Shown in pieces: positions 1-64,000 of a stretch of 64,000 bases of DNA (positions are counted from its first letter, which is position 1; each line of letters opens with the position of its first letter). The stretch covers positions 1 to 64,000 of the forward strand of contig NZ_JACCBX010000019.1 of NCBI RefSeq assembly GCF_013409995.1. The letters run 5' to 3'. The stretch comes from Neobacillus driksii. Its GTDB lineage: Bacteria > Bacillota > Bacilli > Bacillales > Cytobacillaceae. Made by a program: the position numbers and the translations under genes. A model generated the notes under the pieces. That model was not told the DNA's origin. It did not search any database and was given only the letters and a program-made list of their open reading frames with translations.

Positions 1-90
1 GTGCAAGCACCTTTTGATTCGCTCGACTTGCATGTATTAGGCACGCCGCCAGCGTTCGTCCTGAGCCAGGATCAAACTCTCCAAGAAAGT
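1..90 (-). rRNA. 16S rRNA, 5' end only
   Basis: The reverse complement carries the universal bacterial 16S start (AGAGTTTGATCCTGGCTCAG and the following GACGAACGCTGGCGGCG). Only about the first 90 nt are inside the window; the rest of the rRNA operon continues to the left of position 1. The exact mature 5' end is uncertain by several bases. Confidence 0.97.
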
Positions 91-166
91 TGATTAGCTC
101 ATTTGTTACGTTGGCTAGTTTCTATAGAAGAAACTAATATTTTTTGTTGACGTTCTTGTTTGTTTA

Positions 167-180
167 GTTTTCAAAGAACA
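167..180 (-). promoter_or_regulatory. rrn boxA antitermination site
   Basis: On the minus strand the leader reads TGTTCTTTGAAAAC, the boxA form seen in Bacillus rRNA leaders, about 80 nt before the 16S start. boxA recruits NusB/S10 to make the polymerase terminator-resistant. Confidence 0.8.
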
Positions 181-210
181 ATGTGTCACTTGTTTTTAGC
201 GACAAAAAAT

Positions 211-240
211 ATCTTATCATATTTACTCCACATGAGTCAA
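211..240 (-). promoter_or_regulatory. rrn promoter P2
   Basis: Minus-strand -35 TTGACT (235-240) and -10 TAAGAT (211-216) with an 18-bp spacer, immediately upstream of the rRNA leader with boxA. Good match to a SigA promoter. Confidence 0.7.
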
Positions 241-293
241 CACATTTTTTAAAATTCATCATGTTGTTAATCACCTCGCGAAGGAACTTTCTT

Positions 294-322
294 ATAATAA
301 CATCGTAACAAGAACTGTTCAA
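294..322 (-). promoter_or_regulatory. rrn promoter P1
   Basis: Minus-strand -35 TTGAAC (317-322) and -10 TATTAT (294-299) with a 17-bp spacer, about 80 bp upstream of P2. Tandem promoters are usual for Bacillus rrn operons. Together with P2, boxA and a small hairpin at 388-410 this accounts for the gene-free stretch 91-488. Confidence 0.55.
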
Positions 323-439
323 TGTGAAATTTCTTCCAATTCCAAAGAACTATCCCAGTTTCTTATCCTTATTCGTCTACTATCTTTCCACAATGTATTT
401 CTATTGTGGATGGGATTGGAGTTATTCTCATTCATAAAG

Positions 440-474
440 AAAATCCTGCTTAAATGGTTGATTAAGCAGGTTTC
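440..474 (-). terminator. terminator of the PAP2 gene
   Basis: Inverted repeat CCTGCTTAA / TTAAGCAGG (445-470) with an 8-nt loop, followed on the minus strand by ATTTTCTTT. Lies just past the PAP2 stop codon. Confidence 0.8.
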
Positions 475-488
475 TTCTATAATAATAT

Positions 489-1073
489 TCACCCATGATA
501 ATTGTCCTTCTTTAACGGCAGGATATAGGATTCCCCTTTTTCATAAATCCCGAGTGATTTTTGAACGATACTTAATTTAGGAACAACACGAAAGACCATA
601 AAAGCTGTCACGATACTAATAATTGCCCCAACTAAGATATCTGCTGGATAATGAACCCCGACCCAAATACGTGAAATGCCAACTAGTAAGGCAAGCACTA
701 TCCAGATAGCTCCTTTACCGCCTCTAAATAACCAAAATGTCATACAAAATGAAAAAAACAATATCGTGTGGTCGCTGGGAAATGAATTATCAACTGCTTT
801 TTCTACTAGTTGATTTACGTTAGATAGTTCGGCAAACGGCTGATGATTCGAATGAAGTTTCCCAGCTATTTTTCCAAAAATCTCTGCAATAACAAATGTA
901 AATGAGCCACAAATCACCATGATTCTATTCTGGTTAACCCGAGTAAACCAGAAAATAAGAACCACTACTGCTAAGAAAATAACGGTATATTCCGCAATAA
1001 ATACAACAGCAGGATTAACAATTGTATATTGTTTACCTAAATCATTAATCAATCTAAATAAATTCTCATTCAT
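489..1073 (-). CDS. PAP2-family membrane phosphatase, BcrC-like undecaprenyl-diphosphatase
   Basis: Predicted 194-residue polytopic membrane phosphatase that would dephosphorylate undecaprenyl diphosphate outside the membrane, recycling the cell-wall lipid carrier and protecting against bacitracin. The PAP2 signature is visible: FPSDHT and the GISRIWVGVHYPADILVG block supply the catalytic histidines. The first motif, usually RPF, reads NHQPF here, so the phosphate-binding Arg is replaced by Gln; I believe related Bacillus proteins share this, so loss of activity should not be assumed. The start at 1073 is chosen over an upstream in-frame ATG because GGTGGAGG sits 6-8 nt before it and because the membrane domain begins right after. 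Monocistronic, with its own terminator. Substrate is inferred from family membership. Confidence 0.85.
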   Translation of the reverse strand: MNENLFRLINDLGKQYTIVNPAVVFIAEYTVIFLAVVVLIFWFTRVNQNRIMVICGSFTFVIAEIFGKIAGKLHSNHQPFAELSNVNQLVEKAVDNSFPSDHTILFFSFCMTFWLFRGGKGAIWIVLALLVGISRIWVGVHYPADILVGAIISIVTAFMVFRVVPKLSIVQKSLGIYEKGESYILPLKKDNYHG

Positions 1074-1174
1074 AACAAAAACCTCCACCTCATTTTTTCT
1101 ATAAGAGGAGTATAAGGCAATTACCTTTAAATAAAAATTTCCTTTCCTTACATTTGCCTTACACATTTGTAAGG

Positions 1175-1993
1175 TTAAAAAACATATCTAAAACATTTGG
1201 GAGATCTGCTTAATAAACTCTTCATCACCTGTTTCTCACGGAGATTTATTAATGATTTTGCATCTTCTCCCACCACGTAACGGAGTTGGCTGGAACCATC
1301 TGTAGCTGCTAGATAAACCACTTCCGCTACTTTCTCTGGTGACAGCATTTCCGCTTTAAATTTACCAAGCGCCTGCATTACCTGACCACGATATTGATTA
1401 TAATCTTCTAATTTATCATCAAAGTAGAAGTCTGAGGGCCTTCTCCCAAAAGCAGTGTTTACTGCACCAGGTTCAATTAATTTAACTGTTATGTTATGAG
1501 GTGCTAATTCATAAGATATTGCCTCGGAAAATCCCTCAACAGCAAATTTAGATGCGTGATAAACAGACATGAGAGGCAATGTAATTTTTCCACCCATAGA
1601 AGACATATTGATGACCATGCCTTTTTTTCTAGCGCGGAAGTGAGATAACACAGCCTGAGTCATATTCATTAATCCGAAAACATTAACATTAAATTGTTTT
1701 CGAATTCTTTCCTCTGTTGCTGCTTCAAAGATACCCATTGAACCATGACCTGCATTATTGAAGAGAACATTAATTTCCTCGAAAGATTCTATCCCTAATT
1801 TTATCGATTCCTGAATAGACTCTTTATCTTCTACATCAAGTCTAGTCACCATTATATTTTGAATGACCTTTAACTCTGTGTCATTCTCAGGGGAACGCAT
1901 TCCTGCAATTACATTCCAACCTTTCTTTGCAAAACATAATGCAGTTGCTCGTCCAATACCGGATGAAGCGCCAGTAATCAAAATAGTATTCAT
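1175..1993 (-). CDS. SDR-family oxidoreductase
   Basis: 272-residue short-chain dehydrogenase/reductase, a cytosolic Rossmann-fold NAD(P)H-dependent enzyme. Visible motifs in order: TGASSGIG near residue 6 (cofactor binding), NNAG, the catalytic Ser in MSSMGGK, and the YHASK catalytic Tyr-Lys pair. Length is normal for a classical SDR. The ATG at 1993 is preceded by GGAGGATC at ideal spacing, so the longer upstream reading (to 2020) is not needed. Substrate cannot be told from sequence. It precedes the PAP2 gene in the same direction, about 100 bp away, but that gene has its own RBS and a separate role, so an operon is uncertain. Confidence 0.9.
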   Translation of the reverse strand: MNTILITGASSGIGRATALCFAKKGWNVIAGMRSPENDTELKVIQNIMVTRLDVEDKESIQESIKLGIESFEEINVLFNNAGHGSMGIFEAATEERIRKQFNVNVFGLMNMTQAVLSHFRARKKGMVINMSSMGGKITLPLMSVYHASKFAVEGFSEAISYELAPHNITVKLIEPGAVNTAFGRRPSDFYFDDKLEDYNQYRGQVMQALGKFKAEMLSPEKVAEVVYLAATDGSSQLRYVVGEDAKSLINLREKQVMKSLLSRSPKCFRYVF

Positions 1994-2159
1994 TAAGATC
2001 CTCCAATTTTTATTTATCACTCTATATTACTAGTTGTCTTAGTGCACTATGTTGGGACTTTAGTAGGAATTCACACCAAATCGCAGATGCTTTAATCTCG
2101 ATGCATAATTCTTTAAGCAGCAGCATACTGTTTGAAGAATGGAAAGGAGAATCACACCG

Positions 2160-2468
2160 ATGGCTAACGAGGAAGTAATAAAAAAGGTTGAAAGCATTAC
2201 TAATCCAAAGGTACGGAATATTGTAAGAGTTTGTGTGGAACAGGGCTGTCGATTCAAGCCGCATCCAAGCAATCCTAATTTAGTGAATTTGTTTGACCCT
2301 GCCAAAAGGAAAAATATTATTGGCGATATTAACCTTTCAAGTTCTAGAGGATATTTCACACTTGAGGTGGAGAATGGACGTTTTAAGTCCTTTCGAAATG
2401 AAGTGATTGGATTAGATATAGATCAAGCAGAATTTGAAGAACGGGTGCTAAGCCGTTTAAAACGATAA
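2160..2468 (+). CDS. conserved-looking hypothetical protein, 102 aa
   Basis: I do not recognise this protein. It is a small soluble protein rich in charged residues, with no signal peptide, membrane segment or metal motif. An AAAGGAG site lies 10 nt before the ATG at 2160; an earlier in-frame ATG at 2139 overlaps that site and is less likely. The ORF is on the plus strand, divergent from the SDR gene, and ends at a strong shared terminator. Codon use resembles its neighbours, which supports a real gene. Confidence 0.65.
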   Translation: MANEEVIKKVESITNPKVRNIVRVCVEQGCRFKPHPSNPNLVNLFDPAKRKNIIGDINLSSSRGYFTLEVENGRFKSFRNEVIGLDIDQAEFEERVLSRLKR

Positions 2469-2480
2469 ATCAAATGAGTC

Positions 2481-2520
2481 ACAAAAAAACGCTTGGAGTT
2501 ATTTTTCCAAGCGTTTTTGT
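2481..2520. terminator. bidirectional terminator
   Basis: AAAAACGCTTGGA / TCCAAGCGTTTTT hairpin between two convergent genes, A/T runs on both sides; serves the small plus-strand gene and the GGDEF-EAL gene. Confidence 0.9.
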
Positions 2521-4649
2521 AAATAGTTCGTTTCAAATTCTGATACTGGAAGGGGTTTACTGAAAAAATACCCCTGTGCCTCCTTGCAACCCTGCTCAAG
2601 AAGAAAGGATACTTGTTCCTCTGTTTCGACTCCCTCTGCGATGACCTTCATTTTTAGAAGATGAGCCATGATAATAATCGTCCTTACAAGGGTATTGCTG
2701 TTTATATCATTGGGGCATTCCCGAATAAAGGATTGGTCGATTTTTAGCTTATCAATAGGAAGCCTCTTAAGATAATTTAGAGAGCTATATCCCGTACCAA
2801 AATCATCTATACTGACCTTGACCCCAATTCTCTGTAGTTCCAAAAGTGTTTTTATTGAACGTTCAACATCCATCGTAATACTTTCCGTAATCTCGAGTTC
2901 TAAATAATTTGGATGGAGCCCGGTCTCGCTTAAGGCAGTTTCTACAATTTCAACCAAATTAGATTGGAAGAACTGTTTAGCTGATATATTTACAGAAACC
3001 ATGACAGGTGAATAACCTGCATCCTGCCACTTTTTATTTTCTTTGCACGCCGTTCGGATTGCCCACTCACCCATTGGAATAATCAAGCCAGTCTCTTCCG
3101 CTATAGGAATAAAGGCTGCAGGTGGAATAATCCCTTTTTCAGGATGTATCCACCGTATTAATGATTCCGCACCATATATCTCATTGTTTTCTAGATTAAC
3201 CTGCGGCTGATAGAATAACACGAATTGATTTTGCTCAAGGGCTTTACGTAATTTTACCTCCATATCTAATTCATGCTGAGCATTTTTATTTAACTCCTCA
3301 TTAAAGAATTGAAAATTATTTCTTCCTAAACTTTTTGCATGATACATGGCTAAATCGGCATTTTTTATTAACATATCAAAGCTTTCACCGTGAGCAGGAA
3401 AAACGGCAACTCCTATACTAGGGGTAACCAATAATTCATGATGATGAAAGGTTAATGGAAGAGATAATTTGGTTATGATTTGACCTGCGACTTCACTCGC
3501 TCTTTGGTCTCCAGAATCAGGCAACAGAATGGAAAATTCGTCCCCTCCATACCTTGAAATGATATCTTTTTCATGGACACAGGTTTTCAGTCGTTCCGCA
3601 ATTTCAATTAATACTTTATCACCGACTTCATGTCCCATCGTATCATTTATAGCCTTGAATCGATCCAAATCTAAAAAAAGCAGCGTGAAATGACAGTTAT
3701 TCATTCTTGAAGCTTTTATTGATTCATTTAGTTTTTCCCGTAGTAAATACCTATTAGGCAAATCTGTTAACTGATCATGATAAGCCATGTGCTTAATCAT
3801 CTTTTCAGTGTTTTTTCGCTCTGTGATATCAATAACTGTTCCAATGATAGCGTCCCTGCCATTATAGATTATCTTTGACCCATATAATTCAAAGGTAATG
3901 ATACTCTTATCCTTTCGTATTGCTCGATATTCATACTTAATCGTACCAGTTTCATTATTAAACCGTTTACCAATATTTTCAGTTACTAGCGGCAAATCCT
4001 CTGGATAAATAAAGTCGGCAACATGTAACCCTATTAAATCTTCACATTTATAACCGGACATTTCACAAAGTCTTGGATTCACATATACTAATTTTCCATC
4101 TTGCATGATGTAAACCCCTACTAAAGAGTTTTCTATTAGGCTTCGATATTTAGCTTCAGCCTCTACTAAGTCGTTTTGTGCTTTTTTATGCTGAGTTATA
4201 TCTTTTATGATGGTGTATACACCATCAATCTCCTCATTAACAAAAATAGGTATATTGGTTACATTAATCTCCCTTTGCTGGCCTTCTTTATCCAATATAG
4301 AACATTCATAATTTGTTGCCATTCCTTCCACCGCTTGGCAAAAATGTGCCGTCACTTTTTCTAGATCTTTCGGAAGAATGAATCCTGCAAATGGTTTATC
4401 AAGTAAATCTTCAACACTATATCCATAAAGTGAAACTGCGTTGTTTGCGACAAGAAATTTTCCATCTAAATCGAATATGAAAATGGCATCAGGATTTTCT
4501 TCAAATAGAGATTTATAATATTGTTCATTTAGTTTCGTGTTAGTATTGTTTCTAGAATTTTTTCGAAGATGGGAAGAAATAATCACAATAGTAGCGATGA
4601 TCAACCCTATTTCAATTACAAGACCCACTCCTAAGGTTATTTCCTCCAT
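2499..4649 (-). CDS. membrane PAS-PAS-GGDEF-EAL cyclic-di-GMP signalling protein
   Basis: 716-residue protein with one N-terminal membrane segment (about residues 5-27), two PAS domains (about 45-160 and 165-280), a GGDEF diguanylate cyclase domain and a C-terminal EAL phosphodiesterase domain. The GGDEF motif is intact (RYGGDEFSILL). In the EAL domain the signature reads ESL instead of EAL (YGAESLIRW), while the other catalytic blocks are present: LEITES, DDFGTGYSSL, KIDQSFI and EGVETEEQ. Both activities are therefore plausible. It probably senses a signal through PAS and changes c-di-GMP, affecting motility or biofilm. Start at 4649 has GGAGG 11 nt upstream; a TTG at 4667 overlaps that site. 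The coding end overlaps the shared terminator. Confidence 0.93.
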   Translation of the reverse strand: MEEITLGVGLVIEIGLIIATIVIISSHLRKNSRNNTNTKLNEQYYKSLFEENPDAIFIFDLDGKFLVANNAVSLYGYSVEDLLDKPFAGFILPKDLEKVTAHFCQAVEGMATNYECSILDKEGQQREINVTNIPIFVNEEIDGVYTIIKDITQHKKAQNDLVEAEAKYRSLIENSLVGVYIMQDGKLVYVNPRLCEMSGYKCEDLIGLHVADFIYPEDLPLVTENIGKRFNNETGTIKYEYRAIRKDKSIITFELYGSKIIYNGRDAIIGTVIDITERKNTEKMIKHMAYHDQLTDLPNRYLLREKLNESIKASRMNNCHFTLLFLDLDRFKAINDTMGHEVGDKVLIEIAERLKTCVHEKDIISRYGGDEFSILLPDSGDQRASEVAGQIITKLSLPLTFHHHELLVTPSIGVAVFPAHGESFDMLIKNADLAMYHAKSLGRNNFQFFNEELNKNAQHELDMEVKLRKALEQNQFVLFYQPQVNLENNEIYGAESLIRWIHPEKGIIPPAAFIPIAEETGLIIPMGEWAIRTACKENKKWQDAGYSPVMVSVNISAKQFFQSNLVEIVETALSETGLHPNYLELEITESITMDVERSIKTLLELQRIGVKVSIDDFGTGYSSLNYLKRLPIDKLKIDQSFIRECPNDINSNTLVRTIIIMAHLLKMKVIAEGVETEEQVSFLLEQGCKEAQGYFFSKPLPVSEFETNYLQKRLEK

Positions 4650-4743
4650 CGATTGATAATCCTCCAAAATACATTTACTATTACTATTTCCAAAAACCTA
4701 TCTGATAATGAAATTATAAAAAACAATAATAATCGAAGAATCA

Positions 4744-4782
4744 AAAAAGCCTACCCCTTAAAAGGATAGGCAATCTTTTTCA
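4744..4782 (-). terminator. terminator of cls
   Basis: Stem GCCTATCC / GGTAGGC on the minus strand followed by TTTTTTGA, 12 bp past the cls stop codon. Confidence 0.8.
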
Positions 4783-4793
4783 ATGTACATGTT

Positions 4794-6242
4794 TTATAAG
4801 ATAGGTGAAAGTAATCTAGAGACGGATTCCTTAAGACGAACCTCCAAAGAACGTTTTTGGTAACTTTCAAATGTCAGTAACATCGATACCTTAATATCCT
4901 CTTTAAACGTTTCCGTTAGTTTTTTAGAAACTCCTTCATCATATAAAAAGGCATTGACTTCAAAATTGAGTCTAAAGCTACGATAGTCAATATTTGCGGT
5001 TCCAACTGACGCAATTTCTTCATCCACAACAATCATTTTTGCGTGGATAAATCCATTTCTATAAATATAGACCTTAGCACCAACTTTTAATAATTCACTA
5101 ACATGTGATAGTGTTGCCCAGTAGACAAATAGGTGATCAGGTTTATCAGGAATCATAATATTGACTTCTACACCAGACAAGCAGGCAATTCGAAGGACAT
5201 CCAATAAACTTGTATCAGGGATAAAGTAAGGCGTTTGTATATAAATGGATTTCTTTGCGGACATAATCATTTTTATATAACCATTCTTAACTTGTTGAAA
5301 CTCAGAATCTGGCCCGCTGGTTACAATTTGAATCCCGATACTTCCATGAGAAACATCTTCAGGATATAAATTTGGAACATAGTCAACATCATGGTCATCT
5401 GAGGCTTGATTCCAGTCCAGGATAAAACGTGTCTGAAGTGCATAAACAGCTGTCCCTTGAATACGTAAATGTGTATCCCGCCAATAGCCAAATTTCTTAT
5501 TAAGCCCTAAATATTCATCGCCCACATTGAAACCGCCGACATAGCCAATTTTCCCATCTATGATTACTAACTTTCGATGGTTCCTGTAATTCATTCTCAG
5601 ATTAATAAACCGAAATTTAGATGGGAAAAAGACCTCAACTTGACCTCCAGCTTTACGAAATTCCTTAAATAATCTTTTCGGCAAACTTCGTGAACCTAAT
5701 TCATCATAAAGGATTCGAACTTTTACCCCTTGCCTTGCTTTTATAGTCAATGCATCAATTAATTTTTTGCCGAGATTATCATTTTTAATAATGTAATATT
5801 GAATATGAATATAATTCCTAGCAGCTTTTATATCTTTAAATAACTGATCAAATTTTTCTTTACCGTCTGTAAAAATCTCAACAGCATTGTCCTCTGTTAA
5901 GATAGCTTGGTTGTTAATCATATGCATGTAAATCAAATCATGGTTATCCCTTGTGACATCATTGCGATAATAGAATTGATTCAGACGAAGTTTGGTCAAT
6001 TGCGTATCTAATGCTTTTTCAAAACCTGTCTTTTTGAGATCATCCCATTGGAATAGCCGCTTTCGACTTAAATTTTGTCCTAATAATAGATACATCACAA
6101 ATCCCAAGATTGGAATGAAAAATAGCACTAATAACCAAGCCCACGTAGAACCAACGTCCCTTCTTTCTTGAAAAATGACAATGAGGGCCAACATGATATT
6201 CAATACCAGCAGTAAGCCTAATAATATAGACGTAATATTCAT
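4794..6242 (-). CDS. cls: cardiolipin synthase
   Basis: 482-residue phospholipase D-superfamily enzyme that condenses two phosphatidylglycerols to cardiolipin and glycerol at the membrane. Two N-terminal membrane helices are followed by two HKD catalytic motifs: HRKLVIIDGKIGYVGGFN in the middle and HAKMIVVDEEIASVGTAN near the C-terminus. Length matches bacterial Cls. The ATG at 6242 has GAGAGGG about 8 nt upstream; the ATG at 6266 lacks a site. It lies directly after the DedA gene on the same strand with a gap of about 44 bp, so the two membrane-lipid genes may be co-transcribed. Confidence 0.95.
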   Translation of the reverse strand: MNITSILLGLLLVLNIMLALIVIFQERRDVGSTWAWLLVLFFIPILGFVMYLLLGQNLSRKRLFQWDDLKKTGFEKALDTQLTKLRLNQFYYRNDVTRDNHDLIYMHMINNQAILTEDNAVEIFTDGKEKFDQLFKDIKAARNYIHIQYYIIKNDNLGKKLIDALTIKARQGVKVRILYDELGSRSLPKRLFKEFRKAGGQVEVFFPSKFRFINLRMNYRNHRKLVIIDGKIGYVGGFNVGDEYLGLNKKFGYWRDTHLRIQGTAVYALQTRFILDWNQASDDHDVDYVPNLYPEDVSHGSIGIQIVTSGPDSEFQQVKNGYIKMIMSAKKSIYIQTPYFIPDTSLLDVLRIACLSGVEVNIMIPDKPDHLFVYWATLSHVSELLKVGAKVYIYRNGFIHAKMIVVDEEIASVGTANIDYRSFRLNFEVNAFLYDEGVSKKLTETFKEDIKVSMLLTFESYQKRSLEVRLKESVSRLLSPIL

Positions 6243-6286
6243 GGCAAAAACCCTCTCAACCGACATAAATTACTTTAGCAGTTTTA

Positions 6287-6892
6287 CTAGTATCTTCTTC
6301 TTTTTCTCTTCCATCCGATAAAGACAATTAGGAAGATCGCAAAAATGAGATATACATAATTGGAATATTGGTCCATTCTCTCTCCAATGACTTCCCAATT
6401 TTCTCCTACTCGTGCCCCAAGATTTATCAACAAAGTATTCCAAATTATTGTACCTAATGTTGTAAAACCAATGAACAGCCAGAAGTTCATTTTAGCCATA
6501 CCTGCAGGGATTGAAATGAGACTGCGAATCAGGGGTATGAACCGGCAGAAAAAGACCGTCCAAATTCCGTATTTGTCAAACCAGGCATCAGCACGATAGA
6601 GGTCCTGTTTGGTTAAACGAAGAAATCGCCCATAGCGTTCCACAACTTTTTCCAATTTGTTTACATTTAAAACGGCTCCGATTTGATAAAGAATAATAGC
6701 ACCAAAAACTGAACCTAATGTTGAAGTGGCAATAACCCCTTGAATCGTCAGATTGGTTTGAGCTGTCATATAACCTCCGAATGTAAGAATCACTTCTGAC
6801 GGGATAGGAGGGAATATATTTTCAAGTGCAATAAGGAGAAACACTCCCCAGTACCCATATTGTTCAATAAACTCTTTAATCCATAACTCCAT
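6287..6892 (-). CDS. DedA-family membrane protein
   Basis: About 201-residue polytopic protein of the DedA/SNARE-associated family, which includes undecaprenyl-phosphate and phospholipid flippases. Family signatures are visible: ENIFPPIPSEVILTFGGY near the N-terminus and the RFIPLIRSLISIPAGMAKM block with its conserved arginines. A basic C-terminal tail (KRKRRRY) follows the last helix. The ATG at 6892 or one four codons upstream (6904) could be used; GGAGGG overlaps the upstream one and favours 6892. It heads a probable two-gene unit with cls. The exact lipid substrate is not determinable here. Confidence 0.9.
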   Translation of the reverse strand: MELWIKEFIEQYGYWGVFLLIALENIFPPIPSEVILTFGGYMTAQTNLTIQGVIATSTLGSVFGAIILYQIGAVLNVNKLEKVVERYGRFLRLTKQDLYRADAWFDKYGIWTVFFCRFIPLIRSLISIPAGMAKMNFWLFIGFTTLGTIIWNTLLINLGARVGENWEVIGERMDQYSNYVYLIFAIFLIVFIGWKRKRRRY

Positions 6893-7022
6893 AATACCCT
6901 CCATTGATTGAAAAATAACGTTTATTGTTTTACGGATAGAGGGCCGAAAAGTTTCAAATTAGGTCGTCTTCTTCTAATTACTATATTTTTTGCCGTTCAA
7001 ATTAAAACCATTTTCCAACGAA

Positions 7023-7054
7023 AAAAAGCATTTGAGCGTTCAAATGCTTTAGTT
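7023..7054 (-). terminator. terminator of the broken NAD(P)-binding gene
   Basis: AAGCATTTGA / TCAAATGCTT hairpin, with a T7-like run on the minus strand. Confidence 0.75.
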
Positions 7055-7142
7055 TGTGGGATAATTATTTACCCTAGATATTTATGGTTTATCGTTGATA
7101 TATTTGTTTCATAATCGATGAACACGTAATGAGGCGGCTTTC

Positions 7143-7786
7143 CTATAGGATCTTTAATGCTTTTTCGATAGGAACATCACCAGAAACGAGGTCAAATGAC
7201 TGATAATATGTATTTTCTTCTGTTAAGCACTGAATAATGGTTCTTGCGACATCTTCACGGGGTATCTTTCCGCTCCTAATATCACTGGCAGCAGTTATCA
7301 TCCCCGTTCCTGGTTCACTCAACAGCCCGCCCGGTCGAATAATTGTATAGGTTAGTTCGGTTTGTTCAAGCATTTTGTCTGCGTAGTATTTAGCTGCATA
7401 ATAAGGAAGCATTTTCTCATGCCAGTTTTCTCATCTATGTGCCTGAATCGCACTGACCATTATGAAGCGTTTTATTCCGACTTTTTCAGCAGCTTCAATT
7501 GTTTTCACTGCACCATCAAGATCAATTAGCAGTATTTTATCATATCCTGTATTCCTGCCAGAGCCCGCAGTGAACACGATAGCGTTACATCCTCTTGCAG
7601 CCTGAGCAATATCCTCGACACTTTGTTCTAAACAGGCACAGCTACTTCGACTTCCATTTTCCTAAAAGCCTCAGCTTGTTCTTCCTTTCTAACCATCGCT
7701 TTCACTGTATGTTCTTGACTATCTCTGAGCATATTTACTAGAAGCTTACCTACCTGCCCATTAGCTCCAACGACTAATACATTCAT
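7143..7786 (-). pseudogene. NAD(P)-binding (YhfK-like SDR) gene, broken by frameshift and stop
   Basis: The remains of an about 214-residue atypical SDR/NmrA-like protein, close in pattern to B. subtilis YhfK. The N-terminal part (from ATG 7786, cofactor loop GANGQVG) runs in one frame to about 7636, where one base appears lost. The middle (FTAGSG, GIKRFIMVSAIQAH) continues in another frame, is interrupted by TGA at 7431-7433 where relatives have Arg, and the C-terminal part (YTIIRPGG and onward) is read through to 7143 in that same frame. Two independent lesions make a sequencing artefact less likely, though it is possible. RBS and terminator are still present. Confidence 0.85.
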
Positions 7787-8028
7787 CGATGTTAGCTCCT
7801 TACTTTGTTTACGACTATTATTTCTTTGTGAGAACAACTTATTCAAGCATCCTTATTAATTCAATTATGAAATTGCAATCTTTTTTCTTCGAATCTCAGA
7901 TACCATCTCAGCCTAAAAAAAACTCTCCCATCCTGCTTACATACAAGTGGTTAAAATTACCTATAGATGATAGAATTAACATATTATTCCTGTAAGGGGG
8001 TGTTATCATTATTACACTTATAAAAGCT

Positions 8029-8805
8029 GTGGCTGGTTTCCTTGCGCTTGATTTATACTTTGTCTTTATCCCTTCAATCCTGGGTAATCCCTTCTTACAA
8101 TTTGGGGCTTATCTCATCTTCTTCCCACTTGCCTATTTCATTGCAAAATGGGTTGGATTGAATGGTTTAAAAGGAATGGGTTTAGTATTCCATAGAGGAT
8201 GGTTAAAAAATTTCATTTTTAGTTTTTGGATTGGCTTTAGTTTTTGGATACTGATGTTTGTAATTCAATTATTAAGTGGTGATCTCTTATGGAATGGGGT
8301 CCTAAAGTCATCGGAATTACTAATGCCTTTATTAATGATAATAGTAGGTTTTTTCATAGGTTCATTTATTAATGATATGATTGTTCGAGGTTTTGTCATT
8401 AATCTGCTAAAGGATAAGCTGCATGTTGGATGGGTTTATACAATTAGTATTTTGATTTATGCGCTTGATGATTATTGGTATGCTGGTTTTAGTGTAAGTA
8501 ATGTTATATTTTCAGTGATCTTAGGACTTTCTCTGACTTATGCCTTTTATAGATCAGGATCTATTTGGGCAGATACGGGAATTCATTACGGTTTAAATGT
8601 TGCCTATGGTCTTTTCTTTGGAATGGTGGGCAGTCCTGGCACTTCCATTTTTATCATCAAAGAAGCCGTGAATCAATCCTTACTCTCAGAGGTACTCTAT
8701 TTCTTCATACCTACTTTAATGTTTTTTGCTGTACTATCAGTGAACAAGTTCTATTACCATCATAAAAATGATCACAAAGATTTTCCGTTTAGTTTAAATA
8801 CATAG
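8029..8805 (+). CDS. CPBP-like intramembrane protein with degenerate motifs
   Basis: About 258-residue protein with 7-8 hydrophobic segments, resembling CPBP (Rce1/abortive-infection-like) membrane proteases. The third family motif is recognisable (GIHYGLNVAYGLF), but the EExxxRG motif reads NDMIVRGF and the FxxxH motif is replaced around YALDDYWY, so proteolytic activity is doubtful. The listed start is a GTG at 8029 with no ribosome site close to it; a strong AAGGGGGTG lies at 7994-8002 and the reading frame is open up to it, so translation may begin at an ATT codon (8008 or 8011), adding about 6-7 residues. Monocistronic, between the pseudogene and a shared terminator. Confidence 0.6.
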   Translation: MAGFLALDLYFVFIPSILGNPFLQFGAYLIFFPLAYFIAKWVGLNGLKGMGLVFHRGWLKNFIFSFWIGFSFWILMFVIQLLSGDLLWNGVLKSSELLMPLLMIIVGFFIGSFINDMIVRGFVINLLKDKLHVGWVYTISILIYALDDYWYAGFSVSNVIFSVILGLSLTYAFYRSGSIWADTGIHYGLNVAYGLFFGMVGSPGTSIFIIKEAVNQSLLSEVLYFFIPTLMFFAVLSVNKFYYHHKNDHKDFPFSLNT

Positions 8806-8865
8806 AAAGGCGCACCGATTGAGACAACGACATTCATGAAGGTTCCCGAATAACTGGATCGAAAT

Positions 8866-8900
8866 CTTAAAAACGCCTCCAGCAATCGGAGGCGTTTTCC
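8866..8900. terminator. bidirectional terminator
   Basis: AAAACGCCTCC / GGAGGCGTTTT hairpin between convergent genes. Confidence 0.9.
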
Positions 8901-8907
8901 ACTATTT

Positions 8908-10422
8908 TCACTGCTTAAATTCAGTTTCTTTACCACTTAACCAATTCTCAAAGTACTCCTTTGCTTCTGGCCCAAGGTCTTCTGAGAACACGGAGATGAA
9001 GTCACTTCCTGTTGCGATCTTATATTGATATTCTTTAAAATAATTTTGAAGCAATTGATCCATTTTCTCTTTCCCTATTACTTTTTCAAGATCCTCCAGC
9101 ATCAATGCACCCTTTTGGTAGACAAGCTGAGAGTAGGTTCCAATATTTTTAAATTTATCAACAGAGCTCCCAATAAATAAGCCACCTCTTTCATGGACTT
9201 CCGTTCCTTGTGTCATGACTTTTCTCATCTCTAACTGTCCAGCACCATGCTCAGGAAATTCCTCTAACATAAATCTCGTAGAGGAATAGGTTGCCATCGC
9301 CTCATCCAACCACGGCTCCTTTACCTCATCATTCCCAACCATTCCATACCACCATTGGTGCGCGGTTTCATGAACAACTGAGCCAATCTCCGTTTCATTG
9401 CTTTCAAGAATATTTTTCGGTAGGTATATTAATCCTGGAAATTCCATTGCTGTAAACATTCCAGTTCGAACGATATCATATTCAGGATATGGATATGGTC
9501 CATAGACTTTACTAAAATACGATAATGCTTTAATTCCTGCTTCATGATTCTTCTTCGCCGCCTCTTGGCTGTCACTCGCTAGGTACCATGTATTCACAGT
9601 TGTTTCTCCTACTTGTTCTGATAACTTTTGGTAGTTTTCATCCATAATCACCATGGCAAAGTCCCGTACATTATCAATTGTGGTTGTGTACATCATGGAC
9701 CCATCCTGTTCTTTTACACCATCTTCTTCCTTACCCGTACTGGCGACTTGATAATTGCTTGGTACGGTGACATTTACACGATACTTCCCCACCTGGCTGT
9801 AAAAGGGATCTCCTATTGAATGGTACGGGTCTGTTACCCAGCCTCGCTCATCATATACGGCTTGAATAGGAATCCAATTTCCCAGCCAAATCGCATTCTC
9901 ATCATAGGTGAATCGGCCATTATTTTTGGGAACCTTCATGCTGAATTTCAATTCCAGATCGATTGTTTGACCCATTTTCCATTTGTCTAAAGGTATTTCG
10001 AGGACGGTATCTTTGATTTCAAAATTTCCTTTCGTTCCATCAGCCTGAACTTCTGTAACCTCCATCGATCCAGGTTCAGAATTCTCATCAATAATTTGAC
10101 GCCAGAATCCACCTAGCAAATCGACATCCTCACGGAATTGATTAGGATATACGTGAAAGTAAATTTTGTCCTGATCTTTCCCTGTATTGTTTGTCGACTT
10201 CACCTTAAGTGTACCTGCTATCGTTTTCTCCTCTACATTAACGGTTACGGTGGAATCGTATTCTGTCGGAATAAATTCCTTGGCCACTGAAGGTTGATTC
10301 TTATTTGTTCCCGTAGTCTCCTTTGAGTTGTTTTCTTTACACCCAGACAGCAATACCGCGAGCGCTATCAAAATGGCAGCCAACCAATAGACTCTCCCCT
10401 TTTTAATTTCCCCTTTGTTCAT
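8908..10422 (-). CDS. M1-family metallopeptidase lipoprotein
   Basis: 504-residue secreted, lipid-anchored zinc aminopeptidase-like protein. The N-terminus is a lipoprotein signal with lipobox LLSGC near residue 28. The zinc site is intact: HETAHQWW, with the third ligand in WLDEAMATYSS downstream. The usual exopeptidase GxMEN motif is changed to TAMEFPG, so N-terminal amine recognition may differ from classical aminopeptidase N. A beta-sandwich N-terminal domain precedes the catalytic domain. GGAGG lies 7 nt before the ATG. It probably trims extracellular peptides for nutrition or envelope turnover; the substrate is unknown. Confidence 0.92.
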   Translation of the reverse strand: MNKGEIKKGRVYWLAAILIALAVLLSGCKENNSKETTGTNKNQPSVAKEFIPTEYDSTVTVNVEEKTIAGTLKVKSTNNTGKDQDKIYFHVYPNQFREDVDLLGGFWRQIIDENSEPGSMEVTEVQADGTKGNFEIKDTVLEIPLDKWKMGQTIDLELKFSMKVPKNNGRFTYDENAIWLGNWIPIQAVYDERGWVTDPYHSIGDPFYSQVGKYRVNVTVPSNYQVASTGKEEDGVKEQDGSMMYTTTIDNVRDFAMVIMDENYQKLSEQVGETTVNTWYLASDSQEAAKKNHEAGIKALSYFSKVYGPYPYPEYDIVRTGMFTAMEFPGLIYLPKNILESNETEIGSVVHETAHQWWYGMVGNDEVKEPWLDEAMATYSSTRFMLEEFPEHGAGQLEMRKVMTQGTEVHERGGLFIGSSVDKFKNIGTYSQLVYQKGALMLEDLEKVIGKEKMDQLLQNYFKEYQYKIATGSDFISVFSEDLGPEAKEYFENWLSGKETEFKQ

Positions 10423-10497
10423 AACGGCCTCCTATCATCTATTATTCATTCAAATCTTAGACGTCGTTTTTCAGAAAGAGTTTCAAATTATAATTAT

Positions 10498-10532
10498 AAA
10501 AAAATCCCCTGACGGCATTGCCAGGGGACCCT
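10498..10532 (-). terminator. terminator of the MFS gene
   Basis: CCCCTGGC / GTCAGGGG-type hairpin with T6 on the minus strand, just past the Bcr/CflA stop. Confidence 0.8.
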
Positions 10533-10536
10533 ACGA

Positions 10537-11775
10537 TTAAGCGCCTCTTTGTCTAGTTTTTCTAAGTACAAGGAAAATATAAGAAATTACTGCACCCATT
10601 GAGGAGATAACGATGACCAACCCCATTGGGAGCGCAGATTCTTCTCCTCCTATGCCAACTAAAGGAGAAGTAATACCACCAAATGCAAAGGAAAGTACAC
10701 CAAGTAGTGCCGAGGCACTGCCTGCATTTTTACCTTGCTTTTGCATGGCGAGAGAAAATCCGGCTGTATTGACAATACCAACACTCGATACCACCAGAAA
10801 TAATGGAATTAATATCATCCATAAATTAGCCTGTACCAAAAGAAGAATGAGCAATGTCACACTTCCAAAAAAGGACATTCCTAATCCAAAGTTTAATAAC
10901 TTTGTTTCTGGGATCCTTCCCGCTAATCTACCAGTCGTTTGGCTGGCAATCATGATGCCCAGCCCATTCATCGCAAAAATAAGGCTAAAAACTTGCGGCG
11001 AAGCTCCGTATATGTCCTGTACCACAAAGGGGGAACCGGATATGTAAGCAAACATTGAAGAAGTAACAAGCCCTTGTGAAAAAGCATACCCAATAAAACT
11101 AGGATCAACTATTAGGTTTCTAAAGGTTAGAAGGGTATTTTTGATTCCACCTCGTAATCTTCTCTCATTGGGTAGTGTTTCCGGCAATCCGAAAAGGACA
11201 ACGATAAACATTACAAATCCGATGAATCCTAAGACAATAAATACACCTTGCCACGGGACGAACCTGAGGAGTTGAGCACCAGCAACAGGAGCTAGAATCG
11301 GCGCAGCCCCGTTTACTAACGATAGAAGTGCAAAGAATTTGGTTAATTCACTCCCAGAATATAAATCTCGCACAACCGCCCTTGATACTACCATCCCCAC
11401 AGCACCCGCCAGCCCTTGAATAAAACGCAGCAGAATAAATGACCAAATCGAAGGACTAAATACACATAGAAAAGATACAACTAAATAGATGACCAAACCA
11501 ATTAGGAGCGGTTTCCTTCTTCCGTGAATATCACTTAGTGGTCCCGCAAACAACTGTCCTACCGATAATCCGAGCAGAAAAAATGTTAGACTTAGTTGAA
11601 TAAAAGACGGGCTAGTATGAAAGTAATCTGCCAATATGGGTAAAGCCGGTAAATACATGTCAATCGATAATGGACCGAATGCCGCTAAAGAACCAAGCAC
11701 CATCGCTATCCAGATTCGTTTGGAACGAGTTATTGCACCAGCATTAGTGATGGAATTATCTAAAGAAGAACGCAA
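10537..11775 (-). CDS. Bcr/CflA-family MFS multidrug exporter
   Basis: 412-residue, 12-helix major facilitator of the drug:H+ antiporter-1 family. Bcr/CflA hallmarks are visible: FGPLSIDMYLPALP in helix 1 and the loop 2-3 motif GPLSDIHGRRKPLL. These transporters export bicyclomycin, chloramphenicol, florfenicol or cysteine; the substrate cannot be told here. The start is TTG at 11775 with AAGGGA about 13 nt upstream; a later in-frame ATG (residue 25) would cut into the first helix region. Monocistronic, with its own terminator. Confidence 0.9.
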   Translation of the reverse strand: MRSSLDNSITNAGAITRSKRIWIAMVLGSLAAFGPLSIDMYLPALPILADYFHTSPSFIQLSLTFFLLGLSVGQLFAGPLSDIHGRRKPLLIGLVIYLVVSFLCVFSPSIWSFILLRFIQGLAGAVGMVVSRAVVRDLYSGSELTKFFALLSLVNGAAPILAPVAGAQLLRFVPWQGVFIVLGFIGFVMFIVVLFGLPETLPNERRLRGGIKNTLLTFRNLIVDPSFIGYAFSQGLVTSSMFAYISGSPFVVQDIYGASPQVFSLIFAMNGLGIMIASQTTGRLAGRIPETKLLNFGLGMSFFGSVTLLILLLVQANLWMILIPLFLVVSSVGIVNTAGFSLAMQKQGKNAGSASALLGVLSFAFGGITSPLVGIGGEESALPMGLVIVISSMGAVISYIFLVLRKTRQRGA

Positions 11776-11989
11776 AGTTGTGTTTCATTCCCTTCTTTGC
11801 ATCATTTGTTTTTAATTTTCTAATTATTGATAGAATAAATCAAATGATTAAACTTAGAAACCAAAATTTTCTTCACCCCAAAAGGTAAGCACGAGACATT
11901 AGAAAGGATTTCTGACGAAAAAATAGAATATTAATTCAACATGTTATTTTTTCGAAAATTTAAAAATAATTATATAGAAGAGGTGTTCA

Positions 11990-12454
11990 ATGATGAAAGA
12001 ATGGACGAAAGAAATTGAAATTAATGCTCCTATCGAAAAGATTTGGGATTTGTTTGATGGTTCGTTAGAAAAAATGCAAAAAATCATGCCGCAGGTCGTT
12101 GGGAATACACCCGTGAAAGTGACAGAAGAACGCGTTGGAACAATCTATCGTCAGCAGTATAAAGAAGGTAAACGGATTGAAGAATATGATGTTGAAACAT
12201 TAGACTACTTGAATACACCTGAACATAAGAAAATGAAAGTCGGATTCACCTTAGCCAACATTTTTGAAATTACCGCTGCCTATGAAGTATCAAAAATAAA
12301 TGAACATAAAACACGTTTTAAATACACAACCACTAATAAACCACTAAAAGCGATCTTTAAATTATTCTTATGGCTTGCCGGTGATAAGACAGTAGTTAAA
12401 TTTGTAGAACGTGTTAAAGAATTAGCCGAAGAGGAAAGTGCTTTAGTGAAATAA
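11990..12454 (+). CDS. SRPBCC-family protein
   Basis: 154-residue START-like helix-grip protein. The opening KEIEINAPIEKIWDLF is typical of SRPBCC (polyketide cyclase/dehydrase-like) proteins, which bind hydrophobic ligands; no catalytic residues can be assigned. AGAGG lies 6 nt before the first ATG; the next codon is also ATG. It is followed after 15 nt by a thioesterase gene, so the two probably form an operon ending at the hairpin near 12900. The ligand is unknown. Confidence 0.85.
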   Translation: MMKEWTKEIEINAPIEKIWDLFDGSLEKMQKIMPQVVGNTPVKVTEERVGTIYRQQYKEGKRIEEYDVETLDYLNTPEHKKMKVGFTLANIFEITAAYEVSKINEHKTRFKYTTTNKPLKAIFKLFLWLAGDKTVVKFVERVKELAEEESALVK

Positions 12455-12469
12455 AGAAAGGAGCCTAGA

Positions 12470-12880
12470 ATGGTGGAATATCGTTTCTCACATCGATTAA
12501 AGGTGCGTTATTCTGAAATTGATGGGCAAAAGATTGTTTTTAATTCACATTACTTAACTTATATTGATGTAGCCGTCACAGAATATTTCCAGCAGCTTCT
12601 TCAACACGATGAACAGTTTGATTTTGTGCTAGCAAAATCGACACTCGAGTATAAACGATCAGCCTTCTTAAATGACTGGCTCACAGTTTGGTGCAGGATG
12701 GATAGAGTTGGCCACAAAAGCATGACAATGAATTTTATGATTACGAGAGAAGATGAGGAGGAGCCGGTTCTCTTGGCTGAAATTATTTATGTTACCATTG
12801 ACCACGTATCCATGAAACCTTGCCCAGCTCCTGACTTTATCAGAGAACGAATTGAACAATTTGAACTTGAATATAAGTAA
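12470..12880 (+). CDS. hotdog-fold acyl-CoA thioesterase (4HBT-like)
   Basis: 136-residue hotdog-fold thioesterase, which would hydrolyse acyl-CoA thioesters in the cytosol. The N-terminal RYSEIDGQKIVFNSHYLTYIDVA region corresponds to the 4-hydroxybenzoyl-CoA thioesterase active-site helix (catalytic Asp near residue 17). AAAGGAG precedes the ATG. Second gene of a probable two-gene operon with the SRPBCC protein; both bind lipid-like molecules. Confidence 0.87.
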   Translation: MVEYRFSHRLKVRYSEIDGQKIVFNSHYLTYIDVAVTEYFQQLLQHDEQFDFVLAKSTLEYKRSAFLNDWLTVWCRMDRVGHKSMTMNFMITREDEEEPVLLAEIIYVTIDHVSMKPCPAPDFIRERIEQFELEYK

Positions 12881-12887
12881 CGAACAG

Positions 12888-12920
12888 ATTCCCCATTTTT
12901 TTAATGAGGAATTTTTTTTA
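12888..12920 (+). terminator. terminator of the SRPBCC-thioesterase operon
   Basis: ATTCCCCAT / ATGAGGAAT hairpin followed by T8. Confidence 0.75.
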
Positions 12921-13103
12921 TAGTGGACCAACATATTTGTTCAAGGAAATAAAAACTTTCCCCCGTTCACCTTTTTCCGTCAAAACCTTTATCATTTATT
13001 GAGTAAATGAAGACAAAATATCCATGAATATACAAAAATGCATGGATTAAACAGAACTTGTTGGAGATAATAACCACGATTACCTTGAAAGGATGGGATG
13101 TTA

Positions 13104-13847
13104 ATGTCGTTAGAATGGTTTGACAGAGTTTGTGGCGAGCTTCAGGATCACCTGGAATCTATTTGTGAAGAGTATGATCAGGTTGGTCAAATGTCAATAG
13201 AGAGAGCTGCCAAACACCCGAGGATCGAATTTTTTGTAGAAACGGAAGATATTCATACAGAAGATGTCGATAGAGACTATTTTTGCACATTGTTCTTCGA
13301 TCCTCAAAACGAAGAATTTTACATCGATACCTTTGATGTTGACAGTGGGCATACTGCTAAAATCATCCTTTCGGACATAGAAGAAATCATCGATGAAGTT
13401 CACGCTAGTCTTCATGATTATATGAACGATGATGATCATTACACCGATGACGGTGTCTATCTTACTTCGGATGAAGAGTGCGAAGACAGTGACGACTATT
13501 ATGAAATGGTCGAGGTTGTTGACGAAATTGATGATGATGAAGAGTATTATGAAGCACAGGTAAATGAAGATGATATTTTTGAAGAAATTGATGTGGAATG
13601 GAACACCCCAGAGGTAACGGCCTTCAAACATGAGGATGAGGTCGAAGTGACGTATCAATTTGGCGTTGTTCCAGAAACCGGTGACGGTGTGTTGAAAAGA
13701 GTAAACAGGATTTGGACTACCGATGATGAATTAATCAAAGACGAATCTCATTTTATCTTCAGTAAAGAAGAGGCAAGCACCATTATCGCAATGATCGCCA
13801 GCCATATGGATCAATTAAGTGAGTTTAATTTTGATGATATGCAATAA
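13104..13847 (+). CDS. very acidic hypothetical protein
   Basis: 247-residue protein I do not recognise. It is extremely rich in Asp and Glu, with the densest stretch around residues 110-170 (runs of DDDH, EDSDDYY, DEIDDDEEYYEA). No signal peptide, membrane segment or cysteine cluster. N- and C-terminal thirds look like folded domains with the acidic linker between. ATGs at 13098 and 13104 share one AAAGGA site; 13104 has the more usual spacing. Monocistronic. Acidic proteins like this can bind cations or mimic nucleic acid, but no function is shown. Confidence 0.75.
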   Translation: MSLEWFDRVCGELQDHLESICEEYDQVGQMSIERAAKHPRIEFFVETEDIHTEDVDRDYFCTLFFDPQNEEFYIDTFDVDSGHTAKIILSDIEEIIDEVHASLHDYMNDDDHYTDDGVYLTSDEECEDSDDYYEMVEVVDEIDDDEEYYEAQVNEDDIFEEIDVEWNTPEVTAFKHEDEVEVTYQFGVVPETGDGVLKRVNRIWTTDDELIKDESHFIFSKEEASTIIAMIASHMDQLSEFNFDDMQ

Positions 13848-13894
13848 CAAAAGCGTAAGCGCCTTGTTCAGACTTTGATGCTGGACAATAATAG

Positions 13895-13929
13895 TAAAGG
13901 AGCATACCCGTTTTGGTATGCTCCTTTCA
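13895..13929. terminator. bidirectional terminator
   Basis: GGAGCATACC / GGTATGCTCC perfect 10-bp stem between convergent genes. Confidence 0.9.
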
Positions 13930-13931
13930 TT

Positions 13932-14657
13932 TTAATCAATGGTATAATCAATCTCAATCAAGTCCCATGGTGTGATAATTCCGAGAGGCGCCTCATCTTT
14001 TTTACCGTTTTCAGTAATAATGACCGCTTCTAATTTCTTTTTCACCTTATGAGATTTTTCAAAAATCGTTTCCACATCGAAGATATTCGTGCTTTTCGCG
14101 ACAAAGTCAACTGGATGGTCTTTTTCGTATTTCATAATATCGTATATATGTGTATCGTCTAAATTGACAGAAGTACTCACCATGTTCTGTGCCAACCATT
14201 TAACAATCGAGCTTGCTGTCAAAAGGCCGGCAAATTCTTTATTTTTATAAACCGGAAATTTGGAATAATTATACTGACGAATCGCTTCCGTCACTTTTAG
14301 GATACTATCGTTATAGTCAAAGTACAGTACATTCTTTGTAGCAATTGACAAAGCATAATTCGGACGGTTAAAGACATTGGCGATTTTCTCGATGTGCTCG
14401 ACCACTTTTGCATTCGGTTCGGCGATATAATAGCCGACTTGCATTTTTTCATGGACAATAGCATTACGCAACTTTGCATATTGCTCCAAATCCTTTTTAA
14501 ATGTTTCAATGATTTGATATTTCTTCGCTCCAACCTTTACCAATACTACAAATCTATCATCATTAATTTTGACAATGTCCTTCATCGCGTCATGCACTTG
14601 ATTGAAGGCCACCTCAAAACGTTCGGATAGTACTTGTCCTTTTTTCATTTGTTTCAT
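13932..14657 (-). CDS. HEPN-like domain fused to a CBS pair
   Basis: 241-residue two-domain protein. Residues 10-90 are helical and contain YAKLRNAIVHE, matching the HEPN RNase signature R-x4-H (Arg64, His69), followed by the typical IAEPNAKVVEHIEKIANVF helix. Residues about 95-241 form a CBS (Bateman) pair that would bind an adenosyl nucleotide; FPVYKNKEFAGLLTASSIV is a typical first CBS repeat. The combination suggests an RNA-cleaving or RNA-binding domain gated by a nucleotide ligand. No partner antitoxin gene is adjacent. ATG 14657 has AGGGAT upstream; TTG 14672 is a weaker option. HEPN assignment is by motif and helical context only. Confidence 0.8.
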   Translation of the reverse strand: MKQMKKGQVLSERFEVAFNQVHDAMKDIVKINDDRFVVLVKVGAKKYQIIETFKKDLEQYAKLRNAIVHEKMQVGYYIAEPNAKVVEHIEKIANVFNRPNYALSIATKNVLYFDYNDSILKVTEAIRQYNYSKFPVYKNKEFAGLLTASSIVKWLAQNMVSTSVNLDDTHIYDIMKYEKDHPVDFVAKSTNIFDVETIFEKSHKVKKKLEAVIITENGKKDEAPLGIITPWDLIEIDYTID

Positions 14658-14718
14658 CTCTATCCCTGCCAATATGTTTACTTATTTCTTTAATTATATA
14701 TTTATTGAGAATATTTAA

Positions 14719-15552
14719 CTATCCCCAATTTCGATACAGCTGGCTTATTTCTTCCTTATGAGAAATCCCTTCATCATCAGGTGTTTCTAATACAAATGGA
14801 ATTTGCTTAATAATCGGGGAGGTTACAATACCCCGAAGAGAGTCCTCTTTAATTAAACCATTTTGAAAAATATTCGCGTGACGATCCTTTTTGGATCCAG
14901 TTGGATACTTAGAATTGTTTAAATGGATGATTTTCAGGTGTTCAAAATAAGCTAATTCTTGGCCTTTGGCGAAAAAATCCTCGGTGTTTTCCCCATCCCA
15001 AAGTCCACTTGCAAACATATGACAGGTATCTAGGCAAAAACCGATTTTCTCTGGATACTCAGCAAGATTTCGGATCTGAACTAATTCTTCAAAGGTTGTA
15101 CCAAGCGCCCCTTTCGTTCCAGCGTTATTCTCAATTAATAGTAAACAATCACCATTCCATTGACTGAGGACAGAATTGAGCATTTCAAGCATTAAATGAT
15201 AACTGGCAAGGGGGTCGGTTTTACTGATTTGACTGCCAAAATGGACAACTACACCAACAGAACCGCATGCGTCCGCTATTTCTAGGTCATTTAACAGCGA
15301 GCGAATCGTTAATTCCTTTTTTTCCTCCGAAGGGGTTAAACTTGTAGAGTATGGGGTATGTGCAACTGAAACGATCTTTTTCTCCTGACAAAACTCTTTA
15401 CAGCTAGCAGCATCCCCACGGTCAAAGTCCTTGACAGAAAGACTTCGCGGGTTTTTCGGAAAATATTGAAATGCCGCCGCACCGAAAGCTGCAGCTCGTT
15501 TTGCCGCTCCAGAATATCCGTTCCTAATACTTACATGACAGCCAAAAATCAT
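14719..15552 (-). CDS. endonuclease IV (Nfo)-like TIM-barrel protein
   Basis: 277-residue AP-endonuclease-family-2 protein. Metal-ligand and family blocks seen in order: GCHVSI (His near residue 6), FQYFPKNPRSL, VAHTPYSTSL, VVHFGS, LLIENNAGTKGALGTTFEEL, GFCLDTCHMFASG, IHLNNSKYPTGSKKDRHANI and a final VLETP. The three-zinc site of endonuclease IV appears preserved. It would cut DNA 5' of abasic sites. It is slightly shorter than B. subtilis Nfo and may be a paralogue. GGTGGGAT precedes the ATG. Divergent from the HIT gene. Confidence 0.85.
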   Translation of the reverse strand: MIFGCHVSIRNGYSGAAKRAAAFGAAAFQYFPKNPRSLSVKDFDRGDAASCKEFCQEKKIVSVAHTPYSTSLTPSEEKKELTIRSLLNDLEIADACGSVGVVVHFGSQISKTDPLASYHLMLEMLNSVLSQWNGDCLLLIENNAGTKGALGTTFEELVQIRNLAEYPEKIGFCLDTCHMFASGLWDGENTEDFFAKGQELAYFEHLKIIHLNNSKYPTGSKKDRHANIFQNGLIKEDSLRGIVTSPIIKQIPFVLETPDDEGISHKEEISQLYRNWG

Positions 15553-15659
15553 CGTATCCCACCGTTTTTTAGTGTTAGATTTTGCATAATGAGTTTAAAC
15601 TATTCTTTTTACTGCGGGTGTTGTAAGATAATTCAGGATACTTTTGGGAGGGGAAATAG

Positions 15660-16142
15660 ATGAGAAAAATAACATTATCAAATGGCAAAACCGTAGAAGT
15701 CGAATGTTTAAGCTGCGCGTTAACTAGTGGACTGCTTGAGCCAGATGGCGGCGTTATTTTCGAGACAGAACACTTCCATGCGCATCAAGATGTTGCTTAT
15801 CCAATTGAAGGGCTAGTCATCTTGGCCTCGAAAAGACATATAAAATGCTTGGATGAACTGACGGATGAGGAAAGACTGGATTACATAAATACCTTAACAA
15901 AAATTAGGAAAGCTCAGCGGGAGATTCTAGGTATTGACTATGTTTATTATTTCTACAATGAAGATACCACGCATCATTTCCATACCTGGTTAGTACCGCG
16001 TTATAAGTGGATGAATGAATTTGGCAAATCTGTTGAATCCGTTAGACCTGTCCTGCTAAATGCGAGAAATCAGCGGAATACGAATGAAAATCATCAGAAG
16101 GTTATGAGTGCCATTGAAGCCTTAAAAAACGGATTAATCTAA
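15660..16142 (+). CDS. HIT-family (histidine triad) protein
   Basis: 160-residue nucleotide-binding hydrolase-like protein. The histidine triad is visible in TTHHFHTWLVPRY, the active site of dinucleoside polyphosphate hydrolases and related nucleotidyl transferases. An early Cys pair (CLSC) is present. GGGAGGGG precedes the ATG at good spacing. Monocistronic, transcribed away from the endonuclease IV-like gene. The exact substrate is unknown. Confidence 0.82.
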   Translation: MRKITLSNGKTVEVECLSCALTSGLLEPDGGVIFETEHFHAHQDVAYPIEGLVILASKRHIKCLDELTDEERLDYINTLTKIRKAQREILGIDYVYYFYNEDTTHHFHTWLVPRYKWMNEFGKSVESVRPVLLNARNQRNTNENHQKVMSAIEALKNGLI

Positions 16143-16177
16143 AAGAGCCCGATTAGGCACCCGAAAGTTATGAATAT

Positions 16178-16224
16178 AAAAAAAACCAAGAATCTCTCAC
16201 CTACTCAATGATAGATTCTTGGGC
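16178..16224 (-). terminator. terminator of the permease gene
   Basis: CCAAGAATCT / AGATTCTTGG stem with a long loop and T8 on the minus strand; also lies past the HIT gene. Confidence 0.75.
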
Positions 16225-16243
16225 AATACGCTAAACATTTCTA

Positions 16244-17674
16244 TTAAACCTGCTCCACCGTTGATTCTTTTACTGAAATACTTTTATGCTTTGTTTTCCT
16301 ATTCATGATGATTTTAGATTCACTTTTGCTGTAATATTTACCTTTTGTATAAACGGCAATGAGTACCGTAAGAAGGGAAGCTAAAATGGCCGCAAAGAAA
16401 GTGGCTGTATTTTGTAAGAACGTTCCCATATACCCTAAAGCTGCAATGGTTCCAAGAACACTTGACACAATTAACGGGATAACGCCAACTGGATTCCATT
16501 TGTATAATTTTTCTTGTCTTGCTTCATATTCTACCGGTACAATTTTCAATAATTTTTTTACGACTAAGGCATCTGTAACTAAAATAGCTGCCCATGCCAT
16601 CAATAGGACTCCTTGGAATGTCATCGCACTGCCTAAATAATCAAGAATCCCACCTAACATTAACGCAATCGATAGTACACCTGAGACAACAACCCAAAAA
16701 CGTCGACTTGGTTTGAAATGAAATACATTCTCAAAGAAATTGGATAATGAAAGGGATGCACTGTAAATATTTGTGACATTGATTCTTATTTGTGTCAACA
16801 TCGTAAATACTACTCCGCCTAGACCAATAAGTGTGACAATGTATACCCCAGGATTAGATTCAGCTAAACGGACACCAAACCATATTCCTAGTAACCCCAT
16901 TACACCAAAGCAGAAAATTTGGGGAATAAACCCAATCATAATAGAGCCAATTTTAATATCCTTTGGCTTTAGGAAGCGCGCATAGTCTGACGCGATAAGA
17001 GCGGTTAAGCCCATAATCCCGTGCTGCATACCAATACACAACAGTAAGGCGGTTCCACCTGTTTGTACACCCTCTGGTAAGTATGTCCAAAAACTACCGG
17101 CAAAATTTGATGGTGTTTTGTAAGCAACGATAATCGTGAGAATTAAAAAAATGCCAAAAATCGGCAACGACCATTTCTGCAGCTTATCCAATTGTTTAAT
17201 ACCAAACCAATTCAATGGAATAACAATTGAACCGAATACAACAATTAGCAGCCATAATGGAATTGCGGGGAAATATGCATGTATTGCCGCTACGAGAATC
17301 ATCCCTTCAAATGCACAATACATGATAAAGTTCGATGCGTAAATTAAGGAAGTTAAAGAGGCGCCTATATAACCAAACCCTTGCCTAGACATGAGATTGA
17401 CATTCATTCCTGACTTTGCCGATAAATAAGCAATGACAGTACCTAATACACCGGCAATAATAATAGCATAAATCGCTGAAATGATAGCGTTTGTCGCACC
17501 AAACTGAAGGGCCATTACACTACCCGTTTGAAAATAAAAAATGGCTGTCGCAATCCCAAAAGTAATATTGGTGACACTAAACCATCCCATATTCCGTTTT
17601 TCTTCTGGAACCTGTTCAAATGAATAATCATCTTTCGCTTCTTCTTGGATACCTGTTGTTTGGTCTAAACTCAT
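16244..17674 (-). CDS. NCS1-family nucleobase permease (cytosine permease-like)
   Basis: 476-residue, about 12-helix transporter of the nucleobase:cation symporter-1 family, CodB-like. Helix 1 has the family pattern NITFGIATAIFYFQTGSVMAL, and the substrate-region residues NFIMYCAFEG and LNWFGIKQLDKLQKW are typical. It would import cytosine or a related base with a cation. AAAGGATG precedes the ATG. No deaminase gene is adjacent. I searched the 5' region by eye for a purine riboswitch and saw none. Confidence 0.85.
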   Translation of the reverse strand: MSLDQTTGIQEEAKDDYSFEQVPEEKRNMGWFSVTNITFGIATAIFYFQTGSVMALQFGATNAIISAIYAIIIAGVLGTVIAYLSAKSGMNVNLMSRQGFGYIGASLTSLIYASNFIMYCAFEGMILVAAIHAYFPAIPLWLLIVVFGSIVIPLNWFGIKQLDKLQKWSLPIFGIFLILTIIVAYKTPSNFAGSFWTYLPEGVQTGGTALLLCIGMQHGIMGLTALIASDYARFLKPKDIKIGSIMIGFIPQIFCFGVMGLLGIWFGVRLAESNPGVYIVTLIGLGGVVFTMLTQIRINVTNIYSASLSLSNFFENVFHFKPSRRFWVVVSGVLSIALMLGGILDYLGSAMTFQGVLLMAWAAILVTDALVVKKLLKIVPVEYEARQEKLYKWNPVGVIPLIVSSVLGTIAALGYMGTFLQNTATFFAAILASLLTVLIAVYTKGKYYSKSESKIIMNRKTKHKSISVKESTVEQV

Positions 17675-17974
17675 GCAATCATCCTTTCATTTCTGTCCCC
17701 TTTTCCCAAAAGTAATTTTCACATTCATCTATCCTCTATCACGACTGAATGCTAGTTTAGAGGGCAACAGAATGTGTTTTTTTTTTGGAAATTAGCTACT
17801 GTTTCTTCAGCAAATTTCCATTTCATATATTCTATTATATACACAGTTAGTTGACATAATCAAATTATTATCGAAAATAGGTATAAAAAATCCTTTAAAA
17901 ACCACAACTTATTTCGATTAACTAAATATCTTTATACATTTTTTTGTATAAAAATCACCTTTGTTACATGAATA
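17675..17974. other. AT-rich gene-free stretch
   Basis: Upstream region of the NCS1 permease. It contains a T10 tract on the plus strand near 17778 and AT-rich sequence that should hold the permease promoter, but I see no riboswitch, repeat or convincing small ORF. Confidence 0.5.
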
Positions 17975-17976
17975 AA

Positions 17977-18005
17977 AAAAACCACTTTCAATCAAGTGGT
18001 TTTTA
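17977..18005 (-). terminator. terminator of the carboxypeptidase gene
   Basis: AACCACTT / AAGTGGTT hairpin with T8 on the minus strand; a second short hairpin (CCTCTAT / ATAGAGG, 18010-18027) lies nearer the stop codon. Confidence 0.85.
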
Positions 18006-18050
18006 TGGGACCTCTATCCAAATAGAGGTTGAATCGATAGAAACAACCCA

Positions 18051-19550
18051 TCAATGACTCGCTATAATTGAAATCAGTTTATCCTCAATTTTCTTCCCTT
18101 TTGCTTCATCCACTAGATTATTTAACATAATAGAAAATATCATGGTTTGCCCGCTTTTCGTAGTAATATACCCTGATAAAGTACTTACCGTAGAAATAGT
18201 GCCGGTTTTTGCGAATACCTTTCCTTTAACATCCGGACCTTTCATCCGACTTCGTAAGCTGCCGCCTTCCATTTTTCCACTTACTCCTGCAACCGGCAGG
18301 GAATGAAGAAAAGCAGGAAACCACGATTGCTGCTGGACGGCAACTAATAAGTGAGATAGCTGCGCTGCCGGGACTAAATTGACATGTGAAATTCCGGAAC
18401 CATCCCGTAGTACCAATGTTTCCGTGTTAATTCCAAATTTAGCTAACTCTGCTTCCATGACCTCAATACCCTTTTCCCAACTTCCTTCCCCTTTTACCAC
18501 TCTTCCCATTTCTTTTACTAAGGTTTCAGCATGCCCGTTGTTACTCAGTTTCATAAACGGAACAAGTAAATCAGCAAGTTTTATCGAATTATGAGTATGT
18601 ACAGTTTTGGCTTGTGTTGGAGCGGTTCCAGTTTTTACTTTTCCTGAAAGTTGAATGCCTTGTTCTATTAGTGATTGTTTAAAAAGTGCTAACGCATACC
18701 GGGTCGGTTCCCAAACACCCATCCATTCCTTTTCACCTTTTGAAGTAACAGGCAAAGTTCCCGTTATCGTAATCGTGTTTTTGGCGTGCGCTCTTTCATA
18801 GGTTAATTTCTTTTTTCTATCCTTAGCAACCGTTTCCGTTTGATTGATGATTTTTACAAAGTCTGTTTTTGGCAGTACTGTTATACCGGCCTTATCACCT
18901 TCATGATTGCCCGGTTTGACTTCAATCATTACCGAACCCGAATCATAGTCATGGGTCGGTGAAGCCGTTAAGGCGGAAATCTGTGCACCATAGTAGGTTT
19001 GCTCATCACTCCATGGCAGATCGACCGAATAGCGGACATCATCATACCAGGTATCATCACCAATTAAATGACCGGTTATTTTTTGGATCCCCATTGTTTT
19101 AAGTTCGCCTGCCATCTTATCAAAGTCTTCCTTTAGAAGAGTAGGGTCGCCCTTTCCTTTTAAATACAGATTCCCTTGCAGGGTTTTGTTTTTTATGATC
19201 CCGTCCGTGAGTACTTCTGTTTTGAAGGTATAGTTTTCCCCTAGCACCGATAATGCAGCTGCCGCTGTGAAAAGCTTCATATTTGAAGCAGGGCGCAGAC
19301 GGACATCTCCAAAGTGGTCAAAAATCACTTCACCGTTTGTGGCATTCCGTATACTTACACCCGCAATTGCCCCCTGTAAATCGGGGTCCTCATTTAAAAG
19401 TTGATTTAATTGCTGTCCCAAATTGTCCACTGCAAAGACTGGTTGTGTTTGTGGCAGTATTGTAGCTAAGAAACATAGTAAAATGATCAAATTCAATCGT
19501 TTCAGCAAAATTCTTTTCCAACTTTCTCTTTTTTCATAAAGTCTTCCCAA
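18051..19550 (-). CDS. dacC: D-alanyl-D-alanine carboxypeptidase/endopeptidase (PBP4 type, S13)
   Basis: 499-residue secreted penicillin-binding protein of peptidase family S13, trimming peptidoglycan stem peptides outside the membrane. A basic N-terminus and hydrophobic segment (about residues 16-40) form a signal peptide. Active-site motifs are all present: SNMK (PASNMKLFTAAAA), SNN (KLSNNGHAETLVKEMG) and KTG (FAKTGTISTVSTLSGYI). The inserted domain between SxxK and SxN is typical of class C PBPs. Start is TTG 19550 with GAGGAG about 12 nt upstream. In B. subtilis dacC is a late vegetative/stationary-phase gene; regulation here is not visible. Confidence 0.93.
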   Translation of the reverse strand: MGRLYEKRESWKRILLKRLNLIILLCFLATILPQTQPVFAVDNLGQQLNQLLNEDPDLQGAIAGVSIRNATNGEVIFDHFGDVRLRPASNMKLFTAAAALSVLGENYTFKTEVLTDGIIKNKTLQGNLYLKGKGDPTLLKEDFDKMAGELKTMGIQKITGHLIGDDTWYDDVRYSVDLPWSDEQTYYGAQISALTASPTHDYDSGSVMIEVKPGNHEGDKAGITVLPKTDFVKIINQTETVAKDRKKKLTYERAHAKNTITITGTLPVTSKGEKEWMGVWEPTRYALALFKQSLIEQGIQLSGKVKTGTAPTQAKTVHTHNSIKLADLLVPFMKLSNNGHAETLVKEMGRVVKGEGSWEKGIEVMEAELAKFGINTETLVLRDGSGISHVNLVPAAQLSHLLVAVQQQSWFPAFLHSLPVAGVSGKMEGGSLRSRMKGPDVKGKVFAKTGTISTVSTLSGYITTKSGQTMIFSIMLNNLVDEAKGKKIEDKLISIIASH

Positions 19551-19670
19551 AAAACTAAATTTCTCCTCTTCTCAGAGAAAATTTAGTAATATTTTTCGAT
19601 AACGGCGTTTCTGTACCCTATATCAGCGTTAATCAAAATATACGACGATGGCACCAAAAGATAATTCACC

Positions 19671-20936
19671 TTATTTCAACACTACAATATTCCTGCTCAA
19701 ATAAGCCCAATTCTGCGGCGCTGGCAAGCTTATCTGCCAAAAAGTGGTCCCTGACAACTGGTAAACATCAATTAACCGGTATTTTGCTATAAAACTTCTA
19801 CTATCTTCAAACCAAACAACATGTTCCACCCCTGTACTCCAATGCCGATACCAGGGGGACATGGAGCGCTCGTCGAATTGAATCGGCGATCCAGTTGAAA
19901 TCGCTTGGTTTTGGGCTGAAACAACTGACATCGCTCTGGTAGCGTTTGTCCCCACCACCTTGTCATAGCCATAAAGGGCTATCGCAATTTGTAGTTTCCG
20001 AGGATTCATTTGAGTGAGGGAATATTGAACGACCTGCTCGATCCACCAAATAGGAGCAATTGGATCCGGTGGCCCGCCTGGATATCCATAATCAATGGTC
20101 ATCACCGCAACAATATCGGCAATGCTCCCGATGGCAGCATAATCGTATGCTCCAATAATGCGGTTCGTTGGAATATCTTCTGTTTTCGCATGGACATTAA
20201 CATGAAGTATCAACTCCCCCAAAGCATTCTTTAATTCTCTTAAAAATTCATTAAAGTCATTTCGTTGGGGCGGCGGAATAAATTCAAAGTCGATACTAAC
20301 CCCGCCAAACCCTCTCTGCCTGGTCAAATTCACAATGCTGTGTACCAAATTCCTGCGGTAAACCAGATTGGCTAGGACATTACCTACAAGCTCAGGGCTA
20401 AAATCAACTCCTGTAAAATTACGAATCATCAATAGCGGTGTAATGTTCAATTGCTTACTCCGCGTCACTATGGCTGAATCCTCAATCAGGTTGTAGGCAT
20501 ACCCCTCGGATGTAAACGAATACGCTACCACCGCCAAATACGTTAATTGTCCAGCATGTGAATCTAGTAAAGAAAGAACGGCACTCCCGCCGTATGGCAC
20601 TATAAACCCTAATGTGGCTATTCTTAATTTTATCGGTGAAGGAATATGAATCATTTGACCAACGGAAAGTTCATTCGGATTTATGCCGGGATTGGCATCT
20701 AAAATCGACGAAATGTCCGTTCTATACCTCTGGGCTAGTTCCCGAATTTGATCACCCGATTTTATTTGATAGGAGCGGATTGGCAGTTGGCTGTCCGGAA
20801 TGTACAAGGCAAGACCTGGTACAAGCCCGCTGGCAGACGGGAGTCCATTTAGCTCGACAATCGTTTGGATAGGAACGCTATATCTATTTGAAATTTGCCA
20901 CAGACTCTCTCCCACTCCCACCACATGTACACTCAT
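19671..20936 (-). CDS. LysM-GH18 spore cortex hydrolase (SleL/YaaH-like)
   Basis: 421-residue protein with two N-terminal LysM peptidoglycan-binding domains (about residues 3-48 and 53-98) and a glycoside hydrolase 18 barrel. The catalytic strand reads GFGGVSIDFEFIPP, with the acid/base Glu in place, as in SleL N-acetylglucosaminidases that depolymerise cortex during germination. No signal peptide, normal for coat-localised SleL/YaaH. AAGGAG is 10 nt before the ATG at 20936; the upstream GTG at 20945 touches the RBS. Supports a spore-forming host. Confidence 0.92.
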   Translation of the reverse strand: MSVHVVGVGESLWQISNRYSVPIQTIVELNGLPSASGLVPGLALYIPDSQLPIRSYQIKSGDQIRELAQRYRTDISSILDANPGINPNELSVGQMIHIPSPIKLRIATLGFIVPYGGSAVLSLLDSHAGQLTYLAVVAYSFTSEGYAYNLIEDSAIVTRSKQLNITPLLMIRNFTGVDFSPELVGNVLANLVYRRNLVHSIVNLTRQRGFGGVSIDFEFIPPPQRNDFNEFLRELKNALGELILHVNVHAKTEDIPTNRIIGAYDYAAIGSIADIVAVMTIDYGYPGGPPDPIAPIWWIEQVVQYSLTQMNPRKLQIAIALYGYDKVVGTNATRAMSVVSAQNQAISTGSPIQFDERSMSPWYRHWSTGVEHVVWFEDSRSFIAKYRLIDVYQLSGTTFWQISLPAPQNWAYLSRNIVVLK

Positions 20937-21001
20937 ACCACTCACACTCCTTTTTACCTACATCATATGGGAAAACCGCTTAGAATATGGCTCTTTATAT
21001 C

Positions 21002-21037
21002 AAAAAAACGAACTGGGACCAGCCAGTTCGTTCTTCC
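21002..21037 (-). terminator. terminator of the hen1-pnkp operon
   Basis: AACGAACTGG / CCAGTTCGTT perfect 10-bp stem with T7 on the minus strand, 6 bp past the pnkp stop. Confidence 0.9.
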
Positions 21038-21042
21038 ATAAC

Positions 21043-23643
21043 CTATAATCTTGGATCAATTGGTTCCGCTTCTAATGCCAGTATTCCTAACACGCATTCA
21101 TGAACACGTTCCAATGACTCTCTCTTGACGAATCGATTCACAGCTTCGACACCAAGAGAGAATTCCTTTAAAGCATTGCGCTGCTTCTTGCCTGCATTCC
21201 GTTTTTTTAATCGAGTTAAATTTTCAGGAAGCAGATAATCAATCCCATAGATGATATGCAAATACTTGCGGCCTCTGACTTTTATCGCAGGCTGCAGAAG
21301 TTTGCCTTTGTGGCGTGTAATATAAGATTCTGGTTTCACCACAAATCCTTCATGACCATCCTCCGTCATTTCTTCCCACCATTTAATCGCCGCTTTCATC
21401 GACGGTTCATCACTAACAATTCGGTATTCTGTTTCTAAAAACAAACGCGAAATCCCGCTGAATTCTTTATTTTTCTCCATATGCCATGTATGCGGCTTAT
21501 CAAAAAATGTTTCTGAGCTGTGTGCCAATGTATGGAATGGTGCGATTTGAATTCCTTCCATTCCTTCTGTTTCCCAACAGTATTTCTGATACACGTCATT
21601 AAACACTTTGGCATTATCGATTCCTGCATCATTTTCTTGAACCCAACTTAAAACATCCTTCCCACTATCCAGAGCCTGCTGCAGTGAATTCTTTAATTTA
21701 TAACGGTCAAGCAGAGCCATTTCCCCTACATGTGCATATTGGTTTAAAATCAGGTCTTTCGCCTTCAAATTCCAAGGAAGAATTTCTGCGTCAAGTAATA
21801 CGAAGTCCGTATTGTATTTCTCGAAATAACCACTCTTCACTAAATCCTGATTCAGGGCACTGACAACTTTTTCTTGCAGCTCTTTTTGAAAAAATGCCCT
21901 CCCTGTCCGGGTATAAATGGTTCCTAACATTTCTCTGCCAACATACTCCTTGGCAATTTCTTGATTTTTAAATAAAAACAAAATTCCCCTGCTGCCCATA
22001 TGTTTCTTTTCGACAACCATCTTATCGACACCATTTGCTTGATAGTATTCGAACGCCTCTTGTGGGTGCTCAAGGTATTCTTCCAGACCAGACGGTTTTG
22101 GAGTCGGACTCATCGTAGGAGGGAGGTACACGATGTCTTCAAGCGGCAAGGTGAAATGAGATAAGTCATCTAAAGCCGGTTTCACACCATCATCATAAAT
22201 CCTAATCTCGCCGTACTGTTCCGTTAATACCGAATACCCTTCTAAGAATTTCATGATATTCGGTGCTGCCAGTCTCTTCCGTTCCCATTCCTTCAATGGA
22301 TTGTCAGGTACATTCGCATAATCCTGTTTCGCCTTGACCGAAACAAATTGTTTTTCAGGATAACGGTATGCCGTTAAACTGCCGCCGAAAACCACTCCTT
22401 GATCAATATTTAAAGTGTTATTAACCAACAAAGGTTGTGGCTTTGGATCATGTCCCCAAAGTATGAGTTCACTTGATTTATGGGAAACGGTCCAGTCTTT
22501 TCGGATCGGCTTACCACTCTCATCAAGCCCCTCACTATCACCATAGCGGCAAAAATCAGAAATACGGGGCGACTGCTTTCCGATATAATAGTCCTTGATT
22601 CCAGCATGAACAGCTACAACAGCATTAACCCCATTTTTTCGAATAATATAGTGAGATTTCGCTTGTAAGAGTAACTCTTTTATTTGTTCCTTTAACTTCT
22701 CGGCAGTCTCACTACCGAAATTACGCTCATATTCTTCAAATTCAGCAGCAACATTTTCATCACCATGTGCCATTTTTACATTTTTCCCATCGAGCCAGCG
22801 GGCTATTTTCCAGCCGTGATTACTGTCAATCATATAGGCAAGTCCTGCTGGAACATGCTTTTGGAAGAATTGAAGTGTTTCGATGGACCTTGGTCCCCGG
22901 CTCAATACATCACCTAATGAAAGAATTTTCCTTCCTTCTGGGTGGATGAAATACCCTTCATCGTTTTCCTTGTATCCAAGTTTGTTAAGCATTTCAAGGA
23001 ATTCATCCAAACAGCCGTGAATATCCCCGATGAAATCGATTCCAGTTCCAACATCAATATATAATGGATTTTCTAGTCTACTTACATTTACTACTTGAAT
23101 TTCCTCTTCTCCAAGCATATAAACACGGCGATATGGCTTCTTTTTTATGAACCGAAGTGTATTTTTAAAATGTTGATACTGCTGCTTGATGCGATTTCTT
23201 CCCCGAGGTAAAGCTCGCTCCATATCCCGTCTCATCAATTCCGTTTCTGAAATATTCAAGACCAACGCAATCACAGGCACATGATATTCCTTCCCCATCT
23301 GCAGATATTTTTCATGTTCTTCCTCTCGTAAATGGGTTGCGTCGATAAACGTTAACTTATTGAGTTTGCATCGTTTTGAAATAACGTAATCCATGGCCTC
23401 GAATGCGGCACCAGATATTTGCTGGTATTCATAAAATAATGCGTCGCTTTCGTCTTTGGGACGCCCGTTCCAGCTGATAAATTCAATATCGCTGACTAGA
23501 ACGCGAAATTGATCAGAGCTGACTACTTCAGATGGTTGAATCTGCTCTTCTTGTATGAATTGATTTAATAATGTTGTTTTCCCGGTATTAGAGGGTCCGA
23601 CTAACAGGACAATTCCTGCAGGTGGTAAATGAATAGTTGTCAT
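21043..23643 (-). CDS. pnkp: polynucleotide kinase-phosphatase-ligase (bacterial Pnkp)
   Basis: 866-residue three-domain RNA end-healing and sealing enzyme. Kinase: P-loop GPSNTGKTT (residues 16-24). Metallophosphatase: metal-site residues appear retained (Asp207/His209 in GDIHG, Asp245, Asn275, His346, His398), but GDxxDRG reads GDVLSRGP (Ser248 for Asp) and GNHD reads SNHGW. Ligase: KKHMGSRG with the likely AMP-accepting Lys547, then DAEILPWNLKA, EGFVVKPES and QPAIKVRGRKYL. In studied systems the Pnkp ligase needs the N-terminal half of Hen1 to adenylylate. Its ATG overlaps the hen1 stop codon by one base (TAATG), indicating translational coupling. The system repairs RNAs, classically tRNAs, cut by ribotoxins. 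Confidence 0.95.
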   Translation of the reverse strand: MTTIHLPPAGIVLLVGPSNTGKTTLLNQFIQEEQIQPSEVVSSDQFRVLVSDIEFISWNGRPKDESDALFYEYQQISGAAFEAMDYVISKRCKLNKLTFIDATHLREEEHEKYLQMGKEYHVPVIALVLNISETELMRRDMERALPRGRNRIKQQYQHFKNTLRFIKKKPYRRVYMLGEEEIQVVNVSRLENPLYIDVGTGIDFIGDIHGCLDEFLEMLNKLGYKENDEGYFIHPEGRKILSLGDVLSRGPRSIETLQFFQKHVPAGLAYMIDSNHGWKIARWLDGKNVKMAHGDENVAAEFEEYERNFGSETAEKLKEQIKELLLQAKSHYIIRKNGVNAVVAVHAGIKDYYIGKQSPRISDFCRYGDSEGLDESGKPIRKDWTVSHKSSELILWGHDPKPQPLLVNNTLNIDQGVVFGGSLTAYRYPEKQFVSVKAKQDYANVPDNPLKEWERKRLAAPNIMKFLEGYSVLTEQYGEIRIYDDGVKPALDDLSHFTLPLEDIVYLPPTMSPTPKPSGLEEYLEHPQEAFEYYQANGVDKMVVEKKHMGSRGILFLFKNQEIAKEYVGREMLGTIYTRTGRAFFQKELQEKVVSALNQDLVKSGYFEKYNTDFVLLDAEILPWNLKAKDLILNQYAHVGEMALLDRYKLKNSLQQALDSGKDVLSWVQENDAGIDNAKVFNDVYQKYCWETEGMEGIQIAPFHTLAHSSETFFDKPHTWHMEKNKEFSGISRLFLETEYRIVSDEPSMKAAIKWWEEMTEDGHEGFVVKPESYITRHKGKLLQPAIKVRGRKYLHIIYGIDYLLPENLTRLKKRNAGKKQRNALKEFSLGVEAVNRFVKRESLERVHECVLGILALEAEPIDPRL

Positions 23644-24986
23644 TATTCCTCCTCCCTTCGAAAAATAGCCATTTGCGTGGGCTGACCAAATGTTGGATGG
23701 TCTTCACCAATCCCTTGTATATTGACTTGATAAGGACAGTTTTGAGACCATTCTTTCACATTCTCTGCAAATTGTTCTCTCGTCCATTCAAAACGATGGT
23801 CATCATGACGCAATTCCTCTTCCATCTCATAGAGCACATTGTATTCCTGATTTGGCGTTGTCACAATCAGCGTCTTGGGACGATAATCATTTAAGATAAT
23901 ATCAAAAATTTTTGACAGCCTGTCTTCCTCAATATGTTCAATCACTTCACATAAAATGATGATATCTATGTTTTGTAAACGGCTATCATAATAAAACAAT
24001 GAACCTGGCATGGATTGTGGCTTCACATATCCTATTGTCTTCATTACTTGCTCAAATCGTTCCATCGCCTTAATTCGTGCTTTATTCGAAGGCTCTATTG
24101 ATAGAATTTCGTGAACGCCTTCTATAAAACCAAGCTGGACTGAGAGACGGCCTTCCCCAGCACCTAGGTCCACAATTGTTTGTTTGTGGGGCAGCGTTGT
24201 TATATAGTTTACTATGTGTTCATAACGAAGATCATTTAACCTTACTTTTTGGCTCTCATCCTGATTACGGATGTGCGGCTTCTTTTCGTAATATTTTGAT
24301 TGAGATATAAGCGCGTTAAAACGAAGTGCCCGTTTTACAATCAGCTGTTTTAGGGGATGGTTTTCCAGCCACCCTTCACCGTATCGATCGAGTTTCTCAA
24401 TTTCTCTTTCATCTAAAAAATAATGCTTATAGTTATCAATCACAGGTATCAGTATGGATACATGCTTTAATGCATTCTGAATGCTCTGGCTGCCAGATAG
24501 TGTGACAAATCGAGCTGAGCTCTTTTCCTGAATCGTGCTGACTCCACGCTCAATTTCCACCTTGTACCCAATAGGTTCAAACAAATCAGCAATCTCTTCA
24601 TCCTGTAAATCCGTTGCCACTGGACCAAATGCCAACTCCATATCGAATTCGTGTCCTACCCATTTCAGGTATTCTTCATCTGGCTTTCCATTTAAAGCAG
24701 TACCTAGAGCCTTGCGGATGGTGGTGATAAAAAGGCTGCTGACGGCGAACTCGCGGTCATTTATGTAATGAGTGATATCAAATAAGTCTGAGGAGTTTCG
24801 CACTAAATCAATCGGGTCGGGCTTTACATAAATCAAAAACTGAACTTCATCTTTTGTAAAAATAGGATAGACGAGCCGAACCTTGAAGCCTTTCTCATCA
24901 CGCTCATACGGGTTATTCGGGTTCTTTGCGATAAGATAAGAGACTACATCTGCCCCCGATCCCCTTACCGTTAATGATAGCTGCAT
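23643..24986 (-). CDS. hen1: 3'-terminal RNA ribose 2'-O-methyltransferase Hen1
   Basis: 447-residue partner of Pnkp. The N-terminal domain (about 1-240) matches the bacterial Hen1 region that activates the Pnkp ligase. The C-terminal domain is a SAM methyltransferase: VDLGAGEG (272-279) binds SAM, and the Mn2+ site ExxEH (Glu347, Glu350, His351 in CEVIEH) plus the distal His397 in DHRFEW is complete. It marks the 3' end at the cleavage site with a 2'-O-methyl before sealing, making the repaired RNA resistant to re-cleavage. The ribosome site is weak (GAAAGTGAAGTG). A hairpin (25076-25114) and the 52-bp repeat array lie upstream. Confidence 0.95.
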   Translation of the reverse strand: MQLSLTVRGSGADVVSYLIAKNPNNPYERDEKGFKVRLVYPIFTKDEVQFLIYVKPDPIDLVRNSSDLFDITHYINDREFAVSSLFITTIRKALGTALNGKPDEEYLKWVGHEFDMELAFGPVATDLQDEEIADLFEPIGYKVEIERGVSTIQEKSSARFVTLSGSQSIQNALKHVSILIPVIDNYKHYFLDEREIEKLDRYGEGWLENHPLKQLIVKRALRFNALISQSKYYEKKPHIRNQDESQKVRLNDLRYEHIVNYITTLPHKQTIVDLGAGEGRLSVQLGFIEGVHEILSIEPSNKARIKAMERFEQVMKTIGYVKPQSMPGSLFYYDSRLQNIDIIILCEVIEHIEEDRLSKIFDIILNDYRPKTLIVTTPNQEYNVLYEMEEELRHDDHRFEWTREQFAENVKEWSQNCPYQVNIQGIGEDHPTFGQPTQMAIFRREEE

Positions 24987-25075
24987 ACATTACACTTCAC
25001 TTTCTTCTTTACTTTTTACTCTCTATTATCATTTCATTGTAATGGATATTTTAGAAATGATTGTAGATAAAAGTT

Positions 25076-25114
25076 TAAGAGACGTACCTGTATTAGGTTA
25101 CGTCCCTCTCTTGT
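25076..25114 (-). terminator. hairpin upstream of hen1, terminator or attenuator
   Basis: On the minus strand GGGACGTAACC / GGTACGTCTC form an imperfect stem with a TAATACA loop, followed by TTAAACTTTT. It lies 90 nt before hen1 and just after the repeat array, so it could end transcription from the upstream regulator or attenuate read-through into hen1. Confidence 0.5.
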
Positions 25115-25165
25115 AAAAAAGAAATTTTGATGAGCTTTATATTATGTGCAATGACCGTGCAAGGT

Positions 25166-25880
25166 CTTTATTTTACATTTCGGTCATTCCAGACCACCTG
25201 CATTGACCGAAACCACTTTTCAATTTACATTTCGGTCATTCCAGACCTCCTGCATTGACCGAAACCCTTTTCAATTTACGTCCGGGTCACTCCAGATTGA
25301 TTACCTGCATTGACCCAAACCCCTTTTCAATTTACGTTTCGGTCACTCCAGACCTCCTGCAACGACCGAAACCCCTTTTCAATTTACGTTCGGGTCACTC
25401 CAGACTACCTGCATTAACCCAAACCCCTTTTCAATTTGCATTTCGGTCACTCCAGACCTCCTGCAACGACCGAAACCCCTTTTCAATTTGCATTTCGGTC
25501 ACTCCAGACTACCTGCATTGACCGAAACCACTTTTCATATTCCATTTCGGTCACTCCAGACCTCCTGCAACGACCGAAACCCCTTTTCAATTTACGTTCG
25601 GGTCACTCCAGACTACCTGCATTACCCCAAACCCCTTTTCAATTTGCATTTCGGTCACTCCAGACCTCCTGCAACGACCGAAACCCCTTTTCAATTTGCA
25701 TTTCGGTCACTCCAGACTACCTGCATTGACCGAAACCACTTTTCATATTCCATTTCGGTCACTCCAGACCTCCTGCAACGACCGAAACCCCTTTTCAATT
25801 TGCGTTTCGGTCACTCCAGATCTCCTGCAATGACCGAAACCCCATTATATTTCAAATCTCGGTCACTCCAAACCCACTGA
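25166..25880. repeat. 52-bp tandem repeat array with inverted arms
   Basis: About 13 full units plus partial units at both edges. Each unit has a left arm TTTCGGTCA, a core CTCCAGACCTCCTGCA or close variant, a right arm TGACCGAAA, and a linker CCCCTTTTCAATTTGCA. Arms can pair as a 9-bp stem. A variant class (units beginning near 25280, 25386 and 25594) has CGGGTCA on the left and ACCC(A) on the right, a compensatory C-G to G-C flip. Units 5-8 (25380-25587) recur as 25588-25795 with one difference in 208 bp. One unit has a longer core (near 25290). The array abuts the stop codon of the upstream regulator gene. Confidence 0.95.
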
Positions 25881-25881
25881 T

Positions 25882-26925
25882 TTATATCGTACCGATGAAA
25901 TTCAATGAGGAGATATCCTTGGAATCTACGGCACCATCCAAAATTTTCTTAACGTCATTTAATGTATCCTTGAGACTAACTTCCGCTCCTTTAATACCCG
26001 TAAAGTCTTCAGCAACATAGAATGGCTGTGTCAAATATGCCTCTAAACGTTCGCCTCGATGATACGTCTCAATTTCTGAAGCAGGGATACCGTTAATCCC
26101 CTTTACATTTACGAGGGAACGTAGTTCACGGTAGCGGCGTAATAGTTTTTGCGCTTTTTGTTGGATGGTATGGTGGTTTTGATCTAGGTGAGCGCCTTCC
26201 AATACGGAAGATGTAGAGTAGATTGGGTTTACCGCTGGGAATCGATGTCTTGCTGCTAAGTCCATATCAAACTGCCATAATGTTTCAAGCGGTCCATATG
26301 GCAGGTCTTCATCCACTGAGGCCCCTTTTAAATCTAGTAAAAAGGTTGTAACGGACTTGATATCGACATCTTGTAATTTTTCTTGAAGCTCGTAGATTTC
26401 CCCTGTTAAAACATGTGAACGGTCAGCAACAAAAATAATCTCTTTAGTTTTACCTACCACTGACATCTCTTCGAAAGCCTTTTCAATTGACTCAGCAACA
26501 ATCTCTGTATCTTCTAGAATTTCCGCTAACTCTGGGTGATCGTTTTCTGGTTTTAATAATACGGTTGCAAAACCCTCTCTCTTAAAACGGTAAAATAATT
26601 CTGCTAACACAACCAACTGACCCATACCTGGTCGAGCAACAAGCCCAATGGTGCCTCCCTTTACAATTGGCGCAAACAAATCTAAAGTTTTAATTTTCGT
26701 TTCAATCATCTCTACATTCTCCCCTCTTAAAATCAATTCATCTAGACTACATTGTGCTAATTCTGCTAAAGCTACGATCGTACGTACTTCAGAGCGTCCT
26801 ACAGGAATTTTCCCAGTGCATAGGTTTGAAACGGTTGCAGGCCGTAAACCCACTTCCTTTGCAGCACTGGTAAGATTGGGCACCCTTCTTCGCAACAATG
26901 GAACATTCAATCTTATATTTTCCAT
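25882..26925 (-). CDS. HTH DNA-binding protein fused to a degenerate F1-ATPase beta-like domain
   Basis: 347-residue protein. Residues about 15-70 form a helix-turn-helix domain (LTSAAKEVGLRPATVSNL and the following helix). From about residue 75 it follows the F1/V1 ATPase catalytic-subunit pattern: IETKIKTLDLFAPIVKGG, then a P-loop position that reads ARPGMGQL where AtpD has GGAGVGKT, so the Walker Lys and Thr are lost. Later blocks also match AtpD: FPAVNPIYSTSSVLE, KLLRRYREL, LTQPFYVAEDFTGIKG and SLKDTLNDVKKILDG. Probably an oligomeric regulator that no longer hydrolyses ATP. AAGGAGG is 9 nt before ATG 26925. It points toward the repeat array and hen1-pnkp. Confidence 0.85.
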   Translation of the reverse strand: MENIRLNVPLLRRRVPNLTSAAKEVGLRPATVSNLCTGKIPVGRSEVRTIVALAELAQCSLDELILRGENVEMIETKIKTLDLFAPIVKGGTIGLVARPGMGQLVVLAELFYRFKREGFATVLLKPENDHPELAEILEDTEIVAESIEKAFEEMSVVGKTKEIIFVADRSHVLTGEIYELQEKLQDVDIKSVTTFLLDLKGASVDEDLPYGPLETLWQFDMDLAARHRFPAVNPIYSTSSVLEGAHLDQNHHTIQQKAQKLLRRYRELRSLVNVKGINGIPASEIETYHRGERLEAYLTQPFYVAEDFTGIKGAEVSLKDTLNDVKKILDGAVDSKDISSLNFIGTI

Positions 26926-26960
26926 TATTTTCACCTCCTTACTTTATATAGTAAATTATG

Positions 26961-26999
26961 TTACTCTAAGACGCAACAATAAGTTACGCTTAAGAGTAA
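26961..26999. promoter_or_regulatory. 39-bp imperfect dyad, candidate operator of the HTH/beta-like gene
   Basis: Two 17-bp arms (26961-26977 and 26983-26999) match in inverted orientation at 13 of 17 positions, with TTACTCT/AGAGTAA at the outer ends and GTTAC/GCAAC inside. It lies 36-75 bp upstream of the regulator's start codon, overlapping the likely promoter (-35-like TTGCGT inside it). Autoregulation is inference. Confidence 0.55.
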
Positions 27000-27196
27000 T
27001 TTTTTTAACTTTAAACGTAATAAAAAGAAAAAGAAAGAATTACAGTTTTGAATCACAACAGGATAAGGGTTTTGCTAATTAGTTTGGGGGTCTTTGTTTG
27101 GTACCGAAAAGATTCCGTAAGTTGAGGTAAAGTTCCGTTTTTATATCTTGAAATTCTTACGTATCATGAGGTTATGTTAATGCAAAACGTTGATAT
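27000..27196. other. gene-free stretch between regulator and secreted enzyme
   Basis: Upstream of the HTH/beta-like gene and downstream of the pectinesterase-like gene's terminator. I see no ORF with an RBS, no tRNA and no clear repeat; only AT-rich sequence. Confidence 0.5.
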
Positions 27197-27240
27197 AAAA
27201 AAAGAACAGGGCATGTATTTTGAACACGCTCCGTCCTGAC
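27197..27240 (-). terminator. terminator of the pectinesterase-like gene
   Basis: On the minus strand AGGACGG-a-GCGTGT pairs with ACATGC-c-CTGTTCT and is followed by T7. A separate perfect 9-bp hairpin (GAGGACGGC / GCCGTCCTC, 27249-27273) lies between it and the stop codon. Confidence 0.75.
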
Positions 27241-27336
27241 AAGTGACGAGGACGGCCTTACAGCCGTCCTCTCGTATAGTGTTTGGGTGCTTACTGCAAG
27301 TTGCCTACGCTTTTGCTATTGTGGAACGGATTGTTG

Positions 27337-30300
27337 TTACTCCATGATGTAGCACTCACGGATTTGCGTGTTGCCCTTGGTGTCGACGTAGACCTTGTAG
27401 GCTCCAACCTCATAGGTGTCGGCCGCGTTATTGCTGATGCTGAAAGTCTCGCTGATGACGTTCGTGTTGCCGTCGGACAGCTCCTCGGAGATTTTGATAG
27501 TTAGGTTGTTCTTGTTGCCGGACAGCTGCTCGACCGAGGCCGACGGAGTTGCCGAAAGCACAACAATCTCTTTCCAACCGGCGTACAACGTCATGTCGTT
27601 GGTGACAGGCATGTCGAAGTTCCATGGTGTTTCAAGCTTGGAGTCGCTGAACCAGCCGTCAAACAGGAAGCCGGCCTTGGTCGGGTCTTCGGGCTTTTCA
27701 ATTTTGCCGCCCTCACCCACAACCAGAGAAGCAATCTCAGAACCACCGTTTGTATTGAACGTCACAACGTGATCTCTATCGGTGGCGTCTACTCTCACGT
27801 TGTGTAGCATGACGGTGTTATTGGTTGTCATACCGCTGCCGGCGTAGTCGTAAGAGGAGTTGCCAGAGTTGTTAATGCGAATGCCGAAGCCACCAAAATT
27901 GTTGTTACCCAAATCGCCGGTTTCATCCGTCCACGAGAGGTCGACCGAATTGGGAAGATTTTGTTGGATTTGCAACGGCGTCTTCTTGGACAGCGTCGAG
28001 GCCTGTACGCGAAGGGTTCTGCCCGTTACAGAAACGGTCATGGTGCTCTTCGGCATAAACGCAGCTGTCCTAAGTGGCTGGCTCAACGGAGTCTGATTGG
28101 TGCCATCATATTTATACAGCGTCCAGATCGTTGCGTTAGAGCCGCCCGCAGCGGTACGTTCTACGCGCAGGCCATACCCCACGCGGGTCGCTGGATCGTA
28201 TTTTACATAGATATCCATGAAGTTGCCGTTCCCGCCGAAGCCCTGACCCTCTACCTTACTGGAGGAGTAGTTCAGGACCATCGACATGTCGCTGTAGTTG
28301 CCGGTTTGACCGAACACGAATCTGGTGTTCGTACCGCCGGAATTGTTCTGAAGTCCCCAAATCTTATCCGTGCCGTTGGTTCCAATCCCCCATCCCCACG
28401 GGACTGCTGTACCGCTCACACGGTCAAAAAACCATCTGTTCTTCGTGGTGGTATGGTCTTCATTGATAAAATACAAATTCTTAAAGTCGGTATACAACGA
28501 CTTTTCCGTTACATCGGCCGCCGTGACCGCACGCTTGGTGTATACCGTGATGGGTGCGCCGGTGGAGCTGAACTCATACTTCGGTGTGATAACGGCGCGC
28601 AGGTAGTAACCTACATCGTACTTATTAAGAGCGTATTTTTTATATGGTTCGTCTACAAAGAATTCGTTAGTGTCGTTGCGCATCGTCCCGATATGAATGC
28701 CGTTTGTAGTATCGGGACCTGTCTCGTGGTACCATTCGATCACGGAGGTATCCTTGTATCCGAGCTGGTCCAGCGTATAGCTAAGCGTCGCAAGGTTCTC
28801 GCTGATATCAATTGCGGGTGTCGTAACTACAGGTGCGGGGACAGCCGTCGGGCGGATATACAGCGTCGCGCCGGCTGAGATACCGCTCGGAAGCGTGCCC
28901 GTCACAATCGTCTTAACGATCGCGCCGGTATTGTTGGGCTTGGCAGTCAGCGTAATGACTCCAGTCGCTGCGTCAACGGTGCCGTTCAACAGATTCGTAT
29001 CGTACGACCAAACGGTATTTTTCACGTCAACAGAATCCGCTGGAGCCGGGGCGGGTGTCAAAACGGCCCTGTTGGTATTGTCCGTTTTGTCGGAATACAT
29101 GGTTTTGCCCTTTGCTTCGATTAAGAATCGATACGGAAGGTGGGCGTAAGGTTCCCACTCAGCGTTGTACTGGCCTTTAGGGTCCCAACCGTCATTCCCC
29201 TTTAAGAGGTTATACACGTTGTATTCCTCGCCAACTTTAAAAGCATTGAGGGCGTTTCCAGTAAGCGTGACAGAGGTTTGCGGCTGTGATGGGCTGATTA
29301 CGAGCGGCTTTTTTTCCTCACCGATTGTGTTGTTCGACACAAAGTGGCGGGAGTCCTCGCGCACCACGTTTTCCCACTCGACAGATTCGATCCGGCCAGT
29401 GAACTGGGTATCGATGATGGCGAAGATCCCGTTCGCGTTAGGGCCGATTGCGCTCGACTGCTTGGCAAGATAAACATCTGTACTGGTCATTTGCGGCATG
29501 CCGATGACTTTGCTGCCCAAAAGGACGCTGACGCCCCCATTACCGGCACCGTTGACGGACGGATGGTTGCCGAAGAAGTGGAAGGTACAGTTCTCGTACA
29601 CATTGACACCGCCGGCGAAAATAGAGTCGTCGGTTAATTGGAAAAAGCTGTCTTTGAAATACGCACGTGTGGGCGCAAGTCCAAGCATCATGTTCAAATA
29701 GCCGACGAACCGCGTGTTTTTAAAGTACAGCTTATCTGGCGCACCCGTGCCGTTAGCCCTTGTTAAAACCTCGGCATGATTTTTGGAGTCTAAACGCTTT
29801 TTCATATTTTGCGACGGATCTCGCGGATAAACCAAATCCTCCTGCGCGTAATTTGCAATGGTGATGTTCTCGCTGTGGAAGCCCGAGGATATGCCAAGTG
29901 AATACCAGCTGCCGTTTGCGCCTAAGCCGGTCTCGCCCCCCTCGCCTCGGTTGCCACTGATGATCGCGTCTGTAGCATCCTCAGTAAGGCCGAGGAAAGA
30001 GATGTTTTCGCCCAAAATGCTAAGGCCGATATTCGGACCTGCAATCACGCCGCCTTCCTTATACGTCAAATCCGTCCAGTACACGCCGGGGACTACGTAC
30101 ACAGTCGTGCCCTCGGGCAGTGCCAGCTCACGTTGATTTTCGGACAGCGTTCCCAAGGTCTGCAGCGTCTTTGCGACGTAAGGGTTTTCAAGCTCTTCAG
30201 CCGAGGCGTAGGCATTCAGCAGACGATGCTTCTCGTCCACCTGGACCCACTTTGCGTACAGCGTCATCAATCCGACGACCTTGTTGTTCAAAAAGTCCCA

Positions 30301-30837
30301 CATATGGACGCTGGTGGTTTTATCCGTGTACCAGCCCACAAATACCAAACCGTCTTTTTTAGGACGCTCCGGAACCTCGAGCGTGTCGCCGGCGTACACG
30401 TGCTGAGGATCGACTGCGCTGCCGCCGTCGGTGTCAAACGTTACCAACAGGGATTCGCCGCTTACCTCGCCGGTTAAGTTGTTGATGAGGTCGTTCGCCG
30501 CTTCTAAGGCAGTACGCGCTTCTTGTGCCGCAGCCTTTTCCTCAGACGAATCTTCTTTGGCAGTTTCCAAACCGTTCGCCAGTGCTTTTACTGCGGCCAT
30601 CTGCGATTGCAGCTGGGCAACCGTGGTAGTGTTGTCCGGCTTGGCCTCCTTCAATGTGGTTACCTTGTTCTGGAGTTCCATCTTAGCGATTTCCAATTGG
30701 TTGATTTCTTCTTGATCAAACCCAGTGCCTGCCGGGGTAGCTACGTCATTGCCTTCCGCGGCAAACGCGATTGTCATGAACATGTTGAGCACAAGCAGAA
30801 CGCTGGTCAGAATACTGACTGCTCTTTTTACTGCCAT
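27337..30837 (-). CDS. large secreted pectinesterase-like protein with InlB repeats
   Basis: 1166-residue exported protein. Signal peptide about residues 1-27 (ends AFAAEG), then a helical Gln/Lys/Glu-rich segment (30-130), an InlB/Flg_new repeat (VTFDTDGGS...LYAKW), a right-handed beta-helix resembling pectin methylesterase (CE8), Ig-like linkers, a lectin-like region with GFGIRINNSG, a second InlB repeat (VTFNTNGGS...LYAGW) and a C-terminal domain ending YKVYVDTKGNTQIRECYIME. Classical CE8 motifs are altered (DDSIFAGG for DFIFG, no LGRPW), so catalysis is uncertain. Composition is clearly richer in G+C than neighbours, suggesting acquisition. ATG 30837 has AAGGAG 10 nt upstream. No sortase motif. 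Probably acts on plant cell walls. Confidence 0.85.
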   Translation of the reverse strand: MAVKRAVSILTSVLLVLNMFMTIAFAAEGNDVATPAGTGFDQEEINQLEIAKMELQNKVTTLKEAKPDNTTTVAQLQSQMAAVKALANGLETAKEDSSEEKAAAQEARTALEAANDLINNLTGEVSGESLLVTFDTDGGSAVDPQHVYAGDTLEVPERPKKDGLVFVGWYTDKTTSVHMWDFLNNKVVGLMTLYAKWVQVDEKHRLLNAYASAEELENPYVAKTLQTLGTLSENQRELALPEGTTVYVVPGVYWTDLTYKEGGVIAGPNIGLSILGENISFLGLTEDATDAIISGNRGEGGETGLGANGSWYSLGISSGFHSENITIANYAQEDLVYPRDPSQNMKKRLDSKNHAEVLTRANGTGAPDKLYFKNTRFVGYLNMMLGLAPTRAYFKDSFFQLTDDSIFAGGVNVYENCTFHFFGNHPSVNGAGNGGVSVLLGSKVIGMPQMTSTDVYLAKQSSAIGPNANGIFAIIDTQFTGRIESVEWENVVREDSRHFVSNNTIGEEKKPLVISPSQPQTSVTLTGNALNAFKVGEEYNVYNLLKGNDGWDPKGQYNAEWEPYAHLPYRFLIEAKGKTMYSDKTDNTNRAVLTPAPAPADSVDVKNTVWSYDTNLLNGTVDAATGVITLTAKPNNTGAIVKTIVTGTLPSGISAGATLYIRPTAVPAPVVTTPAIDISENLATLSYTLDQLGYKDTSVIEWYHETGPDTTNGIHIGTMRNDTNEFFVDEPYKKYALNKYDVGYYLRAVITPKYEFSSTGAPITVYTKRAVTAADVTEKSLYTDFKNLYFINEDHTTTKNRWFFDRVSGTAVPWGWGIGTNGTDKIWGLQNNSGGTNTRFVFGQTGNYSDMSMVLNYSSSKVEGQGFGGNGNFMDIYVKYDPATRVGYGLRVERTAAGGSNATIWTLYKYDGTNQTPLSQPLRTAAFMPKSTMTVSVTGRTLRVQASTLSKKTPLQIQQNLPNSVDLSWTDETGDLGNNNFGGFGIRINNSGNSSYDYAGSGMTTNNTVMLHNVRVDATDRDHVVTFNTNGGSEIASLVVGEGGKIEKPEDPTKAGFLFDGWFSDSKLETPWNFDMPVTNDMTLYAGWKEIVVLSATPSASVEQLSGNKNNLTIKISEELSDGNTNVISETFSISNNAADTYEVGAYKVYVDTKGNTQIRECYIME

Positions 30838-30910
30838 CAGGCATACACTCCTTCTCTTTTTTATATTAGCTCTGTTATCTTTCATTGTTGATTTTCGTAG
30901 GTATAGAACA

Positions 30911-31100
30911 TAAGCGGAGAAATTCCTCCTAATGGATATTTAGAGGCTTAAAAAGCAGAAATAAGAGGAGCTTCTCCGCTTAACTTCACTATAAAGGACA
31001 ATAATCAAAGATTTGGACCCTATAGGCGGAAAAACTCCCTTTATTTTTAATGAAATATGGGTATTTCCCAATTTAAGCGGAATTTCTCCGTTTATTTTTC
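30911..31100. repeat. cluster of short palindromic GCGGA-AATT-CTCC elements
   Basis: The 423-bp gap between the two secreted-enzyme genes holds several copies, in both orientations, of a short element. Arms at 30911-30929 (TAAGCGGAGAAATTCCTCC) and 30963-30982 (AAGAGGAGCTTCTCCGCTTA) form an inverted repeat; further copies lie at about 31024-31040 (GGCGGAAAAACTCCC) and 31075-31090 (AAGCGGAATTTCTCCG). They look like a REP-like intergenic element. The rest of 31100-31259 shows nothing more. Confidence 0.6.
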
Positions 31101-31259
31101 AAACACTTTCAGTTACAATAGAACCTTTATATTTGAAAGCTGCCCTTCACACCCTCTAATGCTCTCCTCCCTTATGGCACCGCTGCTTCGGGTAGATTGG
31201 CGGCGCCGGTTGGGTTAAAGTTGGTTTTGCACCTTCGTCTTAGCGGTTTCCAATTGGAC

Positions 31260-33668
31260 TTACTCTACGATATAGCACGCGCGGACTTGTGTGTTTCCTT
31301 TTGTGTTGACGAAGACTTTGTAGTCGCCGACAGTATAAGTGCCTTCCGCATTGTTTTTGATGGTGAATATATCAGTAATTTCATGAGTTGTGCGATTTTG
31401 ATAGGTTTCTGTTACTGTCACAGTCAGCTCATTTTGATTAGAGTTTAGTTTATTGACCACTGCTGAAGTCGCAGCATCCACTACTCTCAACTCGCCTACC
31501 AGATAAACATCCGACCATTCACTCGCACCGGCAGAGTTGAGGGCGCGGACTCTAAATGAATATGCGCCTCCTTCTTCAGCCTCGGCAAGAATGGATCTTA
31601 GATTGGCAAACTGGTCGATATCCTGGGTAATGAAGCTTGTTGGACGGCCATTGGCTTTAACTGTCTTAAGGGTTGTCCACTCATTAGAGCCTTGATCCCA
31701 TTGAATTTCATATTTTTCTGTCAATACATCTTTATTCACCCAGTTGACGGTGAAGGTATTTTCATGGACAACTATTTTACCTGGCGCTTCAATAAATTGT
31801 CCCACCGCAGAACGTACTTCATCATTAATGACAACACTTGAAATTACAGGAGTTGTTGGCGCCTCTTGTACTTTCGCAGCATGTTGGGCACCGGAATAAG
31901 ATTCAATTTCAGTTCTTAAAGCCTGGGATTGTTCCGCTGTACCTGTTGGCCAAACACCTTCTTCACTAGGTCTGAACTTCCAATCCAATTGCGCAGCCGG
32001 ACTTGTTGACATATTTGGATTAGTAGTGGTCGAATCATGGGCAACGACGATTCCCACATCTTCTTTTACATTAAAGTTTTTTGCAGAGCTTTCGTCAAAA
32101 ACATTCGGTTGAAGGTTCAGAGCAGCTTCTCTGAGGGCATCAAGGTCTTCTTGGGTAATGCCAGGCATGACATCGTTAAGGGTTCTAAAGCCTTCTAAGG
32201 TTTCAGGGAAATCCCCTTCCGTCACAGCTTCATAAGAAACGATAAATCCTGGGGCATCACCGAAGAAGTGATTATATCCGGCATTTGGAGTTCCTGATGG
32301 CAAGTCAGATCCGAAATCGTTGGATTGGAAGCCTCTTGCGTGTCCTTGACGGCTTCTCAGGAATGGGAAGTTGACATGGTCGAAAATATTCCCTTCTGCC
32401 CAAACGTTGGCATTATGGGCAGCACCGATTCCATAACCAGTGTTACGTTCAAAGAGAGTATTATGATATGGATGTCCTTGAACGTCTTCGAATAGGTTGT
32501 TGAAGACGTGAACGCGACCATTGCGCACCCGTGGTGTTCTTTCTTCAGAGCCTTCGAACCAGTTATGATCGATGGTTCCATAGTGCGCGCTGATTGAGCT
32601 GGTACCGCCACCAATCAGCATTACTTTACTGCTGCCGTTGAAGTGGTTGTAGGCAATGGTGTAGTTTCTTGCGTGGTTGGTGACATCAACTGCGCCGTCG
32701 CCTTTCGCTTGGTCCGGATCGGCCGCATTAGCAAGGTACAGATTTTGGCCATAACCAAAGTTGTTGTTGTGCACCCAATAATTTGAAGCTCTTGTGGTTG
32801 TGTTTTGACCATTAAGTTCAATGGCGTCATTTGGCCAATAATCGAAGTTCAGGTTGCGGATGACAATATTGTGGGCGCCCCCGGTACGAATACCCCACCC
32901 ATAAAGTAATGCATCCGGACCGATACCTTCAAAGGTGATATTTCCGTTACCTGCACCGACTAAGCGGTCATCACCGGTAACAGTCCCTACGAAACGAACG
33001 ATTAACGGCGTACGTTTATTTGGAATATCTCCTCTGTCTGTTTGCAATACTGCATTTCCCCAGAAAGTTGTTTCTTTATTTTTTTCGGTGACATAGATGA
33101 TTTTTGCTTCAGGATTTACGCGTCCATCAGGCAGATAACCACCTACGGCTCCATCTAAAGCAAACTCATGATTTCCTACAAATTCATTTTCATTAGACGG
33201 AACAAACGCAGCTCCATTACGTGGGAACGAGCGCGTTTCCAAATTGGAAAACGTTTCAAGGACTTTTCCTTCTCTGTCCCGAATCTGAATTTCATATTCG
33301 CCTTTAGGTAGGCCGGGAATATCCACGCGCCAGGTGCCGCGGGCTTTGTCTACTACACGAACCAGCAGTTTGTTTTCTTCGTCATTAACTAACGTCCAGT
33401 CTGTTAAGAAGTCTTCGATCAGGCTGCCATCGCGCCAATCGACGATGTTTTCTCCTTTGATATAAACTTCATAGTCTGCATCAGTGCTTCCTGTCCAAGT
33501 CGCAAAAGCGGTCTCAAACCAGGTCCCGGCTTCTGTGGTAACTATTTCATTAGAAGCTGCCGACACCGGCGAATCATTTGAGAAAATCGGCACGTACTCG
33601 AATGATGAAAACGCCAACATCGTCACTAATACGATACCGATTCCTTTTTTTACTCTTGAATAAAACAT
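31260..33668 (-). CDS. secreted pectate lyase (PL1-like) with Fn3 domain
   Basis: 802-residue exported enzyme that would cleave polygalacturonate by Ca2+-dependent beta-elimination. Signal peptide about residues 1-37 (VSAASNE). An N-terminal accessory domain is followed by a parallel beta-helix: KGDGAVDVTNHARNYTIAYN carries the Ca2+-binding Asp pattern, and ERTPRVRNGRVHVFNNLF carries the catalytic RxPxxR. A fibronectin-III domain (about 620-720) precedes a C-terminal domain ending YKVFVNTKGNTQVRACYIVE, shared with the pectinesterase-like protein. Start ATG 33668 follows GGGGAGGAG; a longer frame to 33782 lacks support. Two cre-like sites lie upstream, pointing to CcpA repression. Confidence 0.93.
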   Translation of the reverse strand: MFYSRVKKGIGIVLVTMLAFSSFEYVPIFSNDSPVSAASNEIVTTEAGTWFETAFATWTGSTDADYEVYIKGENIVDWRDGSLIEDFLTDWTLVNDEENKLLVRVVDKARGTWRVDIPGLPKGEYEIQIRDREGKVLETFSNLETRSFPRNGAAFVPSNENEFVGNHEFALDGAVGGYLPDGRVNPEAKIIYVTEKNKETTFWGNAVLQTDRGDIPNKRTPLIVRFVGTVTGDDRLVGAGNGNITFEGIGPDALLYGWGIRTGGAHNIVIRNLNFDYWPNDAIELNGQNTTTRASNYWVHNNNFGYGQNLYLANAADPDQAKGDGAVDVTNHARNYTIAYNHFNGSSKVMLIGGGTSSISAHYGTIDHNWFEGSEERTPRVRNGRVHVFNNLFEDVQGHPYHNTLFERNTGYGIGAAHNANVWAEGNIFDHVNFPFLRSRQGHARGFQSNDFGSDLPSGTPNAGYNHFFGDAPGFIVSYEAVTEGDFPETLEGFRTLNDVMPGITQEDLDALREAALNLQPNVFDESSAKNFNVKEDVGIVVAHDSTTTNPNMSTSPAAQLDWKFRPSEEGVWPTGTAEQSQALRTEIESYSGAQHAAKVQEAPTTPVISSVVINDEVRSAVGQFIEAPGKIVVHENTFTVNWVNKDVLTEKYEIQWDQGSNEWTTLKTVKANGRPTSFITQDIDQFANLRSILAEAEEGGAYSFRVRALNSAGASEWSDVYLVGELRVVDAATSAVVNKLNSNQNELTVTVTETYQNRTTHEITDIFTIKNNAEGTYTVGDYKVFVNTKGNTQVRACYIVE

Positions 33669-33813
33669 TTTGATACTCCTCCCCTTACTCCGTTCACACC
33701 AAGGAAATAACCCCCTGGTATCTTCTTTTTTTGACCCTTTTGCTTCCGGTCGAAGTTTCAGTAACTCCCCTTGAAATATCAATCTGATTTCCTCCTTTCT
33801 TGATTAATTCTAA

Positions 33814-33827
33814 TGAAAACGGTTTCT
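33814..33827. promoter_or_regulatory. cre (CcpA) site upstream of the pectate lyase
   Basis: TGAAAACGGTTTCT matches the cre consensus TGWAANCGNTNWCA at all but the last base, 146 bp upstream of the start codon. Predicts carbon catabolite repression. Confidence 0.7.
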
Positions 33828-33906
33828 TGGATATATTAAAGATTTTAATATGTTTGGTTAAAATTTTAAGATATTATGCGAATTTTCCCATTTATTAAAC
33901 AATCTG

Positions 33907-33920
33907 TTAAATCGCTTTCA
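33907..33920. promoter_or_regulatory. second cre-like site
   Basis: Minus-strand TGAAAGCGATTTAA, one mismatch from the cre consensus, about 90 bp upstream of the first. Confidence 0.5.
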
Positions 33921-34007
33921 CTAAAATGATTTATTACTAAGAAAAATGATTTCATTTAATGAGAATAACCTGTAAGAAAATTACAACATTTTCCGAGAAC
34001 ACAATAA

Positions 34008-34040
34008 AAAGGTTCAAATCAATTGCGATTTGAACCTCAA
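34008..34040 (-). terminator. terminator of the Suv3-like gene
   Basis: AGGTTCAAATC / GATTTGAACCT perfect 11-bp stem with T5 on the minus strand. Confidence 0.9.
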
Positions 34041-34049
34041 ATGGTACTT

Positions 34050-36629
34050 TTAGAAATCTTCTGCAAAGCGTCTTCTATATTTAGCACTATGACAGGCGTC
34101 ACAGGTTGGAAACGAGTGATCCCAAGGGAGGTTCTTTCCACAATTTCTACATTTTTTTACGAATTTTCGAATATCCGTTTTTAATTTATCTTGGACCTTG
34201 TCACTCATTTCTTCACGCAGCCGTTCCCAATAAATGGCCTCGGTGCGCTCGCCTAATCGATATAAAAAGAGCAAATGCAAACCAAGGGCTTTATATGCTA
34301 ATTCAAGATCCTCTAAACTCCGCTCCTTATAGGGTGGTTCTGGTAAAGGCGTACCCTGGATGATCGCATACATCGTATCTTCCCATTGTCTGGTTAACGT
34401 CGGTTCATTTTTTGAAAAAGGAAGGTGTAAAAACCCATATAGGTCCATTAAAGGTAATCGCGCTTCAATTTCAGTCCCAGCTATCAGATTGTAAAGTGAG
34501 CGTTCTTCCGCTAATGATGCTTTTTTCGTTCCTGGAGGGCTTTTAAATTTCCCCCAAAGCTCAAAGAATGTTCCTAAATCACGATAATACCGTTGGAACC
34601 GTTCGAACACCGAGTTGGTTGGTGCGATAGCAAACGTATGAACGGGTTCATCCTCTTGATTCAATAATCTCCTCATTAGCCTAATGTCTTTCGTAAATGC
34701 GACCTTCCCGACATCATAGATCCCTTTACGTCCGGCTCGTCCGGCAATTTGTTTCACTTCTTGCGAGGTTAACAACCGCCTTCTGGTTCCATCAAATTTC
34801 TCATTTTCTAAAAACACAATCCGGCGAATAGGCAAATTTAAGCCCATTCCAATCGCATCTGTGGCTACAATGACCTTCGTTCTACCGTTGTTAAATTGCT
34901 CAATTTGCTTTTTTCTTGTTTCTGGCGGCATGCTGCCGTAAATCATGCTGACAGAATGACCATCACTTTGAAGTCGAGACGCCGTTTCAAGCACCCGTCT
35001 TCTTGAAAAACAAATCAGCGCATCCCCTTTTTTTACATGTTTAATATGGAATTCTTTTGATTCTACTTCTAACGGGGTATCCCTGCTGTATTCATGGATC
35101 TCAATGTCCGATTCTCCTAACAGCTGCAGCAGCATCGGTTTTGAGTTCCTGCTCCCGATAATATGGACTTCATGAGCGTTTGCTTTTGTTATTGCTTTGT
35201 ACCAAGAGAAGCCACGGTCCTTATCAGTAATCATTTGTGCTTCGTCTTTGACGACGATATCATAACTTTCCTTTTCATGAAACATTTCTACCGTGCATGA
35301 AAAATGGTTAGCACCAGGAACGATTTTTTCTTCTTCACCTGTTTTCAGCGAACATGGTGTACCTTCTGCATTTAACTTATCATAAACCTCCAGCGCTAAA
35401 AGCCTGAGTGGAGCTAGATATAAGCCGCTGTTTGCCTGCTTCATTTGCTTAAGTGCATGGTGAGTTTTTCCCGTATTGGTTTCACCAATATGAAGAACAT
35501 ACCGAACTCTGCGTCCCAGTGATGGATTGTACTCCTGACCGAAAATATCCTCCATCATTCGCTCTTCAGCTTCTCGTTTTCGTTTTAATTCTGCTTCTTC
35601 CTCCGCCTTTTTTCGTTCTCTTTCGGAGTAGTCCTTTTCAAAAATACGCTGATGGACTGTTAGGTCAAATGGAAGTTCTGCAATTTTCAATAAATCCGAA
35701 AGATATTCCGCTTGAATATCTTCAATAAAATAATCTTCCACTTCATAAAATAGCTGTGTCATACTCCCCTTAATGAAGGAAGGTGTCAATTTTTCATCAA
35801 AGGCTTCTTGAAATTGTTCCTTCATCTGTTGTGGAAGCTTTTCCAGAATCCTTTGCGGGATTAACTCAGACAGATAGTCCGAAATTAAGCTTTCATAGAC
35901 AAAAAAATAGGTTTGATATTCATATAAACTTCGTCCCCAGTGAACCGTCTTATGAATATCTCCTGTCAGTTCCTCAAAAAACTTTGCCACTGTCGTGTAT
36001 GAATCAGGATTAAAATTGCCTTCATCCACTAATTTTTCTTCAAGCGCAAAGGTATCCACACTTTGAAATTTCACATTGTTCTTGATGTCTGCAGCCAATT
36101 GCTTCGCAGTAAAATAACGTACATAAAGATAAAATTCTGGATAATCCTTTTCCAATATTTCAGCCGCAATTTCTTCTATCTTTTCTGCTAAGGTATGGCG
36201 CAATTCGGCCAAGCGGTTCACTTCTTGTCTTTTTATAAAATCTGCTTTTGCTTGGTGATATCTTTGTTCCCATTCCTCTTCTTTTCCGGCAAACGTTTCT
36301 TTGGTCCATTCCTGCACATGAAAAGGCTGATATTCTCTCATTTCATCCCGAAATAACTTATTTATAAGTTTGCGGTCTACTCCTTGCACTTCAAACCCTT
36401 TTTCCCGTAAAAACTCTTTTTTTTCGTTCTTTGGAACATCATTTGTGACCTTATTTAACCAGACATTAATCCAAATTTGCTCCAGATAATGTCCGCGGTC
36501 ATTTAAATATTGATTAAAAGACGGAAGACTTTCTTTTGATTCTAAATAAAAATTCATATCTTCGATGACTTTATTCTTGGTATGTTCAATGGCTTGAGGG
36601 TAAATGGCGGTTAATTTACTCAACTTCAT
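34050..36629 (-). CDS. Suv3-like DExH RNA helicase with C-terminal zinc ribbon
   Basis: 859-residue superfamily-2 helicase. Residues 1-360 are a helical, highly charged N-terminal region with a Lys/Glu coiled-coil end (330-360). The helicase core resembles mitochondrial Suv3: GETNTGKTHHAL (Walker A, 382-389), LYLAPLRLLALE, DEAQ (462-465), SMPPETRKKQIEQF, ATDAIGMGLNLPIRRIVF and QIAGRAGRKG. The C-terminus has a four-cysteine zinc ribbon, CRNCG and CDACH. Suv3 works with RNA-degrading enzymes in organelles; here it could unwind structured or double-stranded RNA. Monocistronic. The Suv3 relationship rests on motif wording, not a search. Confidence 0.85.
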   Translation of the reverse strand: MKLSKLTAIYPQAIEHTKNKVIEDMNFYLESKESLPSFNQYLNDRGHYLEQIWINVWLNKVTNDVPKNEKKEFLREKGFEVQGVDRKLINKLFRDEMREYQPFHVQEWTKETFAGKEEEWEQRYHQAKADFIKRQEVNRLAELRHTLAEKIEEIAAEILEKDYPEFYLYVRYFTAKQLAADIKNNVKFQSVDTFALEEKLVDEGNFNPDSYTTVAKFFEELTGDIHKTVHWGRSLYEYQTYFFVYESLISDYLSELIPQRILEKLPQQMKEQFQEAFDEKLTPSFIKGSMTQLFYEVEDYFIEDIQAEYLSDLLKIAELPFDLTVHQRIFEKDYSERERKKAEEEAELKRKREAEERMMEDIFGQEYNPSLGRRVRYVLHIGETNTGKTHHALKQMKQANSGLYLAPLRLLALEVYDKLNAEGTPCSLKTGEEEKIVPGANHFSCTVEMFHEKESYDIVVKDEAQMITDKDRGFSWYKAITKANAHEVHIIGSRNSKPMLLQLLGESDIEIHEYSRDTPLEVESKEFHIKHVKKGDALICFSRRRVLETASRLQSDGHSVSMIYGSMPPETRKKQIEQFNNGRTKVIVATDAIGMGLNLPIRRIVFLENEKFDGTRRRLLTSQEVKQIAGRAGRKGIYDVGKVAFTKDIRLMRRLLNQEDEPVHTFAIAPTNSVFERFQRYYRDLGTFFELWGKFKSPPGTKKASLAEERSLYNLIAGTEIEARLPLMDLYGFLHLPFSKNEPTLTRQWEDTMYAIIQGTPLPEPPYKERSLEDLELAYKALGLHLLFLYRLGERTEAIYWERLREEMSDKVQDKLKTDIRKFVKKCRNCGKNLPWDHSFPTCDACHSAKYRRRFAEDF

Positions 36630-36697
36630 CCCTCCTGTTCTATAATTTGGTCATTCAAGTGTATCAAATAACTGGAAACAGAACTAATATTAAGCCC

Positions 36698-36889
36698 CTA
36701 AATTTCGCGTTTATTGCAGTATTGATCAACTAAATCCTCTATCTGATCTAGTTCTGGAAAATCACCTGAAAATTCAAATTTGATTTCTTCAATGAATCGA
36801 TTCTTGTTATATACATGAATTGCTCCATTTTGGTGGCTGACACTGTATTCAGGTACAAAGCGAAATCCGTTTCGTTCAATAGCTCCCAT
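36698..36889 (-). CDS. small protein of the YbxH/DUF5370 type
   Basis: 63-residue protein starting MGAIERNGFRFVPEYSV and ending LVDQYCNKREI. From memory this resembles B. subtilis YbxH (DUF5370), function unknown. AAAGGGG lies upstream of the ATG. No membrane segment or signal. An overlapping alternative frame (36748-36951) lacks an RBS. Confidence 0.7.
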   Translation of the reverse strand: MGAIERNGFRFVPEYSVSHQNGAIHVYNKNRFIEEIKFEFSGDFPELDQIEDLVDQYCNKREI

Positions 36890-37036
36890 GATAATCCCCT
36901 TTTTTTAAAATTTTTTTTAGTATTTACTAATAACCGTTCATTAATCTCCAAATTCGCCGTTCCCTATCGGGTACTAAGAGAACGGGTCTAATCATATTCT
37001 CATAGGAGAAAACCATTAGAAGGAGTGGGAAGTCAG

Positions 37037-38446
37037 GTGATTAACGTGAAGGTTCGTTTACGGCCTATGGTTAGTAAGATAAATTTACCCACTGTTATGA
37101 AAACGGCTATGCTGCCGGGTGACTCAATGGAAAGATTATTTATTGCCACCCAAGTCGGAGAAATCTTTTACTTAAGTAATGGAGTTATTAGACCTTTTTT
37201 AGATATTCGGCGTAGGGTTATAAAACTTGGTTCTTCTGGTGGTTATGATGAACGAGGATTGCTAGGACTGGCGTTTCATCCCCAATTTTATTATAACGGT
37301 CTGTTTTATCTTCATTATTCAGTTGAGGAAACACAAGGTCCAGGTGCTCTTTCTGAATCTTTTACACCTAACCCTTGTGACCCGAGAACTTTAAATCTAA
37401 GGTGGATAAATAGAGAAACTCAATATGACCATATTGATACAGTGGAGGAATGGATTTTACAATCGAATGGTCAACCTCAAAAACGCCGGACATTACTTAA
37501 CGTAAGAAGACCTTTTATGAATCATAATGGTGTCAACAGCTTGAACTTTTCACCTGAAACAGGAAAACTTGTTCTAACAACCGGGGATGGTGGATCAGGC
37601 TATGATCCATTTAATTTAAGTCAGGATGCGATGGAAATTGCAGGTAAGATCATTGAAATCGACGTTGTAAAAAATACAGGTATCCCGAACCCACCCGTGG
37701 TCACACGTTTCAATGAACTTCCCATACCTATTCAGGAAACGCTTAGTATAATGGCCAAAGGAGTTCGCAATATATCAGGCATTTCCTATCAAAGGTTTCA
37801 TCAACAGTATATTAAATATGTGGGAAATGTCGGACAGGATTTAGAAGAGGCGATTTTTTCATTCTTTCATTATAAACCCATACCAGTTACTCAGCTTGTT
37901 CAAGCCGCTTCGATGAATGTTCACCTTGACCCAGAAGGATTCGTTAACTTTGGCTGGCGGGGGTGGGAAGGTGCTTTTCCTACTTCATTTATCAGGGGCT
38001 GCACGAATAATCCGGCCTTAGATGAGAAAATAATTGCTTTTTACAATGAAGCAATAACTACTTCAGTGAGGCGTCTTCATCCTTTGACTAGTTATTATCA
38101 TAGAGATCCACGACCAGATAAGTTTAGTGGAACTGCACTAACAGGAGTGCAAGCCTATATGGGGCATGCAATTCCCGCTTTATCGGGAAGCGTTGTGTTC
38201 ATCGACCTTTCCCGGAAAGAATCTCAACCTCAGGCTAGAGGGGCATTAGCTTACACCCAAGTAAGACAGGATAGGAAACAAAGTGATTTTAGTGTGATTA
38301 ATACTGATTATGATTTTGGGTCACAAGCCGCTTACTATGTTAGTTTGGGAAGTAATCTAGATCAAACCAGACTATATTTAGGGGTTTATGGATCTATGAG
38401 GGTGACGGATTTGAACCATGGTACTGTTTTTGAAATCGTTCCTTAA
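37037..38446 (+). CDS. sorbosone/glucose dehydrogenase-like beta-propeller protein
   Basis: 469-residue protein of the PQQ-dependent sugar dehydrogenase (GSDH/sorbosone) superfamily, predicted six-bladed propeller. Typical blocks: RLFIATQVGEIFYL, YDERGLLGLAFHPQFYYNGLFYLHYS, FMNHNGVNSLNFSPETGKL and LTTGDGGSGYDP. PQQ dependence cannot be confirmed and no PQQ synthesis genes are near. No export signal is visible, unusual for the family. The GTG at 37037 lies 11 nt after GAAGGAG; GTG 37025 overlaps that site. Monocistronic, ending in a hairpin. Confidence 0.8.
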   Translation: MINVKVRLRPMVSKINLPTVMKTAMLPGDSMERLFIATQVGEIFYLSNGVIRPFLDIRRRVIKLGSSGGYDERGLLGLAFHPQFYYNGLFYLHYSVEETQGPGALSESFTPNPCDPRTLNLRWINRETQYDHIDTVEEWILQSNGQPQKRRTLLNVRRPFMNHNGVNSLNFSPETGKLVLTTGDGGSGYDPFNLSQDAMEIAGKIIEIDVVKNTGIPNPPVVTRFNELPIPIQETLSIMAKGVRNISGISYQRFHQQYIKYVGNVGQDLEEAIFSFFHYKPIPVTQLVQAASMNVHLDPEGFVNFGWRGWEGAFPTSFIRGCTNNPALDEKIIAFYNEAITTSVRRLHPLTSYYHRDPRPDKFSGTALTGVQAYMGHAIPALSGSVVFIDLSRKESQPQARGALAYTQVRQDRKQSDFSVINTDYDFGSQAAYYVSLGSNLDQTRLYLGVYGSMRVTDLNHGTVFEIVP

Positions 38447-38456
38447 TTCTTCCAAA

Positions 38457-38491
38457 TAAAAAAGGGAGTGGAGTAAATCCATTCCCTTCCT
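38457..38491 (+). terminator. terminator of the propeller gene
   Basis: GGGAGTGGA / TCCATTCCC hairpin; the T tract is short. Confidence 0.6.
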
Positions 38492-38511
38492 GGCTACGCG
38501 CCAATTTGTCA

Positions 38512-39474
38512 TTAAAATTTAGTGAATTTTAGTTTGAAATCACCTTTATATGGAACATGTTCAACGGTTATCGTTATGTTTTTACCATCTTTGTCTTTAC
38601 CCACTCTTTTATAGGTAAATTTCTTTTCATTCAGCTCTGTTAGTTCAAGAACTGCACCGTACTTCATTCCTAATGAAACATGTGCTCTTATTTTATTCCC
38701 GTGAACTACATCGTAATACCCGTAATCACCACGGCTGGTACCTGTTTTCGCATCAAAAAATTCATATTTATTTGTCTTAAAATCATATTTCGCAAGCCCT
38801 AGAAAATTTGTGTTATAGGCTGACACATCATTGCCGTTTTCATCTAATGCCACAGTCCCTTGCCAAATGGTATCAGATAGAATTTTATCTCCATCCTTAT
38901 CTGTAACAATTTCTCCAGTTTTTGTTACCAAGTTCTTATCTGGATCCGTAAAAGATAGATTTGTTTCTTTATATGGAATATGATCAACAAATACCTCTAT
39001 ATCGTTACCATTTGCATCTTTTCCCATTCTCTTATAAGTAAATATGTCTTTATTGAGTTTTGTTATTTCCACAACAGCTTGGTAACCCATTGATTCAGAT
39101 ATTAATACTCTAAGCTTTCCATCATTGGTGATAAAGAACGTTCCTTTGTCACCGCGGCTCTTTTTTGTAGTTTTATCAAAAAATTCATATCTCGCGGTTT
39201 CATCATCATATTTTGCAAGACCAATAAAGTTTGCATTCTCCTTTGTTAAGTCATTTTTATCCTTATCATATACTTTTGTACCTTGCCAATTTGTGCTACT
39301 TAAAATATTAGCGAATTCCTGTCCTTTGGTTTCCTTATTTTGTTCACTTCCCTTTTTTTCAGTTTGTTCTTGTTTCTGGTCATTTGTTTGCGCTTGTGTG
39401 ATTGTGCTGCATCCTGAAATAACTAAAGTTAACCCAAGAAGAATAGATGGTAACATTTTTGCTTTTTTGTTCAT
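38512..39474 (-). CDS. lipoprotein with two DUF4822-like repeats
   Basis: 320-residue exported lipoprotein: signal with lipobox VISGC near residue 22, a Gln/Lys/Glu-rich linker, then two homologous about 130-residue domains (residues ~55-170 and ~195-320). Each repeats the pattern NWQGT or TIWQGT, NFIGLAKYD or NFLGLAKYD, YEFFD, SRGD, FTYKR and VDHIPYK or VEHVPYK. I believe these match DUF4822; function unknown. AGGAG lies upstream of the ATG. It follows the ankyrin lipoprotein gene by 76 bp, probably in one transcript. Confidence 0.8.
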   Translation of the reverse strand: MNKKAKMLPSILLGLTLVISGCSTITQAQTNDQKQEQTEKKGSEQNKETKGQEFANILSSTNWQGTKVYDKDKNDLTKENANFIGLAKYDDETARYEFFDKTTKKSRGDKGTFFITNDGKLRVLISESMGYQAVVEITKLNKDIFTYKRMGKDANGNDIEVFVDHIPYKETNLSFTDPDKNLVTKTGEIVTDKDGDKILSDTIWQGTVALDENGNDVSAYNTNFLGLAKYDFKTNKYEFFDAKTGTSRGDYGYYDVVHGNKIRAHVSLGMKYGAVLELTELNEKKFTYKRVGKDKDGKNITITVEHVPYKGDFKLKFTKF

Positions 39475-39550
39475 TTTGTGGTCTCCTCATTTCTTTATTT
39501 TGGTGTCAATTACATGGTTTTGTTCCTGATTAAGTCTTTACACAACCTAG

Positions 39551-40258
39551 TTATTTTGCCCCTGCTTTTAACAATATATTTTCAATCTTTTTAAAACCTT
39601 TCTTACGTGCATGCTGTAAAGGGGTTACATTATCATGATCGGGAATATTGACATCTGCCCCATGATCAATTAGCAATTGCACTGTTTGCTGCTGTTTTTC
39701 ATCATCATTATTCAAAATAATAGCCTCTAGTAAAGCTGTCCAGCCGAGATCATTTATATGATTAATATCAATATCAGTTTTGGTAAGAAGTTCTTTCATA
39801 ACATCTACATATCCATGTTCTGAGGCAGGAATTAAAGCAGTTCCTCCATAACGGTTCGTTATAGTTGGGTCGGCACCAGCTTTAATCGTAAGTTTTAGAA
39901 TTTCAATATACCCTTCAGCACCAGCATACAGGAAGGGGTTATTTTCCATGTCATCCTGGATGTTGACGTCTGCCCCCGCGTCAATAAGTATTTTTGCAGT
40001 CTCTGCATCGTTGTTGTATGTTGCAATCATTGTGGAAGTTCGCCCTTCTGAGTCCTGTGTGTTAATATCGACACCTTCCTTAATCAATCTTCTTACGGTA
40101 TCCGCATCTTCGCCTTTTACTGCTTGTATAAGTTGTTCCTCCATATCTATCTCTACTTTTATCTCATTCTCCTGTTTATTTGAATTACCATCATTAACAG
40201 AGACACATCCATGAAGAATGAATATAGTTCCAATGACTATTGCTTGTCGCCTCCACAT
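39551..40258 (-). CDS. ankyrin-repeat lipoprotein
   Basis: 235-residue exported lipoprotein (lipobox LHGC near residue 18) followed by about six ankyrin repeats. Repeat signatures are plain: GADVNIQD, EGYIEILKLTIKAGADP, YGGTALIPASEHGYVDVMKELL and GADVNIPDHDNVTPLQHA. It should mediate protein binding on the outer face of the membrane. AGGTGG is 8 nt before ATG 40258. It sits just upstream of the DUF4822-like lipoprotein on the same strand, suggesting the two act together. Confidence 0.87.
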   Translation of the reverse strand: MWRRQAIVIGTIFILHGCVSVNDGNSNKQENEIKVEIDMEEQLIQAVKGEDADTVRRLIKEGVDINTQDSEGRTSTMIATYNNDAETAKILIDAGADVNIQDDMENNPFLYAGAEGYIEILKLTIKAGADPTITNRYGGTALIPASEHGYVDVMKELLTKTDIDINHINDLGWTALLEAIILNNDDEKQQQTVQLLIDHGADVNIPDHDNVTPLQHARKKGFKKIENILLKAGAK

Positions 40259-40407
40259 TAGTTTCACCACCTATCGGTATATTCTATTGCTATCCTCCCT
40301 CATTCATTTGGCCATACATTTATGTTAATCCGTAATATTAAACTCCCTCGAAAGAATTTCTTAAAAAAAGATAAACTTTTTCAAAAAATTTTTTCATGAA
40401 TATAAAA

Positions 40408-40440
40408 AAATATCCGCCACTTTATGTGACGGATTGTATT
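40408..40440 (-). terminator. terminator of the two-component operon
   Basis: ATCCGTCAC / GTGGCGGAT hairpin on the minus strand followed by an A/T-rich run. Confidence 0.7.
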
Positions 40441-40457
40441 TATAATATTTATTTATT

Positions 40458-41144
40458 TTAAACATTGAATCGATAGCCTGCTCCCCAAATCGTTTCCAAA
40501 TATTTCGGCTGGGTAGGATCCTTTTCAATTTTACCGCGTATTTTTCTGATATGGACGGTTACAGTTGAAACATCTGCTGCCATTTCATAGCCCCAAATAT
40601 GTTCATATAGCTGCTCTTTGTTCAAGACTTGATTCGGGTGATTCACAAGAAATACTAACAAATCAAATTCTTTTGTTGTGAAGGATGTCTCCTCACCGTT
40701 AAGATAAACTTTACGCGCTGACTTATCAATCATAATCTCTTTAACCTTAATCATATTTGATTTTGTCTGATTTCCAGCTAGTCGTTCATATCGATCTATA
40801 TGTGCTTTCACCCTAGCTACCAACTCACTTGGACTAAATGGCTTTGTAATATAATCATCTGCACCTAAACCGAGACCTCGAATTTTATCGATATCCTCTT
40901 TTTTTGCGGAAACAAACAGAATCGGAATATTTTTAACTTGCCGTACTTGTTTGCATATATCAAACCCATTTACGCCAGGTAGCATGATGTCTAAAATAAT
41001 CAAATCATAATCATTTTCTAGTGCCATTTGGAGTCCTAAATCACCAGAATGTTCAACATCTACAAGAAACTGATTAATTTCCAGATAATCTCTTTGTAAT
41101 TCTGCGATACTTACTTCATCTTCGACCAATAATATCTTTTTCAT
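40458..41144 (-). CDS. OmpR-family response regulator
   Basis: 228-residue regulator: receiver domain (KKILLVEDE acidic pair, phosphoacceptor Asp in YDLIILDIMLPGVNG, Lys in DDYITKPFSP) and a C-terminal winged helix (SFTTKEFDLLVFLVNH, VSTVTVHIRKIRGKIE). ATG 41144 has AAAGGTG 8 nt upstream and lies 2 nt past the kinase stop codon, so kinase and regulator are translated together. The target genes and signal are unknown; no transporter lies in the operon. Confidence 0.95.
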   Translation of the reverse strand: MKKILLVEDEVSIAELQRDYLEINQFLVDVEHSGDLGLQMALENDYDLIILDIMLPGVNGFDICKQVRQVKNIPILFVSAKKEDIDKIRGLGLGADDYITKPFSPSELVARVKAHIDRYERLAGNQTKSNMIKVKEIMIDKSARKVYLNGEETSFTTKEFDLLVFLVNHPNQVLNKEQLYEHIWGYEMAADVSTVTVHIRKIRGKIEKDPTQPKYLETIWGAGYRFNV

Positions 41145-41146
41145 CT

Positions 41147-42589
41147 TTACACACCTTTCTTCAAAGAAAAGAAAACACTTGTACCTTTGCCTTTCTCGCT
41201 CGTTGCCCAAATCTCCCCTTCGTGCTCTTCAATGATGTGTTTGGCAATGGCTAGTCCTAATCCACTTCCGCCAGTCCGGGAATTTCTAGACTTTTCTGCT
41301 CGGTAAAAGCGATTAAAAATATATGGCAACGCAGAATTTTCTATTCCATAGCCATTATCCGTTACTTCTACAACGGTATCAAAAGGGCCTTCATGCAGTT
41401 GAATTGCAATATACTGATTATCTTTATTCATATACTTAACACAATTGTTTATGAGATTTACTAAAACACGTTTTAACTTCTCTCGGTCAGCGGACACATA
41501 GATCGGTTTATTCGGTGGATGATGGTGAATCTGTATCCCTTTTTGAACTAAATCTAGATGAAGTTTTTCTACAAAATCTCGCATATATTCAACAAGTTCA
41601 ATCGTTTCAAAAGTGAAGGACTCTTTCTTTAAATCTAGTTTTGAAAATAAAAATAGTTCATCGATTAATGAATCCATATCCCTCGCTTTGACATGAATGG
41701 TGGTTAAATACCTCTCCATTTTCTCTTGGGTATTTGCTACACCGTCTTTTATTCCCTCCACATAACCGATAATTGAAGTAATCGGTGTTTTTAAATCATG
41801 TGAAATATTTGAAAGAAGTTCTTTTCGATTTTCCTCATATTGAAGCTGAAGGGCGATCGACTCCTTTAGTTTTATCCTCATTTCCTCAAAAGTTTTATTT
41901 AATTGTCCGATTTCATCATTGGAAGTTGTTTTGATCTCAAAATGTAAATCACCCGATTTAATCCGTTCTGCACCCTCTTTAAGAATGGAGATTGGCTTGA
42001 TGATGCTTCTTGACACTAAATAGTTTAATAACCCAATAATCATAATAAATAGAAGTAGTAAAAGACCTAATAAAATGGGAAACAGTTCTTGAATCAATTG
42101 AGTATTCGAGCTTACCTTCCTTAATACAAAAATACTTCCTTTGCTTTTGTCCGTAAAATAAAAATCAAACTTCACATACGTAAAATAGAAGTCATTGAGT
42201 TTAATGGAATCCCGCGTGTTTATATTCGTTTCCTCAAACTTAGGAAGTGACATAACCAATGCCTGACGATCTAATGTGGAAGTCGCGTACACAATGTTGA
42301 TATCTTTTCTAACGACAATTTTGATATCTTGCTGTTCAAGCTTCTCCAGTGATTCTTTATTTAATAGCTGCTCAGAGTTATTTTTTGCCAAAAGCTTTAA
42401 ATCAAGAAACACACTTTCCTCAACTGGAGTCAAAGGTTTTTGAAGATATGATTTCTTATAAAAGTTCGTGATCGAATTTACATCGCCCGTAATGGTAAAA
42501 AGCAGCAAATAACCAGCAGCTAAAAACAAAGAGATTGAAAACACAATTACCCCCACGTACGACAACAGAAACCTCATTTTAATGGACAT
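41147..42589 (-). CDS. sensor histidine kinase
   Basis: 480-residue membrane kinase with two transmembrane helices (about 8-30 and 168-190) bracketing an extracytoplasmic sensor of about 135 residues, a HAMP domain, HisKA with phosphorylated His in NISHDLKTPITSIIGY, and a HATPase with N box NLINNCVKYM, G1 DNGYGIE and G2 TGGSGLGLAIAKHI. GGAGGTGA precedes ATG 42589. First gene of the operon with the OmpR-type regulator, an inverse order to many Bacillus pairs. Confidence 0.95.
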   Translation of the reverse strand: MSIKMRFLLSYVGVIVFSISLFLAAGYLLLFTITGDVNSITNFYKKSYLQKPLTPVEESVFLDLKLLAKNNSEQLLNKESLEKLEQQDIKIVVRKDINIVYATSTLDRQALVMSLPKFEETNINTRDSIKLNDFYFTYVKFDFYFTDKSKGSIFVLRKVSSNTQLIQELFPILLGLLLLLFIMIIGLLNYLVSRSIIKPISILKEGAERIKSGDLHFEIKTTSNDEIGQLNKTFEEMRIKLKESIALQLQYEENRKELLSNISHDLKTPITSIIGYVEGIKDGVANTQEKMERYLTTIHVKARDMDSLIDELFLFSKLDLKKESFTFETIELVEYMRDFVEKLHLDLVQKGIQIHHHPPNKPIYVSADREKLKRVLVNLINNCVKYMNKDNQYIAIQLHEGPFDTVVEVTDNGYGIENSALPYIFNRFYRAEKSRNSRTGGSGLGLAIAKHIIEEHEGEIWATSEKGKGTSVFFSLKKGV

Positions 42590-42711
42590 ACTTCACCTCC
42601 AATCCACCACTTTCGCTAAATTTCCATAAAGACTAATTGAACCATATCACACAAATCTTAAAAATTTCGAAAAAATAAAGAAAAAATCTCAAAACAGATT
42701 AGAAAAAAATA

Positions 42712-42741
42712 CAAAAAACGCTGCATAAACAGCGTTTTTTG
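42712..42741 (-). terminator. terminator of the YitT-family gene
   Basis: AAAAAACGCTG / CAGCGTTTTTT hairpin; a short GGTG-CCTGT-CACC element follows at 42749-42761. Confidence 0.85.
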
Positions 42742-42777
42742 CATAAATGGTGCCTGTCACCTTTTTGCTCTATTTGC

Positions 42778-43650
42778 TTAATGGACATCATGCTTCTTGA
42801 AGTTACCACCTTTAACTTCTGCTACATCATATACGATAACAAAGGCGTTCTCGTCAATTTCGTTAATGATTTCTTTCATTTTGCTATCTTCTAAACGGTT
42901 AATCACGCAATTGATTTCTTTGAATTTTTCGTTTGAATATCCACCTTCTACTACGTTATACGTTGCACCACGCCCTAAGTTCTCACGAATTTTTTCTACC
43001 ATTAGTTCAGGCTCATTGGTAATAATCTTAAAGGTCTTAGAACCACTTAAACCTTCTTCCACGATATGAACGACCTTAGAGGCAATGTAATAAGCAATTG
43101 CCGATAGAATAGCTCCTTGAAAGCCGAAGACTGTAGACACAACGATAAAGACGAACATATTTAAAAATAAAATAAGATCACTTGTTCCAAAAGGTAATTT
43201 CCGAGAAAGTAAAACGGCTAACATGTCAATTCCATCTAACGCACCGCCATTTCGCAATGCTACCCCCATTCCAAATCCGATAATGATTCCACCAACAACC
43301 GTTATTAACAAGGTATCTCCTTCAATAATCGGTGTTAAATGGTGCATTAGGATCGTACCAATTGCTAACGACGCTATTCCAATAACTGAATAAATAGCAA
43401 AACTCGTGCCAATCTGTTTATATCCTAAAAATACGAATGGTATATTGAGTACTGCAATGAGGAGTCCTAAAGGAAATCCAATTAAGTTGGCACCAACAAT
43501 ACTCAGTCCTGTCACACCACCGTCTGATACATGATTAGGGATTAATACAGTTTCTAGTCCATATGCAGTAATAAAAGCCCCAATAATGACCAATAAAGCA
43601 CGTGTAATCATTTTTAGTTTATTGGTTTTTTGTTTAGTATTCGCACTCAA
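42778..43650 (-). CDS. YitT-family membrane protein
   Basis: 290-residue protein with five or six membrane helices (YitT_membrane/DUF161) and a C-terminal DUF2179 cytoplasmic domain (RGATYNVVEGGYS). Family blocks NHVSDGGVTGLSIV and RNGGALDGIDMLAVLL are clear. Function of the family is not established; transporter-like. Start is TTG 43650, with GGAGAT at good spacing. Monocistronic. Confidence 0.9.
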   Translation of the reverse strand: MSANTKQKTNKLKMITRALLVIIGAFITAYGLETVLIPNHVSDGGVTGLSIVGANLIGFPLGLLIAVLNIPFVFLGYKQIGTSFAIYSVIGIASLAIGTILMHHLTPIIEGDTLLITVVGGIIIGFGMGVALRNGGALDGIDMLAVLLSRKLPFGTSDLILFLNMFVFIVVSTVFGFQGAILSAIAYYIASKVVHIVEEGLSGSKTFKIITNEPELMVEKIRENLGRGATYNVVEGGYSNEKFKEINCVINRLEDSKMKEIINEIDENAFVIVYDVAEVKGGNFKKHDVH

Positions 43651-43876
43651 TTTAATCTCCTACTTTCGTAACTATTATATATTTTCACCTTTTTTCTTCT
43701 ATGTATTCTACTCTGTCCCACCCTTCCGATTTATTGAATATATTCGAAACTACCCAGTTAAACAAAAATCGGCTTCCGAAGCAGGAGTACACTAAATACT
43801 GGCGAATAGATCGTAATACTGGCCAATACCACTAGTATTATTTTTGCAGGATCGGCTGTAAGACTCTCCAAAGAGA
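43651..43876. other. gene-free stretch with a 20-bp direct repeat
   Basis: Upstream region of the YitT gene. It contains AATACTGGCGAATA and AATACTGGCCAATA about 20 bp apart (43796-43830); no ORF with an RBS or RNA gene was seen. Confidence 0.5.
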
Positions 43877-43906
43877 AAAGACCAAATCGACTATCCGATT
43901 TGGTCT
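43877..43906 (-). terminator. terminator of the ccpN-yqfL-ppdK operon
   Basis: AGACCAAATCG / CGATTTGGTCT perfect 11-bp stem with TTTTC on the minus strand, about 80 bp after ppdK. Confidence 0.85.
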
Positions 43907-43986
43907 GCTAATGAATTGTTATTCTCAATTGTTTTTCTTGCATGATTAGAGAACGACCTAACTTAGTAGGCACCCTCGCTTCTAAT

Positions 43987-46659
43987 TTATGCTGTCGTAT
44001 AAACTTCCTTCTTATTTGATTCATGACGAATCGTTGCCTGTGCTGCCGCTAATCTAGCTAGTGGCACACGGTATGGTGAACAGCTTACATAATCTAGTCC
44101 AGTTTTGTAGCAGAAATCAATCGATGTTTTTTCGCCGCCATGCTCCCCACATATTCCTGTTTTCAATGCAGGCTTTGTTCCACGGCCAAGTTTAACGCCC
44201 ATTTCTACTAATCTGCCTACACCATCTTGATCAAGGACTGCAAATGGATTTTCAGGCAGTACCTTATTTTCGATATAGTTTTGAAGGAACTTGCCTTCTG
44301 CATCGTCCCGGCTGTATCCAAATGTCGTTTGTGTTAAATCGTTTGTGCCAAATGAAAAGAAATCTGCTTCCTCAGCAATTTGATCAGCGGTTAGTGCTGC
44401 ACGTGGAATTTCAATCATCGTTCCAATCGTATATTCAAATAACTTCCCTGTTTCTTCCTGCACCTTTACAGCCGCATCAATTACAAGCTGGCGCATTTCT
44501 TTCAACTCATTGACATGACCAACAAGTGGAATCATGATTTCTGGCTGAACTTCCATGCCTTTATCTTCAAGTTTAGCAGCGGCATAGAATATCGCCTTTG
44601 CCTGCATTTCATAAATCTCAGGATAAACCATTCCGAGACGGCAGCCGCGATGTCCGAGCATTGGGTTGAATTCGTCTAATTGTCGGACCTTTTTCAATAG
44701 CAGCTCTTTCTTTTTCAGTTCAGGTGAAGCAGGATCAAGAATTTGCAGCTTCGTAACTTCCACTAACAGCTCTTCCTTATCAGGTAAAAACTCATGTAAT
44801 GGCGGGTCTAATAAACGGATCGTTACTGGGAATCCTTGCATGGCTTCAAATATCCCTACAAAATCACCCTGCTGCATTGGGAGCAGTTCATCCAGGGCTT
44901 CCATTCGCTCTTTGTAGCTCTCAGCTAAGATCATTTTTTGAACGATTGGAATCCGTTTTAAATCCATAAACATATGTTCCGTACGGCATAGTCCAATTCC
45001 AGCTGCACCGAATTCAAAGGCTTTCCCGGCATCCTCAGGATTATCGGCATTGGCACGAACTCCAATCTTCCTTTCTTGGTCAGCCCATGTAAGTAAAAGC
45101 TGGAATTCATCAGAAAGCTGTGGTTCAATCATCGGAATTTCTCCAAGCATGATTTCTCCTGTTGAACCATCAATCGTGATGACATCTCCATAGTGGATCA
45201 CCTTCTCGTCAACGGTAAATTGTTTTGCTTTAACATCAATTTTCAGTGCGTCACATCCGCAAATACAGGCTTTACCCATCCCGCGTGCAACCACTGCAGC
45301 ATGACTTGTCATACCGCCTCGGCTGGTCACGATTGCCTGAGCGGCTACTATTCCGTGAATATCATCAGGAGTGGTTTCTGGACGAACTAGAATGACCTTT
45401 TTACCAGCATTCCCGAGTTCCTCTGCTTCGTCTGCATCAAACACGACTTGACCCGTTGCTGCACCAGGGGATGCCGGAAGACCTTTTGCTAATAGCGTAC
45501 GTTCATATTTATCGTCAATACGACGATGAAGAAGCTGATTTAATTGATCTGGGTCAACACGAAGCAATGCCGTTTTTTTATCAATGATTCCTTCTTCCAC
45601 CATTTCAACCGCAATCCGAATCGCAGCTTGAGCTGTCCGCTTACCATTACGGGTTTGAAGAATAAACAATTGACCACGTTCTACTGTGAATTCAATGTCC
45701 TGCATTTCTTTGTAATGCTTTTCTAGACGTTTACATGTGTCAGCAAATTGTTTGTAAACGGCTGGCATCTCATCCTTTAATGTTTGAATTGGCTGTGGTG
45801 TACGAATTCCTGCTACCACATCCTCACCCTGAGCATTAATTAAGTACTCTCCGTATAGGACATGCTCTCCTGTTGAAGGATTTCGAGTAAAGGCTACACC
45901 TGTACCTGAATCATTACCCATGTTTCCGAACACCATACTTTGAATATTTACAGCAGTTCCAAGGTGATCAGGAATTTTATTTAAGCGGCGGTAGACAATG
46001 GCACGCTGATTATTCCAAGAATCAAACACTGCATTAATGGCAAGAAATAGCTGTTCCTTTGGATCCTGTGGAAATTCTTTTCTAGTATGCTTTTTAACAA
46101 TTCCTTTGTAGCCCTCAATGACTTCTTTCCAGTCTTCAGCAGTCATTTCCGGGTCAGCACTATAGCCTTTATGCTCGCGTGTTTCTTCTAATAATTGTTC
46201 AAAATAGAAGGTATTGATATCTAGGACAACATTACTGAACATTTGGATGAACCGACGGTAAGAGTCATAAGCAAAACGTGGATTATTCGTTAGTTTCCCC
46301 ATACCGATGACCGTTTCATCATTCATACCTAAGTTCAAAACTGTATCCATCATCCCTGGCATTGAAAATACAGAACCTGAGCGGACTGAAACAAGCAGTG
46401 GATTTTCAGCATCACCTAGCTTTTTCCCCATTTTCTCTTCTAAGCTGTTTAATGCTCCTAATACTTGACTCTCAACAAGCGATGGGATTGTTTTTCCTGC
46501 TTCATAATAAGCATTGCATGCTTGAGTCGAAATGGTAAAACCATAAGGTACTGGTAAGCCGATACGTGTCATTTCGGCTAAGTTTGCCCCTTTTCCTCCA
46601 AGCGTTTCCTTCATATTTCCATTTCCTTCATGAAACAAGTAAACGAATTTTTCCATCAT
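43987..46659 (-). CDS. ppdK: pyruvate, phosphate dikinase
   Basis: 890-residue enzyme interconverting pyruvate + ATP + Pi with PEP + AMP + PPi. N-terminal nucleotide-binding domain (GGKGANLAEMTRIGLPVP), central phosphohistidine domain with TSRGGMTSHAAVVARGMG (His phosphorylated, adjacent Thr/Ser the regulatory site) and C-terminal PEP/pyruvate barrel (GLCRTEHMF, LGHRGCRLG, FSFGTNDLTQ). Its start overlaps the stop codon of the regulatory kinase/phosphorylase gene by one base. GAGGAG precedes tandem ATGs at 46659 and 46656. Last gene of an operon for control of PEP synthesis. Confidence 0.97.
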   Translation of the reverse strand: MMEKFVYLFHEGNGNMKETLGGKGANLAEMTRIGLPVPYGFTISTQACNAYYEAGKTIPSLVESQVLGALNSLEEKMGKKLGDAENPLLVSVRSGSVFSMPGMMDTVLNLGMNDETVIGMGKLTNNPRFAYDSYRRFIQMFSNVVLDINTFYFEQLLEETREHKGYSADPEMTAEDWKEVIEGYKGIVKKHTRKEFPQDPKEQLFLAINAVFDSWNNQRAIVYRRLNKIPDHLGTAVNIQSMVFGNMGNDSGTGVAFTRNPSTGEHVLYGEYLINAQGEDVVAGIRTPQPIQTLKDEMPAVYKQFADTCKRLEKHYKEMQDIEFTVERGQLFILQTRNGKRTAQAAIRIAVEMVEEGIIDKKTALLRVDPDQLNQLLHRRIDDKYERTLLAKGLPASPGAATGQVVFDADEAEELGNAGKKVILVRPETTPDDIHGIVAAQAIVTSRGGMTSHAAVVARGMGKACICGCDALKIDVKAKQFTVDEKVIHYGDVITIDGSTGEIMLGEIPMIEPQLSDEFQLLLTWADQERKIGVRANADNPEDAGKAFEFGAAGIGLCRTEHMFMDLKRIPIVQKMILAESYKERMEALDELLPMQQGDFVGIFEAMQGFPVTIRLLDPPLHEFLPDKEELLVEVTKLQILDPASPELKKKELLLKKVRQLDEFNPMLGHRGCRLGMVYPEIYEMQAKAIFYAAAKLEDKGMEVQPEIMIPLVGHVNELKEMRQLVIDAAVKVQEETGKLFEYTIGTMIEIPRAALTADQIAEEADFFSFGTNDLTQTTFGYSRDDAEGKFLQNYIENKVLPENPFAVLDQDGVGRLVEMGVKLGRGTKPALKTGICGEHGGEKTSIDFCYKTGLDYVSCSPYRVPLARLAAAQATIRHESNKKEVYTTA

Positions 46660-47480
46660 TATAAGCTCCTCTCTTTTTTCAACACATCTAATATTAATCC
46701 AGCTGTTTCTTCAATTGCTTTATTTGAAACATTGATTATTGGACAGCCTACTCGCTTCATAATTTTTTCAGCATAATCCAGTTCATCAAGAATTCTTTCG
46801 AAGCTCGCGTAACTTGCTTTTGAACCTAACCCCAATGCTTTTAACCTTTCGAGACGAATTTCATTTAATTTATCGGGAGAAATAATTAATCCAATACAAT
46901 TCTTTCTCGGTATCGCAAACAATTCCTCTGGCGCTGGTACCTCTGGAACCAAGGGAACATTCGCAACTTTAAAGCGTTTATGAGCTAAATACATCGATAA
47001 TGGTGTCTTCGATGTCCTTGACACACCGATTAAAACAATATCGGCCTTAAGAATTCCCCGCGGATCACGGCCATCATCATACTTAACCGCAAATTCGATT
47101 GCTTCTATTTTTCTAAAATACTCTTCATCTAGTTTTCTCATTAATCCCGGTTGATGATGAGGAGTCTTATTAAAACTAGTGGTGAAGGCATTAATCAAGG
47201 GACTAAGCAAATCCACTGCCATAATGTTTTCTTCCGCCGCCCTGCGATCCAAGTATTCCTTCAATGCTGGTACTACAATCGTATAGGCAATGATTGATTT
47301 TCTTGTTCTAGCTAGAATAAGGACATCCTCAATGTCTTCAAAATCATCAACATAGGAATTTCGTCGAATCTCGACATTTCCTCCGTTAAATTGTGTTGCT
47401 ACCGCTTTTACTACAAACTCTGCTGTTTCCCCAACCGAGTCCGAAACCACATAGACTACTTCCTTCTCTCCTAAAATCAC
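46659..47480 (-). CDS. yqfL: pyruvate phosphate dikinase regulatory protein (PpsR/PDRP family)
   Basis: 273-residue bifunctional kinase/phosphorylase that inactivates PPDK by ADP-dependent phosphorylation of a Thr next to the catalytic His, and reverses this with Pi. The N-terminal VVYVVSDSVGETAE and the P-loop-like IGVSRTSKTPLSMYLA are hallmarks. GTG 47480 has AAAGGGGA 7 nt upstream; the GTG two codons earlier almost touches it. Adjacent ppdK is its obvious substrate gene. Confidence 0.95.
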   Translation of the reverse strand: MILGEKEVVYVVSDSVGETAEFVVKAVATQFNGGNVEIRRNSYVDDFEDIEDVLILARTRKSIIAYTIVVPALKEYLDRRAAEENIMAVDLLSPLINAFTTSFNKTPHHQPGLMRKLDEEYFRKIEAIEFAVKYDDGRDPRGILKADIVLIGVSRTSKTPLSMYLAHKRFKVANVPLVPEVPAPEELFAIPRKNCIGLIISPDKLNEIRLERLKALGLGSKASYASFERILDELDYAEKIMKRVGCPIINVSNKAIEETAGLILDVLKKERSL

Positions 47481-47492
47481 TGCCACTCCCCT

Positions 47493-48134
47493 TTATACCG
47501 AATTTTGCCCCATTATTTCTAGATATGCTCGTGTTATAGTTGTTTTCGTAATCCGACCGACTAATAAATATGTATGGTTTCCCGGATTAATTTCTTTGAC
47601 TACAGGCAGGGAGTCAATGTGATTGGTAATCATTTTTTTTGCCGCCTCTAACAAGGTTTCATCAGGTGTGACGGTTATGATGTTCGGCATTCTGGTCATA
47701 ATGACACTGCAGGGTAATTCTTGCAAATCTTTATTGCCGATGGCTGTTCGGAGTAAATCCTTTCTCGAAATAACACCGGCTAAATAGCCGTCACTGTCAA
47801 CTGCATAAAGCGTCCCCACATCTTCTAAAAACAGTTGAACAATGGCATCATATACGGAGGTAGATTTTTCAACCACAATCGGAAAAGCTTTATAATCCGC
47901 AACTTTTCGGAGAATGAATTGTTCCGCTTGCTGCTTGACCTCATGGTTATGATTGAAAAAATAACCAACGCGTGGTCTAGCGTCTAAATTCCCTGCCATC
48001 GTTAAGATCGCTAAATCTGGTCTTAAGGCTGCTCTTGTTAAGGAAAGCTTCTCTGCAATTTGCTGCCCCGTAATCGGACCGCTTTCCTTCACAATCTTAA
48101 GAATTTCATCTTGGCGCTTTGTTAGTTTAATCAC
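47493..48134 (-). CDS. ccpN: CcpN transcriptional repressor (HTH-CBS)
   Basis: 213-residue repressor of gluconeogenic genes under glycolytic conditions (in B. subtilis gapB, pckA and sr1). N-terminal winged helix (LTKRQDEILKIVKESGPIT, IAEKLSLTRAALRPDLAIL) and two CBS domains (about 80-140 and 145-205) that sense nucleotides. GTG start with AAGGGGGT 5-6 nt upstream. Heads the ccpN-yqfL-ppdK operon; the gene order is known in Bacillus relatives. Confidence 0.95.
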   Translation of the reverse strand: MIKLTKRQDEILKIVKESGPITGQQIAEKLSLTRAALRPDLAILTMAGNLDARPRVGYFFNHNHEVKQQAEQFILRKVADYKAFPIVVEKSTSVYDAIVQLFLEDVGTLYAVDSDGYLAGVISRKDLLRTAIGNKDLQELPCSVIMTRMPNIITVTPDETLLEAAKKMITNHIDSLPVVKEINPGNHTYLLVGRITKTTITRAYLEIMGQNSV

Positions 48135-48186
48135 ATTGACCCCCTTTTCAATATAATCATGTTATAATTTATGTCTAAATTTTAAA

Positions 48187-48197
48187 TGTGCTATACT
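48187..48197 (-). promoter_or_regulatory. CcpN-box-like sequence upstream of ccpN
   Basis: The plus strand reads TGTGCTATACT, matching the CcpN box consensus TRTGHYATAYW as I recall it. It lies about 55 bp before the ccpN start, in a promoter-like AT-rich region. Autoregulation of the operon is inferred only. Confidence 0.35.
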
Positions 48198-48284
48198 TAT
48201 TAATATATAGTATATTACATTTATACACTTTAGGGAACAATTTGTTCAACATATTTTTTGACCAAATTAAAAAACTCGTCAAAA

Positions 48285-48314
48285 AAAGAATCCTACCTTA
48301 ATAGGATTCTTGCT
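48285..48314 (-). terminator. terminator of the Fpg/Nei gene
   Basis: AAGAATCCTA / TAGGATTCTT hairpin with T7 on the minus strand, overlapping the stop codon. Confidence 0.85.
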
Positions 48315-49122
48315 ATTTTTGACAGTTAGGACAGAAAAAGGTTTTACGAGAAGAAATCATTTCTTTTATGATTGTGCTTCCACACCTTTTGCAATTTTCT
48401 CCTTCTCGGTCATACACCAAACAAAGATTATTATATCCACCTGTTAGGTTATCTCCTTTGAAAAGAGGATTTTCCATGTAACCTCCATGCTGCAACGCGT
48501 CGAGTAGAACTTGCTTCATCGACTGGTAAAGTTGATTTCGTTCATTCTCCTCAATTTCTTCTATACTCCGTTTCGTTTTGATTCCTGCGTGATAACAGAT
48601 CTCGTCAGAATAACAGTTCCCAATCCCTGCAATAAACTCTTGATCAAGAAGTTTTGATTTGAATTTCCCCCTTCTGTCACCAAGAAGCTTTAAAAAGGCT
48701 TGTGCTGTGAATTGCGGATCCAACGGCTCTGGACCGAGTGGGGATAATTCTTTGTCAACATCCTGTTGATTATATAAATGTAAATACCCCAGGCGAAGCC
48801 CGATAAAATAAAGATGGTGATTGCCAAATGATAAACGGACCTGAATCGTCCGGTTTGGTTTGTCTTCCTCCGTCCCAAAATAAATCCAGCCGCCGAGCAT
48901 TAAATGAAGCAACATAACTTGTCCATTATCTAAATGAAATAGTAAATGCTTTCCCCTGCGATTAACTGAGACGATCCTCTGATTTGTGACAGTGTTAATG
49001 AAGAGATTTGGGTTCACATTAACAGATTTCTCTCGATTGATTTGTACGTGAGTAATGGTTTGACCCGTTATTTTTTGATTTAACAATCTTCGGTAATTTT
49101 CCATCTCTGGCAGTTCAGGCAT
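48313..49122 (-). CDS. Fpg/Nei-family DNA glycosylase
   Basis: 269-residue base-excision repair glycosylase/AP lyase. After Met removal the catalytic Pro is N-terminal (PELPEMENYRR, with Glu at position 2). The helix-two-turns-helix GIGNCYSDEICYHAGI and a C-terminal four-Cys zinc finger (CKRCG and CPNCQK) complete the family. It is a paralogue-type member rather than the polA-linked MutM. ATG 49122 after GAGGAAG; the longer reading to 49173 would bury the catalytic Pro. Confidence 0.93.
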   Translation of the reverse strand: MPELPEMENYRRLLNQKITGQTITHVQINREKSVNVNPNLFINTVTNQRIVSVNRRGKHLLFHLDNGQVMLLHLMLGGWIYFGTEEDKPNRTIQVRLSFGNHHLYFIGLRLGYLHLYNQQDVDKELSPLGPEPLDPQFTAQAFLKLLGDRRGKFKSKLLDQEFIAGIGNCYSDEICYHAGIKTKRSIEEIEENERNQLYQSMKQVLLDALQHGGYMENPLFKGDNLTGGYNNLCLVYDREGENCKRCGSTIIKEMISSRKTFFCPNCQK

Positions 49123-49173
49123 GAATCCACTTCCTCTCTGCTGCTTTTTCATATCTTTTCCCCGAAAACGCAA

Positions 49174-49203
49174 AAAAACCGAACTTTTTAAAGTTCGGTT
49201 TAC
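49174..49203 (-). terminator. terminator after the tRNA-Gly/Ile pair
   Basis: AACCGAACTTT / AAAGTTCGGTT hairpin with T7 on the minus strand. Confidence 0.85.
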
Positions 49204-49221
49204 GTATCATTATTTATGAAG

Positions 49222-49295
<74 letters not shown>

Positions 49296-49307
49296 AATTA
49301 GTAGAAT

Positions 49308-49381
49308 TGGAGCGGGTGATGGGAATCGAACCCACAACAACAGCTTGGAAGGCTGTGGTTTTACCACTAAACTACACCCGC
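49308..49381 (-). tRNA. tRNA-Gly (TCC)
   Basis: 74 nt including encoded CCA; anticodon TCC in CTTCCAA. Lies 12 bp upstream of tRNA-Ile. Confidence 0.95.
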
Positions 49382-49444
49382 ATTTAAGCACACCATCAAT
49401 AGTACATGTAGTATTATAGCACCCAAATGATAGGATGTAAACTA

Positions 49445-49717
49445 CTATTTATCTTTTTGAAGGTTTTTAAGCATCATCAATAGTTCCAATGAATCCTTCG
49501 CCGTGATAAATTCACCATTAACAATCGCGTAAGGAGATATTTTGCATTCTTCACATCGACTTTGACAATGATACTCTTTATATTCGATATTTTTTTTACT
49601 CAGAAAGGTATTATATTCATTTTGTAAGTCTTCTGTTAGAAATCGGTCGAGATTTTTCTCACAAAAATCAATTGTTAATTTCTTTTCTTTTTTTAAAAGT
49701 TTCGTAATAAAATTCAT
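49445..49717 (-). CDS. DUF1450-family small protein
   Basis: 90-residue protein of the DUF1450 (YuzB/YfiR-like) type. The cysteine pattern CQSRCEECKISPYAIVNGEF and early FCEKNL match the family, whose function is unknown; thioredoxin-like/ferredoxin-like folding has been suggested. GGAG precedes the ATG. Same strand as the tRNA pair but separated from it. Confidence 0.87.
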   Translation of the reverse strand: MNFITKLLKKEKKLTIDFCEKNLDRFLTEDLQNEYNTFLSKKNIEYKEYHCQSRCEECKISPYAIVNGEFITAKDSLELLMMLKNLQKDK

Positions 49718-49794
49718 TTGTTAAACAACTCCACAGCCTGTCATCTTACATTAAGTATACCAATTATAGCTCAAAAGTTCTCTACTAAACATAA

Positions 49795-49832
49795 TAAAGA
49801 GCAACCAATTGCAGTAAGGGTTGCTCTTTATT
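49795..49832. terminator. bidirectional terminator
   Basis: AAAGAGCAACC / GGTTGCTCTTT perfect 11-bp stem past the FbpB-like gene. Confidence 0.85.
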
Positions 49833-49849
49833 ATCTATATATGGAATTT

Positions 49850-49975
49850 TTATCTTTTTGAATGTTTTTTATCAATTTTCGCCTCAATTCTTTCCATTGC
49901 TTTCATGTCACTTTTTAATTCCTGCTTGTTATCATCGACTAATTTCTTAAAGCTTATTATGTTGCGTTTCCTCAT
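49850..49975 (-). CDS. FbpB-like small basic protein
   Basis: 41-residue Lys/Arg-rich protein, too short for usual ORF cut-offs. It reads IISFKKLVDDNKQEL then AMERIEAKIDKKHSKR, matching the Fur-regulated basic protein (FbpA/FbpB) pattern. In B. subtilis FbpB helps the FsrA small RNA spare iron. Strong GGTGGAGG before the ATG. I saw no convincing Fur box upstream, so iron control is unproven. Confidence 0.7.
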   Translation of the reverse strand: MRKRNIISFKKLVDDNKQELKSDMKAMERIEAKIDKKHSKR

Positions 49976-50117
49976 ATGTTCCTCCACCTTTCTTATGTTT
50001 TCATTATACATAATGTAGAAAGGGTATTATCAAGTTAAATATTACAAATTTTTGAACTTTTTATATTGTCGGAAAATTTAACCAAAAAAATAAGAATACC
50101 CCAAAAGGAGTATCCAT

Positions 50118-50825
50118 CTAACATATACAAGTCTTCCGTTTCAATCCTACTCTATTTTTCATTTCTATTTTTTTTATGTATTCTACTGCAAGAGGAACCT
50201 TACATGCTGTGTTGCCTACGTCTACTTGTACTTTTCCAATGTAAGCTGCTACTTCCTTCGCTTCTTCACTTAGTTCCGTTACATAGGCGCCTACAGAAAT
50301 AACAAATCCATTCATCACATATCTTACACGGTTTCGTTCACCATGAATGTTATTTTTCACTTGGTTCAACAACGCACGGATTTCAGATAAATCCAACTTT
50401 TCATCAGGGGTTATTGATAAATAATTCGAATAGGTGCTAAAGCCGCAAACCGCAATCATTTCTTCCTCAGATTGCATCCACTCTCTTGCCAATTCAATCG
50501 CATAATCACTTTCCGCAGCTACTTGCGCAACGGTATAATCGGCTGTCATATACCAGTAAGCTTTTTGAGCCCAATCACGTAAGGTTTCTTTTGAAATCAA
50601 TTTTGGATTGACTGAAAGACCTGCCAAATACATCGCATCATGATTACCAGAATCATATAATTTTAATGCTAATTCATGATCCTTCTTCACGTATTTAACA
50701 AGTTTTTTCAAATCCCCAATTTTCACTCCAAAATAAGGCGCTTTTACCCCGTGATGGTTATAAATTTGCTTCGTTTGCTCGGAACCTAACTCTTCAAGTT
50801 TTTGCATAATTTCTTCAAACGTCAC
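50118..50825 (-). CDS. AlkD-like DNA alkylation repair protein
   Basis: 235-residue HEAT-like-repeat DNA glycosylase of the AlkD superfamily, removing bulky or cationic alkylated bases. Family blocks: YFGVKIGDLKKLVKYVKK, LYDSGNHDAMYLAGLSVNP and ESDYAIELAREWMQSEEE. GTG 50825 lies 9 nt after AGAGG; ATG 50834 touches that site. Monocistronic, ending near the FbpB-like gene. Confidence 0.88.
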   Translation of the reverse strand: MTFEEIMQKLEELGSEQTKQIYNHHGVKAPYFGVKIGDLKKLVKYVKKDHELALKLYDSGNHDAMYLAGLSVNPKLISKETLRDWAQKAYWYMTADYTVAQVAAESDYAIELAREWMQSEEEMIAVCGFSTYSNYLSITPDEKLDLSEIRALLNQVKNNIHGERNRVRYVMNGFVISVGAYVTELSEEAKEVAAYIGKVQVDVGNTACKVPLAVEYIKKIEMKNRVGLKRKTCIC

Positions 50826-51012
50826 GCCATTCATCCTCTCAAAAAACTATTATCTCGTGCGATTATAAACTTTAATTACTATTCGCCGTTTGATATTCAG
50901 AGTCCTTTTTTTCAACCATTTCCTCAACATTGTGTATTTTATAACATTATCTTATACTAAATTATGTAAGTTTATCTGAATTTTTAAAAATTAATATAAA
51001 GGTGGTAATTTT

Positions 51013-51384
51013 ATGAAGTTAGGGGCATTTTCTGTAAGTTTAAATGTGAAAGACATTCATGTATCAAAAGAGTTTTACGAAAACCTTGGATTTCAAGTCT
51101 TTGGTGGTGACATCAATCAAAATTGGCTGATTTTGAAAAATGAAAATTGCATCATTGGATTATTTCAAGGAGTGTTTGATAAGAACATCCTGACTTTTAA
51201 TCCAGGATGGAATGAAAGCGCAGAAAATCTTGAATCATTTACAGACGTTCGGGAAATTCAAAAGCAGCTTAAAGAAAAAGGAGTAACCATGCTTTCTGAA
51301 GCCGATGAATCAACCGAAGGACCGGCACATTTTATCATTGAAGATCCGGATGGCAATCAGATTCTCTTTGATCAACACCGATAA
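51013..51384 (+). CDS. VOC-family (glyoxalase-like) protein
   Basis: 123-residue vicinal-oxygen-chelate protein with paired beta-alpha-beta-beta-beta halves: FSVSLNVKDIHVSKEFYENLGF and the C-terminal FIIEDPDGNQILFDQHR. Metal-ligand Glu is present near the end. May be a lyase, dioxygenase or resistance protein; substrate unknown. AAAGGTGG precedes the ATG. Confidence 0.87.
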   Translation: MKLGAFSVSLNVKDIHVSKEFYENLGFQVFGGDINQNWLILKNENCIIGLFQGVFDKNILTFNPGWNESAENLESFTDVREIQKQLKEKGVTMLSEADESTEGPAHFIIEDPDGNQILFDQHR

Positions 51385-51393
51385 TAAAGTCAA

Positions 51394-51426
51394 AGAGCGA
51401 TTGCCATCTTACAGCAATCGCCTAAG
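51394..51426 (+). terminator. terminator of the VOC gene
   Basis: GCGATTGC / GCAATCGC hairpin; T tract weak. Confidence 0.65.
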
Positions 51427-51468
51427 TTTTACTTAAGGTTTATTTATTAGACTTTGTTTTAGAATAAC

Positions 51469-52167
51469 TTATTGTTTATTTTCGTTATCATTATATAAAT
51501 CAACATAAACATTACCATTAGAATTAATCTGCGCTAGAAAGATATCCTCAAATGTTTCTGCCCCTTTTTTCTTTACCTCACTAAGGAGCCAATCTTTTGT
51601 ATAGCCTAAGGACTTTAAGCGCTTTTCTAAAAGAGTTCCATCTATAATAATTAAGGAAGGTGCATGGTCATCTTTTACCCTTAGACCAATGTCTTTTGGT
51701 GTTAGTGGCTGGTACTCTGGTTTCATCATTACACTAATCTGACCATTTGTTTCTAAGATTGCCATTTCAACCTCATCAATCATGAAGGCGCCTTTTTCCC
51801 TTAAGCCATTCATTAAATCATCATAAGTCATTTTATGCTTAAATAGACCTTTTTCCATGATTTTTCCATCTTTAACCAAAATAGATGGACTACTCTCTAC
51901 TAAATCTCGAAACTTGAACGATTTAATAGCGCCGTATGCAAGGATAATTGATAGCAGGGTATAAACAATTAATCCTATTAAGCCGTTGACAATTTTCATT
52001 GAAGTGTCGATGGCTACTTGTGAAGCCATGTCTCCAATTACAATCCCAACAACATAATCAAAAAAAGTAAGATGCGAAATCTGCTTTTTGCCAAGTATTC
52101 TTGCAAGAGTGAATAATACTAAAAAAGAAAAGATAGCTCGACCTGCTACTTCTAAATATTCCGGCAT
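51469..52167 (-). CDS. DUF421/YetF-family membrane protein
   Basis: 232-residue protein with three N-terminal membrane helices (FSFLVLFTLARILGKKQIS is the family opening, TFFDYVVGIVIGD follows) and a cytoplasmic YetF domain (SSPSILVKDGKIM, MTYDDLMNGLREKG). Several Bacillus paralogues (YetF, YrbG, YdfR, YkjA) are known; spore-germination links were reported for the 5AF/2Duf group. GGAGG precedes the ATG. Confidence 0.92.
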   Translation of the reverse strand: MPEYLEVAGRAIFSFLVLFTLARILGKKQISHLTFFDYVVGIVIGDMASQVAIDTSMKIVNGLIGLIVYTLLSIILAYGAIKSFKFRDLVESSPSILVKDGKIMEKGLFKHKMTYDDLMNGLREKGAFMIDEVEMAILETNGQISVMMKPEYQPLTPKDIGLRVKDDHAPSLIIIDGTLLEKRLKSLGYTKDWLLSEVKKKGAETFEDIFLAQINSNGNVYVDLYNDNENKQ

Positions 52168-52276
52168 AGCAACCTCCAGATATTTTTATCTAACCTATCT
52201 TTCCCGATTCAAAAGAAAATATATTTTCCGAACTAAAAATAGACAAAAAGACCTATTAAAATATTTTATCCTCAAG

Positions 52277-52326
52277 AAAAAAATACCCATGCCACGCTAT
52301 TCAGCGTTCGTGAGTATTTTTTTGAG
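52277..52326 (-). terminator. terminator of the YesMN-like operon
   Basis: AAAATAC-rich stem with internal CGCT / AGCG pairing and long T runs on both sides, past the AraC-type regulator gene. Confidence 0.75.
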
Positions 52327-52459
52327 GCTCAGGTGGGTTTTCTTACAATTATTTAGTTACGGAAAATTGTTCAAATGGCCATGAAGGCAATTGTTTACGA
52401 AGCGGTTTATCTTCTCTATAACCTAATGCAATTTCTCTGCATAAATTTTTTGAATATAT

Positions 52460-53224
52460 TTATACAGATACATTATCTTTATGTTTAAAGGATTTTGGGG
52501 ATACCCCATAAAACCTTTTAAATGTTTTTAGAAAATAACTTTTACTATCAAAACCTAATTCATATGCAATCTGTTCAACTGACTTAAAAGATTGGTCTAG
52601 TAATTCTAATGCTTTTTCCATTTTAACTCTGGTTACATATTCAACGAAACCTTCTCCTGTTTCTTTCTTGTACATCCTGCTGAGGTAACTAGAATTTAAA
52701 TGCAAATGAGCAGCTACTTCTGTTAAAGAAATCTTTTCGCCAAGATGGGTTTTTACATATTCTTGTGCTTTTAAGACATCTTCATTTCTGGACGTCAATT
52801 CCAAAAGTTTGCTGACTTTTATGTGCTGATAACTTGTATAACCTTCCTGGTCTAACTTTTCCTTTAGTCTTTCAAGCAAAGCAATGATATTGGTTTCTTC
52901 CATTGATTCTTTCAAGATATAATCATAGGCTTCTAATTTTATCGCTTGTTGTGCAAAGGTAAACTCATCATGGCAAGAAAGGATCACATTATAGGAGTTG
53001 ATTTTCAATTTTTTCAGCTGTTCAATCAATTCAATTCCATTTAGTTTTGGCATCCCAATATCAGTGATCAATACATCAAAAGGGTTTTCTTCCATAAACG
53101 CTAAAGCCTCACTACTATCTTGAAAGCTTGCAACTACTTGGAAGCCATAGTCGTGCCATGGGATCACTTTCTTCAAGAACTCAATAACGATCACATCATC
53201 GTCTACCAAAACTACTTCATTCAT
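52460..53224 (-). CDS. AraC-type response regulator (YesN-like)
   Basis: 254-residue two-component regulator. Receiver domain (VVLVDDD, phosphoacceptor Asp in FDVLITDIGMPKLNG) and a C-terminal AraC/XylS double helix-turn-helix (EVAAHLHLNSSYLSRMYKKE, EQIAYELGFDSKSYFLKTFKR). ATG 53224 overlaps the kinase TGA (ATGA), showing translational coupling. In B. subtilis YesN sits with pectin (rhamnogalacturonan) genes; here it should activate the divergent YesL/ABC transporter genes. Confidence 0.95.
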   Translation of the reverse strand: MNEVVLVDDDVIVIEFLKKVIPWHDYGFQVVASFQDSSEALAFMEENPFDVLITDIGMPKLNGIELIEQLKKLKINSYNVILSCHDEFTFAQQAIKLEAYDYILKESMEETNIIALLERLKEKLDQEGYTSYQHIKVSKLLELTSRNEDVLKAQEYVKTHLGEKISLTEVAAHLHLNSSYLSRMYKKETGEGFVEYVTRVKMEKALELLDQSFKSVEQIAYELGFDSKSYFLKTFKRFYGVSPKSFKHKDNVSV

Positions 53225-55026
53225 CCTAACCACCTCTTATTGACTGGAATTTGAAATGTTATCGTTGTACCCTCACCATAAACACTGTCTATCCTCAATT
53301 GAAATTCATCTCCATAAATCAACTTCATCCTTTGGTAGACATTTTGTACACCTATTCCATTAAACGATTTACTACTTTTTACAGTATCATGACTATTGTG
53401 TTGGAAAATTTTCTTTCGTAATCCTTCCAGCGCTAGCTTATCCATCCCTTTACCATTGTCGGTAATGACTAGCTGCAGATACGTATCTATTTGTTCACTT
53501 GCAATAATTTTAATGGTTTCTTTCCGATTATTACTCCCATGAATGATTGCGTTTTCAATAATAGGCTGCAAGAAAAATCTTGGTACTTGAAAACCAGAGG
53601 ACGCATCGCTTACATCAACTTCTAATTCTACATCATGTTGGTGCCGAAAATTCATCAAATCCACATAATGCTTCACAATCGTTAATTCTTCCTCTAAAGG
53701 TATAAAAGCATTATTACGATTGATGGTCATTCGCAGGAGTGCGGATAAAGAATAGATTAGTGACGCACTGCCAGCATTACCCTCCATTTTGATTTTAAGA
53801 CGAATGGCATTTAATACGTTAAATAAAAAATGCGGGTTAATTTGTGCTTGAAGCATTTCTAATTCTGCATTTCGTTTCGCTTCCTCTTGTATTTTAATTT
53901 GTTCAATCATATCCTCGATGGTATCCAACATATGATTAAAAGAGTGACCTAACTGAGCGACGTCATTGCTTCCAGATAAATGTATCCTAGCAGTTAAATC
54001 TCCCTGTTTGATTGCTTTTGTCACATGATGTAATCTTGTGATTGGTTTGGTAAATTCACGAACAAGCATGATAAGACCAAGTAAAAAAAGAACTAAAAAA
54101 CCACCTTGAATCAATATTGTCGTCCTCGTTACCATATTAATCGATCCAATAGTATCCTTATATGGCACAAGGCTGACCAATCTCCAATTCGAATAGGACA
54201 CTGGGTAGGAAACCAATAAATGCTTCTCTTTTTCAAAGTCAACAATTTGATAATCATTGTTGGTTACGTCATATTGTAATGTCGTTCCAACCTCATTTGT
54301 ATTCAAACTCGAATATATTTCTCCACTCTTATTAGTTAAATAAAACTTTACTCCCTTATCACTTTGAAACTGACTAAAAAGCTTCTTAATCTCATTTTCT
54401 TTTAAACTAATAATTAAATACGAATTTAAAGAATTAGCCCTTTGAATCCTCCTGCCAATGGTAATGAGGAATGGGTTAGTATCTTTTTCTGATTCTATAT
54501 AAGTTGGGTGTGCACCCAGCCAAAAAGTTTCGTAAAAACTTAAGTGCTCCAATTTATCAAACCACGGTTTTTCTCTGAATTGTAAAGGATTAAAATCTAT
54601 TTGAGAATAATTGGTGTAATATAAGTCATTTTTATACAAAATGGTAATATACAAAGGCATCAGTAAATCAGTAATTCCAGACAATTCATTTGATATATGT
54701 AAATAATTAAGGGCTATTTCTTGTTTTACATTGGAGGAATTCGGGTCGATTAGCTCATGCGATTTAAGTAACTGATTCATGTCGGTATCAAATTGAATAT
54801 AATTGGAGGTATACATAATATCATCAAAAATATTCTTTATTCCTAATTCAATCATCCTTAAATCATCTTCAGATTGCTTTGCTGCACGCTGTTCTAGTAC
54901 ATCTTTCGTAAAATGGTTTGAAACGATATAGGTACTAACCCACGGAAATAAAATACAGAGATTGACTGAAATGATTAATCTCGCTCTAAGTGACATTTGC
55001 TTTAACCTTTTCCATAAGAACTTCAC
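53221..55026 (-). CDS. YesM-like sensor histidine kinase
   Basis: 601-residue membrane kinase with two transmembrane helices (about 14-34 and 290-310) around a large dCache-like extracytoplasmic domain, a HAMP domain, and a His-kinase (PF06580) domain with INPHFLFNVLNAIR (phospho-His) and a HATPase containing IIENAIIHGSN and DNGKGM. GTG 55026 is preceded by GGTGATC; a TTG at 55044 is an alternative. Senses an external ligand, probably an oligosaccharide bound by the adjacent binding protein. A strong hairpin separates it from the binding-protein gene. Confidence 0.93.
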   Translation of the reverse strand: MKFLWKRLKQMSLRARLIISVNLCILFPWVSTYIVSNHFTKDVLEQRAAKQSEDDLRMIELGIKNIFDDIMYTSNYIQFDTDMNQLLKSHELIDPNSSNVKQEIALNYLHISNELSGITDLLMPLYITILYKNDLYYTNYSQIDFNPLQFREKPWFDKLEHLSFYETFWLGAHPTYIESEKDTNPFLITIGRRIQRANSLNSYLIISLKENEIKKLFSQFQSDKGVKFYLTNKSGEIYSSLNTNEVGTTLQYDVTNNDYQIVDFEKEKHLLVSYPVSYSNWRLVSLVPYKDTIGSINMVTRTTILIQGGFLVLFLLGLIMLVREFTKPITRLHHVTKAIKQGDLTARIHLSGSNDVAQLGHSFNHMLDTIEDMIEQIKIQEEAKRNAELEMLQAQINPHFLFNVLNAIRLKIKMEGNAGSASLIYSLSALLRMTINRNNAFIPLEEELTIVKHYVDLMNFRHQHDVELEVDVSDASSGFQVPRFFLQPIIENAIIHGSNNRKETIKIIASEQIDTYLQLVITDNGKGMDKLALEGLRKKIFQHNSHDTVKSSKSFNGIGVQNVYQRMKLIYGDEFQLRIDSVYGEGTTITFQIPVNKRWLG

Positions 55027-55060
55027 TGAGATCACCACTTCCAATTATGAAAGAAATAAT

Positions 55061-55098
55061 AATAGAGAGAAAACATGTGTTTTCTCTCTATTATAGCA
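55061..55098 (-). terminator. intra-operon hairpin between binding protein and kinase
   Basis: AATAGAGAGAAAACA / TGTTTTCTCTCTATT, a 15-bp perfect stem with a tiny loop. The T tract is poor, so it may be a partial terminator or mRNA stabiliser lowering kinase expression relative to the transporter. Confidence 0.7.
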
Positions 55099-55110
55099 TG
55101 AATATTCTAA

Positions 55111-56436
55111 TTATTGGTTGGCATCCACTACGGCTTGGACTCGTTCTTTAATATTTTTCATTGTTTTATCGAGATCCTGCTCACCAAGTAGATATAATTC
55201 CACCTCTGCACCAAATTCGTTATATGCTTCCGTAATATATGGAGGTGGTGCAATGACTTCAGAAGCTTCTACAGAGGTCAGTGCATGCTTTAATGATTCC
55301 ATATGAACGGCATCAGGTTTTTTAGATCCATTCACCACTGTTTCTAACGCTTTATCCATATCTGCGTCCTTCCATGATGGCGTCCAGATACCTTGTTCTA
55401 CAATACCTTCTGTTGTTAACCACCGCATGAAATCGTATGCCTCTTGCTTATGTTTTGAGCTTTTTGCGATCGAAATCAAATCCCCGCCCATTGGTGCAAT
55501 TCCTTTATCACCTTCTTTATTTTTTGGCCATGGTGCCCAAGCAATTTCAAATTGTGGTGTGAATTGCCCCCATTCAGTAATCATAAAGCTAGCGGTAGGA
55601 ACCATTGACGCTGATTGACTAAAGAATTGCTGACGATAATCCATTTTTTGCGATAAAATTTCAGTAAATGGAACAGATGATTTATCTACATTTTCTAACT
55701 GATTTCGTAATTCGAGTGATGCGCGGATCATTGGATCCGTTGCATTCGATGTACCATCCTCGAGTAAAATCAAATTATCTTTTTCTTTACTAATAGTTTT
55801 TAAAACGGAATATAAATTATGCCATGTGTGTAAATAAGAACCATAGTGACCGTCTGTGGTTAGCTTTTTAGCATATTCCGCATAGTCATCCCATGTCCAA
55901 TCAGTCGGAATCTCTAAGCCAGCTTTATCAAGATGTGACTTATTTAGCATCACAAGATTCGTCACATTTTTCATCGGCAAACCATAGTAGTCTCCATTAA
56001 TAGCCGGATAGCCATTATAGTATACTTCATTGATATCAATGCCTTCTTTTTCTACAAATTTAGTGACGGGTTCAAGCAAACCTGCATCTACTCGTTTAGC
56101 AAAATCATTAGGATTCGAGAACAATATTAAATCCATCTCCTCCCCAGCAGATGCCATTAAATCCAACTGTTTGAAATAATCCTGAGAGTTCATGTTTTCT
56201 ACGAGTGGCATGGATTCCACTTTTATTCCTGGATTCTCTGCTTCATACTTCGCAATCACATCTTCCCATTTTCCAACATCCTCATTAATCCAGTGCACAA
56301 ATTTTAATGTAACTTCTTCGTCAGAGGAATCAGATTTACCTTCATCTGTTGAAGCCTCATCTTTCCCGGAACAAGCAGCTAACATGAACATTGCTAAAAG
56401 TCCAACTAGTAACAACGAAACCCATTTTTTCGTCAT
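55111..56436 (-). CDS. sugar ABC transporter substrate-binding lipoprotein
   Basis: 441-residue exported lipoprotein (lipobox LAAC near residue 22) of solute-binding protein family 1. It would capture an oligosaccharide outside the membrane and deliver it to the two permeases encoded upstream. A Ser/Asp/Glu-rich linker follows the lipid anchor, and the fold is typical (LKFVHWINEDVGKWEDVIAKYE). AAGGGGG precedes the ATG. Corresponds in position to B. subtilis YesO. Ligand unknown. Confidence 0.95.
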   Translation of the reverse strand: MTKKWVSLLLVGLLAMFMLAACSGKDEASTDEGKSDSSDEEVTLKFVHWINEDVGKWEDVIAKYEAENPGIKVESMPLVENMNSQDYFKQLDLMASAGEEMDLILFSNPNDFAKRVDAGLLEPVTKFVEKEGIDINEVYYNGYPAINGDYYGLPMKNVTNLVMLNKSHLDKAGLEIPTDWTWDDYAEYAKKLTTDGHYGSYLHTWHNLYSVLKTISKEKDNLILLEDGTSNATDPMIRASLELRNQLENVDKSSVPFTEILSQKMDYRQQFFSQSASMVPTASFMITEWGQFTPQFEIAWAPWPKNKEGDKGIAPMGGDLISIAKSSKHKQEAYDFMRWLTTEGIVEQGIWTPSWKDADMDKALETVVNGSKKPDAVHMESLKHALTSVEASEVIAPPPYITEAYNEFGAEVELYLLGEQDLDKTMKNIKERVQAVVDANQ

Positions 56437-56506
56437 AAACTTTCCCCCTTATTTATAGTTTATATATCAACTCTCTCAAAGAAAATTTTGAGAGTAAATA
56501 CCGTAT

Positions 56507-57340
56507 TTATCCTTTAACTCCACCTAACTGGATCCCCTCTATAACATTTTTCTGTCCGATAATGAAAATAATCAGTAAAGGTACAATGGCTGACACAGAT
56601 GCTGCCATCATCAACGAGTAAACGCTCCCATGTTGATCTGAAAAGCTTTGTACACCTAACTGGATGGTATATAACTCTTTTGAACGAAGGAAGATTAATG
56701 GATTTTGGAAGTCATTCCAGGTCCAGATAAAACGTAAAATGGCATACGTGGCGATTGCTGGTCTTACTAATGGTAAAGCAATCGATGTAAAAATTCTAAA
56801 ATGACCAGCTCCATCCATTCTTGCAGATTCTATGATTTCATTACTAATTCCGAGATAGAATTGGCGCAGCATAAACGTTCCAAATACACTGAAACTATTT
56901 AATAGAATAAGACCCGTATGAGTATCATAAAGACCTACCCATCTATATAATAGAAATTGTGTAACTAACAATGTTTGTGGCGGGATCATGAATGTTGCCA
57001 ATACGATTAAAAAGAGGAAATTCCTTCCTTTAAAATTAATCTTGGCGAATCCATACGCCGCTAAACATGATATCGTACATGATACCAATGTTGTTAGAAC
57101 GGTTACCTTGATAGAATTCCAATATAATAGCAGGAATGGCATTGAGCCTGTCCAAACCTCTTTATAATTTTCAACTGCATTCCAGTTTTGAGGAATCCAT
57201 TGAATTGGAAACGTTAAAACGTCCTTTTCCACTTTAAAAGAAGCAGATATCATCCACAAAAATGGCATTAGAAAAGCAATTCCGATTAAAATCATAATGA
57301 AGGTTACAATCAATTTTCTTATGTCTAGTTTTGCTGTCAT
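56507..57340 (-). CDS. carbohydrate ABC transporter permease (MalG/YesQ type)
   Basis: 277-residue inner-membrane permease with six helices. The EAA loop reads ESARMDGAGHFRIFTSIALP, typical of the MalG type. It pairs with the MalF-type permease encoded 18 bp upstream. No ATPase gene is present, so the shared ATPase MsmX is the likely motor. GAGGAG precedes the ATG. Confidence 0.94.
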   Translation of the reverse strand: MTAKLDIRKLIVTFIMILIGIAFLMPFLWMISASFKVEKDVLTFPIQWIPQNWNAVENYKEVWTGSMPFLLLYWNSIKVTVLTTLVSCTISCLAAYGFAKINFKGRNFLFLIVLATFMIPPQTLLVTQFLLYRWVGLYDTHTGLILLNSFSVFGTFMLRQFYLGISNEIIESARMDGAGHFRIFTSIALPLVRPAIATYAILRFIWTWNDFQNPLIFLRSKELYTIQLGVQSFSDQHGSVYSLMMAASVSAIVPLLIIFIIGQKNVIEGIQLGGVKG

Positions 57341-57358
57341 CTGTCCTGCTCCTCTCTA

Positions 57359-58321
57359 TTAATAATTCACCCATTTTTTCTGACCGATAAATTGTATATA
57401 AGTGATGATCAAAATAATCACAAACATAACCAGTGAAATAGCAGAAGCATAGCCTGTTTTTAATTCTATAAATGCTTGCTGATACAAATAAACAACTGGT
57501 GTGATTGTTGAATTTGCTGGCCCGCCATTGGTTAAAACGATGATTAAATCAAATACTTTAAAGCTTGAAATAACACCAGTAACAAACAATAAAAAAGTTG
57601 TAGGTGACACTAACGGAATCGTAATCTTTGTAAATTGTAACCAAGCTGTAGCACCATCGATTTGTGCTGCTTCATACAATTCCTTTGGAATGTTCTGCAA
57701 GCCAGCCAAGTAAATGATTAAATTAAAGCCGATGCCAGTCCAGACCATAATTAAAATAACAGATGGTAAGGCAAAGGTAACGTCTGCTATCCAGCCAGGT
57801 GGATTTTCAACCCCAAGCTTCAACAGTAATTGGTTTATAGGTCCCTTAGTTGGATGAAAAAGCACTTGAAATACCACCGCAACAGCTACAATGCTCGAAA
57901 TAAACGGCATAAAATAAATCACTTTGAACAGATCTTTCAGATAAACATATTTGTTAATGATAACAGCTAATGAAAGGGATAATAGTAAAGTAATGGGTAC
58001 GGCTAAAATTAAAATAACGTTATTTAGCAGCCCTTTTTGGAATAATGGATTGGTTAGTAGTTTCGAAAAATTTTCAAAACCTACGAATTTAGCATTTTGA
58101 TAGCCAGATACAAAATTCCAATCTGTAAAACTTAATACAAATGAAGAGAGAATAGGAAATAATACTAATATAGAAGTTCCGATAAACATTGGTCCAATAA
58201 ATGCATACCCTGCTAAATTCTCCCTCCAGCCACTAAAAGGAGACCCATTTTTTATTTTTTTGCGAACTTTACTTTTTGTAGTTTGGATAACTTTTGTTTC
58301 AACCTTTACTTCGCTATTCAT
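57359..58321 (-). CDS. carbohydrate ABC transporter permease (MalF/YesP type)
   Basis: 320-residue permease with about six helices and a basic N-terminal tail. EAA loop: YEAAQIDGATAWLQFTKITI. First gene of the transporter operon; a perfect cre site lies 43 bp upstream of its start, so glucose should repress it through CcpA. AAGGGGTG precedes the ATG. Confidence 0.94.
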   Translation of the reverse strand: MNSEVKVETKVIQTTKSKVRKKIKNGSPFSGWRENLAGYAFIGPMFIGTSILVLFPILSSFVLSFTDWNFVSGYQNAKFVGFENFSKLLTNPLFQKGLLNNVILILAVPITLLLSLSLAVIINKYVYLKDLFKVIYFMPFISSIVAVAVVFQVLFHPTKGPINQLLLKLGVENPPGWIADVTFALPSVILIMVWTGIGFNLIIYLAGLQNIPKELYEAAQIDGATAWLQFTKITIPLVSPTTFLLFVTGVISSFKVFDLIIVLTNGGPANSTITPVVYLYQQAFIELKTGYASAISLVMFVIILIITYIQFIGQKKWVNY

Positions 58322-58363
58322 AATTTCACCCCTTCTGCTTTATTGTAGCTTTAGTATAGTTTG

Positions 58364-58377
58364 TGTAATCGCTTTCA
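58364..58377 (-). promoter_or_regulatory. perfect cre (CcpA) site
   Basis: Minus-strand TGAAAGCGATTACA fits the cre consensus TGWAANCGNTNWCA at every position. It lies between the permease operon and the divergent YesL-like gene and can repress either or both. Confidence 0.85.
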
Positions 58378-58560
58378 ACAATGTTGAATTTTTACATAAT
58401 TGAGAAAATTTTTACTACTTTTATCCAAACTCCTATACTCATACATTTGGTCTACCTATCGTATATATTTTTACTTATTAGGTAAAATTTTTACTTCATC
58501 TAAAAAATAGAATCGTACTCGTCTATTGCATGATATATTTATGGATAAGGGGGGAGTACC

Positions 58561-59199
58561 ATGCAATTTGGTTCATTTTCAAATGCGGTTTATACCTTTT
58601 GTGATTGGGTAGCTAGACTAGCATATATTAATCTATTATGGATACTATTTACTTTAAGTGGATTCGTCATTTTTGGCTTTTTTCCGGCTACGATTGCGAT
58701 GTTAGCTACATTAAGACAATTTATTCGAAAAAATCATCCACCTGTTTTCCAAACTTTTTGGCAGTATTATAAAAAGGAATTCTTCAACAGTAATAAATTA
58801 GGATTAATGATCGTAGCAATTGGTTTTATATTGTATTTCAACATCACATTTTTACAATCAACATCTACTAACATGTCCTCTTTTCTTTTTTATTCAAGCG
58901 TTATTATGAGTGGTATTTATTTTATCATCATTTGTTATACATTGGCTTCCTATGTGGAGGTTGAACAACCATTAGGAACTCATTTAAAAAATGCGCTACT
59001 GATTACAATCTCTAATCCTCTACCGAGTTTATTTATCATATTTGGATTTGCAGCTGTTTACTTCGCTGTTACCTATTTATCTGGTCTAGGGTTCTTTTTC
59101 AGTGTTAGTACTTTAGGTCTTGTGATTCTTTCCTCAGCAAACCTGGCATTTAAGACTATACTAAAGAAACAAGAAAAATTAGGTACGTTAGCTAAATAA
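58561..59199 (+). CDS. YesL-like DUF624 membrane protein
   Basis: 212-residue protein with about five helices; INLLWILFTLSGFVIFGFFPAT is the DUF624/YesL signature. Function unknown, but the family almost always lies beside sugar ABC transporters and YesMN-type regulators, as here. GGGGGGAG precedes the ATG. Divergent from the permease operon, sharing the promoter region with the cre site. Confidence 0.92.
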   Translation: MQFGSFSNAVYTFCDWVARLAYINLLWILFTLSGFVIFGFFPATIAMLATLRQFIRKNHPPVFQTFWQYYKKEFFNSNKLGLMIVAIGFILYFNITFLQSTSTNMSSFLFYSSVIMSGIYFIIICYTLASYVEVEQPLGTHLKNALLITISNPLPSLFIIFGFAAVYFAVTYLSGLGFFFSVSTLGLVILSSANLAFKTILKKQEKLGTLAK

Positions 59200-59235
59200 A
59201 CTGCCCATCCTTCAAAACCTATATTAGATTAAAAA

Positions 59236-59285
59236 AAAAAACACTCACAAACGTTGAATTAACAACAATTGTGAGTGTTTTTTTT
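59236..59285. terminator. bidirectional terminator between yesL-like gene and tRNA operon
   Basis: AAACACTCACAA / TTGTGAGTGTTT stem with A/T runs on both sides. Confidence 0.9.
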
Positions 59286-59291
59286 ATGAGA

Positions 59292-59372
59292 TACCGGTGG
59301 TCGGGGTCGAACCGACACTCCAGAGGAACACGATTTTGAGTCGTGCGCGTCTGCCAATTCCGCCACACCGGC
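59292..59372 (-). tRNA. tRNA-Leu (CAA)
   Basis: Long-variable-arm tRNA with anticodon CAA in CTCAAAA. Last gene of the operon. No CCA is encoded (the end reads ATCT) and the first pair of the acceptor stem is G-U. Confidence 0.92.
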
Positions 59373-59375
59373 ATT

Positions 59376-59449
59376 TGGCAGGGGTAGTAGGAATTGAACC
59401 CACACCAAAGGTTTTGGAGACCTTCGTTCTACCTTTAAACTATACCCCT
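59376..59449 (-). tRNA. tRNA-Trp (CCA)
   Basis: 74 nt with encoded CCA; anticodon CCA in CTCCAAA. Confidence 0.95.
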
Positions 59450-59470
59450 ATAAAAAGTAATTAAATAACT

Positions 59471-59555
59471 TGGTGGAGGGGGACGGATTCGAACCGCCGA
59501 ACCCGGAGGGAGCGGATTTACAGTCCGCCGCGTTTAGCCACTTCGCTACCCCTCC
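59471..59555 (-). tRNA. tRNA-Tyr (GTA)
   Basis: 85 nt with long variable arm and CCA; anticodon GTA in CTGTAAA. Confidence 0.95.
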
Positions 59556-59585
59556 ACATTGGAGAAATCACTAATATGAAATTTA

Positions 59586-59678
59586 TGGAGGAGGAAGAGG
59601 GATTCGAACCCCCGCGCGGTTTGACCCGCCTGTCGGTTTTCAAGACCGATCCCTTCAGCCAGACTTGGGTATTCCTCC
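59586..59678 (-). tRNA. tRNA-Ser (TGA)
   Basis: 93 nt with long variable arm and CCA; anticodon TGA in CTTGAAA. The discriminator base is T where Bacillus tRNA-Ser usually has G. Confidence 0.95.
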
Positions 59679-59691
59679 GAATAAAAATTTT

Positions 59692-59768
59692 TGGTAGCGG
59701 CGGAGGGGATCGAACCCCCGACCTTACGGGTATGAACCGTACGCTCTAGCCAGCTGAGCTACACCGCC
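59692..59768 (-). tRNA. tRNA-Met (CAT), elongator type
   Basis: 77 nt with CCA; GGCGGTGTAGCTCAGCTGGC start is the elongator form, not the initiator. Confidence 0.93.
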
Positions 59769-59807
59769 AAATGTCTAAAGAATTGTAAGTTTATCGTGAA
59801 ATTAACT

Positions 59808-59883
59808 TGGTGGAGCCTAGCGGGATCGAACCGCTGACATCCTGCGTGCAAAGCAGGCGCTCTCCCAGCTGAGCTAAGGCCCC
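59808..59883 (-). tRNA. tRNA-Ala (TGC)
   Basis: 76 nt with CCA; anticodon TGC in TTTGCAC. Confidence 0.95.
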
Positions 59884-59898
59884 AAAAATTGTGCTTGA

Positions 59899-59975
59899 TG
59901 GTCGGGAAGACAGGATTCGAACCTGCGACCCCTTGGTCCCAAACCAAGTGCTCTACCAAGCTGAGCTACTTCCCG
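59899..59975 (-). tRNA. tRNA-Pro (TGG)
   Basis: 77 nt with CCA; anticodon TGG in TTTGGGA. Confidence 0.95.
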
Positions 59976-59983
59976 ATAAAATA

Positions 59984-60060
59984 TGGCGCGCCCGAAAGGA
60001 GTCGAACCCATAACCTTCTGATCCGTAGTCAGACACTCTATCCAATTGAGCTACGGGCGC
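59984..60060 (-). tRNA. tRNA-Arg (ACG)
   Basis: 77 nt with CCA; anticodon ACG in CTACGGA (A34 becomes inosine). Confidence 0.95.
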
Positions 60061-60089
60061 ATTTTATACTTTAACTTGTATTCTTTAAA

Positions 60090-60178
60090 TGGTGCCGAGG
60101 ACCGGAATCGAACCGGTACGGTAGTCACCTACCGCAGGATTTTAAGTCCTGTGCGTCTGCCAGTTCCGCCACCCCGGC
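60090..60178 (-). tRNA. tRNA-Leu (TAA)
   Basis: 89 nt, long variable arm, CCA encoded; anticodon TAA in CTTAAAA. Confidence 0.95.
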
Positions 60179-60183
60179 AACTT

Positions 60184-60258
60184 TGGAGCGGAAGACGGGA
60201 TTCGAACCCGCGACCCCCACCTTGGCAAGGTGGTGTTCTACCACTGAACTACTTCCGC
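60184..60258 (-). tRNA. tRNA-Gly (GCC)
   Basis: 75 nt with CCA; anticodon GCC in TTGCCAA. Confidence 0.95.
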
Positions 60259-60294
60259 ATTTATGGTAAGTTATTTTACTATCGCAAAAAACTT

Positions 60295-60379
60295 TGGTGC
60301 GGGTGAAGGGAGTCGAACCCCCACGCCTTGCGGCGCCAGATCCTAAGTCTGGTGCGTCTGCCAATTCCGCCACACCCGC
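60295..60379 (-). tRNA. tRNA-Leu (TAG)
   Basis: 85 nt with CCA; anticodon TAG in CTTAGGA. First gene of the operon; the order Leu-Gly-Leu-Arg-Pro-Ala-Met matches a B. subtilis rrn-linked tRNA block. Confidence 0.95.
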
Positions 60380-60457
60380 ATGTAATATCGCCTTCTAGAA
60401 AAACGAACTAGAAAACTAAGTTGCTAACTTCGCTACGTCGTAGCAGCGACATTGATA

Positions 60458-60486
60458 ATCTTACAACGGATTGCGACAAAAATCAA
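60458..60486 (-). promoter_or_regulatory. promoter of the tRNA operon
   Basis: Minus-strand -35 TTGATT (60481-60486) and -10 TAAGAT (60458-60463), spacer exactly 17 bp, 79 bp before the first tRNA. The leader holds an inverted repeat (GTCGCTGC near 60443). In this relative the tRNAs are transcribed separately from rRNA. Confidence 0.7.
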
Positions 60487-60666
60487 CACTAAATTTTAAA
60501 GTTTTTTTAAAAACGCAAAAAGTACTGATATTATTCCACAATATATATTATCACCATACCTACAGTATGCTGAGGTTATAATAAAATAATAAAAAATGGT
60601 TTAGAACATTTCTCATGGGTAACAATACAATATAATTCATTCCCCAAAAAAGGAGATGATGCAATC

Positions 60667-60813
60667 TTGAGTTACAATCAGAAGAAAGACGTCGAAAAAA
60701 TGCCCGCAAATCAGGTGGATCAAGAAGAAACCGTACCTAATAGTGAGAAGTCACCTGAATTTGATGTATTCGGAACTGCTCTAAATGACCTGCACAGTCC
60801 TTTTGAATTTTAA
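60667..60813 (+). CDS. small acidic hypothetical protein, 48 aa
   Basis: Short ORF starting TTG at 60667, with AAAGGAGATGAT upstream, ending FDVFGTALNDLHSPFEF and a strong terminator. Hydrophilic, many Glu/Asp/Gln/Asn. I do not recognise it. The RBS, sense-like codon use and own terminator argue that it is real. Confidence 0.55.
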   Translation: MSYNQKKDVEKMPANQVDQEETVPNSEKSPEFDVFGTALNDLHSPFEF

Positions 60814-60863
60814 AAAACCCAGTGTATCAAAGAGACTGTTCTCTTTAATACACTGGGTTTTTT
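60812..60863. terminator. strong bidirectional terminator
   Basis: AAAACCCAGTGTAT / ATACACTGGGTTTT stem between convergent genes. Confidence 0.92.
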
Positions 60864-61635
60864 ATATACGTTTTAACGCCTTCAAAATAATCGCTTCCCC
60901 ATTAAATGAAATAATTTTTTCATCCTGTATGAGTATTCTAAATTTATCTTTAATCTTATCGGAAGATTCAAGAATAAATTTAGTCAAATGAATTTTTTCT
61001 AATTCCGGAAGCTTCATGTTTGCACACCACGATTCAAATTGAAACGTCTTCTCAAAACGATGCCATTCAAAAACTTCTAAACCACTATCCTCAAGTTTTT
61101 GAATCCATTCGGATTTTTTCCACGCACGGAAATGACTATAATCACGTATTTTCTCTATCGTATTGTAAAATTGATCATATTCTTTCCATTCAGGTACAAC
61201 ATTATCATCCAATAAAAATTGCCCGCCCGGCTTCAATACTCGATATACTTCCTTTATGAATAAATCCACATTAGGAAAATGATGTGGCGCAATCCTGCAG
61301 GTAACAATATCAAACGATTCATTGGTAATAGGGAGCTGCTCTGCGTCACCTTGAACAAATTCCACATTTTGATGGCCGTTTTCTGTAATAAAACTCTCAG
61401 CCGCTGCCAACAATTCTTCGGTAAGGTCAACCGCTGTCACTTTTTTAACCAAAGGTGCAAACGCATTGGCAGTATGACCACCGCCTGTGGCTATATCGAG
61501 CAGTTCTTCCTGACCATTGATTACTGCCATCTCTATCATCTTCAATAGGTCTTTTCCATCCTTATGAATAGGACTTGAAACGTACGAAGCAGCATTTTTT
61601 CCAAATTGCTGTTGAACGTCTTTTTTAATATCCAT
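60862..61635 (-). CDS. class I SAM-dependent methyltransferase (UbiE/YcgJ-like)
   Basis: 257-residue methyltransferase. Motif I LLDIATGGGHTANAF, acidic loop TAVDLTEELL, motif II region VQGDAEQLPITNESFDIVTCR and motif III RVLKPGGQFLLDD are clear. N-terminal VQQQFGKNAASYVSSPIH is typical of the UbiE/YcgJ-like group. Substrate unknown. GAGGTGAT precedes the ATG. Confidence 0.9.
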   Translation of the reverse strand: MDIKKDVQQQFGKNAASYVSSPIHKDGKDLLKMIEMAVINGQEELLDIATGGGHTANAFAPLVKKVTAVDLTEELLAAAESFITENGHQNVEFVQGDAEQLPITNESFDIVTCRIAPHHFPNVDLFIKEVYRVLKPGGQFLLDDNVVPEWKEYDQFYNTIEKIRDYSHFRAWKKSEWIQKLEDSGLEVFEWHRFEKTFQFESWCANMKLPELEKIHLTKFILESSDKIKDKFRILIQDEKIISFNGEAIILKALKRI

Positions 61636-61729
61636 ACTGTATCACCTCTTAATTCTAATTTAATCTATCGTGCTAATTAATAAAATTATGAGGTTTTTAT
61701 GATTTCCAATAAGAAAAACTTATAGTGAT

Positions 61730-62485
61730 TTACATTTCAAATTCGAGTACAACGGGACAATGATCACTTCCCATTACATCACAATGAATATCTCCATTGA
61801 TTAACCTATCACGAAGTTTTTCTGAAACAATAAAATAATCAATCCGCCAGCCAATATTCCGCTCACGAACCTTAGCCATGTATGACCACCATGTATAGGC
61901 TCCTTCTTTTTCCGGATAAAAGTAGCGGTAGCTATCAATGAACCCTGACTCCAGCAGTGAAGTCATTTTTCCTCGTTCCTCCAGAGTAAAGCCGGAATTA
62001 CCTAAATTGGATTTTGGATTTCTCAAGTCAATTTCCTGATGAGCCACATTTAAATCCCCACATAATACAACAGGCTTAAGTAGGTCTAATTCTTTTAAAT
62101 AGGAGATAATCTGATCCTCCCATTCTAATCGGTAGCTAAGTCTCGCTAGATCTCTTTGAGAGTTCGGAGTATACACATTCACCAAGTAAAAACCTTCAAA
62201 TTCCAATGTCAGGATTCTTCCTTCCTCTTGTGTATCCTCATTTCCTACACCATAAGTGACAGAAATAGGCTCCTTTTTGGTGAAAACGGCTGTACCTGAG
62301 TAGCCTTTTTTGACTGCATAATTCCAGTATTGGTGATATCCTTCAAGTTCCAGGGAAATTTGACCTTCCTGCAATTTTGTTTCCTGAACACAAAAGATAT
62401 CAGCATTGACTTCATTAAAATAATCTAAAAAACCTTTATTCACACAGGCTCTAAGCCCGTTGACATTCCAAGAGACTAATTTCAT
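61730..62485 (-). CDS. exoA: exodeoxyribonuclease III
   Basis: 251-residue EEP-family AP endonuclease/3'-exonuclease for base-excision repair. Catalytic blocks: LVSWNVNGLRA, FCVQETKLQEGQ (Glu metal ligand), VNVYTPNSQRDLARLSYR, LCGDLNVAH (Asp/Asn) and GSDHCPVVLEF (Asp-His). Length equals B. subtilis ExoA. AAGGGAT precedes the ATG. Third DNA-repair gene type of the window with the Fpg/Nei and endonuclease IV-like genes. Confidence 0.96.
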   Translation of the reverse strand: MKLVSWNVNGLRACVNKGFLDYFNEVNADIFCVQETKLQEGQISLELEGYHQYWNYAVKKGYSGTAVFTKKEPISVTYGVGNEDTQEEGRILTLEFEGFYLVNVYTPNSQRDLARLSYRLEWEDQIISYLKELDLLKPVVLCGDLNVAHQEIDLRNPKSNLGNSGFTLEERGKMTSLLESGFIDSYRYFYPEKEGAYTWWSYMAKVRERNIGWRIDYFIVSEKLRDRLINGDIHCDVMGSDHCPVVLEFEM

Positions 62486-62660
62486 GGTTTATATCCCTTC
62501 CCCCGTCATTTACTAATCATTCATAGATTGATAGGAGACATTGTATCAGCTTTAGATAATGAAGGAAAGCAGTTCGTTTTGCTGATATATTTTTTATAAT
62601 GAATACCCAGCATAAATTTCCAAAAAACGGGAAACATAATTTTTAAAAAAGGATGTCCGC

Positions 62661-63143
62661 ATGAAAGATTTAATTAAATTCCTAACAAGATACGAAAAGT
62701 TTGTTTTTATAATAATGATTGTTATTCCTTGGCTGTCTGCTCCTTTATTAGGTAAGAAAACATTTAAGCGATTTACCCTAGGTGCAGTGTTTATTTGCAT
62801 TTTTGTTTTCATTGAAAGTTTGTTTGCGCACAAAAGGTTATGGTGGTTGTTTCATAAAAGACTTTTTCCAAAGGTTATTGGGGAACTTCCACTAATCATT
62901 GGGCCATTCTTCATTGGAACCCTATGGATTATGAAGTTTACCTATGGGAATTTCAAACGATACTTTCTTACCAATTTCTGTATTGATGCATTTTTTGTTT
63001 ATATACATGTCCCAATCCTAAAAAAACTTGGGTATGCCTCTCTAATCAGATTAAGTAAATTTAACTTTTTACTGATCTTTTTATTCAAGGCTATGCTGCT
63101 ATATCTTTTCCAAATGATCTTTGAGAAAAAGAAAATCAGATAA
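62661..63143 (+). CDS. hypothetical membrane protein
   Basis: 160-residue protein with four hydrophobic segments (about 14-32, 38-55, 72-92, 133-152) and Lys/Arg-rich loops. I do not recognise a family; the topology resembles small Bacillus-only membrane proteins. AAAAGGATG precedes the ATG. Monocistronic, ending in a hairpin. Confidence 0.7.
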   Translation: MKDLIKFLTRYEKFVFIIMIVIPWLSAPLLGKKTFKRFTLGAVFICIFVFIESLFAHKRLWWLFHKRLFPKVIGELPLIIGPFFIGTLWIMKFTYGNFKRYFLTNFCIDAFFVYIHVPILKKLGYASLIRLSKFNFLLIFLFKAMLLYLFQMIFEKKKIR

Positions 63144-63149
63144 AGACAC

Positions 63150-63181
63150 AAAAGGACAACTGTAAAAGTTGCCTTTTTTCA
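63150..63181. terminator. bidirectional terminator
   Basis: AAAAGG-CAACT / AGTTGCCTTTT imperfect hairpin between convergent genes. Confidence 0.7.
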
Positions 63182-63964
63182 TGGGATCAAATATTGTTCT
63201 GTTAATTGTGTTGAAAACAGCTTAGATGCTGGTACGATTTCGATGTTACGTTGCTTGTATTCTTCCATTGATTGAAAAATCCCGACAGAACATACTTTTC
63301 CTGTCACTCCAACATGCCCGATAGCAATTCCCCTGCCAGTGAATTCCGTTATTTTCGCCAATCTCATCATCTGTTTTCTCACGTGGCTTGATGATGAGAT
63401 ATCATCAAGGAAAACATCCCTTTTTAATAGCGGCACGTTCATTTCCTTTGCGAGTTCTGGAAATTTCGATTTAGGGCTTGTCCCGCTATCAATGATATAC
63501 AGCTTTCTCTCTTTTGCCACTTCAACAATCGCTCTGACGACTTCCTCATCTTCTACTGCTAAAGACCCCATATGATTATTCATCCCCACTGCATGTGGTA
63601 CAGACTTTAATGCTTCCTCTACTCTTTTTTTCACTTCTTTAGGTGATAAATCAACCGTAATCGGTTTCGGACCCAACCAAGAGCGCTTTCCCCTTTTCGG
63701 CTGCATCGGTAAATGGACGATTACTTCAAATCCATTTTTGTGCGCCCATTTTGCATGCTTCTTAGAGTGCTCAGTAAAAGGCATAACCGCTGCCGTAATT
63801 GGAATGTTTCCTTCAAGAAAATCTCTAACTCCGCCCGTGCCTCCACCGAAATCATCAATAATGATCGCAGCCTTCAGCTGTTTATCTTCAGTCTTCTCAG
63901 CTAAAACTGGCTCTTGCAGGGAAAACAGCAAAAAGGGGATTAATAATAGAGCAAATCTTTTCAT
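63179..63964 (-). CDS. divergent polysaccharide deacetylase (DUF610/YibQ-like), exported
   Basis: 261-residue secreted protein (signal peptide about residues 1-22, VLAEKTED). The family's carbohydrate-esterase-like barrel blocks are visible: AAIIIDDFG, ITAAVMPF, VIVHLPMQPK (His), GMNNHMGSLA and RGIAIGHVG. Despite the name, the enzymatic role is not established. GGGAGG precedes the ATG at 63964. Confidence 0.92.
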   Translation of the reverse strand: MKRFALLLIPFLLFSLQEPVLAEKTEDKQLKAAIIIDDFGGGTGGVRDFLEGNIPITAAVMPFTEHSKKHAKWAHKNGFEVIVHLPMQPKRGKRSWLGPKPITVDLSPKEVKKRVEEALKSVPHAVGMNNHMGSLAVEDEEVVRAIVEVAKERKLYIIDSGTSPKSKFPELAKEMNVPLLKRDVFLDDISSSSHVRKQMMRLAKITEFTGRGIAIGHVGVTGKVCSVGIFQSMEEYKQRNIEIVPASKLFSTQLTEQYLIP

Positions 63965-64000
63965 AAAAACCTCCCAGTGTGATGTTTTACGTTAATTTGC

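What the first reader, a model, noticed from the sequence alone, without database searches (positions are those of the whole stretch)
25882..26925. A DNA-binding HTH fused to a 'dead' F1-ATPase beta-like domain
The sequence shows an N-terminal helix-turn-helix followed by blocks that track the AtpD catalytic subunit almost end to end, yet the Walker A GGAGVGKT is ARPGMGQL. This means an ancient motor subunit may have been recruited as a regulator or scaffold. I know of no characterised family like this, and it sits directly before an RNA-repair operon on the same strand.
Basis: partly seen in the sequence, partly recalled or inferred. Interest (0 to 1): 0.82.

Follow-up and report, generated by a model that had tools for sequence, protein, structure and literature searches.

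The report
Gene repressor built from ATP-synthase subunit
A family of soil-bacterium proteins joins a DNA-binding head to a worn-out copy of the catalytic subunit of ATP synthase, and comparison of genomes indicates that it works as a gene switch acting on its own gene and, in some species, on genes for peptide- and amide-cutting enzymes.

Summary
The 347-residue ORF at 25882-26925 (minus strand) is an XRE-like HTH (residues 1-67) fused to a degenerate F1-beta (AtpD) body (70-347; AlphaFold model matches F1-beta, Z 23.9). The P-loop lysine is Gln and one P-loop glycine is Arg in 76 of 76 non-identical members; aromatic residues aligned with the adenine pocket persist.

The RNA-repair link is local: hen1-pnkp lies near the gene in 6 of 62 named loci. 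Instead, 75 of 79 family promoters examined carry two to four 16-bp palindromes, mostly 22-23 bp apart, over the -35 and -10 boxes. A two-palindrome pattern occurs in 59 of 88 genomes with the gene and 2 of 309 without. A profile of these promoters finds the same operator before M3 oligopeptidases, acetamidase/formamidase-like genes (in three genomes in one array with the regulator), hydrolase-like genes and one ABC transporter.

Best reading: an autorepressor whose dead F1-beta body is effector and probably assembly module, with a small, species-variable hydrolase regulon. Operator and its tie to the gene are strong comparative results; DNA binding, repression, ligand and oligomer are inferred. 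In the window's own genome only autoregulation is supported. Six full-text searches showed no paper on such a protein (listings capped).

The parts
25882..26925 (-). Regulator gene, 347 aa: XRE-like HTH fused to degenerate F1-beta body
26725..26925 (-). HTH domain, residues 1-67; segment 26-40 (GLRPATVSNLCTGKI) nearly invariant
   Evidence: Alignments A1 and A3; AF2 of residues 1-75 pLDDT 87.1; CylR2, SinR, ImmR Z 7.2-7.9
26614..26637 (-). Degenerate P-loop ARPGMGQL, residues 97-104 (own AtpD GGAGVGKT)
   Evidence: K165 of AtpD is Q and G160 is R in 76 of 76 members
25885..26289 (-). Part most like AtpD, residues 213-347 (adenine-pocket-like aromatics and C-terminal helical domain)
   Evidence: atpD profile best stretch 213-347; positions 229, 302, 308 aromatic in 76, 76 and 73 of 76
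26939..26954 (-). Operator palindrome 1, TTACTATATAAAGTAA, over the -10 box
   Evidence: 20.0 bits; two-site 38-mer 48.0 bits
26961..26976 (-). Operator palindrome 2, TTGCGTCTTAGAGTAA, over the -35 box
   Evidence: 15.8 bits
26984..26999 (-). Operator palindrome 3, TTACTCTTAAGCGTAA
   Evidence: 18.7 bits
27005..27020 (-). Weaker fourth palindrome, TTACGTTTAAAGTTAA
   Evidence: 11.3 bits
26948..26976 (-). Inferred promoter: TTGCGT, 17 nt, TACTAT, inside operators 2 and 1
   Evidence: Read from the sequence; the same arrangement recurs in family promoters; the generic sigma-70 scan did not list it
23643..24986 (-). hen1, neighbour only; not part of the conserved unit
   Evidence: TIGR04074 338.8 bits, cut-off 340; linkage 6 of 62
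21043..23643 (-). pnkp, neighbour only
   Evidence: TIGR04075 778.3 bits, cut-off 750

Best explanation
An autoregulated transcriptional repressor. The XRE-like HTH, probably as dimers, binds 16-bp palindromes (about TTACtnTwwAnaGTAA) that lie in tandem roughly two helical turns apart and cover the -35 and -10 boxes, so bound protein blocks RNA polymerase. The F1-beta-derived body has lost the P-loop lysine; it is proposed to bind an effector (its adenine-pocket-like site is kept) and to let neighbouring dimers touch on one DNA face. Effector binding releases the promoters. The core target is the gene itself; in various species the regulon adds M3 oligopeptidase, M29 aminopeptidase, acetamidase/formamidase-like amidase, alpha/beta hydrolases and an ABC transporter. 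SHOWN by comparison: fold, dead P-loop, operator, its tie to the gene, the targets. INFERRED: actual DNA binding, repression rather than activation, dimers and cooperativity, effector, physiological role.
For: F1-beta fold over 70-347; Cro/CI-like HTH. Palindromes: 75 of 79 family promoters have two or more sites of at least 7 bits; 125 of 156 neighbour distances are 22 or 23 bp; background 0.22 per kb. Gene-operator association: 59 of 88 gene-bearing vs 2 of 309 gene-lacking genomes (Fisher p 1.4e-45, overstated because the genomes are related); reversed control pattern in 3 of 397. In 1.03 Mb around 62 named genes all 163 profile hits above 14 bits (both strands; a palindrome often counts twice) lie 14-614 nt upstream of the gene, in 60 of 62 loci. 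Profile R1: 77 of 80 gene-bearing genomes at E 0.05, 30 of 34 further ones at E 0.01, 2 of 80 gene-lacking ones at E 0.01. Targets: M3 oligopeptidase in G267, G113, G038, G227 and a truncated one in G401; FmdA-like amidase in G239, G202 and, in one array with the regulator, in G180, G301, G737; PF22316 hydrolase-like gene in G267 and G311; alpha/beta hydrolase and ABC transporter in G229. An HTH-less paralogue in G069 has tandem palindromes before it.
Against: No experiment. Repression rests on operator position only; the upstream-most sites could serve activation. 3 of 79 promoters show no site and 1 only one. In the window's own genome the single-palindrome pattern is no commoner than its reversed control (22 vs 30 per strand), and the only off-gene profile hit is one palindrome before a yacL-like gene (E 0.01). 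A looser tandem pattern over 80 gene-bearing genomes gave 106 matches against 60 for its reversed control (my hand sums), so single off-gene hits of that pattern are not trustworthy. Targets outside the regulator's own array were seen in 9 of 114 gene-bearing genomes searched with R1 (one search's list is cut near E 0.02). Two promoter-placed hits do not fit a hydrolase theme: before a UDP-glucose dehydrogenase-like gene in G215 (E 0.0066) and a 2-oxoglutarate-dehydrogenase E1-like gene in G352 (E 0.0026). R1 was trained on own promoters, some from the same species as searched genomes, so self hits are partly expected.
Confidence: 0.72

Rival explanations
1. Target-mimic sensor: the body is a decoy of F1-beta that binds toxins aimed at F1-ATPase; binding lifts repression of hydrolases and a transporter that destroy or expel the toxin. 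The logic resembles BlaR1, whose sensor resembles the drug target (recalled; one search gave a search listing and abstract starts only).
For: The body derives from a known drug target with its P-loop destroyed; regulon of amide, peptide and ester hydrolases plus one ABC transporter whose best profiles are exporters; patchy distribution, 88 of 397 genomes of the order, and one plasmid-borne copy.
Against: No ligand known. The residue that I align with the aurovertin-contact Arg of mitochondrial beta (that contact is recalled) is Ala in 94% of the family (A296). M3 and M29 peptidases fit peptide nutrition equally well.
Confidence: 0.15
2. Metabolic repressor of peptide and amide use: the body senses an adenylate-type or peptide-derived metabolite and adjusts oligopeptidase and amidase levels.
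For: M3 family oligoendopeptidase TIGR02289 above cut-off and FmdA_AmdA family targets; adenine-pocket-like aromatics kept in 73-76 of 76.
Against: Among the targets inspected there is no peptide importer or nitrogen-assimilation gene; the exporter-type transporter in G229 does not fit.
Confidence: 0.3
3. Sensor of F1 assembly: the body competes for a real F1 subunit and couples ATP synthase state to gene expression.
For: F1-beta fold with a well conserved C-terminal domain.
Against: Three core segments near the nucleotide site are deleted; that some of them face alpha is recalled. In the window's genome no palindrome TTACNNTNNANNGTAA lies on C5 between 240,014 and 451,873, the stretch that holds atpD, nor in 4 kb fetched upstream of atpD (L148).
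Confidence: 0.08
4. RNA-repair regulator or scaffold working with Hen1-Pnkp.
For: Adjacent, same strand, in the window and close relatives.
Against: 6 of 62 named loci; adjacent in 6 of 18 regulator-bearing related genomes; Hen1 without regulator in 6; no operator at hen1.
Confidence: 0.04

Closest known systems
F1-ATPase beta subunit (AtpD)
   Same: Fold of residues 70-347 (top row Z 23.9, rmsd 3.2 A, 276 aligned, 27% identity; rows within 1 are tied); Walker B Asp kept in 75 of 76 and adenine-pocket aromatics aligned
   Different: No N-terminal AtpD part, dead P-loop, three core segments deleted, fused to an HTH, no conserved neighbours
XRE / Cro-CI one-component repressors (CylR2, SinR, ImmR)
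   Same: HTH fold (Z 7.2-7.9); palindromic operators over its own promoter
   Different: Effector body is F1-beta-derived; no such architecture was seen in the results (three empty, three capped listings)
Mycoplasma F1-like ATPases and alternate F1 (N-ATPase) beta
   Same: F1-beta paralogues outside the standard synthase; next-best NCBIfam profiles
   Different: The mycoplasma proteins have Walker A and B motifs and sit in seven-gene clusters (PMC3369863: abstract start, passages)
BlaR1/MecR1 sensors
   Same: Only the proposed logic of the decoy rival: a target-like domain as sensor for hydrolase induction
   Different: Membrane receptor acting through a protease (recalled and abstract start of PMC9834060); no homology claimed

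Membership tests
ATP synthase subunit beta (TIGR01039) | Score above the curated cut-off (462.85 bits) | tested here: not met
   120.5 bits, partial
ATP synthase subunit beta (TIGR01039) | Intact P-loop GxxxxGKT | tested here: not met
   K to Q in 76 of 76; seven members contain a GxxxxGKS string, but at residue 40 in the HTH region, not at the P-loop
ATP synthase subunit beta (TIGR01039) | F1-beta fold of nucleotide-binding and C-terminal domains | tested here: met
   Z 23.9 over 70-347, predicted model
ATP synthase subunit beta (TIGR01039) | Encoded with alpha and gamma | tested here: not met
   No conserved neighbour in 62 loci; most frequent shared family in 16; the genome's AtpD is elsewhere, on C5
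XRE/Cro-CI-type transcriptional regulators | Five-helix lambda-repressor-like HTH | tested here: met
   Helices 8-14, 18-24, 29-37, 44-56, 61-64; CylR2, SinR, ImmR among top rows, though Z is under 8 and the best Foldseek E is 0.014
XRE/Cro-CI-type transcriptional regulators | Pfam HTH_3/HTH_31 score above gathering | tested here: not met
   15.2 vs 23 and 18.4 vs 27 bits
XRE/Cro-CI-type transcriptional regulators | Palindromic operator at regulated promoters | tested here: met
   By comparison only:
XRE/Cro-CI-type transcriptional regulators | Measured DNA binding | not testable with these tools
   Needs gel shift or footprint
RNA-repair (Hen1-Pnkp) system component | Conserved linkage with hen1-pnkp | tested here: not met
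   6 of 62 named loci
Anti-phage defence protein (PADLOC) | Match to a PADLOC model | tested here: not met
   0 families at E 0.01

The most novel reading that the evidence does not exclude
A catalytic subunit of the universal rotary ATP synthase was stripped of catalysis and turned into the ligand-sensing body of a transcription repressor that acts as a molecular decoy: it feels natural products or metabolites that bind F1-beta and switches on hydrolases and a transporter against them, with tandem operators read cooperatively by F1-type contacts between neighbouring bodies.
Probability: 0.15. Interest if true: 0.92.

Novelty: new variant of a known kind. Interest (0 to 1): 0.74.

Why it matters
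It would be a clear case of a core energy-machine subunit recruited, after loss of its active site, as the regulatory body of a transcription factor. Because the likely operator is now defined and the targets are simple enzymes, the effector question becomes directly testable with a lacZ reporter. If the body senses F1-directed compounds, it would supply a natural biosensor for ATP-synthase inhibitors.

Tried and rejected
Conserved neighbourhood as a functional clue: none; the most frequent neighbour family occurs in 16 of 62 loci and on both strands. Single palindrome in the own genome: 22 places against 30 for the reversed control, so only paired sites were trusted. Of these 22 places, 2 are the gene's own, 6 were inspected and 14 were not: L111, L112, L114 and L115 overlap ORFs; those before a yacL-like gene (L110) and a thioredoxin-like gene (L113; both names by eye) are intergenic but unpaired.

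Rows dropped from the regulon. (loose pattern, 106 matches against 60 reversed-control matches by hand sum): off-gene places fetched were L202-L208 and L212-L214; of these L207, L208, L212 (in ORFs), L213 (intergenic in G277 but not among the R1 matches listed) and L214 (at most -4.1 bits) were dropped; about two dozen other off-gene places of that call were not fetched; off-gene places fetched after the first targets were L270-L279; L270 was kept; L271 (before a UDP-glucose dehydrogenase-like gene, 14.9 bits, E 0.0066) is ambiguous; L272, L274, L277, L278 score 5.5 bits or less on the promoter profile, L273, L275, L276 lie in ORFs, L279 is the unpaired yacL-type site. L305 (before a 2-oxoglutarate-dehydrogenase E1-like gene, E 0.0026, but -0.7 bits on my profile) is ambiguous; the two gene-lacking hits (L308, L309) score 7.2 bits or less. 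R1 misses among gene-bearing genomes: G012, G021, G029 and G287, G350, G715, G738.

Pfam gave no family at E 0.001 for three M3 proteins and for the truncated one in G401; NCBIfam TIGR02289 (one of the three tested), the PDB oligopeptidase 3ahm (E 1.8e-155) and an intact HEAGH in the four full-length proteins settle the family, so a 'dead peptidase' idea was dropped. The G401 fragment was assigned by eye. An aurovertin-like site is not preserved. Phage records: the ten listed of 19 match at 24-30% identity, AtpD-like. Literature: searches returned no paper; 15 (15 of 8,090 listed), 59 (10 of 124,377), 74 (10 of 342) and 75 (10 of 33) showed nothing on such a protein; PMC4154653 and PMC3369863 do not contain 'helix-turn-helix' (term search and passages only). 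Not done: a tree placing the family among F1-beta clades; oligomer modelling.

Full report
OBSERVATION. On the minus strand, 25882-26925 encodes a 347-residue protein. Searches put residues about 70-347 with F1-ATPase beta (atpD 7.8e-35; PDB F1-beta 2.4e-29; Pfam ATP-synt_ab and ATP-synt_VA_C). A model built on 56 aligned orthologues (pLDDT 81.5, pTM 0.71) matches F1-beta chains at Foldseek E 7.8e-19 and Z 23.9 over residues 70-347. Residues 1-75 modelled alone (pLDDT 87.1) give a five-helix Cro/CI-like domain with CylR2, SinR and ImmR among the best rows (Z 7.2-7.9); these Z values are modest and the best Foldseek E is 0.014.

DEAD SITE. In 76 non-identical members (80 before identical ones were removed) aligned with the genome's own AtpD, P-loop K165 is Q in 76, T166 is L/I/V in 76 and G160 is R in 76; AtpD R192 and R257 have no counterpart in any; the Walker B Asp is kept in 75. 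Seven members contain a GxxxxGKS string, but in the HTH region at residue 40. Positions aligned with the three adenine-pocket aromatics of beta (pocket identity recalled) are aromatic in 76, 76 and 73 of 76. Phosphate binding should be lost while a nucleoside-like pocket may survive; this is inference from an alignment.

DISTRIBUTION. Orthologues: 62 named loci, mostly Bacillaceae and Planococcaceae-type genera with a few Paenibacillus and one Exiguobacterium; 18 of 60 related genomes (by their E-values the other 42 matched only through AtpD); 88 of 397 genomes of the order, 32 of 135 genera; 19 of 398 of the class (four of them also in the order set). Two of the 88 are fragments with a stop inside (G268, G283). 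In the class set G715 has only the body, with no HTH reading in any frame just upstream, and G738's copy runs off its contig end with a frame change. One copy is on a Paenibacillus cellulositrophicus plasmid, annotated 'hypothetical protein', with two operator sites upstream. An HTH-less paralogue with the same dead loop exists in G069.

NO RNA-REPAIR UNIT. hen1 and pnkp lie near the gene in 6 of 62 named loci, all with regulators 90-96% identical to the window's, and no neighbour family recurs in more than 16. Among 60 related genomes 15 have Hen1 and 18 have the regulator; comparing the lists, 9 have both (adjacent in 6) and 6 have Hen1 alone. In the window a 52-bp repeat array of 13.5 copies (25172-25874) separates the regulator from hen1.

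THE OPERATOR. Upstream sequences of the family show repeated 16-bp palindromes. With a symmetric profile (consensus TTACTTTATAAAGTAA), 79 promoters have 0, 1, 2, 3 or 4 sites in 3, 1, 14, 41 and 20 cases; 125 of 156 neighbour distances are 22 or 23 bp (143 are 21-23); background is 0.22 sites per kb. The profile was made from these same promoters, and the set holds near-identical strains. In the window the sites are 26939-26954, 26961-26976, 26984-26999 and a weaker 27005-27020. A -35 (TTGCGT) and -10 (TACTAT) 17 nt apart lie inside sites 2 and 1; a generic promoter scan did not list them. Promoter placement argues for repression; 22-23 bp puts dimers on one face of the helix, which suggests contacts between bodies (inference).

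TIE TO THE GENE. A 38-nt two-site pattern with up to one mismatch occurs in 61 of 397 genomes: 59 of the 88 with the gene, 2 of the 309 without; the reversed control occurs in 3 genomes. In 1.03 Mb around 62 named genes all 163 hits above 14 bits lie 14-614 nt upstream of the gene, in 60 loci; the two without are L056 (contig begins 51 nt upstream) and L086. A profile (R1) from 49 own promoters matches in 77 of 80 gene-bearing genomes at E 0.05 (3 misses), 30 of 34 further ones at E 0.01 (misses G287, G350, G715, G738) and 2 of 80 gene-lacking genomes at E 0.01. Searches used stricter filters. R1's E-values are rough by the tool's own statement.

REGULON. Paired operators before other genes: M3 oligopeptidase in G267 (E 2.0e-7), G038 (6.7e-6), G227 (2.4e-5, followed by an M29 aminopeptidase) and G113 (3.7e-5), and a truncated M3 in G401 (0.0033; assigned by eye); acetamidase/formamidase-like in G202 (2.3e-4, followed by an alpha/beta hydrolase) and G239 (0.011); the same amidase as first gene of an apparent operon with the regulator directly behind it in G180 and G301, and amidase, alpha/beta hydrolase, regulator in G737 (2.6e-4); a PF22316 hydrolase-like gene in G267 (1.4e-6) and G311 (1.3e-6); an alpha/beta hydrolase (0.0012) and an ABC transporter (0.0022) in G229. 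Tandem palindromes also precede the HTH-less paralogue in G069 (E 0.0034). Protein identities. At E 0.0025 about 0.2 chance hits are expected over 80 genomes; I counted by hand eight off-gene places at that level, all named above. G401, G311 and G737 come from the second genome set and repeat target types already found in the first. Against: a hit before a 2-oxoglutarate-dehydrogenase E1-like gene (G352, 0.0026) and one before a UDP-glucose dehydrogenase-like gene (G215, 0.0066) do not fit. Targets outside the regulator's own array appear in 9 of 114 gene-bearing genomes; in the window's own genome only the own promoter is convincing.

MECHANISM AND RIVALS. Best reading: ligand-responsive autorepressor with a dead F1-beta body, controlling a small, species-variable set of amide, peptide and ester hydrolases. 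Whether the effector is a toxin that targets F1 (decoy sensor), a metabolite, or an F1 subunit is open. Membership: it is homologous to F1-beta but not an ATP synthase subunit; it works like an XRE-type repressor, with Pfam HTH scores below gathering.

LITERATURE. Searches returned no paper; others returned capped listings that showed nothing on such a protein. The library lacks most subscription papers, so absence is weak evidence.

Noticed in passing
window 25172-25874: Tandem array of 13.5 copies of a 52-bp unit between the regulator and hen1. The gap between the two genes is about 900 bp here and about 160-330 bp in the six named relatives that keep hen1 next door.
   Followed up: partly
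L144:5386-6231 (G069): HTH-less dead F1-beta paralogue with ARSGMGQV loop and tandem palindromes in its promoter: possibly a partner or antagonist of the full-length protein.
   Followed up: partly
L110:1851-1866 (G000 C22:7850): Single perfect palindrome identical to window site 26939-26954 between disA-like and yacL-like genes (names by eye); also in close relative G016. Unpaired, significance unclear.
   Followed up: partly
L168:5814-6593 (G715): A body-only copy without a readable HTH upstream; no operator found in that genome at E 0.01. It looks like a 5'-truncated remnant.
   Followed up: partly
window 27337-30885 and 31260-33782: Two large neighbouring minus-strand ORFs with similar C-terminal ends (NTQIRECYIME / NTQVRACYIVE); not part of this finding.
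   Followed up: no
window 59290-60379: Cluster of eleven tRNA genes on the minus strand.
   Followed up: no
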